Source: Crossaster papposus
Lineage: Eukaryota; Echinodermata; Asteroidea; Velatida; Solasteridae
Assembly (NCBI GenBank): GCA_037893245.1
Contig: JBAIAA010000513.1
Coordinates: 124,001-188,000, forward strand
DNA: 64,000 nt
Direction of reading: 5' to 3'
The translations under genes and the position numbers were made by a program. Under the pieces are notes generated by a model. The model was not told the DNA's origin, ran no database searches, and saw nothing but the letters and a program-made list of their open reading frames with translations. This document shows positions 1 to 64,000 of the stretch, piece after piece; the stretch's first letter is position 1; every line of letters starts with the position of its first letter.

Positions 1-1987
1 TCCTCGTCATGTGATTGGTCAGAGCTCAACCAATGAGGTGACCGTGAATTTTCATTTTTACGGCCGCGCCGTACATTTTGATGAATAATTTAATTCACGT
101 GATCAACGATCCACCAATCAGGGATTTATTCAGGCATTGTATCCAAAACGGCTCTTATCTAAACTTGATTAAATATTTTAAACACAAACAAGTTCACACA
201 ATGTGACAAAGTACTGAACTTATTTTGGCAAAGTCCATTTTAAACTTTGAGAAGAAAATCATTTCTGTTATAGGCCTTTCAGTGTTAATGGCATTAAAGA
301 TATTTGCTTGTTATGTATTTTGTTTGTTTCAAAAAATAACGCCACTCACAATCCAAACAAGAACTTATAATACCTAATATGATGAAGTTTCAGCCCAGTA
401 AATATTAGTTTTCTTCGAGGAAAGTTTTTTTTAATGCACATCTGTTTGATCACAAAACACGATTTTGTCCACAAAACACGATTTTGTCATAGCACTTTTT
501 ACAGGGTGTCCTAAAAAAAACACGGAACAAGTAAAACGTGTTAATTTTCTCATTAAATATTCAGCATTTGCTGTTAATGTTTGTATGAGTAACAAAATTA
601 GCTTTTAAATGTCGTTTTTTTTACCCTATTTGCTTCTGTCAACCACCACAACTCAAACCACTTTTAGAAAACGAATGCTTTTAAGCGCCAAACGATACCA
701 GCATATTTTACACTGAGTGATTGTATATAAAGAATGTAGGCCTAATTAACATTTTCTTTGAAGCCTCTTCATATTTACATGAACCTATTCAATTTCAAGA
801 TCAATTGAGCTATTACATAATACAAGATAAAATGAGCAACACATGATAAATATTCACATCTTTCTGATCTTCATTGAAGTTCAACCGTACAGGTGTAAGC
901 TGTTTTGTTTTGGGATTAGTAATAATCTAACTGGGACGTGTTAAGTAGAACAACATCGATTTTGGGTAGCTTGACTTAATTGGGTATATCTCTAGACTGA
1001 CGCAACCTAATCAGATGAAATAAAAACCATCTGAAAGACACATTATTTTGTAGTCTTTTCGAGTGTGTAGGCCTATAGCTTTTATAAAGCAATGTTTATA
1101 ACCATGATTAAAAAGATGTGTTCCACTTGCACTGTTTTTCCCCAAACAAATCAGTCAATCGAATTCACCTAGTAAATTTCTTGATTTCTTCTAAATCACA
1201 GCAAGCCAGATGAAAGGATACCTTTTAGGATAAATGCACATGATCTACTATGCCTTCAGCTAAATTTGAACTGAAAATTGCATGCATATTCCTCACCACG
1301 ATGTTGTGCACATAGCTTTATACGGTTTCCACAATTCATTTCGCATTCAGTTGTGCAAGTAATTGGCATTTATATAAACTGCATACGATCTGATATTACA
1401 TTATGTCGTTCCTTGGTTTATAGTCTTGGAAACTAGAATACCCATTATACCGGAGTTTCCCTTGTGATTTTAGAGAACACACAACCTGGAACTCAATTAT
1501 GTATCTGCGGGTAAACAGAATTTGCAGAAATACATGTATAATACATAATGGCGATGTTTTGCTTGCCCGTGATAGACACTCGGAAGTAATGAAGATACAT
1601 GTACCTGTGGTATATACTCGAAGACTGGAATATGTATCGCTGTAATCTATATTGATGCAAAAAGGAATATCCGCTGTGCATTGGGGAATAAAGATTGGCA
1701 AGATCACTGCGATGGCTATGTGAGGTCTGTACTTTACTGCATCATAATTTATATACCGCTGACATTTCCGCTATAGGGTGACTCTACCCGTAATAAAGGT
1801 GCTCATTGTGTAACGTTATATTATTCAACCTTTATCCTACACACAATCCCAACAGGCTCAAGCATTTTCAAAAATAAACCGAGTGTCGATCATTCACCTT
1901 CAAGTTTGTATCACATTATTGATAACCCGTGTATATTTCAATAGGCTGCCAGCAAACTAGGCGTGTTTTAAACATTTTTTTTTGTAT
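1..1987. other. AT-rich non-coding DNA, nothing recognised
   Basis: No exon-like reading frame, tRNA or paired terminal repeat was found here. The short open frames lack recognisable protein sequence. It may be unique intergenic DNA or old, decayed repeats. Confidence 0.5.
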
Positions 1988-2369
1988 TTAAAGGGATCGT
2001 ATACGTTTGGTAATTGGAACCCATTGTTTGTTTCAATCCTATATAGTTATAGATAATATTCCATAAAACAAACCTGTAAAAATTTCATTTCAAAAAGTGG
2101 TAGCGATTTTGAGATATTGCCGAAAATCTGGAGCGGTTATGTCCACGCAGGAAGAATAATCTGCATTGGAATACACAATCTGAGAAACGTCACTGCAGTA
2201 AAGCTTCTCAGATTCAAATTGTTGGGGATAAAAAGCGATATCTTTTTCCATAACCGCAGTACTTCGAATTGAAAAGTTTCTAAAAATGCATTATACTATC
2301 CAAAGCTGCTGTAAGTTTTTATTGCCATTAATTTTTGAAGTAATTACCAAACGTATACGATCCCTTTAA
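1988..2369 (+). mobile_element. TTAA-ended MITE, family B, copy 1
   Basis: A 382-bp non-coding element begins TTAAAGGGATCGTATACG and ends with its inverse, CGTATACGATCCCTTTAA. A second copy in the opposite orientation lies at 58763-59135 and matches along the whole length. TTAA at both ends is the piggyBac-type target signature, although no transposase is present. The termini resemble family A (TTAAAGG...ATAC...TTGGTAATT), so the two families are probably related. Confidence 0.8.
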
Positions 2370-2589
2370 GAACCGCCATTGGACCATTCCTTGTTTTGTT
2401 CAGCCTTTTAAAAAATCGTTTGGTAATAGTCTGCTTTTTTAGAAGTGCAATTTTACTTTTTTGTAAATATTTTTTTCTCAATTGCTTTTGAAGCTTTATA
2501 AAAGGAAAGAAAGATTGAATGTGTGTATATAACGCTCAATAATTGTACATTTATGTCAATATGTTAACATTGCTATATATTTCATGGTG

Positions 2590-2896
2590 TTAAAGGTATG
2601 ATACACCATTTGCAGATATCGACAATTGGTACTACCGAATTATTATGAAATATCTTACTTATTTGAAAGTATATAATGATTCTAGGCATCCAGCAAAATG
2701 ATTGCGCTAGATATCCTGTAATTGTTCCAACAAATTAAAAAAACAAAAACAACTGCCCGACGCCGGTAGCTTTTTTCTCGGCATCCATGATTGTAAAACT
2801 TTGGACAGTTAAACTACATTTACTAGGAAATACAACCCCCAAATCCACCCATTCCTGATAATTCAAGCAATTACCAATTGTGTATTCTACCTTTAA
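2590..2896 (+). mobile_element. TTAA-ended MITE, family A, copy 1
   Basis: The ends read TTAAAGGTATGATACACCAT and the inverse of the same motif before TTAA. The interior contains the family landmarks GATTGCGCTAGATATCCTGT and CTCGGCATCCATGATTGT. This copy lacks the central GCGATCGC palindrome. It is non-coding and needs a transposase supplied elsewhere. Confidence 0.8.
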
Positions 2897-3077
2897 CATT
2901 GGATTTTTATTTTTAGGAAATTTAAATCATAAGATGGTTAATTTTGTTAACAGGCTTAACATTATAATTGTAAAAAACAAGGAATCGACCATCAGTTGCA
3001 AAATATAAAAAGCTATGACGAAGAGAAAATGATGAAATTGTATGTCTGTTCATTTCTCTCCGTCACCCCCTCCCCCT

Positions 3078-3099
3078 CCCCCCCCCCCCCCCCCCCCCC
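3078..3099. repeat. poly-C tract
   Basis: An uninterrupted run of about 22 C lies in a wider pyrimidine tract. Long G/C homopolymers recur at 9179, 9385, 18859, 22652 and 32725. Their exact lengths may be affected by assembly. Confidence 0.9.
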
Positions 3100-3338
3100 T
3101 CCCTCCTCCTCCTCCCAATTTTCCCTAGACAGTGGCTAAGACTAGCACCCCACATACACATGCAGTACAGGGATTGTTGGGGCTGGGCTTTCTTTTCCCA
3201 CAATGAGCCAATCACGTTGCAACTACGCTCAGGTCAAACTTGTTGTTTTTTTCTTCAAGAATTTAGATAGTCGTGCATGTTTTGATATATTGTAAAATTA
3301 AGTTTGAGACTAACATCTATATTTATGGCCGTGGGGTA

Positions 3339-3734
3339 CAATAAGCCATTTGCGCGTGACCCCGAGTTAAATTTAAATAATATTTGGTACACTGACTTGT
3401 TCACCCAGCTTGGCACAGTTTAACTTTAAATTATCCAGACCAAAGACACTGTTGCTATATCACGTGATTCAGGGCAGCTTTTGCATAGTTACGTAAGAGA
3501 CGCTCAGCACCAATACATTGTTTACAATGGGTGAGAATGGCAAAAAGACACCAGACCATTCCAGAGCTGGGGTTGTTAGCGTAGACGCGTAAGGCTTGCC
3601 CCGAATCACGTTATATAGCAACAGCGTCGTTGGTCTGGAGAATATAAGTTAAACTGTGCTATGCTGTGTGAGCAAGTCAGTGTACCAGATGTTATTCAAA
3701 TTTAACATCGGGGTCATGCGCAAATGGCTTATTG
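3339..3734. mobile_element. ~396-bp palindromic (fold-back) element
   Basis: The left arm starts CAATAAGCCATTTGCGCGTG and the right arm ends with CGCAAATGGCTTATTG. The arms pair inward over more than 100 bases, including the motif around the GACCCCGAGTTAAATTT block. No coding potential is seen. It is probably a non-autonomous DNA transposon; no clear target duplication was found. Confidence 0.7.
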
Positions 3735-4547
3735 ACTGCAAATTTTGGATTTGTGAGAGGAACACTGAAGTGTACGCAGCGAAGCAAGATATTAAGTTTA
3801 TTTGTGTCTGTATATTCCCAAGGCCTCGATGATCATGGTGTACAAATACTTTCTCTAAATTACAGAGATGGAGATTTTGCATTTTTTTATTGACAGCCAA
3901 AATACACACAATTTTATTGGGAAAGGTAGTATAGTCTGGTTCCTCGACTTCCCTATGACGAAAGTTCTTGGCCTAAAGAACTAACTAAGCCCCCACCCAC
4001 CCACCTACGTAAGTACATAAAAAGATAAAGACAAACAGTATCCAGTAATGCTCGTAGCCATTTTATGCTATAATCTCTCCTGAACCAACATTAAGTTCCT
4101 GAAACCGGAAATGCAGGTGTTAGATATCCACAAGAAGTGTATAATGTGTACAGAGCGGGGGATTAATTGTGAATAATACCCAGGGCATTTACTGGGTTCT
4201 AAAGAAGACGGGGCTTGCTTGACATTCACCCAGCGAGGGCGTGAATACCAAATGCAAAGATGAGACTGAACAACTGTCAACAAGATGAGCCTGAGGTTAA
4301 GAAATTATTTGATCTCTACATGTATATGTCGAATTACTTCACATAGCAACATCGAAAGTCAGTCATTGTATGCATATGCATACGGGGTGGAAATAGTGTT
4401 GCCAAAAGCTAAACCGTAATTAACTGACTATATACGAACTAGATCTTCCTACCATTTTGATCCACTCGCTTTGGTCTAACAATTGGGCCACCGGTATCAC
4501 ATTATCGAGAGCATATAATTATAATCGTAGCGATTTTTTGCAAGGTA

Positions 4548-4745
4548 CTAGAGTTAGAAAATATGTGATAGCATTGCAGCGTAAGCGGTGGCAGCTTTTA
4601 GGGTGATATTGGGTGTTTTGGGGTGGTAATTTTGTTTTCAAAATGGTCTCCAATATGCCTGTTACCGGATTAATTATATGTGGTAACAAGCGTAACAACC
4701 AAAAGACTGCCACCGCTGCAATGCTATCACATATTTTTCAACTAG
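4548..4745. repeat. ~200-bp imperfect inverted repeat
   Basis: AAATATGTGATAGCATTGCAGCG in the left arm (written here only as position 4558 on) is repeated inverted near 4710-4738, together with the GCGGTGGCAG block. The two arms of about 50 bases flank a short AT-rich spacer. It is probably a small MITE. Confidence 0.65.
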
Positions 4746-4814
4746 GCCCTCTGGGGTGCATACCTTGCCAGGAATCACCTTAAGCATTACTGCCGACCAT
4801 CCCCCAGGCCGGCT

Positions 4815-5205
4815 GCGAATATTTTTTTTCACAAACCTAACTGGCAGATTCATGAATTATTCAGTAGTTGCTTTGATCACTGTACAACACTGAGGTTCTA
4901 AGTCTCTTTTTTCCCTTAAATTAAAAATACTCTAAAGATATCAATTTGACTAGGAAAAACGAGGTGACCTACTGCAGGATTCGAACCAGGGATCTTTGAT
5001 CCATAACCCATCCCACTATCCACTACACTACGTATAGCAGCTCGACAACAGCTGTTCTTTAAAGTGATTTAATGTAACTAGTTAACTAAATAACAACAAT
5101 GCTTTGACGTCATGTTTTATTTCGATGAATAAACATAACTTCTCATCCAAACTACTGAATAATTCATGAAATCTGCCAGTTACGTTTGGGAAAACAATAT
5201 TCGCA
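4815..5205. mobile_element. TIR element carrying a tRNA-like internal segment
   Basis: Arms of about 50-60 bases face each other: TGCGAATATT, then ACTGGCAGATT, then CATGAATTATTCAGTAGTT on the left, and their inverse on the right ending near 5205. The middle, read on the minus strand, contains a tRNA-like unit described separately. TIRs around a pol III-type promoter are unusual for a SINE, so this may be a composite or a SINE captured by a MITE. Confidence 0.65.
4963..5036 (-). pseudogene. tRNA-like sequence (degenerate)
   Basis: The minus strand shows a pol III box A match, TAGTGTAGTGG, and a perfect box B, GGTTCGAATCC, spaced as in a tRNA. The T-stem has mismatches and the acceptor stem does not fold well, so a functional tRNA is unlikely. 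A related unit with the same two boxes lies at 12787-12847. I infer a tRNA-derived repeat, not a tRNA gene. Confidence 0.55.
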
Positions 5206-5699
5206 GGCCGGCTGATATCCTATTACACATTCTCAACAACAAGATTGATTACCTTTATGCAAGCATGCATCATGTTAATTATTTAACCATCAGCACATAG
5301 ACTTGTCAGGTCGACGCAGTGGTGCTTTTTTTTCTTGCCACCCTGTATACATGGTCCAGGTTCGATTCTGTGCACCGTCAATCATTGGCCTTATATTCAC
5401 GAGAAAGCCATTTTGGTCGTGTTCCTTGAATGTATTTGATATAAAATTGTGAACTTTGAAATGGGATAGTGCCAGACTATTTTTGCATTCTAGCCTTTGA
5501 ATTCAATATTTGTGTTAATGTGGCTTAAAACATTAAAGGTATGTTTAATCACAAATTGTAAATTATTCATCACAGAAAACTGGTATTAATTTGTAATTAA
5601 ACTTTAGGTCATTTCTATCCGTAAGTTCCAAAATTTTACCTCACTTAAAATGTAATACAGCCGACTCGTGAAAAAAACAAATATTGCAAATAGTTTCAA

Positions 5700-5830
5700 A
5701 ATGTGAGTCGAGTAGAGTTTTTTGTATGAGGGACTCGAGACAAGTCGAGTCATTTACCCGTCGAGTCGAGTCGACAAAAATGTAAATCGATTCGGACTCG
5801 AGTTGTGCCATTGACTCGAGTCATTACAAC
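5700..5830. repeat. degenerate GACTCGAGTC repeat
   Basis: The words GAGTCGAG and GACTCGAG recur on both strands over about 130 bases, giving many small palindromes. A similar GAGACCGAGACC-type stretch occurs at 40250-40380. No gene is seen. Confidence 0.6.
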
Positions 5831-5906
5831 TCTGGCCTGTATAATCGTATGTTGCTGTATCGACGCACCGGTGTGGTACTACTGTCGTACAATGTAAACA
5901 GCAACT

Positions 5907-6235
5907 TTAAAGGTAGGATACACCATTGGTAATTGATTGAATTGATTGAATTATAATGAATATCGTTTAACTGACCTGTCCGAAGTTCTACAATCATTGA
6001 TGCTGAGAAAAGCAAAAAAAACGGCGTTCGTTTTCAACCGGAGTCAGGCAGTTGTTCTTATGTTGTTCTTGGGGATTTGTTTCGCGATTGCCGTCCGGAA
6101 CAATTACAAGATATCCAGCGCAATCTTTTTGCCAGATGCCTACAATCATTATTTACCTTTAAATAAGTATAATATTTCTTAATCATTCGGTAGTATTTTT
6201 TTTAAATATCTGCAAATAGTGTATTCTACCTTTAA
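5907..6235 (-). mobile_element. TTAA-ended MITE, family A, copy 2 (inverted)
   Basis: This copy runs opposite to copy 1 and starts TTAAAGGTAGGATACACC. It keeps the GCGATTGCCGTCCGG remnant of the central palindrome. Its terminal TTAA at 6232-6235 is also the first TTAA of copy 3, so the two copies lie head to head and share one target motif. The small open frame at 5946-6182 is transposon sequence, not a gene. Confidence 0.8.
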
Positions 6236-6620
6236 AGGTAGGATACACCATTTGCAGATATCGAAAACATTTACTATTGAATTATTAAGAAATATCTTAC
6301 TCATCTAAAAGTAATTAATGATTCTAGGAATCCAGCAAAAATGATTGCGCTAGATATCCTGTAATTATTCTGAAAAATTTAATTTTATAAAGAAATTTTC
6401 GCGATCGCCGTCCGGCGATCGCTAAAAAAACACAAATAACATAAGAATAACTGCTCGACGCCGGTTGAAAACTAACGCTGTTTTTCGTGCTTTTCTCGGC
6501 ATCCATGATTGTAAAACTTCGAAAAGGTCAGTTAAACTATATTTACTATAAAATACAACCCCCCAAATCTACCCATTCAAGATAATTCAAGCAATTACCA
6601 ATGGTGTATCTTACCTTTAA
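6232..6620 (+). mobile_element. TTAA-ended MITE, family A, copy 3 (most complete)
   Basis: This is a full-length copy of about 389 bp with both TTAA ends and the intact central palindrome at 6401-6422 (GCGATCGCC, TCC spacer, GGCGATCGC). It serves as the reference for the other copies. The 60-codon open frame on the minus strand inside it is a shadow. Confidence 0.85.
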
Positions 6621-8000
6621 ATTTCGCATTTCTTTGACGGGGTACCTGGATTTTCTCAATCGGGTACCTGATTCACATACTACCCGTATTGTAAAGCGCA
6701 CCCCATACGACCGTTTGCGGACGGTTTAAATGACTATTGTAACCCGGTCCGTCTGTGATAGCTGTTATCGAGTTGTGGGGATTCTTTTTGTGTACGTGTT
6801 TTGCCTTTAAAAAGCAATAAAGTGCTCGATGTAGGGTGCATGGTAAAACTGCTTGAAGTTTATGTTCGGTAGAGATGCTACATGTAATGTACAATATTTT
6901 GTGTCTATTCGTGTTTTAAATTGCACTTTCTTGTATGAGATGTCATATACTCTGAAATATAAGAACAATTTTCACTTTGAAACTATATGCAATCAGTAAA
7001 TTATATAGGGTTCGGAATGATTCTCATTCGGGCGGTTAGGCGTTTAATGAGGTCGTGTCCGAAGCGGGCTTCCATGAGCTACGGCTACGTCTATGGGCTC
7101 TATTCACGAATCGACCATATTAAATTGAAAGTGAGGTAATATATTCATTTTTGGAACTTGCGGTAATGAAAGCAATGGCCTAAAGTTAATTACAAATTAA
7201 TACCAGTTTTCTCTGAATAATATTTACAAATTTGTGAATAAACATACCTTAATGTTTTAAGCCACATTAAAACAAAAAATATTAAAAGTGAGGCTAGAAT
7301 GCAAGAATAGTCTGGCACCATCCCATGAAACAGTTCACAATGTATCCCTTCAGGGAACACGGCCAAAATGGTTTCCTCGCGAATAAGGCCTATTGTCAGC
7401 CTGCCCACGCGGATGTAGTTGTAATGGGTGAACACATAGATAAGATATTCAGACGCGGGGCTTACCACTATTTCTATACGTCCCTTACAAACGAGCGCAT
7501 TCAACGGTGTACCTTTCCACGGAGGATGGAAGCTGTTAAAGCTTTTAAAGTTCCAGCTTCATCAGAAGACGGATGGACGGCTGATGCAAAGCGACGAGTC
7601 GATGAGGCTTTTTTTATTCCTCCTTTGTAGCTCGTTGCATGCGGCCGTTTGGGATTACACGGGATCAGCTGCAACCGGCAATGACGGAGTGTGGCTAGGG
7701 ACATGAGCCAAGTACAAATATTTGATACACGTAATTTGCATGCTGCGGTTGCGAGTTACCAAGCTCGGCGCACACTGCGTTAAACGGGCGAGAAAGGCGA
7801 CCGACTCTCTACTGTCGCGTTCAGTGCCTGTGTAGAAAATAAAGTGCACAATAATATAGCCCTTGTCATCCTGCTCCAGTTACTTACGAAGTGGATTCAC
7901 TGAGAAGATGGTAGCCCGCTACTAGTACACACATTTTGTTGACACTTCGCTCCAGAAAAGAATTCGCTTGGAAACTTTATCATGACAGCTGTACATATTT
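6621..8000. other. non-coding, nothing certain
   Basis: Two overlapping open frames at 7190-7630 on opposite strands have no recognisable protein sequence. No paired terminal repeats were found, apart from TCCGAAGCGGG and TACGGC words near 7050-7090 that recall the GGCCGTGTCCGAA-type MITEs at 23143 and 61257. Confidence 0.4.
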
Positions 8001-8410
8001 TTTTTTAGATCGACGACACCAGTAGACCGGTTTGATTACTGAGAACCTCGCCTGCGCTATAACGTGGTGGCGGCACGGGCTGCATCACTTAGAAATTCAC
8101 ACTTTGCCCTACATGATGCACTTGAAAGAAAGTTCAGAGATGTATGTAGATATGTAGAGTACTCGCAGTGGGAGGTTTACTGTGATCAGGCTGAGAGATT
8201 CGTTGCTGTGGAACTGAGCGTTACAATAACAAAATCGCTGATAAAACGGTGCGCCAGGGTATCTTACTACGATCGTGTCCTGATTGAGTTTGTTTGGTTC
8301 TGGCTGTGATAGTTTGCTTCAGTCGCTTGTAACGAAAACAAGGATCGCAGAAGAGTTACAACAATCCGCAGGCCGGCTCAGCAGCGATCTGGAGATCCGA
8401 ATTGTGTAAG

Positions 8411-8803
8411 ATGGCTCCTGGAAACGAGACTGGTAATGAATTGGTTCCTCTTTATGCTCTCGACTCATCAACAAACTCGACGACCGAAGACCCACCTTAT
8501 CAACTCTTGCCACATTCTACCGCCGGGATCGGCTGGGACGGTCTCACCAAGCAATCGTCGGTCGAGAACGGCTTTCCCCGTCCCGGTGATGATGTCTTCA
8601 CCCCGAGTCAGTACTCGTGGAACCTGGTCATCGGGATCACAGCGTCCGTGGTGTTTGTGCTGGTGACCGTGGCGGCTCTGTTCGGGCTGATCGCTTTCAA
8701 GAAGTGCATGAGGAAACGAAATCGGACACTGAGCGCGGATACCGGCGTCTTTTCACCCAGGAGGGGCAGCAAGGCTGGCCTAGACATGATTGACAATGCA
8801 GTG
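8411..8803 (+). CDS. first coding exon of a single-pass membrane protein (unidentified)
   Basis: The reading frame from ATG 8411 gives 131 residues and ends at a good donor, GTG|GTGAGT, leaving phase 0. Residues 1-70 are hydrophilic and Ser/Thr-rich, with N-glycosylation sequons at N5 (NET) and N22 (NST). Residues 71-96 form one strongly hydrophobic helix, followed by the basic stop-transfer KKCMRKRNR at 97-105 and a Ser/Arg patch, SPRRGS, at 115-120. There is no cleavable signal peptide, so the likely topology is signal-anchor with the N-terminus outside and the tail in the cytoplasm. The layout resembles synaptotagmin-type N-termini, but no family-specific sequence is present and I do not assign one. 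Upstream DNA (about 8000-8410) may be 5' UTR and promoter. No second exon was recognised downstream. The frame could also be fortuitous, but hydrophobicity, sequons and donor together argue for a gene. Confidence 0.6.
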
Positions 8804-9178
8804 GTGAGTGTCGTGGTGTGTACACCCAGGTTGCCGATGGAGCGGTGGTTGGATTCGTATATCATGTTTTATTTGTTTGTTTGATTGTTTAATTTGCGCT
8901 AGACATAAGAGCAAGTCTTATGTCCTATAGTTCTCTGTTCCTCAATATCTGACTGACTGACTGAACTGACTGACTGATCGAATGTAACTTGAGTGTGTTG
9001 GGAAGTGCAATCATATAGAGTTACCCAAACGAAAATAAATGGGCTTAAATCTGGCCCATAACTGAAGACCGATAAGATAACGTCTAGAGAAAAAGACATT
9101 CTTTTGTTGGTTTTATAAGTAAAACAATGCATATAAGCTTCATCGAATTGTAACTGAACATGTACTCAGTTGGGGAAC
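8804..9178. other. start of a putative intron, no feature seen
   Basis: If the exon ending at 8803 is real, this is its first intron. It contains a short CTGACTGA tandem at about 8947-8976 and no exon-like frame. Confidence 0.4.
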
Positions 9179-9203
9179 GGGGGGGGGGGGGGGGGGGGGG
9201 GGG
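9179..9203. repeat. poly-G tract
   Basis: A run of about 25 G. A second C/G pair of tracts lies at 9385-9399 (C) and 9410-9421 (G) and could fold together. No function is inferred. Confidence 0.9.
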
Positions 9204-9384
9204 TGCAAACATAGTATTACTTTACCACCAAAATGGGGCCAAAAGGTGACTCAAAGTTTCCAAATTTATTATCAAATTGCCTTAGAATGCAGGCCAAGGC
9301 AGCGTAGATTTCTAAATCATTACATAATCATTATACGAAAAAACGACTATACTCTGTTTCTTTTGCCCAATATATTGCTTTGCA

Positions 9385-9421
9385 CCCCCCCCCCCCCCCA
9401 ACAAAAAGAGGGGGGGGGGGG
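9385..9421. repeat. poly-C then poly-G pair
   Basis: About 15 C are followed, after a ten-base spacer, by about 12 G, giving a potential strong hairpin. The overlapping open frame at 9246-9755 has no recognisable protein. Confidence 0.75.
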
Positions 9422-9894
9422 TCGCTTTGTTTTACCTTTGCTTATCATTATTTTGCTCATCACTGACAAATCGCTTAGCAAAAAGTTTAGCCATGATGCA
9501 ATTTTTGTATTGGTTGATTATCTTTACTGGCGTCCTGAGCAAAAGAGAATTGCGCGATCAATTCGACTAAGCAATATTATGAAGTATATGTTTCCAGCTA
9601 ATAAGTTGTTTTGGTTCGTGTTTAATAATGTCCCTGTGAATCATGCCTCTCGGACGCTACTGACATCATTTTTGATTCGTCTTGGCAACCTGCCAAAACT
9701 CCCATCCATGGTTATACTATATACCATTTGTCAGTTGTGCATTTTTATCGTTTGAAGCAGCAAAAATTCTTAAAATTTAAAGAATGGTGTTTGACAATTA
9801 TTCTTTAGCGAAGGTTTCGCTCTGTGAATGCTGTATTTTCCGAGAAAATAACATTTAATAAGATTTCGATTTTGTACCAACTACTATCAAAAAT

Positions 9895-9929
9895 GTCCAA
9901 AAATGCGCCTCTGAGACGCATTTTTGGAC
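9895..9929. repeat. perfect short hairpin
   Basis: GTCCAAAAATGCG pairs perfectly with CGCATTTTTGGAC across a 9-base loop. It stands in otherwise unremarkable DNA and has no T-run that would suggest a pol III terminator. It may be the core of a decayed palindromic element. Confidence 0.7.
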
Positions 9930-11670
9930 TTTCGTTATTTTCTTTAAAATGACAGCATGCCAGAAGGAATAATTTCACAGGGAGTTTATAGTCATTAATA
10001 TCTTTACATCAAAAGTTTTGAACAATAATTTGGTTGGTTACTATTTGGATAGTTGCGCAAAAAGGTATAGGCCTATACTGTTCCTTTAATATTTTACCAC
10101 CAACATTAACCTTCACAGACTGTGGAGCATAATTATTGAAAAAACCAACACACTCTTGTCTAGTGTCAGGTGCATCTGCTGTGGTTTTCGAAGCGTCAGA
10201 GAAAAAACAAGACACCACAAATCTAAATATTTCATGACCGTCCCAAATAAATAGAAAAATCGTAGGACGACGATATTATTGATTGGGACAATGACGTCAT
10301 CTCGTTTCCACAAAATCGCCTTGGGTCAAAACGAATTCTACTAAAACAAATAATGTCTCGTGGCGCTAAGTCGAATTGTGCTTCCTGTTCTTAATGCATG
10401 TCCACTGAAAGAGCTTTTAATTGAAGGCATACAAAACCAGGTGCACGCTTTTTGCCATTTGGCTAAAGACTCCCCCAGCCCCGACATATTAGCGTGAGTG
10501 GAATACTGCCATTAAAAGAACTGTCATATTTTGTCCAGGCCATAACACAGCGGAAGCAACCAGTACGTTGTAATGGCGTTGACATTAGGAGGATTGACAA
10601 AAATGCATAACAAACAACTGGATTATTTTAAGACTGGCTTGCGACATGCATAATGCATTGCGTTTCATGTTCAAACAGTTCAATATATCTTCAAATGAGC
10701 ATTGAAACTGAGGCAGCCAGCGCTTTAGTCTTTTTATACCATGCAGAACAAATCATTTTGATTATTTATGTTGATTTATTAGGTCCGGTAGCCGCCAATG
10801 TTACAAGACGAAAACTGGCAGAAAGCCAACGTTTGCGATGTTATAGTGTTTTAGGGAGTTAAGTTGTTGTAAGGTAAACAACGTTAACATAATAATTTGC
10901 CTATCGATCCAGATTCTTTTCTGGTTTGCATAAAATCGATGCTCGCATTGGCAAAAATCCACACAAGACACAAATGCCTAATATAATAATTAAAGCCAAT
11001 GTAGGTTTTTTGCCTTTATAATTTGAATTGTTGCACTGTTTCAAAATAGTACGCGACCTGCAGTGCGTCATGCCCTCAGTTGCCGACGGCTACCTGACGT
11101 ACAATTTGGACGTATTTGCAAAACAATATTATTGTCAGATTAGGGAACTAAACTACCAGGACCAATGCTTGAGGGGCTTGTGTGCCGTTTCAGGGATGTT
11201 TTTGCCCATCGTTTGAATTGTAAGCTTGCTGGCACACACATCTCTCTGAATTCGCCACGCATTTCTGTCCAAAGTTTTAAACGTGCGCACACAGTTCCTA
11301 CACATCACTCCTTCCAACGCACACATTCCCACATATTTTAGTAACATTTTTTAAAAATCGATGTTCGCTGAATTAATCAATTCTGGCTTCGCTGCGGTTT
11401 TTTTACCACATGCTACGCAACTTTTAGCCGTAGGCCTGCACATGTACATGTACCTGTTTTTTTTACGTTTTCTACAACTCATGTACGGTATAAATCATGC
11501 GTTCCAACAGCTGTCAATGTGCACGTAAATGTAAATACCATTTCTAAAACCAGAAAACGACCAGTGTGCACGCGCAGAGGTGATCCAGTATTAGTCAATG
11601 GCTTTGAATCGGGGCTAACTTGTCTCACTTGACCTCTTTCTCAGCAGGGTTCACTTTGAACCTGGAGCGA
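9930..11670. other. non-coding, nothing recognised
   Basis: Only short open frames without recognisable sequence occur here. No paired inverted repeats longer than about 20 bases were noticed. Confidence 0.4.
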
Positions 11671-11672
11671 TA

Positions 11673-12019
11673 GTTTGCTTGCTTGCTTGCTTTGGTGTAC
11701 TCTCCTAAAAGGATCGCTGTTGCCCTGGAGAGGGTGGCACGTAAAGGCGCCTCTGGCAGCCGGCCACATCGACCCAATTTAGCCAGGAACACCGGGGCGA
11801 ACCCCTTCTCTTAGCGATAAGTGTTACTGGGTTCTTTTACGTGCATTATAATGATTATTATTATACAATACACGGGACCTACAGCTTTACGTCTCATCCG
11901 AAAGACGAAGCAATAGTGGTTTCAGTGCCTTGCTTAAGGACACAGGTGTCGAGGCCGAGATCCGAACTCACGCTCTGTGGAACAGAAAACCGGGTTCTTA
12001 ACCGCTCGGCCACGACACT
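11673..12019 (-). mobile_element. tRNA-derived SINE
   Basis: Read on the minus strand, the head starts near 12019 with GTGTCGTGGCCGAGCGGTTA. This holds a Ser/Leu-tRNA-type box A (TGGCCGAGCGG), and a box B-like GTTCGGATCTC lies about 50 bases on. The body contains the block TCCTTAAGCAAGGCACTG, a conserved type of metazoan SINE core. The 3' end is a short tetranucleotide tail, (CAAG)n, at 11673-11695. The ~350-bp length, pol III head, core and simple tail are the standard SINE plan. Its partner LINE is not identifiable here. Confidence 0.85.
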
Positions 12020-12284
12020 CCACATTCTTTTTCGACCCCGCTACCAATAATTAAGGGATTTATAATGTGTACGTTGTGGTTTTATTTCGAAAGTGTATTA
12101 CGATATTTTTTTAACGTTTTTACGTCTCAGAAATAATCATCATATTTTTTTACGTTTTGCTTAGGGCCTATGTTACCGAAACCGTCCGAAGTTTTCTGAA
12201 AGTAAAACGGTTGTAAGGTGTTTTGCATGAAATCGGAGCTCGCATTAGCAAAAATCTATACCAGACGAAATGCCATATAACGCT

Positions 12285-12413
12285 GAACGGCGATCGCAAA
12301 AAAAACCAAGAACAACATAAGAAACACTGCCCGACGCCGCGGTTGAAAGCGAACGCCATTAAGTTGCTTTTCTTAGAATCCGTGATTATAAAACTTCAGA
12401 CAGGTCAGTTATC
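12285..12413 (+). mobile_element. family A MITE, copy 7 (internal fragment)
   Basis: It retains half of the central palindrome (GGCGATCGC), the block around CTGCCCGACGCCG, and the GATTATAAAACTTC..CAGGTCAGTT block in family order. Both TTAA ends are gone, so this is an old relic. Confidence 0.6.
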
Positions 12414-12786
12414 TTGGAATAAGTACCATTTAGAAGACCAATTTATGTATTAAAGAGACCAGTGTCACTAGGGAGACATTTTGAGGTCTCCCTAACGTTC
12501 CAACTACAAGAAGGAGATACATTTTAAAACATTTAACAGTCCAGATCTATAGAGTAGGGTCCAAAATGCATAAATATGAAATTTCGTGAAAAAAGCTTTA
12601 TAAAACGGGTTAGGTTACAGTATAAGAAAGAAAATTGTTGTGCACGTCATTGTGGAGATGTCTCCCAAATGTACAATTTTCGGTTAATATTATTATTAAT
12701 TCTTTCGGGTAATGAAACCAAGGATCCCTCAAAAGCACCCTGGCACTGCATAGCTCGTGGACCTTCTTCCACACTAGTTATATGGC

Positions 12787-12847
12787 CGGATTCGAACCAC
12801 GTACCTTTTGAACACCAATCGTTCTCTTTAACCACTACACTATACGC
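12787..12847 (-). pseudogene. tRNA-like sequence (degenerate)
   Basis: The minus strand carries box A TAGTGTAGTGG and box B GGTTCGAATCC at tRNA-like spacing, as in the unit near 5000. The stems are mismatched. It is probably the head of an old SINE and not a functional tRNA. Confidence 0.55.
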
Positions 12848-12899
12848 AAGTTTCTTCGAACGGAATTCCATTTTATAACTTTGTTGTTTTACCTACCAG

Positions 12900-13854
12900 A
12901 TTTAATACTGTATTACTATTACCTGTATGCTTGTAACGTGACATAAAAGCCTCACTTACTAACAACGGTGGGTAGTTAGATCGGGTGGAGCGGCAACCAC
13001 GCCAATGGTGTTTGGCCTATAAGCGCAGGATGAAATGCAACGATGTGCGCCTGACTACGCGCGTAGTGATGCGGAGATTTTCTCAATGCCCATGACGCCC
13101 TATTTCTTGCTAGCTTTACATCATCAGCCGGTAGTCGAACACTGAAACTTAATCCACATTGCCAGTGGGATTTAAAAGAGAGAGGAAAAAATACGCACTT
13201 TAGAATCACCAAGCAAAAAATCACGAGGATGACAGTGACGCGTGATAGATATTCTGGCTTTTTACGCAAGCCCACCCAGACTGTGTATGCCCACCCTCGT
13301 AACGAGTCGCAATTTACCCTCTAATGGAAATTGAAGCCAAAAGCTTTTACTGCATGGATGCCAATGGCTCTGTCACTTCCGATATATCTTTGTACAATCA
13401 TTTTGACAGGGTCGTGTATGGCACGTTTATGGCACGAAAACGTGAAAACGTGTCACCTTGATTTCACACGCAAACTATTCCCCCCCCCCTCCTGTTTTTC
13501 ATTGTTAGTCCGATTTCTTCTCCGATAATGACCGTTGTTTACGGGCATAACATAACATTGTGTTATATTCGAAATGTTTTTAATCGCATAGTAGCGCCAC
13601 CATACTAAACAGACACGAATTCTCGCAACAAAATAAGTTCTCAGTTATTACTAGTGTGACTCCGATCGTGCTCCGATATAATAGAGTTCAGTGGATGAAT
13701 TCCGAGAAACTGAATCAGCTGACACTATCAACCAATCAGCATATTGGTTCACATTAGCGCTCAGAATGACGTCGCACGTTATGCTAATAATATGTCTACA
13801 TGGTTCGGAGATGGTTCCGTATAACAACGCATATGGACTATTAATAAGTACCTA
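12900..13854. other. non-coding, nothing recognised
   Basis: Short anonymous open frames only. A poly-C stretch lies near 13481-13490. Confidence 0.4.
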
Positions 13855-14155
13855 TAGGAGAGTTCATAGCTTCTGATTGGTCGAGACTCGATCACGTGGA
13901 GAGCATTATCACGCGGTAATTGACCGGGCTTTCAAAAATTGAAGAAAATTTACTGTTTATTTCCTAAATAAATAGGTATTTATTAAAGGGAATAACAGGG
14001 CGAGAACCCGGTCATTCACTGCATTATAATTGACCGGGTTGGGCGATGACCGCTGGTAATAGACCTCGCCTTCGGCTCGGTCTATTACCATTGGTTATCT
14101 CCCAACCCGGTCATTTATCACGCAGTAATGACCGGTTCCTCACCCTGTTATGCCC
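13855..14155. mobile_element. dispersed repeat family F, copy 1 (palindromic)
   Basis: This matches 25838-26048 from TAGGAGAGTTCA onward through GATTGGTC, CGATCACGTGGA and ATTGACCGGGCTTTCAAAA. Within it, GGGTGAGAACCCGGTCAT-type words appear on both strands around a hairpin at 14062-14093 (TAATAGACC / GGTCTATTA), so the right half is a palindrome. The repeated word is TAATTGACCGGG. No coding capacity is seen. Confidence 0.7.
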
Positions 14156-14159
14156 TAAG

Positions 14160-14542
14160 TAATCGTCCTTGTGCCAGGTAAATCTACTTAATCCGTCCTT
14201 TTCATTCCTATTAGAATGACGTAGCTTCTTGAGGCAAAATGAATACCAAATGAAAGATATTTTGATTATATATCAATTTCCCGAAAACCCGAATTTGACC
14301 TTTTGGCCCATTTTTCGACCTCACGACCTTCTTCCGGATACCCGACGAATTAACATTTTTGAGTAGATACATTTCTTGTTTTATATAAATGTACTTATAT
14401 AATTAATGTTTTGTACTCTGTAAGAAACAACGTTGAATAAAGATTGTCCAGCAACAGTTGCAGTGCAATACAATACGATAGCAGTGTCCGGCCTACAAGT
14501 CAGTAAATCAGAAAGTCAGTCAATCGGTCAGGTCTGAGACCA
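14160..14542. other. unassigned DNA with a possible poly(A) signal
   Basis: AATAAA occurs at about 14436 after an AT-rich stretch. I see no exon before it and treat the signal as unproven. Confidence 0.3.
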
Positions 14543-14543
14543 G

Positions 14544-14785
14544 GGGCCAATTTCACGGAGCTGCTAAGCACAACAATTTGCTTAGCACAAAAAAAGTCTT
14601 GCTCATTAAAAACAAGTTATCAGCCAAAATTTTACGTGTTTTTCATGCTAAGCCAAAAACCAGCTGATTATCAATCAAAAACAATAAAGATCGCGTGGAA
14701 ATTTGGTCTGTAACCTTGTTTTTACCAAGGACAAATTTTCATGCTAAGCAAATTTTTGTGCTTAGCAGCTCCGTGAAATTGGCCC
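14544..14785. mobile_element. CAN-target MITE, copy 1
   Basis: A non-coding element of about 242 bp with near-perfect terminal inverted repeats of about 30 bases, GGGCCAATTTCACGGAGCTG...and its inverse ending GGCCC. The three bases CAG occur immediately outside both ends, which fits a 3-bp target duplication. The second copy at 48841-49061 has CAT in the same place. The open frame across it (14695-14910) is a shadow. Confidence 0.8.
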
Positions 14786-15969
14786 CAGTACAAACCGAAG
14801 CGATTTCTTATTCTGGAAAAAACAAAGTCTGTAGGTGTCAAGATGAGCAACTTCAGTCTAAAAGTTGGTGCGTCCGTGTTTTTTACAAAAAAAATCGAAC
14901 GAATTTTTAAGATAAGATAAGTAGTTTGTGGGAACACCATGTGGTAATTCTCTAATAGTAGTGAGATGTGTAGGTCTCATCTAAATTTTGAAGAGATATA
15001 AATAATGCACTCTAACGAACACTTTTTTTGTTTTCATTGGCAGACCTTTCTACAGTTTTAAAAAGTGGTGGTTTTGTCATTGCTCAAACTGCGCGCTAGG
15101 TTTTGAGCTAACCCACTGGGCATTTTACCCGATATTACCCAGGTTGTAACGAGTAATAACGCGAGTCACCCAATGTTACCAGGAAGAATGATACCGATAA
15201 TTCTGGCATTGCATTGTTATTACAACCCGATATTACCCCAATATTACCAGGGAGAATGTAACCGATATTTCCGGCATTGCCAAGTTACCACCCGATAATA
15301 CCCCGTTTACCCATCACTATAACAAGTTATTACCGGGTTAAATATCATACCGATGGGTAATACCGGGAAAATATAGCAGACCAATATTTCTCTGTTACAA
15401 CCCATTTATCTGATATTACCAGGGAGAATATAACCGATTTCTGTCATGTTCATGATATATACCAGGGAGAATGTAACAGCATTGCCATGTTATTACTACC
15501 CGGATCCCCGGATCTTGTCGTAAAATGTCAACTTCTTGCTGAATCCTCTCCCGTAATTCCACAAGGTTCCGTGGGGGACTAGCGTAGACCTTATTCTTAA
15601 ATTAAGGTATCCCCAAAGGAAAAAGTCACATGGAGTCTAGGATTAGGATTACATAATTCAATGTCGGTCATTGAACCTGGGCCACATAAAGACGCGGTTA
15701 GATGCACACCACTGACCGCGAAGAGGGATGGTTCATTTCTATGTGGCTTACAAAATTATTAATTTGGACATTTCTGAAATCTGCCTATAGTTTTCAAGAC
15801 AATGGTACTCAGTTACCATGACCGTAGGCCTGCGATGTAGGTGTCAGAAGAAAGCTTGTAGCTCCTACTTTCTGATATTGACTTCAGTTTTTCCATGAAA
15901 TGTATACTTTCGGGATTATGGCCATTTTCCGCTGGGTTTTGTTTTTTTAAGGTTCACCCTGTAGATTTA

Positions 15970-16950
15970 GTTTTTAAAAGTAATAATTCTATCTTTTGAT
16001 CGTTTGTTAGCCCAATCTTTCAATTGGGCGGTGAAAAATTAGTCTTTAGACTCATTAAATTGTTCCTCTGCACGGAAATCTTTAGTAAAAGGCGAAAGAT
16101 TTATGCGAATGCAGAGAAACCAGAGTGATGGGAAATACAATTTAGGGTAGTCTTGTAAAGTGAGTATCTTGTGAGTCACAGTAAGGTACTCACGTACCGG
16201 ATTACAAAAATACTTGCTGGCTTTTCTTGCTAACAATAACAGAAATTGTGTTTATAAACAAAGTAAATCAAAACTAATACTAAATAATAAGGTTTTATCT
16301 GGGGAAAAATAATGTTATATTCATAAAAACACAAAATATTGTATGTTGTACAGGGAGTGAACTGTTTAAATATTCATGATTAGAAGGCGTGGCTTCACCA
16401 TGCACAATACATTTAATGGAATGCACTAGTACATTGTACATCTTGTGTGTGGCACATGTACCGGCCGCAACATGCACAATACATTGATAATATGCACTCG
16501 TGCATGCATTCAATGTATTGTGCACGGTGAAGCCACGCCCACTGATCATGAATATTCACACATTCACATCCTGGGCAAAAGTACTGGTAAATTCTACAAT
16601 ATTTGTCTTTTTTTAAATATAACACCTTTTTTTCCCTATGAAACCTGAACAGTTTATATTCAGTTTGTTTTTAAACACATGTTCTGTTATTTTTAGCTAG
16701 TTACAAGAAAACAGACAAGTAATTTTGTAATCCGGCGAGTACCTTACTGTGACTCACAAGATACTCACTTTACAAGACTACCCTAAATTGTATTGCCCAT
16801 CACTCTGGTTTCTCTGCATTCGCATAAATCTTTCGCCTTTTACTAAAGATTTCCGTGCAGAGGAACAATTTAATGAGTCTAAAGACTAATTTTTCGCTGC
16901 CCAATTGAAAGATTGGGCTAACAAACAATCAAAAGATAGACTTTAAAAAC
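15970..16950. mobile_element. ~1-kb fold-back element (near-complete palindrome)
   Basis: Long arms at about 15985-16207 and 16728-16945 are inverse copies: AGCCCAATCTTTCAATTGGG, GCGAATGCAGAGAAACC and GTGACTCACAAGATACTCAC all appear on both sides. Inside lies a second inverted pair centred near 16463, carrying AGGCGTGGCTTCACC / GGTGAAGCCACGCC and ATGCACAATACATT. Palindromy therefore continues almost to the centre. No transposase is visible. It lies inside the interrupted array element at 15112-18231. Confidence 0.8.
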
Positions 16951-17096
16951 TACAATATTATACCAATGGCCAGTCATCACTACACAGATACTAAACAATA
17001 ATTCACTGAACTATCTGTACCAAGTCAATCAAACTGTTGAAGTTTGGCAGGTTAAGTAGTGTACCAATAATTACTGAACCTGTTAGCTGTTGTTCT

Positions 17097-17240
17097 AGCC
17101 TTCACCTAGTTGTGGGGACAGGTTCTTTTGTTTGGAAAAACAGACCGAGTAGTGGGGACATTTTTGTGTCCCCATAGTGCGTTGGGTCACCAGTAAAGGG
17201 GTCAAGAGGTAGAATTGGGTTAGGGTGAGATCCTGGGGGT
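17097..17240 (+). repeat. dispersed repeat family D, copy 1 (partial)
   Basis: CACCTAGTTGTGGGGACAGG, TTTTGTTTGGAAAA, CCGAGTAGTGGGGACA and the GTTGGGTC block occur in the same order as in 43861-44140 and, inverted, 58193-58477. The right part of the family is missing here. Confidence 0.7.
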
Positions 17241-18231
17241 TAGGGTAATTTTTTTACCTTTCACACACGAGTACATTAGTAAATGGTCACACTTATTAAA
17301 CACATTTTTTTCTTTTGGGTTTTTTCTGGCAGCTTCATTCTTATAATCATGGCAAAGTATTCCAATCACTGCTGGCAAACGTGTCAACAAGCCTGCAAAT
17401 TATGCGCAATACTTCTTTAGCTCCCATTATTAAAAAACTAAATAAAATAAACCATCCAATTACAAGAGGGTTCCAGGAAAAGAATATTATTAACTTGTTA
17501 ATTGGTTAATTATATTGGTTTATACTAATATTACGATACTACCGAAACAATACTACAATGTATCATATAAACATCAATTACTATTCTGAGCTTGCCACTC
17601 CTACAGTCCTAGCGTGTACTAAATTGCTATAATATGTGCCCAATATCATTATCACCGCCGTCTGTAATCACAGTTTGCAATTAATTTTGTGTTAATTTTT
17701 ATTTTATTTTTTGCTTTTTGGCAAATTTGTTTCTTTGAGACTTGGAGTAAATAAATATTACACAATTATCTCTACGAAAACACCCTAAACGTATCAATAT
17801 TAGTACGCAAAACATATAACGTTCATGTAGAAAAAGTGACAAGATTGTTTCACCAAGGTTTATCACTCCAAATTGGGGTCAACATGTAAATTGAGTTCAC
17901 CCGATATTACCCCATTTACCCAATATTATCAGGGAGAATGTAACTGATATTTCTGGCATTGCCGTGTTATTACCCCCTGATATTACCCCATTACCCAATA
18001 TTACCAGGGAGAATGTAACTGATATTTCTGGCATTGCCGTGTTATTAACACCTGATATTCCCCCATTTACCAAATAGTACCAGGGAGAATGTAACTGATA
18101 TTTCTGGCATTTTCATGTTATTAACTCGGTAAAATGTTACCCATTACCCTGTTATAACTCACTAAAATGTCGGTTTCAACAGGGCAATATAAACAGTAAT
18201 ATCGGTAATCGGTAACAAATTGCCCAGTGGG

Positions 18232-19171
18232 AAAGGTTATAAATTAATTTAATAAATTAATTCACGGTTTTGATTTACGTTTCATACTTTTCGTGGTAAA
18301 CGGTAGATTGTTTTGAGCAGTTACAGGGATCTTTTAAAGACAAATAATGATTTGGACAAAAAGCAGCCAACCAAACGATGTCACTGTCACCAAGCGCCGC
18401 CATTATAAAAACGTAGTTTATGAAATATCGTTCCACATCGACTAGCGCTAACTCAAAACGTAGGCGAACGTTCGTGCAAACAATTCACGTAATAAGTGGA
18501 ACGCACACCTGGTCCGCATCGTATACCGCGAGCATGTCCATAAATGTGGAATTCCGGTACAGTATACCGCTAAACCAACTTGTGCACATTACAAATACAC
18601 ATGTACACACACATACTATAGTACTTACATCGTTGTAAATACCTCCAATCGTGGACCCCCTATTGTCCGCTTTTGTTAGTATTTTAACTTTTTTTGAAGA
18701 CCTGTGTGTTTTATACATGAATCTCAACATTAAACATATTTTGTTAATATATTTGTTCAATGTCCACTATTTGAATGCGTAAATGCAAAGGCTAGATGTT
18801 CTAACATTATACAACTCGCGTTGTGCATGCAGTCGACAAAGCGCATGCGCTTACTAGGCCCCCCCCCCCCCCCCCCCCCCACCACCACCAATCAAAAGTT
18901 GAAATAGATAAATTAATTACTTGCAATGTCTCATTTTGAAAGTTCATATCAAATACAATGCTAAACAAGTACCAGGATGCCACACATAAAAAGCACACGG
19001 ACACACCAACTTTAAACGTAGTAGTAGCGTATACATGTTTACCATTTGCTTTTGCTGTAATTTTCGAAAATGGATAGGTCAGGGGGTTCGTGAGTATTGT
19101 AACGATGAACTGTTTTTAAAGTTTTGTGTTCAAAGATGTGGAAAAACCAAGAACATTTACGCTGTTTTTGT
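18232..19171. other. non-coding with poly-C tract at 18859-18880
   Basis: No exon or paired repeat was recognised. A 22-base C run lies at 18859-18880, next to an ACC triplet run. Confidence 0.4.
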
Positions 19172-19254
19172 AGTCTGGTTCCTTGAATTCCTTTAGACAA
19201 AATAGAGCAATTTATGGACGTCGGGGAATTATCAGGTTAGGGAGCCAGACTAGT
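19172..19254. repeat. small inverted-repeat unit
   Basis: TAGTCTGGTTCC faces GGAGCCAGACTAG across about 60 bases. TAGTCTGGTTC also occurs alone near 3932 and 33632, which suggests a small dispersed family. Confidence 0.5.
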
Positions 19255-19450
19255 TGACTTGCACCCATTCACGGATGTGTAAAATATGGACGAATTGTTG
19301 GGCAGTGTTTGAAAATAGTAATTTTTTTCCACGATTTGCGGCCGGCAGTCGTTGGAAAATAAAACAATATTACACTTTTCAAGAAATACACAGCACACGC
19401 GGTGCCGTGATTTCAAAGGACTTCATTTTACCGGTGTGCATCCTTAGACA

Positions 19451-19548
19451 TGGGCCTAATTTCACGGCGCTGCTTAACAGTTAGTGGAAAAGTTGTGCTA
19501 ACTTTAGCAGAAAAATGTGCTAACCTTAAGCGCTATTTCACGGTGTTT
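19451..19548. mobile_element. CAN-target MITE fragment
   Basis: GGGCCTAATTTCACGGCGCTG followed by GTGCTAAC-type words resembles one end of the 14544 family. It is diverged and lacks the second end. Confidence 0.5.
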
Positions 19549-19621
19549 TTGTGCTAGCGTTTTGCGCGCGCATGGATATTCTACTGTTACGTCACTGATT
19601 TAAGCGAATTTTCCCGCTAGG

Positions 19622-19935
19622 TTAAAGGTAGTATACACCATTGGTAATTGCTTGAATTATCATGAATGGGTAGATTTGGGGGATGTACGGGATCATGAAT
19701 CATGGATGCCGAGAAAAGCACGAAAAACAGCGTTTGTTTTCAACCGGCGTCGAGCAGTTATTCTTATGTTATTTGTGTTTTTTCGCGATCTTGAAAAAAT
19801 TACAAGATATCTAGAGCAATCATTTTGCTGGATGCCTAGAATCATTATTTACTTTCAGATTAGCAAGATATTTCCTAATAATTAGGTAGTACATTTTTTC
19901 GATATCTGCAAATGGTGTAGGGGCCTATCCTACGT
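19622..19935 (-). mobile_element. TTAA-ended MITE, family A, copy 4 (inverted)
   Basis: It starts TTAAAGGTAGTATACACCAT and runs through the family landmarks in inverse order. The distal end is disturbed: GGGGCC interrupts the terminal motif at about 19919, so the second TTAA is lost. The 77-codon open frame inside it is not a gene. Confidence 0.75.
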
Positions 19936-22245
19936 GCCTTTTGCTGTGCTATACTGCTTACGGTCCCCATGAAATAGACCAAGGCTCGGTTAGCAGAAAA
20001 TCGTGTGCGGGCAGGTATGATGGATAGTCACGGAAGGGGGAGACTAGCGTACCGCTTGGCTATTATTATTTATTGGTAATGTCATTGCATTGCATGTCTC
20101 GTACGCGTGCTTAGTCCGAGATGCACGGTAGCAGGTGCATTTATAGTCTTGTTAAGAACATAATACAGCGACAAAGGTAAGAAGAGGACCAAAAGATCGG
20201 ACGTGAGTCTATTTGAACAGGTTCACTTCATGTGAGTGACTTCAATGCAGATACATAGGTCAAAATACTGTGCCACGATACCAGCTCTCGCAGCATCTTG
20301 TCGATTCACGAATTCCGACTTACTGTATCTGTCACTATACTTCGGCGGCAGTTGGGCCGTCTGATATGCTCATGAACATTTCACAGCCACCGTAAAATTA
20401 ATTAGCGTGGCCATGACATTTGCAAAATTGCGCGCCTGTTTCGGAGTAGGTAGACTCCACTCGAGTCTGAAAGTTGTCACCGAGTGTTTTCATCGAGTTT
20501 TTGAATTAGGTAAAACAGTTGGTACTGCTGTGCACGCATGGAGGAATAAGAACAAGCACACCATGGCATGCATGGCGAGTCGCACGCAGCTGGCCAAAGA
20601 ATCACAAGCGCTGAATTTCCGCACCTAATAGCGTCCATCAGCAATAACCCTAGAATGTGCCATGTATACTAGACTTGATGACAAGTCGTTACATAGTCGT
20701 GTTTCATCCGTGAATTTCAGTCGAAATCCATCGGCACGGCGGGTTTAAGACTAGTAACGTGCCGAGTTGCGACTAAAGTGTAATATTGTATTTGATGTTT
20801 TTAAACCCTATTTGTAAATGTCTTATTGTCATTTTCAATGAATGTCAATAAACTTAAGGTATTTCAAATAACTTCGAACTCTGCAAATTGGGGACGAGGC
20901 AACCGCAACGTCCCCCGTATATATACCGAGTGGACCGCTTACCGACTTGGCACCAAGTCTACTTGTATACCGATATAGAAAAGAATAAAAAAGTAGAAAC
21001 AAATCCGTGCACAATCGTGCCCTGTCGAGAGCATATTACAAACGCTTGTAGGCTATCATAAGTGCCAAACCATTTTGTATGCATCGTAAATGTTGCGAAT
21101 AAGATAAACAGGACGTTTTGACTTTCTTCCTTTCTCAGTTTGTTAAAGGAAAAATGCAGTGTTGTACTGCACCTCAGGGATCAGAATTCGGAATTAATGT
21201 TTACTGCGTGCCGATTAATATAATTACGGTTTAGTGAAATAAACACCTGGCTTTTCAAGCTATTTAAAGGAGACTCTAAAAATATGAAGCAAGATCATTT
21301 CTGTGCGGCTCATTGTGTTTCCGTAATCTCAGCTACATAGGGAGATGTTGTGTTAGGTACCGTAAAGGCCGGTTCATATTCATGCGAATACGAACGCGAA
21401 TCGAATTTGACGTCACGAGGCATTCTCCTACCAAAATTAGGGGAAAATGCCCGACGTCACGACACGCCGTTTTCACCCAAGTATAGGCTATAGTGAACCG
21501 GCGCGGCAGTGTAACAACATAGCCGTAGATTTGTTGGTAGAGATTTGTTGGTAGATGGGGGGAGGGGGTGGAATTCTCTCAACAATTGACAAAAAATGGG
21601 AATATTCCTCATTGTTAGTCAAATATGTCTCTTTCATAGCCAGGTGTTTGGGTGATTACATCCCTAACCGCCAAGAAATCTACAACAGTCCATCGTGCTG
21701 GTTATTTAGCGGAGACTCCGTACTCAAGGATGTCGATAAACCAATGGTGCTGATGACGTCACAAGATGGTTTCATAGCCCATAGAAAATCGCACGCGTAT
21801 ACAAAGTGTGAAGTATCAGTGTACGGACTACGGAGGACTTTTGTAACGTGAATAACGGAGACCGTTGGCTTTGTTTGTGTGAAATGTTTTAATATAATTA
21901 TGACATTCTCTAAAGAAGAGCTTTAGGAAAGTTATAGGGCTTGTAGGCTGTACCGAGTACACGAATACTCTATAATGTTTTCAATTTCAAATAATCGAGA
22001 AACATTAGCGGTTCTGGGAGACGATGAAAATCTTCTGGTTCATGGTAATATTTGTATCTTACAAATTCCGTGTTACGTTGTAGTTCGTCAGAGCCATGAT
22101 TTTGTTGAAAAGAACTTTCGCGCAGATTTAAAACTAATCTTCCGAGAGACAAATTAGCTCCCCTCCTCTTCTTTACCGTTGGTCAAATTCCGCCTCCTGT
22201 TATTTATATCATTAGTTTTTGACGAGCGCATGCAGGCGCATTCAA
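19936..22245. other. mostly unique non-coding DNA
   Basis: There is an anonymous open frame at 20407-20628 (73 codons), followed by AATAAA near 20849, which could be a terminal exon and 3' end. No protein family is recognisable. A small inverted pair, GGCCGGTTCA / TGAACCGGC, frames about 21369-21502. Confidence 0.4.
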
Positions 22246-22495
22246 ATTAAAAATATCTCACCTATTTGAAAGTAAAATAATGATTCTTTGAATCCAGCAA
22301 AATTATTGCGCTAGGTATCCTGTATGTTCCGAAAAATGCAATTTTGCAAACTAATGCCCTTTGTTTTCCTTCGGCATCCATGTTTGTAAAACTTCGCACA
22401 TGTCAGTAAAGCGATATTTACTATAAAACACAACCCCCAAAATACACCCGTTCCTGATAATTCAAGCAATTACCATTGGTGTATCCCACCTTTAA
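22246..22495 (+). mobile_element. family A MITE, copy 5 (5'-truncated)
   Basis: Only the right two thirds remain, from AAATATCTCACCTATTTGAA to the terminal TACCATTGGTGTATCCCACC and TTAA. The central palindrome is deleted. Confidence 0.7.
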
Positions 22496-22651
22496 CTTGA
22501 CCACTGAATTTCGAAATGGAATATTCGTTCAAATCCAAGTTGGGGTAATTGAATACTAAATTATTCCAAAATGGACAACCCCGCATGCCAATTACACCGA
22601 TAAATTAAAAGTGGCTATAAAATGCCTCTAAAACCGATAAGGATGGGGGCC

Positions 22652-22672
22652 GGGGGGGGGGGGGGGGGGGGG
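22652..22672. repeat. poly-G tract
   Basis: A run of about 21 G inside a longer G-rich stretch in anonymous non-coding DNA. Confidence 0.9.
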
Positions 22673-23142
22673 AGGGGGTGGCTATAGGCTATACTGCACC
22701 CCAATGAACCGATCAATGAAGTAATACTATAACGAAAAAGTAAAAAGTATGTGATGATCCGCGATCATTCTCACCCCGATAAACTGGGTTCCAGCTTTGG
22801 TCTTCACTATATACAGAAACAATTAATGCGCAAAATGGCACAATAACCCCGGTAGTTTTGACGCTCAATTAAATTCTTCCTATTACTGTATTTGACTGTC
22901 CCGTTTCCCTCTTTTCACCAGGTGCTGACGTCACACAGTTCACTGCAAAGAAGTGGTTCCCTTCGCAAGCAGTTGCAGAGGTTTCTGTCAAGATGAAGGA
23001 TGGTGTTATGGATCATAGTCACGGTGACTACTGCATGCAGAGCTGCAGTGCACATGAACTGCAGAACTTGACTTTGTGCTGTTAAACGGGACATGCTTCG
23101 TTTATCATTGGCTTTCGCGGTGACATGTTGGAACAAAACTTA

Positions 23143-23264
23143 GGCCGTGTCTGAATTACTTTAGTGGCTACGGCTCGATACTACACACGAGTCATTGATA
23201 TGTGGCGCAGCCGCTACCATAGACTCGTGTGTAATTTCAAGTTGCAATCAATTCGGAAACGGCC
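23143..23264. mobile_element. short GGCCGTGTC-ended inverted repeat
   Basis: The left end GGCCGTGTCTGAATTAC faces an imperfect inverse ending CGGAAACGGCC. ACACACGAGTC / GACTCGTGTGT pairs further in. The length is about 122 bp. The ends resemble those of 61257-61683. Confidence 0.55.
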
Positions 23265-23278
23265 TTTAATTCCATATG

Positions 23279-23452
23279 AAGCACGATATGTGGCAGAGAA
23301 ACCCCCCCCCCCCCCTCTCATTGTGTTGACCATTGTGTTCCCGGAATCTCGGGAATTCTTTTTAGGTTTCAAGGGGGATGTGTTAGCAATAGTGTTGAGT
23401 GTGTATAAGGTATAGGGATAAGAGGGGGGTACCCCTCTGCCACATATCGTGC
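23279..23452. repeat. ~175-bp inverted repeat with C/G tracts
   Basis: AGCACGATATGTGGCAGAG at the left faces CTCTGCCACATATCGTGCT at the right, with a poly-C tract on one side and a G-rich tract on the other. It is probably a small MITE. Confidence 0.65.
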
Positions 23453-23532
23453 TGGGTATATTTAATTCACAGAAACTTGGTAATGACGTCATCTCACAAG
23501 ATTCGTCCATTTATTTCTTACGCGACGACATT

Positions 23533-24693
23533 TGTGACCTGTCATCACAAAATGAGCGTAAAGTCGCACGCAGGGGGGGGCGGAGGGGGGGGGCCCAACA
23601 AAGTGCGCCACCAACGTTGAAATGTATCTCATTCGTTCTTCCACGCTCATGAGCCACACATCTCACACAGTAAATACGTATAGATCGCTACCGCGAAGCG
23701 CACCGTTGAAACACGTACAAATTTGCTCCGCGCTCGCTCTCCGAATTCAGTGATTCATATAACGTCCGCAAAGCCAGGTACACAGGCACGATCTACACGA
23801 ATTTGTTTTGGGGCGATGTCATTTTCTGCCATTTTCGTTCGAAAACAACACGATAAAACGCAAGGGGTTCACAGGCAGATTTTTTTAAAAATTCAGTATA
23901 TCACTGCTACATCCTTTTTAAACGTATCCATGGAAAAAAGTGAGTGGGTTCGAAGCACGATTTTTCACAATTTATCGATTATTATTGCCCTTTTTAGGGG
24001 AGGTATTTGTCAACGTCGTTTTAGTATTTGTGCACAATCTCTACGTGCATCAACGGTACGTCAACGCTTAATTATTTCGACTGCTTTTTTTTATTTTCAA
24101 TACAATTTTTGTCATTGGATGATAAAAATTAAGGTAAATAACAACCTTTTACAACTACAAAAGACAAGATGTTAAGATTGGATGCCAAAAACTCTTTATT
24201 TTTCGCGTGAGAAAATTGTTCCCCCCTATTTTGAGAATGGACGGTACGTCAGCGTTGCGCAATCACAGTCTCGAAGGGCCCCCCCTCCGCCCCCCCCCCC
24301 TGGTCGCACGGAGTGATTTCCCAGTACGGCCAGTCAAAGTCAAAATTTGAAGGGGTGGTCGATTTTGAGATTATATGTTTTTCTTAAAGACTAAATCCCC
24401 AACAATCAATTCCCAATTTTTTAGGACGATCAGATAAAAACAAAATTAGTTTTTGAGACAATTTTGACTATGCCTTTCTATGCCTTTCACACAATTTCTC
24501 GCAAGAAATGCCCGTTTTCTCATAATCTCTGTATTAGGACTCCAGACTAAAAAAAAATAAAAAAAATATTGAGTATCAAACCTCCAAGTGTTATATACCA
24601 TTGGAAAGCTCTGTTTTCACAGAATTTAGAAATATCCATATCTCAATTTTAGATTTTGCCGACTTTACGCTCATTTTGTGATGACAGGTCACA
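23533..24693. mobile_element. TGTGACCTGTCA-ended element, copy 1 (host of a nested hAT-like element)
   Basis: The left end TGTGACCTGTCATCACAAAA faces its inverse at the right end. The family has two more copies, at 49992-50612 and 60672-61194, sharing the ends plus AATTGACCACCCCTT and AGTCAAAATTTGAAGG blocks. This copy is about twice as long because another transposon sits inside it at 23571-24302. No coding capacity is seen. Confidence 0.8.
23571..24302. mobile_element. hAT-like non-autonomous element, nested
   Basis: The ends are CAGGGGGGGG and CCCCCCCCTG, with the inverted repeat continuing through GCGGAGGGGGGG and GGCCC for about 28 bases. The 8-mer GTCGCACG flanks the element on both sides (23563-23570 and 24303-24310). 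A CAGGG terminus with an 8-bp duplication is the hAT signature. The 150-codon frame at 23723-24175 lies inside but has no recognisable transposase motif, so I treat it as non-coding. The uninterrupted host site is seen in the copy at 49992-50612. Confidence 0.85.
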
Positions 24694-25837
24694 TTTTAGA
24701 GATATTTATTTAGAGATATCTCTAAATGAATTAGAGATATCTTTAAAATATTTACAGATTATCGTTTAATAATTGAAGATATCTCTAAATAATTAAAAAT
24801 ATATTTAATTTATATTTCCAAGTAACTCTAAAATATCGTCGCTTAGGCCCCTAAGTTTAGTTAAATCGGCTCGCCATAAACGATTCTTGGATCGAGCTGA
24901 TGCTATTTTATTACCAAGTTTCGGTGCATTAGGTCTTCGCTCGTGCCCACCACCCAAACTGGGCGCTAAGAAACGCTAATCGAGCTTCTCAGAATTCTGA
25001 AAAGGAAGTTATGACCTTTCTAATTGCATGTAGCGCGCAGCTGAGCCGTGGAACTGGTGACATCCGTTCAGGTAACACAAAATATATCGAATCAGAGCTC
25101 AAAGTGCGTCAGCGTTTCCCAGCGCCCAGTATGGGCGGCGGGCACTAGGCTAGTTTTCATTGCAACATTAAATACATCGATAATTGACCATAACTATGAC
25201 TCGCTAGCTGCTACGTAAGATGTAAAACACTGTGAGAGTATAATCGGGTACAAGACCTGTAAACCACGTGATTTCCGTTCTAAATTTGCCCGAAACAATA
25301 TACCGATTGTGCCCTCTAAGTCACGTGACCTATAGTGGGTATCAAACATCCACAAACATGGTGTCCTCCATAGCAAAGTGCCGCTGTTGCAAAGTATACA
25401 TGGTGATTGTTTTTATTTGTTTCTTCGAAAGAGGCTTTTCTTTCTCTAAATCGCTAGTGCTAGTGCCGGTCCCAACGTTCCGTGCCAGTACCACATCGTG
25501 AACACAACGTTCCTTGTAGAATTTCCAAGACTTGCTGGAACTGTCCTTACTGGCTTTATTCAGCCATTCCGGTAAGGTCTCGGGTACAAACTCCGGAATA
25601 TTCTATTATAACTGTATAGTCTATTTTAACTGTATCAAACACCACTACCCCCTCCCCCCCCCCCGCCCCCCTTCCGCGTTTTAACCGGCGAGGAATCATT
25701 GTTGGGTCATTCCCCATCACTTCCGCTATATTATACGACAAAGTTGTGCAGTAAATACTAACGTTTTCGACCTGGCGTTTTGGACGTCCGATCTGATATT
25801 TCCCGTGTTGCAAAATTAACCTATCAAAAAAATACGC
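24694..25837. other. non-coding, nothing certain
   Basis: It starts with a GAGATATCTCTAAAT low-complexity stretch (24696-24840). The phrase GCCCACCACCCAAACTGGGCG recurs inverted near 25117-25142 (CGCCCAGTATGGGCGGCGGG), hinting at another inverted-repeat element of about 250 bp. A C-rich tract lies at about 25648-25672. Confidence 0.4.
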
Positions 25838-26048
25838 TAGGAGAGTTCAAAGCTTCTGATTGGTCAAGACTCGATCACGTGGAGGGGAATTATCACGCAG
25901 TAATTGACCGGGCTTTCAAAAATTGAAGCAAATTCACTGTTTATTTCCTAACTGAAAAGGTATTTATTAAAGGAAATAACAGGGTGAGGACCCGGTCATT
26001 ACTGCGTGATAATTGACCGGGTTGGGCGATGACCAATGGTAATAGATA
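25838..26048. mobile_element. dispersed repeat family F, copy 2
   Basis: It is collinear with 13855 onward: TAGGAGAGTTCA, CTTCTGATTGGTC, CGATCACGTGGA, ACCCGGTCATTACTGCGTG and GGGTTGGGCGATGACC. It ends where copy 1 continues into its palindromic right half. Confidence 0.75.
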
Positions 26049-26689
26049 ATAAATAACGCATGCGTGTCACTATTAAAACGCATAAGAAAGGTGTTTTAAT
26101 TCACAATGAATTACACTCCCCTTTTGACCACGAGAATTTTTAAATTAAATATTACATAAACGATTACTTGTAATATATTGATTAATCCTTTATAATTTCA
26201 TTTTTAATCCTAATATTCAGGTTCTAGGTCTAGGTATTTCCTTTAGGTCTGATACTTTAGGTTTGAGAATTTACATACTTATTTGTGAGCACGTGGTTGA
26301 GACAGATTGTAAGGAAAATTAATATTTTGCAGTGGTCAACTCACTGATGTTTAACTGTTAATTCGTTACACTAGTCAACAATGTAAACATATTAAAAACA
26401 AACATTTGATGTACATGTATTACATAATTTAAGAAGAAAGTTGCTAGAAATCACCTCAGATTGCCCCACAGAGCATCTAGAATTATGTAATGTGTTTAAA
26501 TGAAAGATTATATTTAAATGAGTGATTTCCCAGTATGTAAAAGTTATTATTTTGATTAATAAATATGAGAACAAATAATTATCATAATGTGTTTTCGGGA
26601 AATGGCCCCGCCCCTAGAATGGTACCTTGTTAGCATATACAATTTGCATAATCGTGACGTACGTTTGGGAACTCGTTGGCCGGCCAGTA

Positions 26690-26932
26690 TAGACGATGTG
26701 CCTCTGTTTACATCTGTATTCAAATGTGCCCGTCAATATGCGCACGCATCATGTTTTACATAAATTTGGTTAAGAGATGACATAAGAGTTCACATAATTC
26801 AAAGGCGATCTGACCTGCGACGTCACTCTTTAAGCAAATTTTATGTAAAACACGATGGGTGCGCATCACTGCCGGGCACATTTGAATACAGATGTAAACA
26901 CGTGACGTCAGAGGGCACATCGTCTATAGCCG
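26690..26932. mobile_element. palindromic unit, left copy of an inverted pair
   Basis: The unit is itself an imperfect palindrome: AGACGATGTGCC, TTTACATCTGTATTCAAATG and CATGTTTTACATAAA appear at the left and their inverses at the right, with TCGCAGGTCAGATCG near the middle. An inverted second copy lies at 27181-27424. The two copies flank the THAP relic. Confidence 0.8.
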
Positions 26933-27058
26933 AGCTACTTAGCGGCCGTGCTGCATGTATGCTACGCACGTACGTGCACAATCGATGCAGAATCATTCAT
27001 TCCACCGCAGTCAATTTGATCATCGATTAGTTCTGGACTTTCATCATTAATCCTAAAA

Positions 27059-27190
27059 ATGCCAGCCAGATGTGTTGCTGCGGGTTGCGGCAACACAATA
27101 AAGCTGGTGTGAGCATGCACACATTCCTAATAGACAGATTTGGACTTCTGCGGTCCGGACGCTAGCAAAGTGGATATGTCCGACTACAGA
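27059..27190 (+). pseudogene. THAP-type zinc-finger exon, broken
   Basis: From ATG 27059 the frame reads MPARCVAAGCGNTIK, the start of a THAP domain (M-P-x-x-C-x4-C, first two zinc ligands at C5 and C10). After a single-base shift near 27104 a second frame gives GVSMHTF. After another near 27127 a third gives PNRQIWTSAVRTLAKWICP, which matches the THAP pattern of Pro, a Trp, Val-Arg and a second Trp. The C-x2-H pair expected later is absent because the flanking repeat begins. THAP domains are DNA-binding modules of P-element-type transposases and of host proteins derived from them. Its position between inverted repeats suggests a transposon remnant. Identification rests on pattern recognition by eye. 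Confidence 0.6.
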
Positions 27191-27424
27191 CGATGTGCCC
27201 TCTGACGTCACGTGTTTACATCTGTATTCAAATGTGCCCGGCAGTGATGCGCACCCATCATGTTTTACATAAAGTTTGCTTAAAAACTGACGTCGCAGGT
27301 CAGATCGCCTTTGAATTATGTGACCTCTGATGTCATCTCTTAACCAAATTTATATAAAACATGATTCGTGCGCATATTGACGGGCATATTTGAATACAGA
27401 TGTAAACAAAGGCACATCATCTAT
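27181..27424. mobile_element. palindromic unit, right copy of an inverted pair
   Basis: It repeats the unit at 26690-26932 in inverse orientation, starting CAGACGATGTGCCCTCTGAC and ending GGCACATCATCTATA. Both copies keep GTGACGTCA-like words near the ends. With the left copy it could form the long terminal arms of a single transposon. Confidence 0.75.
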
Positions 27425-27435
27425 ACCCAGCAAGA

Positions 27436-28690
27436 TATGGGAACGAGCGACTCCCCCTACTGTCCAGTCAAAATACCAATTGTTGTATTGTTGACCTCAA
27501 ACAAATTGTAACAAATATTTTGTTCACCACAGTGCACTTCTATAAGGTCCCTAGAATTAGTGGTGGAAATATATCTAATTTGCATAAATCGTTAATCCCT
27601 GCCGTGTAATATGTTTATTCCCATATTTGGGTATAGGCCTATATTTTATTTTTATTTTTCGAAAGGTTTATTTTGGTGATTCTACTTACACATTCTTACT
27701 TCAATAACTTTTTCTAAAGCATGTAAGTGACTGAATAATATTGAAAATAGAGTAATGGTTCAAAATGACTATAATTTTAGCCTATAATTTGCACGCATTT
27801 ACCTTGTCTCAAGATATCATCAAGTATTCAGTATGGACGAGCTTCAAATTCACAAAGTTGCTTACTGGTACAGTTATCCTATTAAAACCTTATGAAAAAT
27901 CATTTTGAACAATGATAACATTGTGATATTTAGCCCAGCAAACAACAACTGGGGGGAAATCGTGTGTCCATAAATTGGGCTAAACAGTAGGTGAAGGGTT
28001 ACCTAAGGTGAGCGACTTTAACAAGTTCAAGGAAACCCCCCAAATTAAAGATGTTTGTTGCTTACAATAATCATATCTACGTTAGAATGTATTTTGAGAA
28101 TTTTCTTGAACTTGTTCAAGTCTCCCATGTTAGGTAACCCTTTAACTTCTTTTTCGCCTAGTTTATGAACAAACCATTCCCCCCCAGTTTTGGTTTGCTG
28201 GGCTAAATATCACAATGATATCATTGTTCATATTATTTTCCATAAGGTTTTAATATGATAACTGTGCCAGTAAGCAACTTGGTGAATTTGAAGCTCACCA
28301 ATACTGACTACTGAATGATATCTGGAGACAGTGTAATGTACGCACATTTATAGGGTCACGAAGTTGTCATTTTGGATAATTACCATGTTCTCATTATTAT
28401 TCAGTCACTTATACGCCTTAGAAAATGTTATCGAAGTATATGTAAGTAGAATCACCCAAATAAACTTTTCATTTAAAACAAAATATATTATATACCCAAA
28501 TATGGGAATAAATATATTACGCGGCAGGGATTAACGATTTATGCATTTTTAAAGACTTTTAATATGTCATTGTGGGGACCTTTTAGAGATGCCTTGTGGT
28601 GAATTGTTTGTTGTTACAATTTGTTTGAGGTCAAAACTTATTTTTCCTGGACTACTAACACTTTGTTAGGGGGAGTCGCTCGTTCCCATA
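27436..28690. mobile_element. 1.25-kb palindromic (fold-back) element
   Basis: It starts TATGGGAACGAGCGACTCCC and ends with the inverse, GGGAGTCGCTCGTTCCCATA. The arms stay complementary with scattered mismatches to a centre near 28063: ATTAACGATTTATGCA, TGGGTATA, AGCTTCAAATTCAC, TTAGCCCAGCAAAC and GGGTTACCTAA all have inverse partners at matching distances. No open frame of note is present. The length and completeness of the palindrome are unusual. Confidence 0.85.
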
Positions 28691-28698
28691 ACACCCAC

Positions 28699-29225
28699 GT
28701 CACATTTGCTCTACGGCTAGGATACGGCGGCCGTAACCCCCCGAAATCAAGAGATACCTGCGGCAGCCGCAGAGGATCTGCGGTAGCCTCAGGGTCGCCC
28801 TAGGGCGTATCCCTATGTTTTACAGGCCCTAGGGGTAGCCGTGGGATTATAGCGCGGAGTTATAACTGTTTTCATTTCTAGGTTCGCCGTAGCAATTAGA
28901 CACACCGGCGCGTAGCCATGCCGTACTAGAGTGGTTACACGGCGACCATACGTCGGGCGTACGGTGGCGCTATGGCCTTGCGTTTGCCGTGCATCTGCCC
29001 TGGGGTCTTATGAATTACAATTGACTTTTGCAGACCCCAACAAAACGGCGGCGGCCGCATGAATTCCACGGGCATCCTTAAGGCGGCCCTACGGTGCCCG
29101 TACGGTGGCCGGTACCCTAACATAATTATGTGACTGCTACAGTATGTGACCGTGGGAATGCTGCGGTGGCTCTATAAATTGGCAGTAGGTATTTTAAACC
29201 CTACGGCCGCCGCGGCAAATGTGAC
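28699..29225. mobile_element. GC-rich word-iterated element 1
   Basis: GTCACATTTGC at 28699 faces GCAAATGTGAC at 29215-29225, and both are followed inward by CGGCGGCCGTA-type sequence. The interior is GC-rich and consists largely of degenerate CGGCNGCCGTAG words on both strands. Open frames across it are low-complexity artefacts. No target duplication is evident. Confidence 0.6.
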
Positions 29226-29281
29226 TAGGCTTTAGGCTTTAGTCTCCCATACCATATAATTCCCTGGACTATTGTTACCTA

Positions 29282-30001
29282 AAGCTATAGTCACATTACC
29301 CAAAAGTAACCTGCTCGGCGGCCGAGCGGCGAGTTTTTAACCAATTCTGCCCGGCCACCGAGCGGCGGCCGCCCACGCACCGCTCGTTTTTAGGGCATCG
29401 CTCGGTCGCCGCTGAAGTTTTAGCGCGGAGTTAAAATTTGGGCGGCGCCTGCTCACTTTTCACTCGCCGCCCAAAATACGCTCGGTGCCTTGGCGGTCGC
29501 TGCCCGGGCACCGACCTAATCGAGCGTTCGCCGTTGAGCGATTTAAGTCAAAAATCGAAGCCGCTAGGTCAGAGGCTGCCGAGCGGTCGCCGCCCGGTCG
29601 CCGCTGGGAGATCAATCGGTCACTGGGAGGCGAGTTCAAAATCGGTCGGCGTCCAGCAGCGCCAGCTCCATTCACCGCGACGTCTAGCCCCGTCGATTAC
29701 CGGCCGGCCGCCGGGCAATTTCTTTAAAATCAGCCGGTGGCTGATGGAAGACCGCCCGGCAATCGGAGGGTCACCGGTCGGTCACTGCCGGGACACCGCG
29801 CGAAAAAGCTCCGCGATTTCGCCCAGTTTTGACCTAAAATCGACCGGCGACCGACGGGAAATCGACAGGTCACCGCCCAGGCACCGCCCAGGCACAGCCT
29901 GCTCGACTTCTCCAAAAATCGCTGGGCGATGCCTAAATTACAGCAGCGACCGAGCAGGCTACTGATCGGTCGGTCGCTGCTCTGATTTGTGACCATAGCT
30001 T
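29282..30001. mobile_element. GC-rich word-iterated element 2
   Basis: AAGCTATAGTCACA at 29282 faces TGTGACCATAGCTT at 29988-30001 (13 of 14 bases pair). Each is followed inward by CCTGCTCGG. The interior is a very GC-rich patchwork of the words CGGTCGCCGC and GAGCGGCG. The 175-codon and overlapping open frames at 29438-29996 follow from this low-complexity GC-rich sequence and look like Arg/Pro/Gly-rich noise on both strands. Confidence 0.65.
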
Positions 30002-30151
30002 AACGCACCCCACCAAAAAAAAAAACCCGCCCAAGAAGAAACCGCAACATTGCACAAGCACAATGACCACCACAAAGGATGGGGGGGGGGGGTTCTTTTC
30101 GTCCCATATATTGCTTCATATGGGTCAGTCATCGAGCTCCACGCTATTTAA

Positions 30152-30903
30152 TACCCCCGTCACACCGGACTGGCGTCCTTACTGCGTTCCTACGGCGACC
30201 CAGGACGCGGTAGGGACGCCATGGACGCCGCGGGGTCGTGGTGAGAACGCAGAAGGACGCCGTGGGGACCCCAAGGACGCCGAAGGTCGCAGAGCGACGG
30301 CGTTTACTTCGGACATGTTCAAAGTAAACGCCGAGGTTTGGCGTCCTGGCTCAGGACGCGGTGGGATCGCCCTGGGGTCGCCATGGTCGCCGTAGCAACG
30401 CAGTAGGAACTCGAAGGACGCCCTAGGGACGCAGTATGGACGTGGTAGGGTCGCCGTGGAGACGCGAATAAATGGATCGTGGACCCCGCGGCGACCTTAC
30501 TGCGTCCTTACCACGTCTATGGGGTTCTTACCACGACCCCACCACGTCTATGGCGTCCTTACTATGCCGTGGAGTCGCCGTTGGGACGCCGTGCAAACTC
30601 AATAGAAACGCCAAGGACGCGGTAAGGTCGTGGTAGAAACGCCAAAAACGCCGTGAGGTCGCCGATGATCGCCGTGGGGACGCCGTGCAAACTCAATAGA
30701 AACGCCAAGGACGCGGTAAGGTCGTGGTGAGAACGCCGTGGGGACGCCGAGTAGACGTACAGATCGCGGAGCACAGGACCCCGGTGTGACGGGTGACCGA
30801 AATCTTGATATTTTAAAGAAAAAGAATTGGGGTTCTCACGGCGACCATCGACGTCCTCCATTTTAGGACGCAGTAAGGACGCCAGTCCGGTGTGACGGGG
30901 GTA
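30152..30903. mobile_element. GC-rich word-iterated element 3, Harbinger-like ends
   Basis: A 36-base perfect terminal inverted repeat starts TACCCCCGTCACACCGGACT. TAA flanks both ends (30149-30151 and 30904-30906), fitting the TWA target of PIF/Harbinger elements. The interior repeats degenerate GGACGCCGTAG words every 9-12 bases, and the same word is part of the TIR. A 94-base direct duplication, marked by GTGCAAACTCAATAGAAACG, is at 30591 and 30685. No transposase is present, and the two open frames within are repeat artefacts. Confidence 0.8.
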
Positions 30904-31101
30904 TAACCCTATCAATCCCAAGAGTGCCATATGGACTCAATGAAGCTTACCATTGTGACGTAACGTCACACAAATACAATGGGCTTTCAATAGCACATTG
31001 CCGTAATGCATTGAACTGAAATGTAAATAATAATAATAATAATAATAAAGTATTTATAGAGCGCTTTTACAAGATAGATCAAAGCGCTGTACAAGAGAGG
31101 A

Positions 31102-31842
31102 CTATAATGTTATGAATAAGAAACTTTTAAGACGTTTTTTGAAAATGATGAGAGATTGGGCGTCCCTGATGTTGATGGGAATAGTGTTCCATAATTTGGG
31201 GCCTGCTATTGAAAAAGATTTATCCCCAAGGGATTTTGAACCTGTAGGAGTAGAGAGAAGAAGTTTATCATTGGCAGATCTTAATCCCGGTCTGCCTGGT
31301 TGATACAAAGTGAGTAAGTCACACAAGTAAGGAGGAGAAACACCATGTAAGCATTTGTAAACCATCAAAAGAACTTTGAATGGTATACGCTGATGGACGG
31401 GTAACCAGTGAAGATTGGTGATGAGAGAAGTAGCATCCACAGTGCATTTGACAGAGAAGATGAGCCGAGCAGCACGGTTTTGGATTTTTTGTAGTCTATG
31501 TTTTTCACCTTGGGTTATACCGAATAGAAGAGAATTGCAGTAATCAAGCCGAGATGTTATAAATGTACGAACAACATGGTGACATGTGTTTTTATCGATG
31601 AATTTACGAATTCGCCAGAGGTTTCGTAGGTGAAAATTAACTGATCTGCAGATGGAAGAGACATGGTTGGACATAGAAAATGACGAGTCAAATATAAAGC
31701 CCAAGTTTTTTACAGTGCGAGAAGGTGAAATGCTTATCATTGGACCAGCGAGATTGCCGTCTAGCTTGTTTAGTACACGTGGAGAAGCTGCTACAAAAAA
31801 CTCAGTTTTGTCACTGTTGAGTTTAAGCATATTAGTGGCCAT
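31102..31842 (-). pseudogene. LINE reverse transcriptase, C-terminal part after the in-frame stop
   Basis: This continues in the same frame directly after the TAG: MATNMLKLNSDKTEF (RT thumb-side motif), a DYCNSLLFG block, HWLPVHQRI, then the conserved tail with LRSAN, GPKLWN and LKSFLF. These blocks mark the C-terminal region of CR1/L2-group polymerases. It ends at a natural stop just before the 3' UTR. Antisense open frames here are shadows. Confidence 0.9.
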
Positions 31843-32553
31843 CTAATCATGTATTTGGGAAATGCATTTGGAGAGGTTTTCAAGAGCAATTGCAGAATCA
31901 CCAGGAATAGCTGGGTTGAAATGAGTGTAAAGCTGTATGTCGTCTGCATAAATGTGATATTGTAAATTGGAGTGTTCAATGATACCAGCAACAGGTTTGA
32001 TGTAATATGTGAAAAGTGCAGGCCCGAGTACAGACCCTTGGGGTACACCAAAAGCTACCCTAGATTCGTCAGACATGGTACCATCGACCCGGACGCGGTA
32101 TCTGCGATCACAAAAGTAACTGGTGAACCAGGATGGGGGCATGTCGCGGACCCCGTACACTTTGCACAACCTATCGAGGAGTATTTCATGATCTAAAGTG
32201 TCAAATGCAGATGACAGGTCAAGCATGACCAGCAAAACCACTTTCTTGTTGTCAATGACTCGGAGAATGTCATTTTGTACACGGAGAAGGGCTGTTTCTG
32301 TGCTATGATTACATTTGTAGGCAGATTGGAGTGGGACTTCTAAGTTGTTATGGGCAACATGTTCAGTTAGTCTTTTGTAAACAATTTTCTCCAGTAATTT
32401 AGACAAGAATGAGGTATTGGAAATAGGACGGTAGTTTTTAAAATCATTATGGTCAAGTGTTGGTTTTTTGAGGATAGGTGTAACAATGGCTTGACGGAAG
32501 CAGTCCGGAAATCTGCCCAAGGACAACGAATTATTTATGATGTGAGCCAGCAT
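31843..32553 (-). pseudogene. LINE reverse transcriptase, N-terminal part of the surviving frame
   Basis: 236 residues show the RT landmarks in order: FKNYRPIS (38-45), the catalytic-fold motif LDLSSAFDTLDH (111-122), GVPQGSVLGP (169-178) and the active-site YADD (202-205, bases 31939-31950). These carry the metal-binding aspartates. The frame stops at a TAG at 31843-31845 after SQIHD. Family members normally have Trp there, so one G-to-A change (TGG to TAG) explains it. The frame has no other lesion, so the copy is fairly young. Confidence 0.9.
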
Positions 32554-32627
32554 TGGAGCAATACAATTGGCATTGGCCTTAAGTAACCTTAAATAGCGCC
32601 CTCACTGATCGGTCTGTTATAGTGAGA

Positions 32628-32685
32628 CCAAACGCGCGCGTCCCCGGCCCCTATAGGGGCCGGGGACGGGGACGCGCGCGTTTGG
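32628..32685. repeat. GC-rich perfect hairpin at the LINE 5' junction
   Basis: CCAAACGCGCGCGTCC faces its inverse, with GGCCCC TATA GGGGCC at the tip; one extra GGGAC interrupts the right arm. It lies about 35 bases beyond the truncated LINE end. It may be target DNA or a separate small element. Confidence 0.7.
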
Positions 32686-32724
32686 TGTAACCTTTGAAGA
32701 AAAACCTGTTCAACATTGTATTGT

Positions 32725-32750
32725 GGGGGGGGGGGGGGGGGGGGGGGGGG
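32725..32750. repeat. poly-G tract
   Basis: A run of about 26 G, the longest in the window. Confidence 0.9.
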
Positions 32751-32861
32751 TAGGTAGTCTTCAAGTTTGAGCAATTACTCGAACATTTCGGTTGCCAAAA
32801 CAGTACATGTAGTAAGTTAGGATTTATGAACCACCCCTGAACAAAACAAGCTACATGTATT

Positions 32862-33155
32862 TGTACCGAATTATTAGGAAATATCTTACTCACTTGAAAG
32901 TAAATAACGATTCTAGGCATCTAGCAAAATGATTGCGCTAGATATCCTGTAATTATTCAGAAAAATTGAATTTTATTCAGAAAAATTCGCGATCGCCGGA
33001 CGGCGATCGCAAAAAAACAAAGATAACATATGAATAACTAAAACAAACGCTGTTTTTTGGTGCTTTTCTCGGCATCCATGATTGTAAAACTTCGGACAGG
33101 TCAGTTATAAAATACAACCCCCCAAATCTACCCATTCATGATAATTCAAGCAATG
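32862..33155 (+). mobile_element. family A MITE, copy 6 (both ends lost)
   Basis: It runs from TACCGAATTATTAGGAAATA to GATAATTCAAGCAAT in family order. The central palindrome at 32989-33010 is intact, but its spacer reads GGA where same-orientation copies 3 and 8 read TCC or TCT. Both TTAA termini are missing. Confidence 0.75.
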
Positions 33156-33159
33156 GAAA

Positions 33160-34250
33160 AGGCCGTTGTTGTAGTTAAATTAGATGTCTATGCCTACAAA
33201 AAATTGTCAGGTCAATTGTCAGGAAACCAGACTAGGGTACTAGGGATGAATCAAAATGGCTACTTTTCCAGGCTTTGAAAACATCATTCGTTTTGGGGGT
33301 GTTCTTTTAATTCTTTTGGCGAGAATTTTTCAAAAAGTCAATGGTCAAACCAATGAAATATGACATGTTGATCATTATTTGTATCTGGAGCCTGAACACC
33401 TTGTTGTGATAGTTATTAGTATTACTAAACCTTTCTATTCCTCCATACTCTGGGCATTTGTCACTGGTATCTATAATGAATTTGTGGTACCAAGGCATTC
33501 AGAAAAGGGAGTGAACGGCAGAGGGCATGTGTCACCCTCTTTGTTCGTATGACGAACAAGCGAAGCTTGATAGACAAACTTTAATAGAGGGCGTTTGTTA
33601 ATTCCAATAATTTGACGTGGCATTTGCGTTGTAGTCTGGTTCTAGTTCTCAAAACAATGCGTAAAGAATATAGAGTGTAATGGTTATCAGACAGCATCGG
33701 CAGCTAGCATTGCAGCAGCGTTTTCGTTTTTCGCCTGTACGTACATGTACGTTGCTGGACAGTACGTCATGTTGCCACGGAGTAAATTTAGTGCTGTGTA
33801 AAATTACGTGGAATAATTTACAGTTACACATATAATAATATATCTTTGTGTTCATAATTCAGTCAATCTATTAAGAAAAACTGAAGGTAAGTTTATCTCT
33901 TGAGTCTTGTCGTGTTCTTAATTGATTGTAACGTTGGTTTGGCCTATTGTCCGTAAACTGGGCTAGGCTAGCCTAGAGCCTTGTATTTTAATACGCACGT
34001 CAATTTCGGACCCTGTATTAACTCAATGGAATTTAAAGTTTAGTTTGTCGAAAAAAGACTTTTTTATTTTTATTTTAGAGCTAGTGAACTAATTGAACGA
34101 ATAACGTTTAGCCAGAAAACCTTGTGCGTCTGTGTGGTTTTATATTGTTGTCTCACCAAATTTATATTGTTGTCAACCAAAACGTAGTCAGAGTTACTGA
34201 AATCTTGTTATCACTTTTTTTAACATTTGGACATCGTTAAGTCCGTCGAC
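33160..34250. other. non-coding, possible splice donor
   Basis: No coding exon is recognised. A strong donor-like CTGAAG|GTAAGT at 33886/33887 could end a non-coding first exon of the downstream gene, but no other evidence supports it. Confidence 0.3.
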
Positions 34251-35120
34251 GTCAGTTTAATAATCGATTAATCGGAAATTCAATATCGAGTATACTCGAT
34301 ATATCGATTATTTCCTGTGTGCAAGATGAATCCTAAAAACAGTGCTCAATATACTGAAGACCGACAGTTTAATACTAGGTACGTTGCATATATCAGTTTT
34401 CAGTTTGATCCTCCGCGCATGTTGTCAGTCCGAACAATATCAAATTGCGCCAGCCCGCGTGTTTATGGTTTAATGATTACGTTTTATGTTAATGATTACG
34501 GTTGCCGCTTCCACTTGCTATTGTTCCGCGGGGCGCGCCGTCCTTTATCTGGGCTTGGCGCCCTCAATAAGCTCAGATAACGGACGGCGCGCCCCAAATG
34601 AACAGCTCGGTCTTGGAATCCAGACTGGCTTGCTAGGCCAATAGCAGGGTGCAGAGAACGCTCCCCGCAATTCTCGACTAAATGGCCACCCCAAAATGTT
34701 ATCAGATCAAGGGAGGGTTACGTCCCGAACAACCGATAGGCTGGGGCGGCATGGCCGGTTTCTTTTGAGATTTTACTGCGCAAGCGGTTGTGAACTATAG
34801 CGACGGGCCGCGGGTGAAACACAAAGAACAACTTCACAACCGCAGTTGGTCGTCGAACGTATTTTATTTAATAGGCCTACTCAAATGTTTTAAGCTACAA
34901 AAAAAGACGGCAGCTTTTCTAATATACTAAAGCCCTGAGATTTTCTAGATAATCTGACAATCTTTCGGTGTTTTCGATATCATTTAGGAACATCAAAATT
35001 TATACATCAACATTTTCGATATATCGAAATGTCGATATTTCGATATGATTAAAAAAGTGACATCGGCGATATCGATGTCAAAATAGTATCGAGTATTTGA
35101 GTAATATCGATATATCGACG
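34245..35120. mobile_element. TCGAT-rich inverted-repeat element (tentative)
   Basis: GTCCGTCGACGTCAG near 34242 faces CGACGGACGTTAG near 35116. Both inner flanks are rich in ATCGATATATCGA words (34260-34312 and 34970-35115). Inside lies the hairpin at 34530-34595. The boundaries are approximate. Confidence 0.5.
34530..34595. repeat. hairpin with AscI-type GGCGCGCC arms
   Basis: GGGGCGCGCCGTCC..TTATCTG faces CAGATAACGGACGGCGCGCCCC with a loop of about 17 bases. Arms of about 22 bases pair almost perfectly. It lies inside the tentative TCGAT-rich element. Confidence 0.75.
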
Positions 35121-35127
35121 GACGTTA

Positions 35128-35885
35128 GACATCATCTGACGCTACTAGAGTCCGAGGAAGTACAACATGCATCAGGCCAAATGTCTTAAATGTGGTTCAA
35201 AACGTCGCCAAAATCCACAAAAATACTTAACAAAATACCTCAAAATCCCCTAAATCGCCTTCCATATGTGTCCAAGATCAACTTTCTGGGCTTCAGGGAT
35301 ATTCGCGAACAATTTCTGACCTGCAAATCCAGGAAATTCGACGACGATATTCAAAGTAGTGTGCACTGTTGCTCGCCATCTTCAAAAGTGAACCCAAATG
35401 TTTATGGATACGGTGGCCCGGACGGGACATAATCAGTGGTAATTATTTTGCAATCTCGTGAATATTTACGACTGGTCGTAAATATAATTTTTGGCATTGT
35501 AAATTGTTCACGACTAGTAAATATTTTTGCCACGTCGTGAAAAATGATGATGCAAAAAAAAATATTTACAACCATTCTTGAATAAATTCACAACGTCTCA
35601 AAATAAATATCCTGTCTGGGCCACCGTATCCGTCAAAATTTGAAGATGGCGAGCAACAGTGCACACTACTTTGAAAATCGTCGTCGAATTTCCTGGATTT
35701 GCAGGTCAGAAATTGTTCGCGAATATCTCCGAAGCCCAGAAAGTTGATCTTAGACACATATGGAAGGCGATTTAGGGAATTTTGAGGTATTTTGTGGATT
35801 TTTGTGACATTTTGAACCACATTTAAGACATTTGGCCTGATGCATGTTGTACTTTCTCGGACTCTAGTACTCGCCAGATGATGTC
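35128..35885. mobile_element. ~760-bp palindromic (fold-back) element
   Basis: It starts GACATCATCTGACGCTACTA and ends with an imperfect inverse. GCATCAGGCCAAATGTCTTA, AACTTTCTGGGCTTC and TCGCCATCTTC have inverse partners at matching distances around a centre near 35506. The nearly identical frames translated from the two arms (35190-35432 and 35566-35820) result from this palindrome and are not genes. Confidence 0.85.
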
Positions 35886-36168
35886 AAAATGTTAAAAAAG
35901 CGATAACTAGAGTCCAGTAACTCGGACTAAACCAAACAGCTTTTTTTCAAAGTAAACCAAATAAAAAACTATTTTTTTCAGAACCAACCCATTTTCACTC
36001 AAGAGATGGAGCCATTATCATCATGATGTGTGCAGTATTTAAAAAAAATGAATGATGCAATATTGAATTATACAAATTTACTTACACAAATAATTACAAT
36101 TACAGTACTTCTGAAATAAACACACTTTTCCCTTGTCCAGGCAAGATAATCCCCATGATCACTTAAAG

Positions 36169-37083
36169 TTAACCAGTTCGCGCCGGGATTATTTTAACAT
36201 CACCGAGCCGAGGGGTGGGATTATTTTTAACGAAACTCGACCCGAAGCGGGTTCAGGCCAATATAGTGCCGGGGAGCACACCCACGCATTTCCAGCCTTG
36301 CTCGCTGCTGACAGACATTTCCGAACTTGAACTTGGCGTGTTTATGCGTCATCCCAGGCCTTCATTTTAATAAATCTGAGGAGAGCTGTGCATCGCTCTT
36401 CTTAAATCAAAAGGTGAATTAAGGAGAGTGATTTTAAAATCGCTCTTCTTAAATCAAAACAATGAATTAAGGAGAGTGATTTGCTCTCGCTAACAAAACG
36501 CAAGTTTAAAGGCCCTGGACACTATCTGTAGTTACTCAAAATGACAACCAAAGGTGTCTATGCCTAATAATAAACACATACTCAAGAACAGGAACACAAC
36601 ATTCACCAGTAGTTCAACTTTTGGTTAAGAGAATGATGGCGCTTTCCCATCCAGTGACATTATATTTCTCTCTCTGTGACTTGTATGGATTAATTAAGCG
36701 CGAATTAGTCTAGGCCCGTTATGTCCGAAATAAATGGAATGGGTGAACACGAAAGACTAGATGACCGTTGTTGGTATAAGATAATCTGTTGTGATTTTAT
36801 TTGGGGGTGCGAGGAGAGAATTGTAATCACAAATTCTCTTGTGTTAGCAATATGCTTTCGTGTCTTTACTGTTATGACACTCGTCAGTTGCAGGTTTTTT
36901 TTTTGTGGTTTTTTTTGCTCTTGTTAAAATTGTAAGGAGCGCTTTTTTTTGCTCTCCTTAAAAATGTTAAGGAGCGCGGAGGAGCGCGAGCGCGATTGCG
37001 CTCCTTTAAAATGAAGGCCTGTCATCCGTTTTGAATTTGGGAAATTTTGCGTTTATTTACGTCATCCGGCGTGAACTGGTTAA
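36169..37083 (-). mobile_element. TTAA-ended element, family E, copy 1 (host of a nested hAT-like element)
   Basis: It starts TTAACCAGTTCGCGCCGGGA and ends GGCGTGAACTGGTTAA. It is collinear, in inverse, with the intact copy at 43071-43312 (GAACCCGCTTCGG, GTTCAAGTTCGGAAAT and ATTCAAAACGGATGA blocks). A 665-bp block at 36356-37020 interrupts it. A TTAA end again suggests piggyBac-type integration. Confidence 0.8.
36356..37020. mobile_element. hAT-like non-autonomous element, nested in family E
   Basis: Terminal inverted repeat AGGCCTTCATTTTAA at 36356 and its inverse ending at 37020. Flanking 8-mers GTCATCCC (36348-36355) and GTCATCCG (37021-37028) differ at one base and match the single site in the intact family E copy. 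The 8-bp duplication points to hAT. The interior repeats GGAGAGTGATTT / GGAGCGCG words. TTTAAAGGCCCTGGACACTA at 36506 looks like the end of yet another repeat. Confidence 0.8.
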
Positions 37084-53192
<16,109 letters not shown>

Positions 53193-54712
53193 TAAAATAT
53201 TTTTGGGGGGCATCTCGGGGGCTTATTGTCCACTTTGTATTTGTATTTCTGACTTCAGTGCATTGAAAAAAAAAAAAAATCATTTGGTTATAGATGGAAT
53301 GGAACATTCCATCTGTCATCCCTTTGAAATTGTTCTTACCATTGCACTCATAAACATTCACTATGTACTGCCAGGATCTTGCACATCCCACTTTTAAATG
53401 GGCCAATTTCATGGTGCAAACATTTGCTTAGCACCAAAATGTTTTGTTCAATAATAACGGGTTTCCATCCAAAGTTTATGGGTCGCAGGGGTGTCTGCCT
53501 GATTCACTATTGTTTCAAAAGAGGACCGCCATGGCTGAAACATGATGGGGTCTCATGATCGGTGTACATGTCCGGCTCATGGCCTCTTAAAAAAATTCTA
53601 TCACAACAGTCAACAATTTTTTGTTACAGTTACCTTTGTCTTGAACCTCGGCAGACAATATGAGGACCAAAGATGTGAAACGTTCAAGGAAACATTTATT
53701 TTACAATGCAAACGAAATCATGGACTCAACTTCACGCATGCTCAAAACAGCTGATCGTCTGCTTGTTCGCTGCTCCACTACAGTTTAGTATCGTTATAGT
53801 GTGTAGGTGAAAATTGCGCCCTTACTAATGATATCGTCAGCGTTTTCACGAAGAGACGAATTTGGCCACGGGGAGTTGCACATTGGTTTTGAGAAAATCA
53901 GGTTTTAAGTTGGTCACTTTGCCTATTTGTAAAGCACACATTAACTTATATTTGGTACGTACAGAGAGGTGAGATCTAACACTTTAACAATATACCTATT
54001 AAAGAACATTAACAAACTTAATTGACCGTGACGAGTAATTAATGTAGATATAAATTTGTCTGTTCGTGAAAATTCACAAATTATATTTCGTCTGTTCGTG
54101 AAAATTCTAAATCTTCGGTGGTGGCTTTTTTGCCCATAGCGCACGAATTTGTCTCTTCGTAAAAACTTAAAAACTTGTTTTGCCCATTTTTGTCTCTTTG
54201 CGAATGTATATACAATGTATATACATTGTACGCACGTTGTTTTTGCACTCGGAGCAACGTTATTTCTATCTACGCAGGAACAAATTATAATTTGTCTCTT
54301 TGTGAAAACTGAAAATATGATATGGATGAAATTTTCCCCTGTATGATTTTCGTAATCTTAATGATTCAGACTGATTTTGACAATATTAACCTCGCCAGAA
54401 TGTTCGTTGCTATCCACTTAATCGATTTCGGCAAAAAAAGAAATTTTGAAAAAAATAATGATTTTGGCCAAATTCGTCTCTTCGTGAAAATGCTGACGAT
54501 ATACAGCTCACAGAACAGCAGCCATGTGATATCACGCCCCCAATGATGGGATATCACACAGCAGGGGGTGGGATATGCGCTGTGATCGATCTAGACCAAT
54601 ACAAATACAGTATTCAAGACAAAGGTATAACAATCTATATTGTTATAGCGAGTGCAATATATTATTGTACTGGTATCCCTCGAAAAAGCCATATGTCCTC
54701 ATATTATTATTT

Positions 54713-55771
54713 ACTGTAATTTCCTGCGGTAAAGCCACACGGCGGTTAAGGCGCAGGTCCCTAAAATCACCCAAAATTTTTTCAAACGTCAACAGATAAA
54801 GCGCACCGCCGAATAAAGCGCATGCTTGAACGCACCCAAAAGAACACCAGACGCCACCCGGTGTAGGTACATCGCCAGAAAGGGGTCATTTTGTTGCCTT
54901 ATAACGATCCCATTATTCCAAGCAAGAATTTGCTGAGTACTTGAGTTTATCTGGCACGCAAACAATGTATGAAAACTTCAAACCAGTAGTCACAATATCG
55001 CACGAGGTTTACTTTGCCAATACATATCATGTATCACTGCAGTATAAACTGCATGCATGTACATGTACATCACATGCAGCGATCGCGTGCGGGGTATCCC
55101 TAATTGCGACACCCCCTAGTCTTTTTTTCAGTCGTTGTGAATGCTCCGCGCTGTGTAGTTCGGATGGTGAATTGCATGAAGCCGGAACGTAGACGAAAAA
55201 ACGTTTAGAAAAAGGCCACATAGTACAGGCCAGCTTTTTATCGGTGTTGTACGCGTCATGCAGCGCACGCTGTAGTCTTGTTTGCAAGACGATCTTAATC
55301 GTGGTATATGCAGCGCGCGTAGGCCGCCGATGCGGGCGTCCTCTAACGTACGCCGTACCATACACGCAATGACCTTCGGTCTTAGCGAAGGTAATTCGCG
55401 CGTGGTCTACGGCGTACGTTAGAGGGCGCCCCGCATCGCAAAGATCGTCTTGCAAACAAGACTACGCACGCTGCCGAGTGCTAAATCACATGTATACATG
55501 TACATGTACACACATACATGTACGGTCGTAGGGGGATCAACACATCGCGGCATTGTTAATGGAAACACGGTCACAATGTCCGGAGAGTTGAGCTAATTGG
55601 TTGACCGCATTATTGAGTAAGATTGCGGCGTTCAAAGAATTCTTCACACAAAGACCATCACTTTGAACTCAAGCGACATCATATACGGCGCACCGAAAGA
55701 TAAGGCGCGGCGATGTGTTTGTGGTCTAGAAAGTCAGATAAGCTGCGTCTTTACCGCATGAAATTACGGTA
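54713..55771. mobile_element. TIR element, TACTGTAATTTCCTGCGGTA ends
   Basis: ACTGTAATTTCCTGCGGTAAAG at the left (from 54713) faces CTTTACCGCATGAAATTACGG at the right. Inner flanks share GGCGCA / AAGCGCACCGCC words. The interior contains a separate long inverted repeat at 55262-55478. No transposase frame is recognised. Confidence 0.65.
55262..55478. repeat. ~215-bp inverted repeat inside the previous element
   Basis: GTAGTCTTGTTTGCAAGACG and TCCTCTAACGTACGCCGTA on the left have inverse partners GTCTTGCAAACAAGACTACG and TACGGCGTACGTTAGAGG on the right. CTTCGGTCTTAGCGAAG forms the tip. The three open frames across it are palindrome artefacts. Confidence 0.75.
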
Positions 55772-56985
55772 TATTAGACTATATTAAAGCAAGATTAATT
55801 GACCATTAATTCCTGTACGAAGGCTATTCAATGAAGCTATCTTGTTCGTGAACGTGGGAACTCACCGTCTGCTTTTCTCATAAAACTTGGACAAAAAACT
55901 CGCAAGCGTAGGTTTATCGACCGTCTCAAGATAGATTTTTCTCTGTGGGGTAGACTCCCGTAATATTTACTGCCTGTTTTGTGGCTTCAGAGTATTTTTC
56001 TTCTTTAAAAGCTCTTTGAAGTTCAGAAACCCAAGCGAACTTCACGCCGATCGAAACAGCCATTTTGTTATTATAACTGCGGCTTGTTCACTGGTTTACA
56101 ACTGTGAGTATTATGCTCGAGTGCTCTTGACTGTGCGGGAACCAGCGAAACTTGTTAAAATGTCCAGATGAGTACAATATTAAAAGTATTATTGCTGTCA
56201 TCCAGGTACTTTTTAACAACATAATATTCCTGTCATCAAGGCACTTTTTACAAAAGCATGCAATACGCTGATTTATTTTTACTGCTAAAAGCCTGATATA
56301 AATAATAATGTTTTTGTATTCACTGTGTACGCAGTGTTGTCTGAATATTTGTTGGACAAATTTGTTGGACAAATTTGTTGGACAAAGTGTATGAAGCAAT
56401 CTCTTGGGAATAAGCCTATCTTTCAGATGGCGTTATTAATCGCCAGATGTATCATTAACCACTGACTCTATCTTTGCTCTCAACTTGCCTCGATGATATC
56501 CCGTCTCTTTTATAGGCCTGATTTGCCACAGTTAATTACCAACCTAGGCTATTTGTAATTACTTTCGGAGATCTGAGGTTGCATAAGGGAAATCAGTAGA
56601 GCAATTAACAGCCGCAGCAAGAGTGTTTAGTGGTCGTTTGCTGTGGGAGATTTTTAAGCCTCGTGCGGAAATTCCGTAATTAATTGGTTGGGCAGTTGGC
56701 TGTCTTCCACACACAGTATTTCGCTTAGAATTCAATGAGTCCCAGTCCTTTCGTATCTACGGCAGCATTCCTATCATCACTGTGAGTAAGGATTGTAAGG
56801 ATTGTCTCGTTACATCGGTAGGTCTGTGTACATTCCTGGGTAATTGCAACTGTTCCACTGTGTTTATAACTTATAAAGAGGCACGGAAGACAAAGTTCCT
56901 CTTGCTTATACTATATACTATACAGGGTGATTAAAAAAAAAAGTACCCTTGAAACACATGGTCATAATTTCGTAAATACCAGCAG

Positions 56986-57340
56986 TTAAAGGTAGGATAC
57001 ACCATTTGCAGATATCTAAAATATTTACTACCGAATTGTTAAGAAATATCTTACTCATTTGAAAGTAAATAATGATTCTAGGCATCCAGCAAAATGATTG
57101 CGCTAGATATCCTGTAATTGTTCCGAAAAATATAATTTTATAATAAAAAATTCGCGATCGCCGTCTGGCGATCGCTAAAAAAACAAAGATAACATAAGAA
57201 TTACTGCTCGACGCCGGTTGATCCATGATTGTAAAACTTCGGACAGCTCGGCTAAACGATATTTACTATAAAATACAACCCCCCAAATCTACTTATTCAT
57301 GATAATTCAAGCAGTTACCAATGGTGTATCCTACCTTTAA
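56986..57340 (+). mobile_element. TTAA-ended MITE, family A, copy 8
   Basis: 355 bp with both TTAA ends and a central palindrome at 57154-57175 (one change). The 102-codon minus-strand frame is transposon sequence. Confidence 0.85.
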
Positions 57341-58170
57341 GTTTTATATATCACTACAAAGGGCAACCTCTCCTCTTTTATACAAAACTTTATTTAAAAT
57401 TATTGATATTCTCTGCTAATTAATGAACCAGCAGCCATTGTACGGAGGCACAAGTCAACAAAAATGCCATTTTGGCAATAAATCATTGTAAAACAACAAT
57501 CGGGGAAAACAATCTGTTTTCTAGCAATAAAACACTGTAAATGCAAACAATAATAACAAACTTCATAACAAATATCTGCACCATTTCACCGGTCCAGTAT
57601 TCCGGACGTCGCAGGTTTCTGGGCTTCGCGCTATGCGCCCCAGTTTCATACAAATAATTTTCTCCTTTTCACGCCCCCTCATTAAAAAAATCCTGTATCT
57701 GCCCCTGCCCGAGTACTTGTTAAGGAAATCCAATAACAACAACAAGTTTCTTTTCAGCTTGTTCTTCTGCACTATAATACTGCCACATCAGTGAATTAAA
57801 AATAGAAGTGTTTACAATGAACTTTGCATTAAGGTGTAAACTGCAAATTCGCGAGCGTCATCAATTTAAAATATATTTTTTTATCTTATGTAGCGTGGTT
57901 TCATTTTGAAAATTCCCAACAAAGGACGTTCAAAACCTTTCAGTGGAAACCATTTCATTCTAAATATGTACCGGTATGTGGTCCAAACGGGGGCTTTCCA
58001 AGGCAGAATACCCCTTTAACACTGTCTGCTTCACAGGTTGTTTGTTAGCCTTGACCAAGGCTATCAAGATTGTTCTCTGAACTAGTGAGCAGCCGCTACC
58101 GTACAGCTGATTTGTCCATTCCGTCTCTGTACGGCACACAGCGCCCAGCATGCTAGCCTCTACAGCCTGC

Positions 58171-58195
58171 GTACACGTACACGTACACGTACACC
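58171..58195. repeat. (GTACAC)n microsatellite
   Basis: Four GTACAC units. A longer run of five to six units lies at 58476-58510, on the other side of the family D repeat, as if the microsatellite were split by it. Confidence 0.85.
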
Positions 58196-58477
58196 CATTC
58201 TTTTGGTACATTGCGTTATGGGGACAACCCATAGGGTTTGTGTGTAAACTGAAATCTCTCTAATCTCAAACTCAGAACACTCTAAAATTCTAAAACTTGC
58301 AGCATCACCCTAATTTGTTCTCTTCTTCATTTTCTTTCATTATACCCTTACCCAATTTTCCCTTGTTCTACCTTTACTGAAGACCCAACGCGCTATGGGG
58401 ACTCGAAAATGTCCCCACTACTCGGCCGGTCTTTTCCAAACAAAAGAGCCTGTCCCCATAACTAGGTGGAGGCTCGT
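58193..58477 (-). repeat. dispersed repeat family D, copy 3 (inverted)
   Basis: Inverse of 43861-44140, from ATTCTTTTGGTACAT to CATAACTAGGTGGAGGCTCG. It is flanked by (GTACAC)n on both sides. Confidence 0.75.
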
Positions 58478-58762
58478 ACACGTACACGTACACGTACACG
58501 TACACGTACGCCCCACATTTACCCGGCATGTACAGTAGAGGCGAATGATAGCCTTGACCCAACGATTGCAAATTTATAATGTGTTTCTTTACAATTTTGG
58601 CTGAATTTGGCTGAGCCAATCAAACCAAGTAAACTTTCACCAGATATATATGCGTAGTCATTGTCATGAATAATGTATATCGTCAACAGCCAATAACATC
58701 ACAAATACCAGCGCGTGGGACGATGTTAGTGGTTTTTAACAGCGTGGCGACGCGTCGTCCAC

Positions 58763-59135
58763 TTAAAGGGATCGTATGCATTTGGTAATTACTCCAGAAA
58801 TTAATGGCAATAAAAACTTCTTTGGTAAGAAGTACAGCAGCTTTGGATAGTATAAGGCATTTTTAGAAACTTTTCACTTCGAAGTACTGCGGTTATGGAA
58901 AAAGATATCACTTTTTATCCCCAAAAATTTGAATCTGAGACGTTTCTCAGACTGTATATTCAAATGCAGATTATTCTTCCTGCGTGGACATAACTGCTCC
59001 AGATTTTCGGCAATATCTCAAAATCGCTACCACCTTTTGAAATGAAATTGTTACAGGTTAGTTTTATGGTATGTAACTATATAGGATTGAAACAAACAAT
59101 GGGTTCCAATTACAAAACGTGTACGATCCCTTTAA
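58763..59135 (-). mobile_element. TTAA-ended MITE, family B, copy 2
   Basis: 373 bp, TTAAAGGGATCGTATGC to GTACGATCCCTTTAA, inverse of 1988-2369 along the whole length. Confidence 0.8.
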
Positions 59136-59726
59136 GGGCAAAAACAACTCATTTATCAACATAACCACAATATACATGTACGTGTGGGGTGTACGTGTAC
59201 GTGCATACAGGCTGTAGAGGCTAGCATGCTAGCTGGGCGCTGTGTGCCGCACAGAGATGGATCGGATAAATCAGCTGTACATGTACGCACAGTAGCGCTC
59301 GTTCGCTCGTTCAGTGAACAAGCTTAATAGGCTAGTTGTTTGTCGGCACCAGTATCTCTGTTTGATTGCATCAGCAAAACTAATGTCGCTTAGACACATC
59401 CGATGCTGTTAATTATTAACCCAATCTGCAGGCGAGATGGATGATAATCGGGAAGGTTTTACTCACAAACACTCTGGCTTAGTTTATTTGATTTGTTGTT
59501 CAATTGTGAGTGTGTTGCCACTGTCGCTAAGTTCTTAATGGATGGTTTTGTTTGTGTCCAGATTCTGCAATTTCATCTCTGTTTTTTTTTTTTTCCTTTT
59601 CGGACTGATTTTTTTACTTGACAATTTGTTTTCTGCTGGCAAAGTTAAGGGGCATGTAGGTTGTTAATTGTTTCCCTTGGATCAGCTGATTTTCTTCTTT
59701 TCTACTTCCTTGTACATGTATGCCCG

Positions 59727-60079
59727 TTAAAGGTACATGTAGGATACACCATTTGCAGATATCAACAATATTTAATACCGAATTATTAAGAAATATCTTA
59801 CTCATCTAAAAGTAAATAATGATTCTAGGCATCCAGCAAAATGATTGCGCTAGATATCCTTTAATTATTCTGAAATAATAACGTAAAAACACAAATAACA
59901 TAAGAATAACTGCTCGACGCCGGTTGAAAACAAACGCTGTTTTTCTTGCTTTTCTCGACATTCATGATTGTAAAACTTTTGACAGGTCAGTTAAACGATA
60001 TTTACTATAAAATACAACCCCCTAAACCTACCCATTCATCATAATTCAAGCAATTACCAATGGTGTATCCTACCTTTAA
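59727..60079 (+). mobile_element. TTAA-ended MITE, family A, copy 9
   Basis: Both TTAA ends are present. The left terminus carries an extra ACATGT inside the AGGTAGG motif, and the central palindrome is deleted. Confidence 0.8.
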
Positions 60080-60671
60080 TTAATGATAAAGGGGGGGAAA
60101 AAGCAAAGGATTTAAGTTTTTTGTGTCTTCTTGACTGAATACCTGAGAATACTGTTTTTGTCATGTCCTTCTGCATGTGTGGCCGAACCGACACTGTATT
60201 AAGGTTTGCTATGTTATGGAAATTATGTCCCCATAGCATTTTTGGTTCCCATCACTCAACAGGTACTTGGTCCCAACAACTATGAAACACGATTAGGTGC
60301 GTACATTGTGAACAGGAATACAGGAAGAATGAACAGTTTGTGGACTTGCCCACATTCACAGAACATTTTTCTCTCTCTCTCTCTGAGAAAAACCAAACAA
60401 ACAAATATTTGGGTTAGGGTTAATGTTGCAAAATAAATGAGAATGCTTATTGGGCATCACTATAAACAAGCAAAAGCTGCGTTGTGTATTGGTCTAGTTC
60501 AATTGCCTTTGAAGCTGATACGACATCAGTTTTATATCAACTCTTTCATCCGCAAATCTGGGCCAGTAGGCTTCCGCTAAACTTGCGTCTTAATTCTACA
60601 TCGCCTCTACACAGTTTATAAACAATGGCCAGCTATGGGAAAGACAATGTTGCAGTGACCAAATATGTGAC

Positions 60672-61194
60672 TGTGACCTGTCACCACAAAATGAGAGTAA
60701 CGTCGGAAATGTTGAAAGTTGAGATATTGGTATTTTCAAATACTTGAGAAAGAGAGCTTTCCAATGATACATAACACTTGGGGGTTTTGCGATAAATACT
60801 TTTTGCAGCGCTCTAGAAATTCATGGGTTTCACAACACGTGTTTGTGAGAAAACTTACTTTAAACATCTTAAACAAAACACTCAAAAGATTACAAAACAA
60901 GACAAGTAAGGTTCGGTTGAGCATAGCAACGGCTATGTTCTAATCGTTATTCCTTCCTGAAATTTTCCACACATAATTATACCACTAATGGACTTTAAAC
61001 CAAACACTAACTACGCAAACACTACGCAAACTCGCTTAATTTAAGAGGTTTTCGATCATCTGGTCTCACCCCAAAAATGAGAATATGGATTGGCTTTCCT
61101 AAAATTGACCACCCCTTCAGATTTTGACTTTGGATGGCCATATCTCTGAATCACATTGTCTGACTTGACTCTCATTTTGTGGTGACAGGTCACA
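60672..61194. mobile_element. TGTGACCTGTCA-ended element, copy 3
   Basis: The ends and interior match 49992-50612 with an internal deletion. The two 74-codon-type frames shared by these copies are repeat sequence. Confidence 0.8.
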
Positions 61195-61256
61195 TATCGC
61201 CTCGGACCACAGCCAAAAATTCCTGTTCCCTTTGGGAATTGTTTACGTAGGCGCTA

Positions 61257-61683
61257 AGGCAAATGGAATTCGGGTGCGGCTACGGTAGAGCATACGGCTA
61301 GTTATTGCGCCCCCAAGCGATGCTTGAATTAGTGTTTGCAAAATTACTACGTAAGAATTTACAACCATTATCGTCTGCTAGATGTTATGCAATGTTTGTT
61401 TACAGCCAGTCAAAATACCTGATGAAATTGACGTATTTGTCGATCTGTTAGTTTCAATTCAATGCACTATCGTTGAAAAATAAACAAACATTTGCTCCAA
61501 AATTTACGTTAGTGCTGCCGCCATTTTGTTTTGCCTGCGCTAGACAACTTCTTTTAAGGCTAGATTTTTGTGACGTTTAGCCGTAGCTGCAGCTCTAGAC
61601 GGCATTTCGGACAGCGCTACAAAATGGCCGCCGTAGACAATAGACCTAGCCGTAGCTCTAGACACCCGTTTCGGACACGGCCT
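61257..61683. mobile_element. TIR element with GCTACGGCTAG-type ends
   Basis: The left GAATTCGGGTGCGGCTACGG faces an imperfect inverse of the right CCCGTTTCGGACACGGCC. TAGCCGTAGC words recur inside. The ends recall 23143-23264. Confidence 0.5.
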
Positions 61684-61759
61684 AAGTCTGAGAAAGCAGG
61701 ATTTCACCAGAAATTCTCATCCAGTTCACAATCATGCCAACAAAAAGTAACCACTGGGT

Positions 61760-62349
61760 TTTAACAAAAACAACAACAAAAGTCTTGCTCAGCAAAATCA
61801 TGTTAAAGGTAGGATACACCATTGGTAGATGCTTGAATTATCATGAATAGGTAGATTTGGGGGGTTGTATTTTATAGTAAATATCGTTTAACTGACCTGT
61901 TCGAAGTTTTACAATCATGGGTGCCGAGAAAAACCACGAAAAATAGCGTTGGTTTTCAACCGGCGCCGAGCAGTTATTCTTATGTTATCTTTGTTTTTAC
62001 GCGATCGCCGGACGGCGATCGCAAATTTGTCTTTATAAAATTCAATTTTTCGGAATAATTACAGGATATCTAGCGCAATCATTTGCTGGATGCCTACAAT
62101 CATTATTTACTTTCAAATGAGTAAGATTTTTCTTAATAATTCAGTAGTAAATATTTTCGATATCTGCAAATGGTGTATCCTACCTTTAACAGCCAAAACT
62201 CCATTTGCTTTTTTGTGCCAAGCAAACACCAGCTGAATACCAGTCACAAACAATATACATAATCTGAAAATTTGGTTTGTAACTTTGCAAGGAAGAATGT
62301 AAATGCTAAGACATTTTTTGAGCTTTACAGCTTTATGAAATTGGCCCCT
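61760..62349. mobile_element. CAN-target MITE copy split by a family A MITE
   Basis: AGTCTTGCTCAGCAAAATCA on the left and CAGCCAAAACTCC...TTTATGAAATTGGCCCC on the right are the two parts of one element of the 14544 family. The family A MITE (61803-62189) separates them exactly at a TTAA. Confidence 0.7.
61803..62189 (-). mobile_element. TTAA-ended MITE, family A, copy 10 (nested)
   Basis: 387 bp, inverse orientation, with both TTAA ends and an intact central palindrome at 62001-62022. The host interruption shows that TTAA is duplicated on insertion. Confidence 0.85.
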
Positions 62350-62601
62350 TAGACACATGAGAGCAGTGTCAACAAAAAACACAGACGTGAGACTGTGATA
62401 GAATCATGACTGTCATGATAAATGCACTAGTCATTTCCGGTTGTGTCGGGGAAAAACGTCTTTGCTTGCACTTAATTTGTTTTTATGGCAATCTCAAAAA
62501 GGGGAATGAAAGCGGTTTTGTGTGATTAAGAACCAGCGCCTAGTATTTGAAGGACCTCTGCTATTGGTATAATTTATACTCAAGATTGTTATGTTTGTAG
62601 C

Positions 62602-63025
62602 CAAGGTTTTCGCTTTGCTTATTACGAAGCATTCATTGTATGTTTACAAAGAAATCCATATTTTTCATGTTAGAAATTCAATCTCCTAAAACAAAAAACA
62701 CACAAAAAATAAAACCAAGACAAATAAAAAATCCAATAAGAATTTAATTTTCCTGTATTGACATTGAATTATCCTATATGTACAGGATATTAATGTAAAA
62801 TGATGATTAAAGTCAAGGTTTCCCGCTTTGTTTACCAAGCATTCATTGCATGTTTACAGAGAAATCCATATTTTTCATGTTAGAAATTCAATCCCCTAAA
62901 ACAAAAAACAAAAAATAAATAAAACGAAGACAAACAAAAAATCCAATAAGAATTTAATTTTCTTGTATTGACATTGAATTATCCTATATGTACAGGGTAT
63001 TAATGTAAAATGATGATTAAAGTTA
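62602..63025 (+). repeat. 212-bp tandem duplication
   Basis: The segment 62602-62813 is repeated directly at 62814-63025 with few changes: CATTCATTG.ATGTTTACA, CATATTTTTCATGTTAGAAA and TTGACATTGAATTATCCTAT occur in both. The copies differ mainly in an A-rich stretch. Confidence 0.9.
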
Positions 63026-63034
63026 TTACACTAC

Positions 63035-63308
63035 CTCCAAATAGGCACTTGGGGAGACAATCCCATAGAGATACACACAAACTTAAAACAGTCCTAACTT
63101 GTTTACTCTAACCTTTTTTCTCTAAGATCTTTAAGATTTATGCTATTTAGACCAAAATATGTCGTTCTAGGACAAAAATAACTCCCAAATATCGTTTTTT
63201 AGGGTAGCTAGACACTCAGGGAGACACTGAAATGTCTCCCTAAGTGCCACTGTCTCCTTATTACCTAAAAACGTACGCTAATTTGTCTCCCCAAGTGCCT
63301 GTTTGGAA
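63035..63308. mobile_element. small TIR element (GGCACTTGGGGAGACA ends)
   Basis: AAATAGGCACTTGGGGAGACA faces TGTCTCCCCAAGTGCCTGTTT. A second pair, GGGAGACACTGAAATGTCTCCC, lies inside. A related GGGAGACATTTTGAGGTCTCCC hairpin stands at 12471-12493. Confidence 0.65.
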
Positions 63309-63629
63309 GAATTATTGAATGGAGATGGCACAAACTCAAAGGACATTTGATAACAAATCAAAATCTTACAGCCATTTCAGTACATTGCTGCTCCAAGTTA
63401 CAATGCTTGTAATTATTAGCAGTACTGCAAACTTGGGAATTACATGTAACATACATAGGGAATTGATTAAAAGGGATTCGGTTTATTAGAGCAAGTAATC
63501 CATACATGTATGTATTGTATCCTAAACGTGCTTCAATAGGCAAGTTTGTGTAAATGGTCAGCGAAACAAAAATGACATTAAAAGACCAGTTTTATTTTAT
63601 TTGTGCATTTTATCTTTTAACATTTACTT

Positions 63630-63890
63630 TTCTGAATCCATCAAAATCCAGACCCCTGTTTTGAGAATTTCAGGGGTATTAAGGCTACCTCCTTATTGAA
63701 AACTTGGGGATTTTAATGGATTGAGGATTGTACGAAAGCCTATCGGTACTGCAGGATTTCGATGGATTCGGGATAACTCCATATTAGGCAATCACCAACA
63801 CCAACATTTGTGTGCGTGACAACATTTGTGGATTTTGGGGGGATTCAGAATACTTTCTAGTAAAGCTACCCAAGAGGTTAGGGTTATTAA
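63630..63890. repeat. word-iterated element (AATCCATC type)
   Basis: The words TGAATCCATCAAAATCCAG, TTTTAATGGATTGAGGAT and TTTCGATGGATTCGGGAT recur. The right end reads GGTTAGGGTTATTAAG. Same style as 46082-46458. Confidence 0.5.
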
Positions 63891-64000
63891 GCAACAAAAG
63901 CGCTCAAAATCTAAAGATAGGTGTTTTACAAAGTGCAAGTTTTTTCTTTCGGAATGACGTATATTCTGAGAAAACAATATTCAAAGTTTTCGATTTCAAT

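Follow-up and report, generated by a model that had tools for sequence, protein, structure and literature searches.

The three adjacent GC-rich elements of the window (the whole 64-kb stretch of Crossaster papposus DNA that was analysed), here called E1, E2 and E3, are best read as non-autonomous PIF/Harbinger transposons whose arms carry words derived from one core, and these words may be binding sites for a MADF/Myb-like protein. We put the probability of this reading at about 0.58. The original prediction had described elements bounded by inverted ends, with interiors in which one short word recurs in degenerate form and often in both orientations, and this description is borne out. It had also proposed that no named transposon class fits them. 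This part has to be given up, since E1-E3 have PIF/Harbinger-type TWA flanks and a common end motif, and E3 is tied to an element with DDE_Tnp_4 and MADF genes. A new unnamed class is ruled out by this link of E3 to a two-gene Harbinger element. The features of the three elements are as follows.

28692..29231 (no strand assigned): E1, non-autonomous; family terminal inverted repeat (TIR) [C/A][A/G]CCTAAGTCACATTTGC; left flank TAA at 28689-28691, right flank TTA at 29232-29234
29283..30000 (no strand assigned): E2, non-autonomous; family TIR AGCTATGGTCACA; window left end AGCTATAGTCACA; flanks TAA at 29280-29282 and 30001-30003
30152..30903 (no strand assigned): E3, internally deleted PIF/Harbinger element; flanks TAA at 30149-30151 and 30904-30906
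30152..30187 (+ strand): left TIR of E3, 36 bp, perfect
30868..30903 (- strand): right TIR of E3, 36 bp, perfect
30152..30563 (no strand assigned): left subterminal arm of E3, a word array; matches the arm that flanks the transposase gene in the 4-kb element on G000:C112
30566..30903 (no strand assigned): right subterminal arm of E3, a word array; matches the arm of the 4-kb element outside the MADF gene

Three transposon families and a two-gene relative of E3

The boundaries of E1, E2 and E3 were set from copies elsewhere in the same genome, the window's own assembly (1.02 Gb, 1,841 contigs), in which each of the three is a multi-copy family. Copy numbers of all families are lower bounds, with 40 candidates scored per query. 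At least 37 places span nearly the full E3 query at 86-100% identity, and there are partial places in addition. Among 37 aligned E3 copies (taken from 40 loci, of which L077 yielded two and L006, L097, L099 and L100 none), identity outside gaps is 96.9-100%, and on such values (97-100% between copies) the family looks young. Pieces of E2 elsewhere in the genome are 89-100% identical, and the main pieces of E1 80-88%, the window locus and one near-identical duplicate excepted. Genome-wide, the end pattern of E3 has 171+160 matches against 0+0 for its reversed-pattern control, that of E2 114+101 against 0+1, and the E1-type end 108+102 against 1+2. In the window, the inverted pair of E3 is perfect over 37 bp (30151-30187 / 30868-30904), 36 bp of them within the element. 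E1, E2 and E3 occur together again at G000:C191:1175685-1177976, at ~100% identity to window positions 28660-30920; this is an alternate haplotype or a recent duplication.

Target flanks were tallied for copies with recognisable ends (for E2, 24 copies from 30 loci; for E1, 15 from 38 loci). TWA is present on both sides in 25 of 35 distinct E3 copies (18 of the 25 with identical flanks, 7 with TAA..TTA), in 19 of 24 E2 copies (15 identical, 4 non-identical) and in 8 of 15, or about half, of the E1 copies (7 identical). The excess of identical flanks among the distinct E3 copies (18/25) has a binomial p of ~0.02. For the window copy of E1, which is one base short, the right flank TTA at 29232-29234 was assigned by eye; fixed-offset scoring gives not TWA. 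In all three families TWA is followed, at equal offset, by 7 nt and GTCACA, the family ends reading TACCCCC, AGCTATG or CACCTAA before the GTCACA. The 64-kb window has 8 exact TWA-N7-GTCACA matches, 5 forward and 3 in reverse, and 5 of the 8 belong to E1-E3. From target flank and end motif alone, E1 and E2 are assigned to PIF/Harbinger as putative members.

The non-identical TWA flanks of E3 and E2 are all of the form TAA-element-TTA (11 of 11, among 44 copies with TWA on both sides), and TTA-element-TAA does not occur among them. The copies are, for E3, L077 (twice), L090, L091, L094, L095 and L098, and for E2, L041, L045, L062 and L065. Mutation or end swapping should yield both orders, unlike this one-sided pattern; in E1, a single copy (L037) has the flank pair in the opposite order. 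At L065 (G000:C152:324896-325781) an E2 copy abuts an E1 end, the E2 end being followed by GTCACATTTGCTCTACGGC, and these related elements can thus nest at one another's TWA flank. Four same-strand E1-type ends lie ~2.76 kb apart at G000:C77:603364-611670, a tandem array containing the element. At 8 of the ~100 listed E1-type end places (C22, C74, C82, C87, C124, C146, C192 and C281), TAAATTATCTGTCACATTTGC is identical; these places have an E1-type end without a partner end nearby among those listed, and they are perhaps another related family.

Among the ~100 listed of 331 end places of E3, contig C112 contributes two end pairs, each spanning 4,071 bp, and C84 one pair spanning 3.4 kb. The gene content of the 4-kb element was read from one C112 copy (L100, L109), in which two genes on opposite strands, that of the transposase first, stand between the left and the right arm of E3. 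The left arm is 100% identical over positions 12-424 of the E3 query, and the right arm is also present. In L109, the transposase open reading frame (ORF) matches DDE_Tnp_4 of Pfam (PF13359, E 4.8e-19, 69 bits against a cut-off of 24.8) and that of the second gene MADF_DNA_bdg (PF10545, E 1.8e-6, 28.6 bits against a cut-off of 22); an N-terminal transposase piece and a third ORF of the C112 copy matched no Pfam family. The transposase ORF lies on the + strand after the left arm, and the MADF ORF lies on the - strand and starts beside the right arm. A stop codon breaks the transposase frame in the C112 copy that was read, and on C833 there are relatives of the transposase, at 98-99% identity, with stop-free frames of 495 and 489 amino acids.

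Coding and gene-less E3-type copies carry the identical TIR type, and E3 is without the coding middle, the junction lying near 30564. The comparison of sequences thus identifies E3 as an internal-deletion derivative of the 4-kb DDE transposase plus MADF element, with both ends and both non-coding arms retained. As its arms match an element that encodes a DDE_Tnp_4 transposase and a MADF (Myb/SANT-like) protein, E3 belongs to PIF/Harbinger, for which the two-gene plan seen in the 4-kb element has been described (PMC9710019). CACTA/En-Spm had been suspected from GTCACA...CACC, and is ruled out by the TACCCCC ends of E3, the DDE_Tnp_4 transposase and the flanks. Adjoining E3 is a retroelement, with a reverse transcriptase fragment at window positions 31846-32553 on the - strand (RVT_1, E 1.6e-26).

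For E1 and E2, no DDE place was seen by eye near end pairs, among the first 100 of 215 E2 and ~100 of 210 E1-type places and 150 of 1,818 and 150 of 920 DDE candidates. The E1 and E2 end pairs listed extend to ~2.1 kb, and tblastn of the E3-type proteins against the extracted E1 and E2 loci gave no match.

Word iteration, the common core and the structure of the arms

The original prediction extended the pattern to further elements of the window, for which the following features can be given.

40894..41342 (no strand assigned): A1, AT-rich, multi-copy family; ends CCCTAACCCC...GTTAGGG, bordered by TTAA on both sides
63630..63890 (approximate; no strand assigned): A2, a family of its own; identity of the other copies 77-90%; poor in words
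15112..18231 (no strand assigned): B, 3.1 kb; CCCACTGGGCA ends; ~75-bp tandem units near the right end, related copies near the left
13841..14162 (approximate ends; no strand assigned): C1, short multi-copy family with an internal palindrome

The words that had been named for the individual elements were counted against 500 dinucleotide shuffles per element, with 2 (E1-E3), 1 (B) or 3 (A, C) mismatches allowed. All exceed the shuffle mean (p<=0.002): 9 vs 0.5 in E1, 17 vs 2.8 in E2, 24 vs 1.7 in E3, 10 vs 0.5 in A1, 3 vs 0.02 in A2, 6 vs 0.4 in C, and 8 vs 0.4 and 6 vs 0.3 in the left and right parts of B. These words were chosen post hoc, and a fairer test lets every shuffle (60 of them) pick its own best 10-mer. 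The best 10-mer then has 12 copies in E1 (shuffle maximum 7), 17 in E2 (9), 28 in E3 (9), 20 in A1 (9), 11 in B-left (7), 14 in B-right (6) and 6 in C (4); A2 fails this test, with 5 copies against a shuffle maximum of 5. Ordinary DNA of the window is above shuffles too (median ratio 2.3 in 255 segments of 500 bp). Ranked against this background, E3 comes at 7-8, A1 at 11-12, B-right at 19 and 45, B-left at 31 and 108, C at 40 and 82, E2 at 49 and 59, E1 at 104 and 194, and A2 at 135, so that the window background is clearly exceeded by E3 and A1 and moderately by B, C and E2, but not by E1 or A2.

Against shuffles, the predicted enrichment of interiors over composition-matched sequence is found in E1, E2, E3, A1, B and C, and is missing from A2 in the best-word test. 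As word-iterated elements, E2 and E3 are supported by the shuffle tests, the window copy of E1 is a weak case, and A2 drops out when the best word is used. For B, the enrichment stands and the description as a plain iterated word does not, since the word sits within the ~75-bp tandem units. The middle of B (15985-16943) is an inverted repeat of nearly 1 kb, ~80% identical.

A1 has at least 40 copies at 91-100% identity. The 40 scored copies place its ends near 40894-41342, and the predicted bounds of 40854-41360 have to be corrected. TTAA is found on both sides of A1 in the window copy, C631 and C302, which share one flank and count once; with these ends A1, a candidate TTAA-type MITE, is partly classified, the only example among A, B and C that is. 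A 5-bp TACTT flank was seen for one A2 copy only, and the ends of C1 in two further copies showed no clear duplication. As the exact TWA-N7-GTCACA pair of Harbinger ends is absent from every A, B and C example in the window, the wider class is a mixture, and a single class fails beyond E1-E3. A1 may have come to subterminal repetition by convergence.

The claim that each element has a separate word did not hold for E1-E3, whose words are variants of the core GGNCGCCG. Read on the proper strand, they are GGCCGCCGTA (E1), GGTCGCCGCT (E2) and GGACGCCGTA (E3). There are 4 exact copies of the core in E1, 8 in E2 and 12 in E3 (shuffle means 0.26, 0.63 and 0.45; maximum 3 in 300 shuffles), and the other 61.6 kb of the window have two. 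The third base of the core is 3 C and 1 T in E1, 4 T, 3 C and 1 A in E2, and 6 A and 6 T in E3, and on recount it has no family specificity among the three. At up to 2 mismatches, the own word of each element exceeds shuffles (E1 18 vs 1.6, E2 12 vs 1.6, E3 24 vs 1.7), and E1 and E3 share words, with the E3 word found 9 times in E1 (vs 1.0) and the E1 word 16 times in E3 (vs 1.6). In E2 neither the E1 word (3 vs 1.7) nor the E3 word (1 vs 1.0) is above shuffles, and the E2 word is the most distinct of the three. The window copy of E1 has 17 core matches at up to 1 mismatch in 543 bp, against 31 in the 681 bp of the E1 consensus (some sites counted on both strands), which suggests that it is probably a decayed copy. 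Elsewhere in the window, positions 52241-52539 hold clean 10-bp tandem arrays of CACCTCGGGT (17.8 copies) and AGTCGCCGCG (6.9 copies), the latter resembling the E2 word; the GC array at 52.2-52.7 kb has 5 E2-like words (vs 0.6) and no exact Harbinger end.

The words are confined largely to the arms. Of the 25 word matches in the 4,065-bp element, the outer ~400 and ~345 bp contain 24, and the remaining one is in the coding interior. Over 2,640 bp of this interior the E1 and E3 words have 0 matches each, and for the E2 word the count there equals the highest of the shuffles (4 vs 1.6, maximum 4). Word matches extend into the terminal inverted repeat, and the arms are GC-rich, at 0.65 over the first 200-bp step and 0.62 over the second. 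In E3, 23 words lie on the + and 8 on the - strand, about equally across both arms; with + words prevailing in both, one arm is no long inverted repeat of the other. As single strands, all three elements fold more stably than their dinucleotide shuffles (z -13.4 for E3 and -6.4 for E2, n=20 each; -3.4 for E1, n=100).

The top autocorrelation lag is 11 bp in E1, E2 and E3 (z 4.3, 5.6 and 10.4), and also in C1 (z 3.1). In a spectral test, among E1-E3 only E3 beats all shuffles (7.6 vs 5.5; E2 4.7 vs 5.0; E1 3.1 vs 4.5). The 37 aligned E3 copies differ by 16 distinct indels of more than 2 bp, of sizes 10, 11, 21, 22, 31, 33, 53, 63, 64 and 126; 15 of the 16 deviate by at most 1 bp from a multiple of 10.5 bp (background 0.248, p 1e-8), which is the best-fitting period. 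Some of the 16 may be one event placed differently, and with each size counted once, 9 of 10 are near such a multiple (p 2.8e-5). The arms of E3 therefore change by whole units, mostly around the arm junction and in the right arm. The interiors thus behave only half like unique DNA: in E3, copies can be aligned over their whole length at 97-100% identity outside gaps, but they differ by whole word units. Indels are not clearly unit-sized in E2 (11 and 44, also 12, 14, 24, 29, 160 and 192) and are mixed in E1, so that the quantisation is seen in E3 only.

Two further properties of the words were not supported. A phasing of words on one face of the helix was dropped, with p values of 0.054 (+) and 0.038 (-) for E3 and no significance for E2 and E1. 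Selection on the words was likewise not detected, as sites inside words vary among copies about as much as sites of the same kind outside them, in E1 (CpG 0.094 vs 0.107; other G/C 0.061 vs 0.056) and in E2 (CpG 0.0186 vs 0.0176; other G/C 0.0126 vs 0.0136). The alignments had 22 distinct rows for E2 and 16 for E1, references included; the window copy is represented repeatedly, as the reference and again as a locus, and the near-identical C191 duplicate is among the rows too.

A possible function of the arrays

Together, our data suggest a model in which the iterated word of ~10-11 bp is the building unit of the subterminal arms, with the families using variants of GGNCGCCG. The element's own MADF/Myb-like protein would bind each word, and by analogy we infer that GGNCGCCG is bound by the MADF protein of the 4-kb element. 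The bound protein would recruit the transposase to the ends, and the many weak sites would mark the element as a substrate for transposition. E3 arrays would gain and lose whole units, presumably via slippage, unequal exchange or abortive gap repair. One mechanism had been put forward as possible for the different families; it plausibly serves the three GC-rich ones. A, B and C are separate families, in which no exact pair of Harbinger ends was found in the window. A more far-reaching version, in which co-resident Harbinger lineages stay apart by variants of a word made up of GGNCGCCG and its neighbouring bases, each with its own MADF protein, and in which the arrays are landing strips of adjustable length whose unit number tunes mobility, is rather doubtful. 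Its lineage-separating part is weakened by the third base, which is common to the families and not fixed in each.

The arms may instead be passive minisatellites, in which a GC-rich word was amplified near the ends by slippage or abortive gap repair and hitch-hikes with the element, with no role in binding. Because the words are not better conserved than other sites, this stays the main rival, a minority reading that has to be taken seriously. The changes of E3 length in whole units agree with it, and so does the precedent of variable tandem arrays in Medicago PIF/Harbinger elements, which have been ascribed to abortive gap repair (PMC2213677). However, one core recurs across three families with different ends, it is found in both arms of the 4-kb element but not in its interior, and the words lie on both strands, all of which speaks against a passive origin.

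Another reading is that the arrays bind host factors and act as promoters for both genes. We keep this reading, although we think it unlikely, because each of the two genes points from its arm into the element, the transposase ORF (+) after the left and the MADF ORF (-) beside the right one; the GC-richness of the arms (0.65 and 0.62) also fits. Yet the words run into the terminal inverted repeat and gene-less copies keep them, and a promoter function is in any case compatible with binding by the element's own protein. Very improbable is a foldback type of element, for which hairpin structure and not the word would matter. The folding of single strands in E3, E2 and E1 agrees with it, but the perfect inverted repeat of E3 measures just 36-37 bp, and its words, mostly + (23 vs 8) and alike in both arms, do not make long inverted repeats. 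For E3, a foldback (Galileo-like) identity as the main one is rejected on these grounds. The preferred reading remains that of arms composed of putative MADF/Myb-like binding sites.

Relation to known systems

The way in which the second (Myb/MADF) protein marks its own element is part of the PIF transposition mechanism, which is incompletely characterised (PMC9710019). In this genome the young-looking E3 family occurs beside a two-gene relative that has its arms and beside two further families whose words are variants, and the co-evolution of word and binding protein is therefore directly testable. The findings also show that enigmatic GC-rich arrays of short words, when met in a large genome, can turn out to be the arms of transposons and not a new class of elements.

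The 4-kb element and E3, its deletion derivative, resemble PIF/Harbinger elements, including Tourist-like MITEs, Harbinger3_DR and mPing, in the DDE_Tnp_4 transposase, the MADF/Myb-like second gene and the occurrence of such derivatives, and all three families do so in the TWA target flanks. They differ in arms that are rich in degenerate GC-rich units of ~10-11 bp and in their ends, where TACCCCC, AGCTATG or CACCTAA precedes GTCACA. For Harbinger3_DR, the Myb-like protein has been reported to recognise a 9-bp subterminal motif (PMC9710019), and in yeast, disruption of the Myb-like sequence of ORF1 made mPing excision undetectable (PMC2836001).

Repeated short motifs near the ends are also described for CACTA elements (En/Spm, Tgm), where they are direct and inverted and family-specific (PMC2613891), and the authors suggest that DNA-binding proteins diversify to match them (PMC2613891). 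This is the likeness to E1-E3; the transposase superfamily and the ends of CACTA elements are different. Galileo and foldback-like elements have internally repetitive ends with multiple sites for a THAP DNA-binding domain (PMC3688188, PMC4079207), and several binding sites in repeated ends may supply specificity (PMC3688188). Galileo, however, is of the P superfamily and has long true inverted repeats, whereas E3 has short inverted repeats and arrays mostly on the same strand.

In array variation there is a likeness to MtPH-A6-4 of Medicago, a PIF/Harbinger element with subterminal VNTRs whose unit number varies among copies (PMC2213677), as it does in E3. Variable subterminal tandem repeats in PIF/Harbinger are thus already on record. 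As described there, the Medicago unit is 60 bp long with a triplicated 12-base AAACNNCTTATT and belongs to one plant subfamily, whereas the units described here are GC-rich, 10-11 bp long, and share a core across three families. To this record E1-E3 add a short GC-rich unit, variants of a shared core in three families that live in the same genome, and, in E3, length variation quantised by unit.
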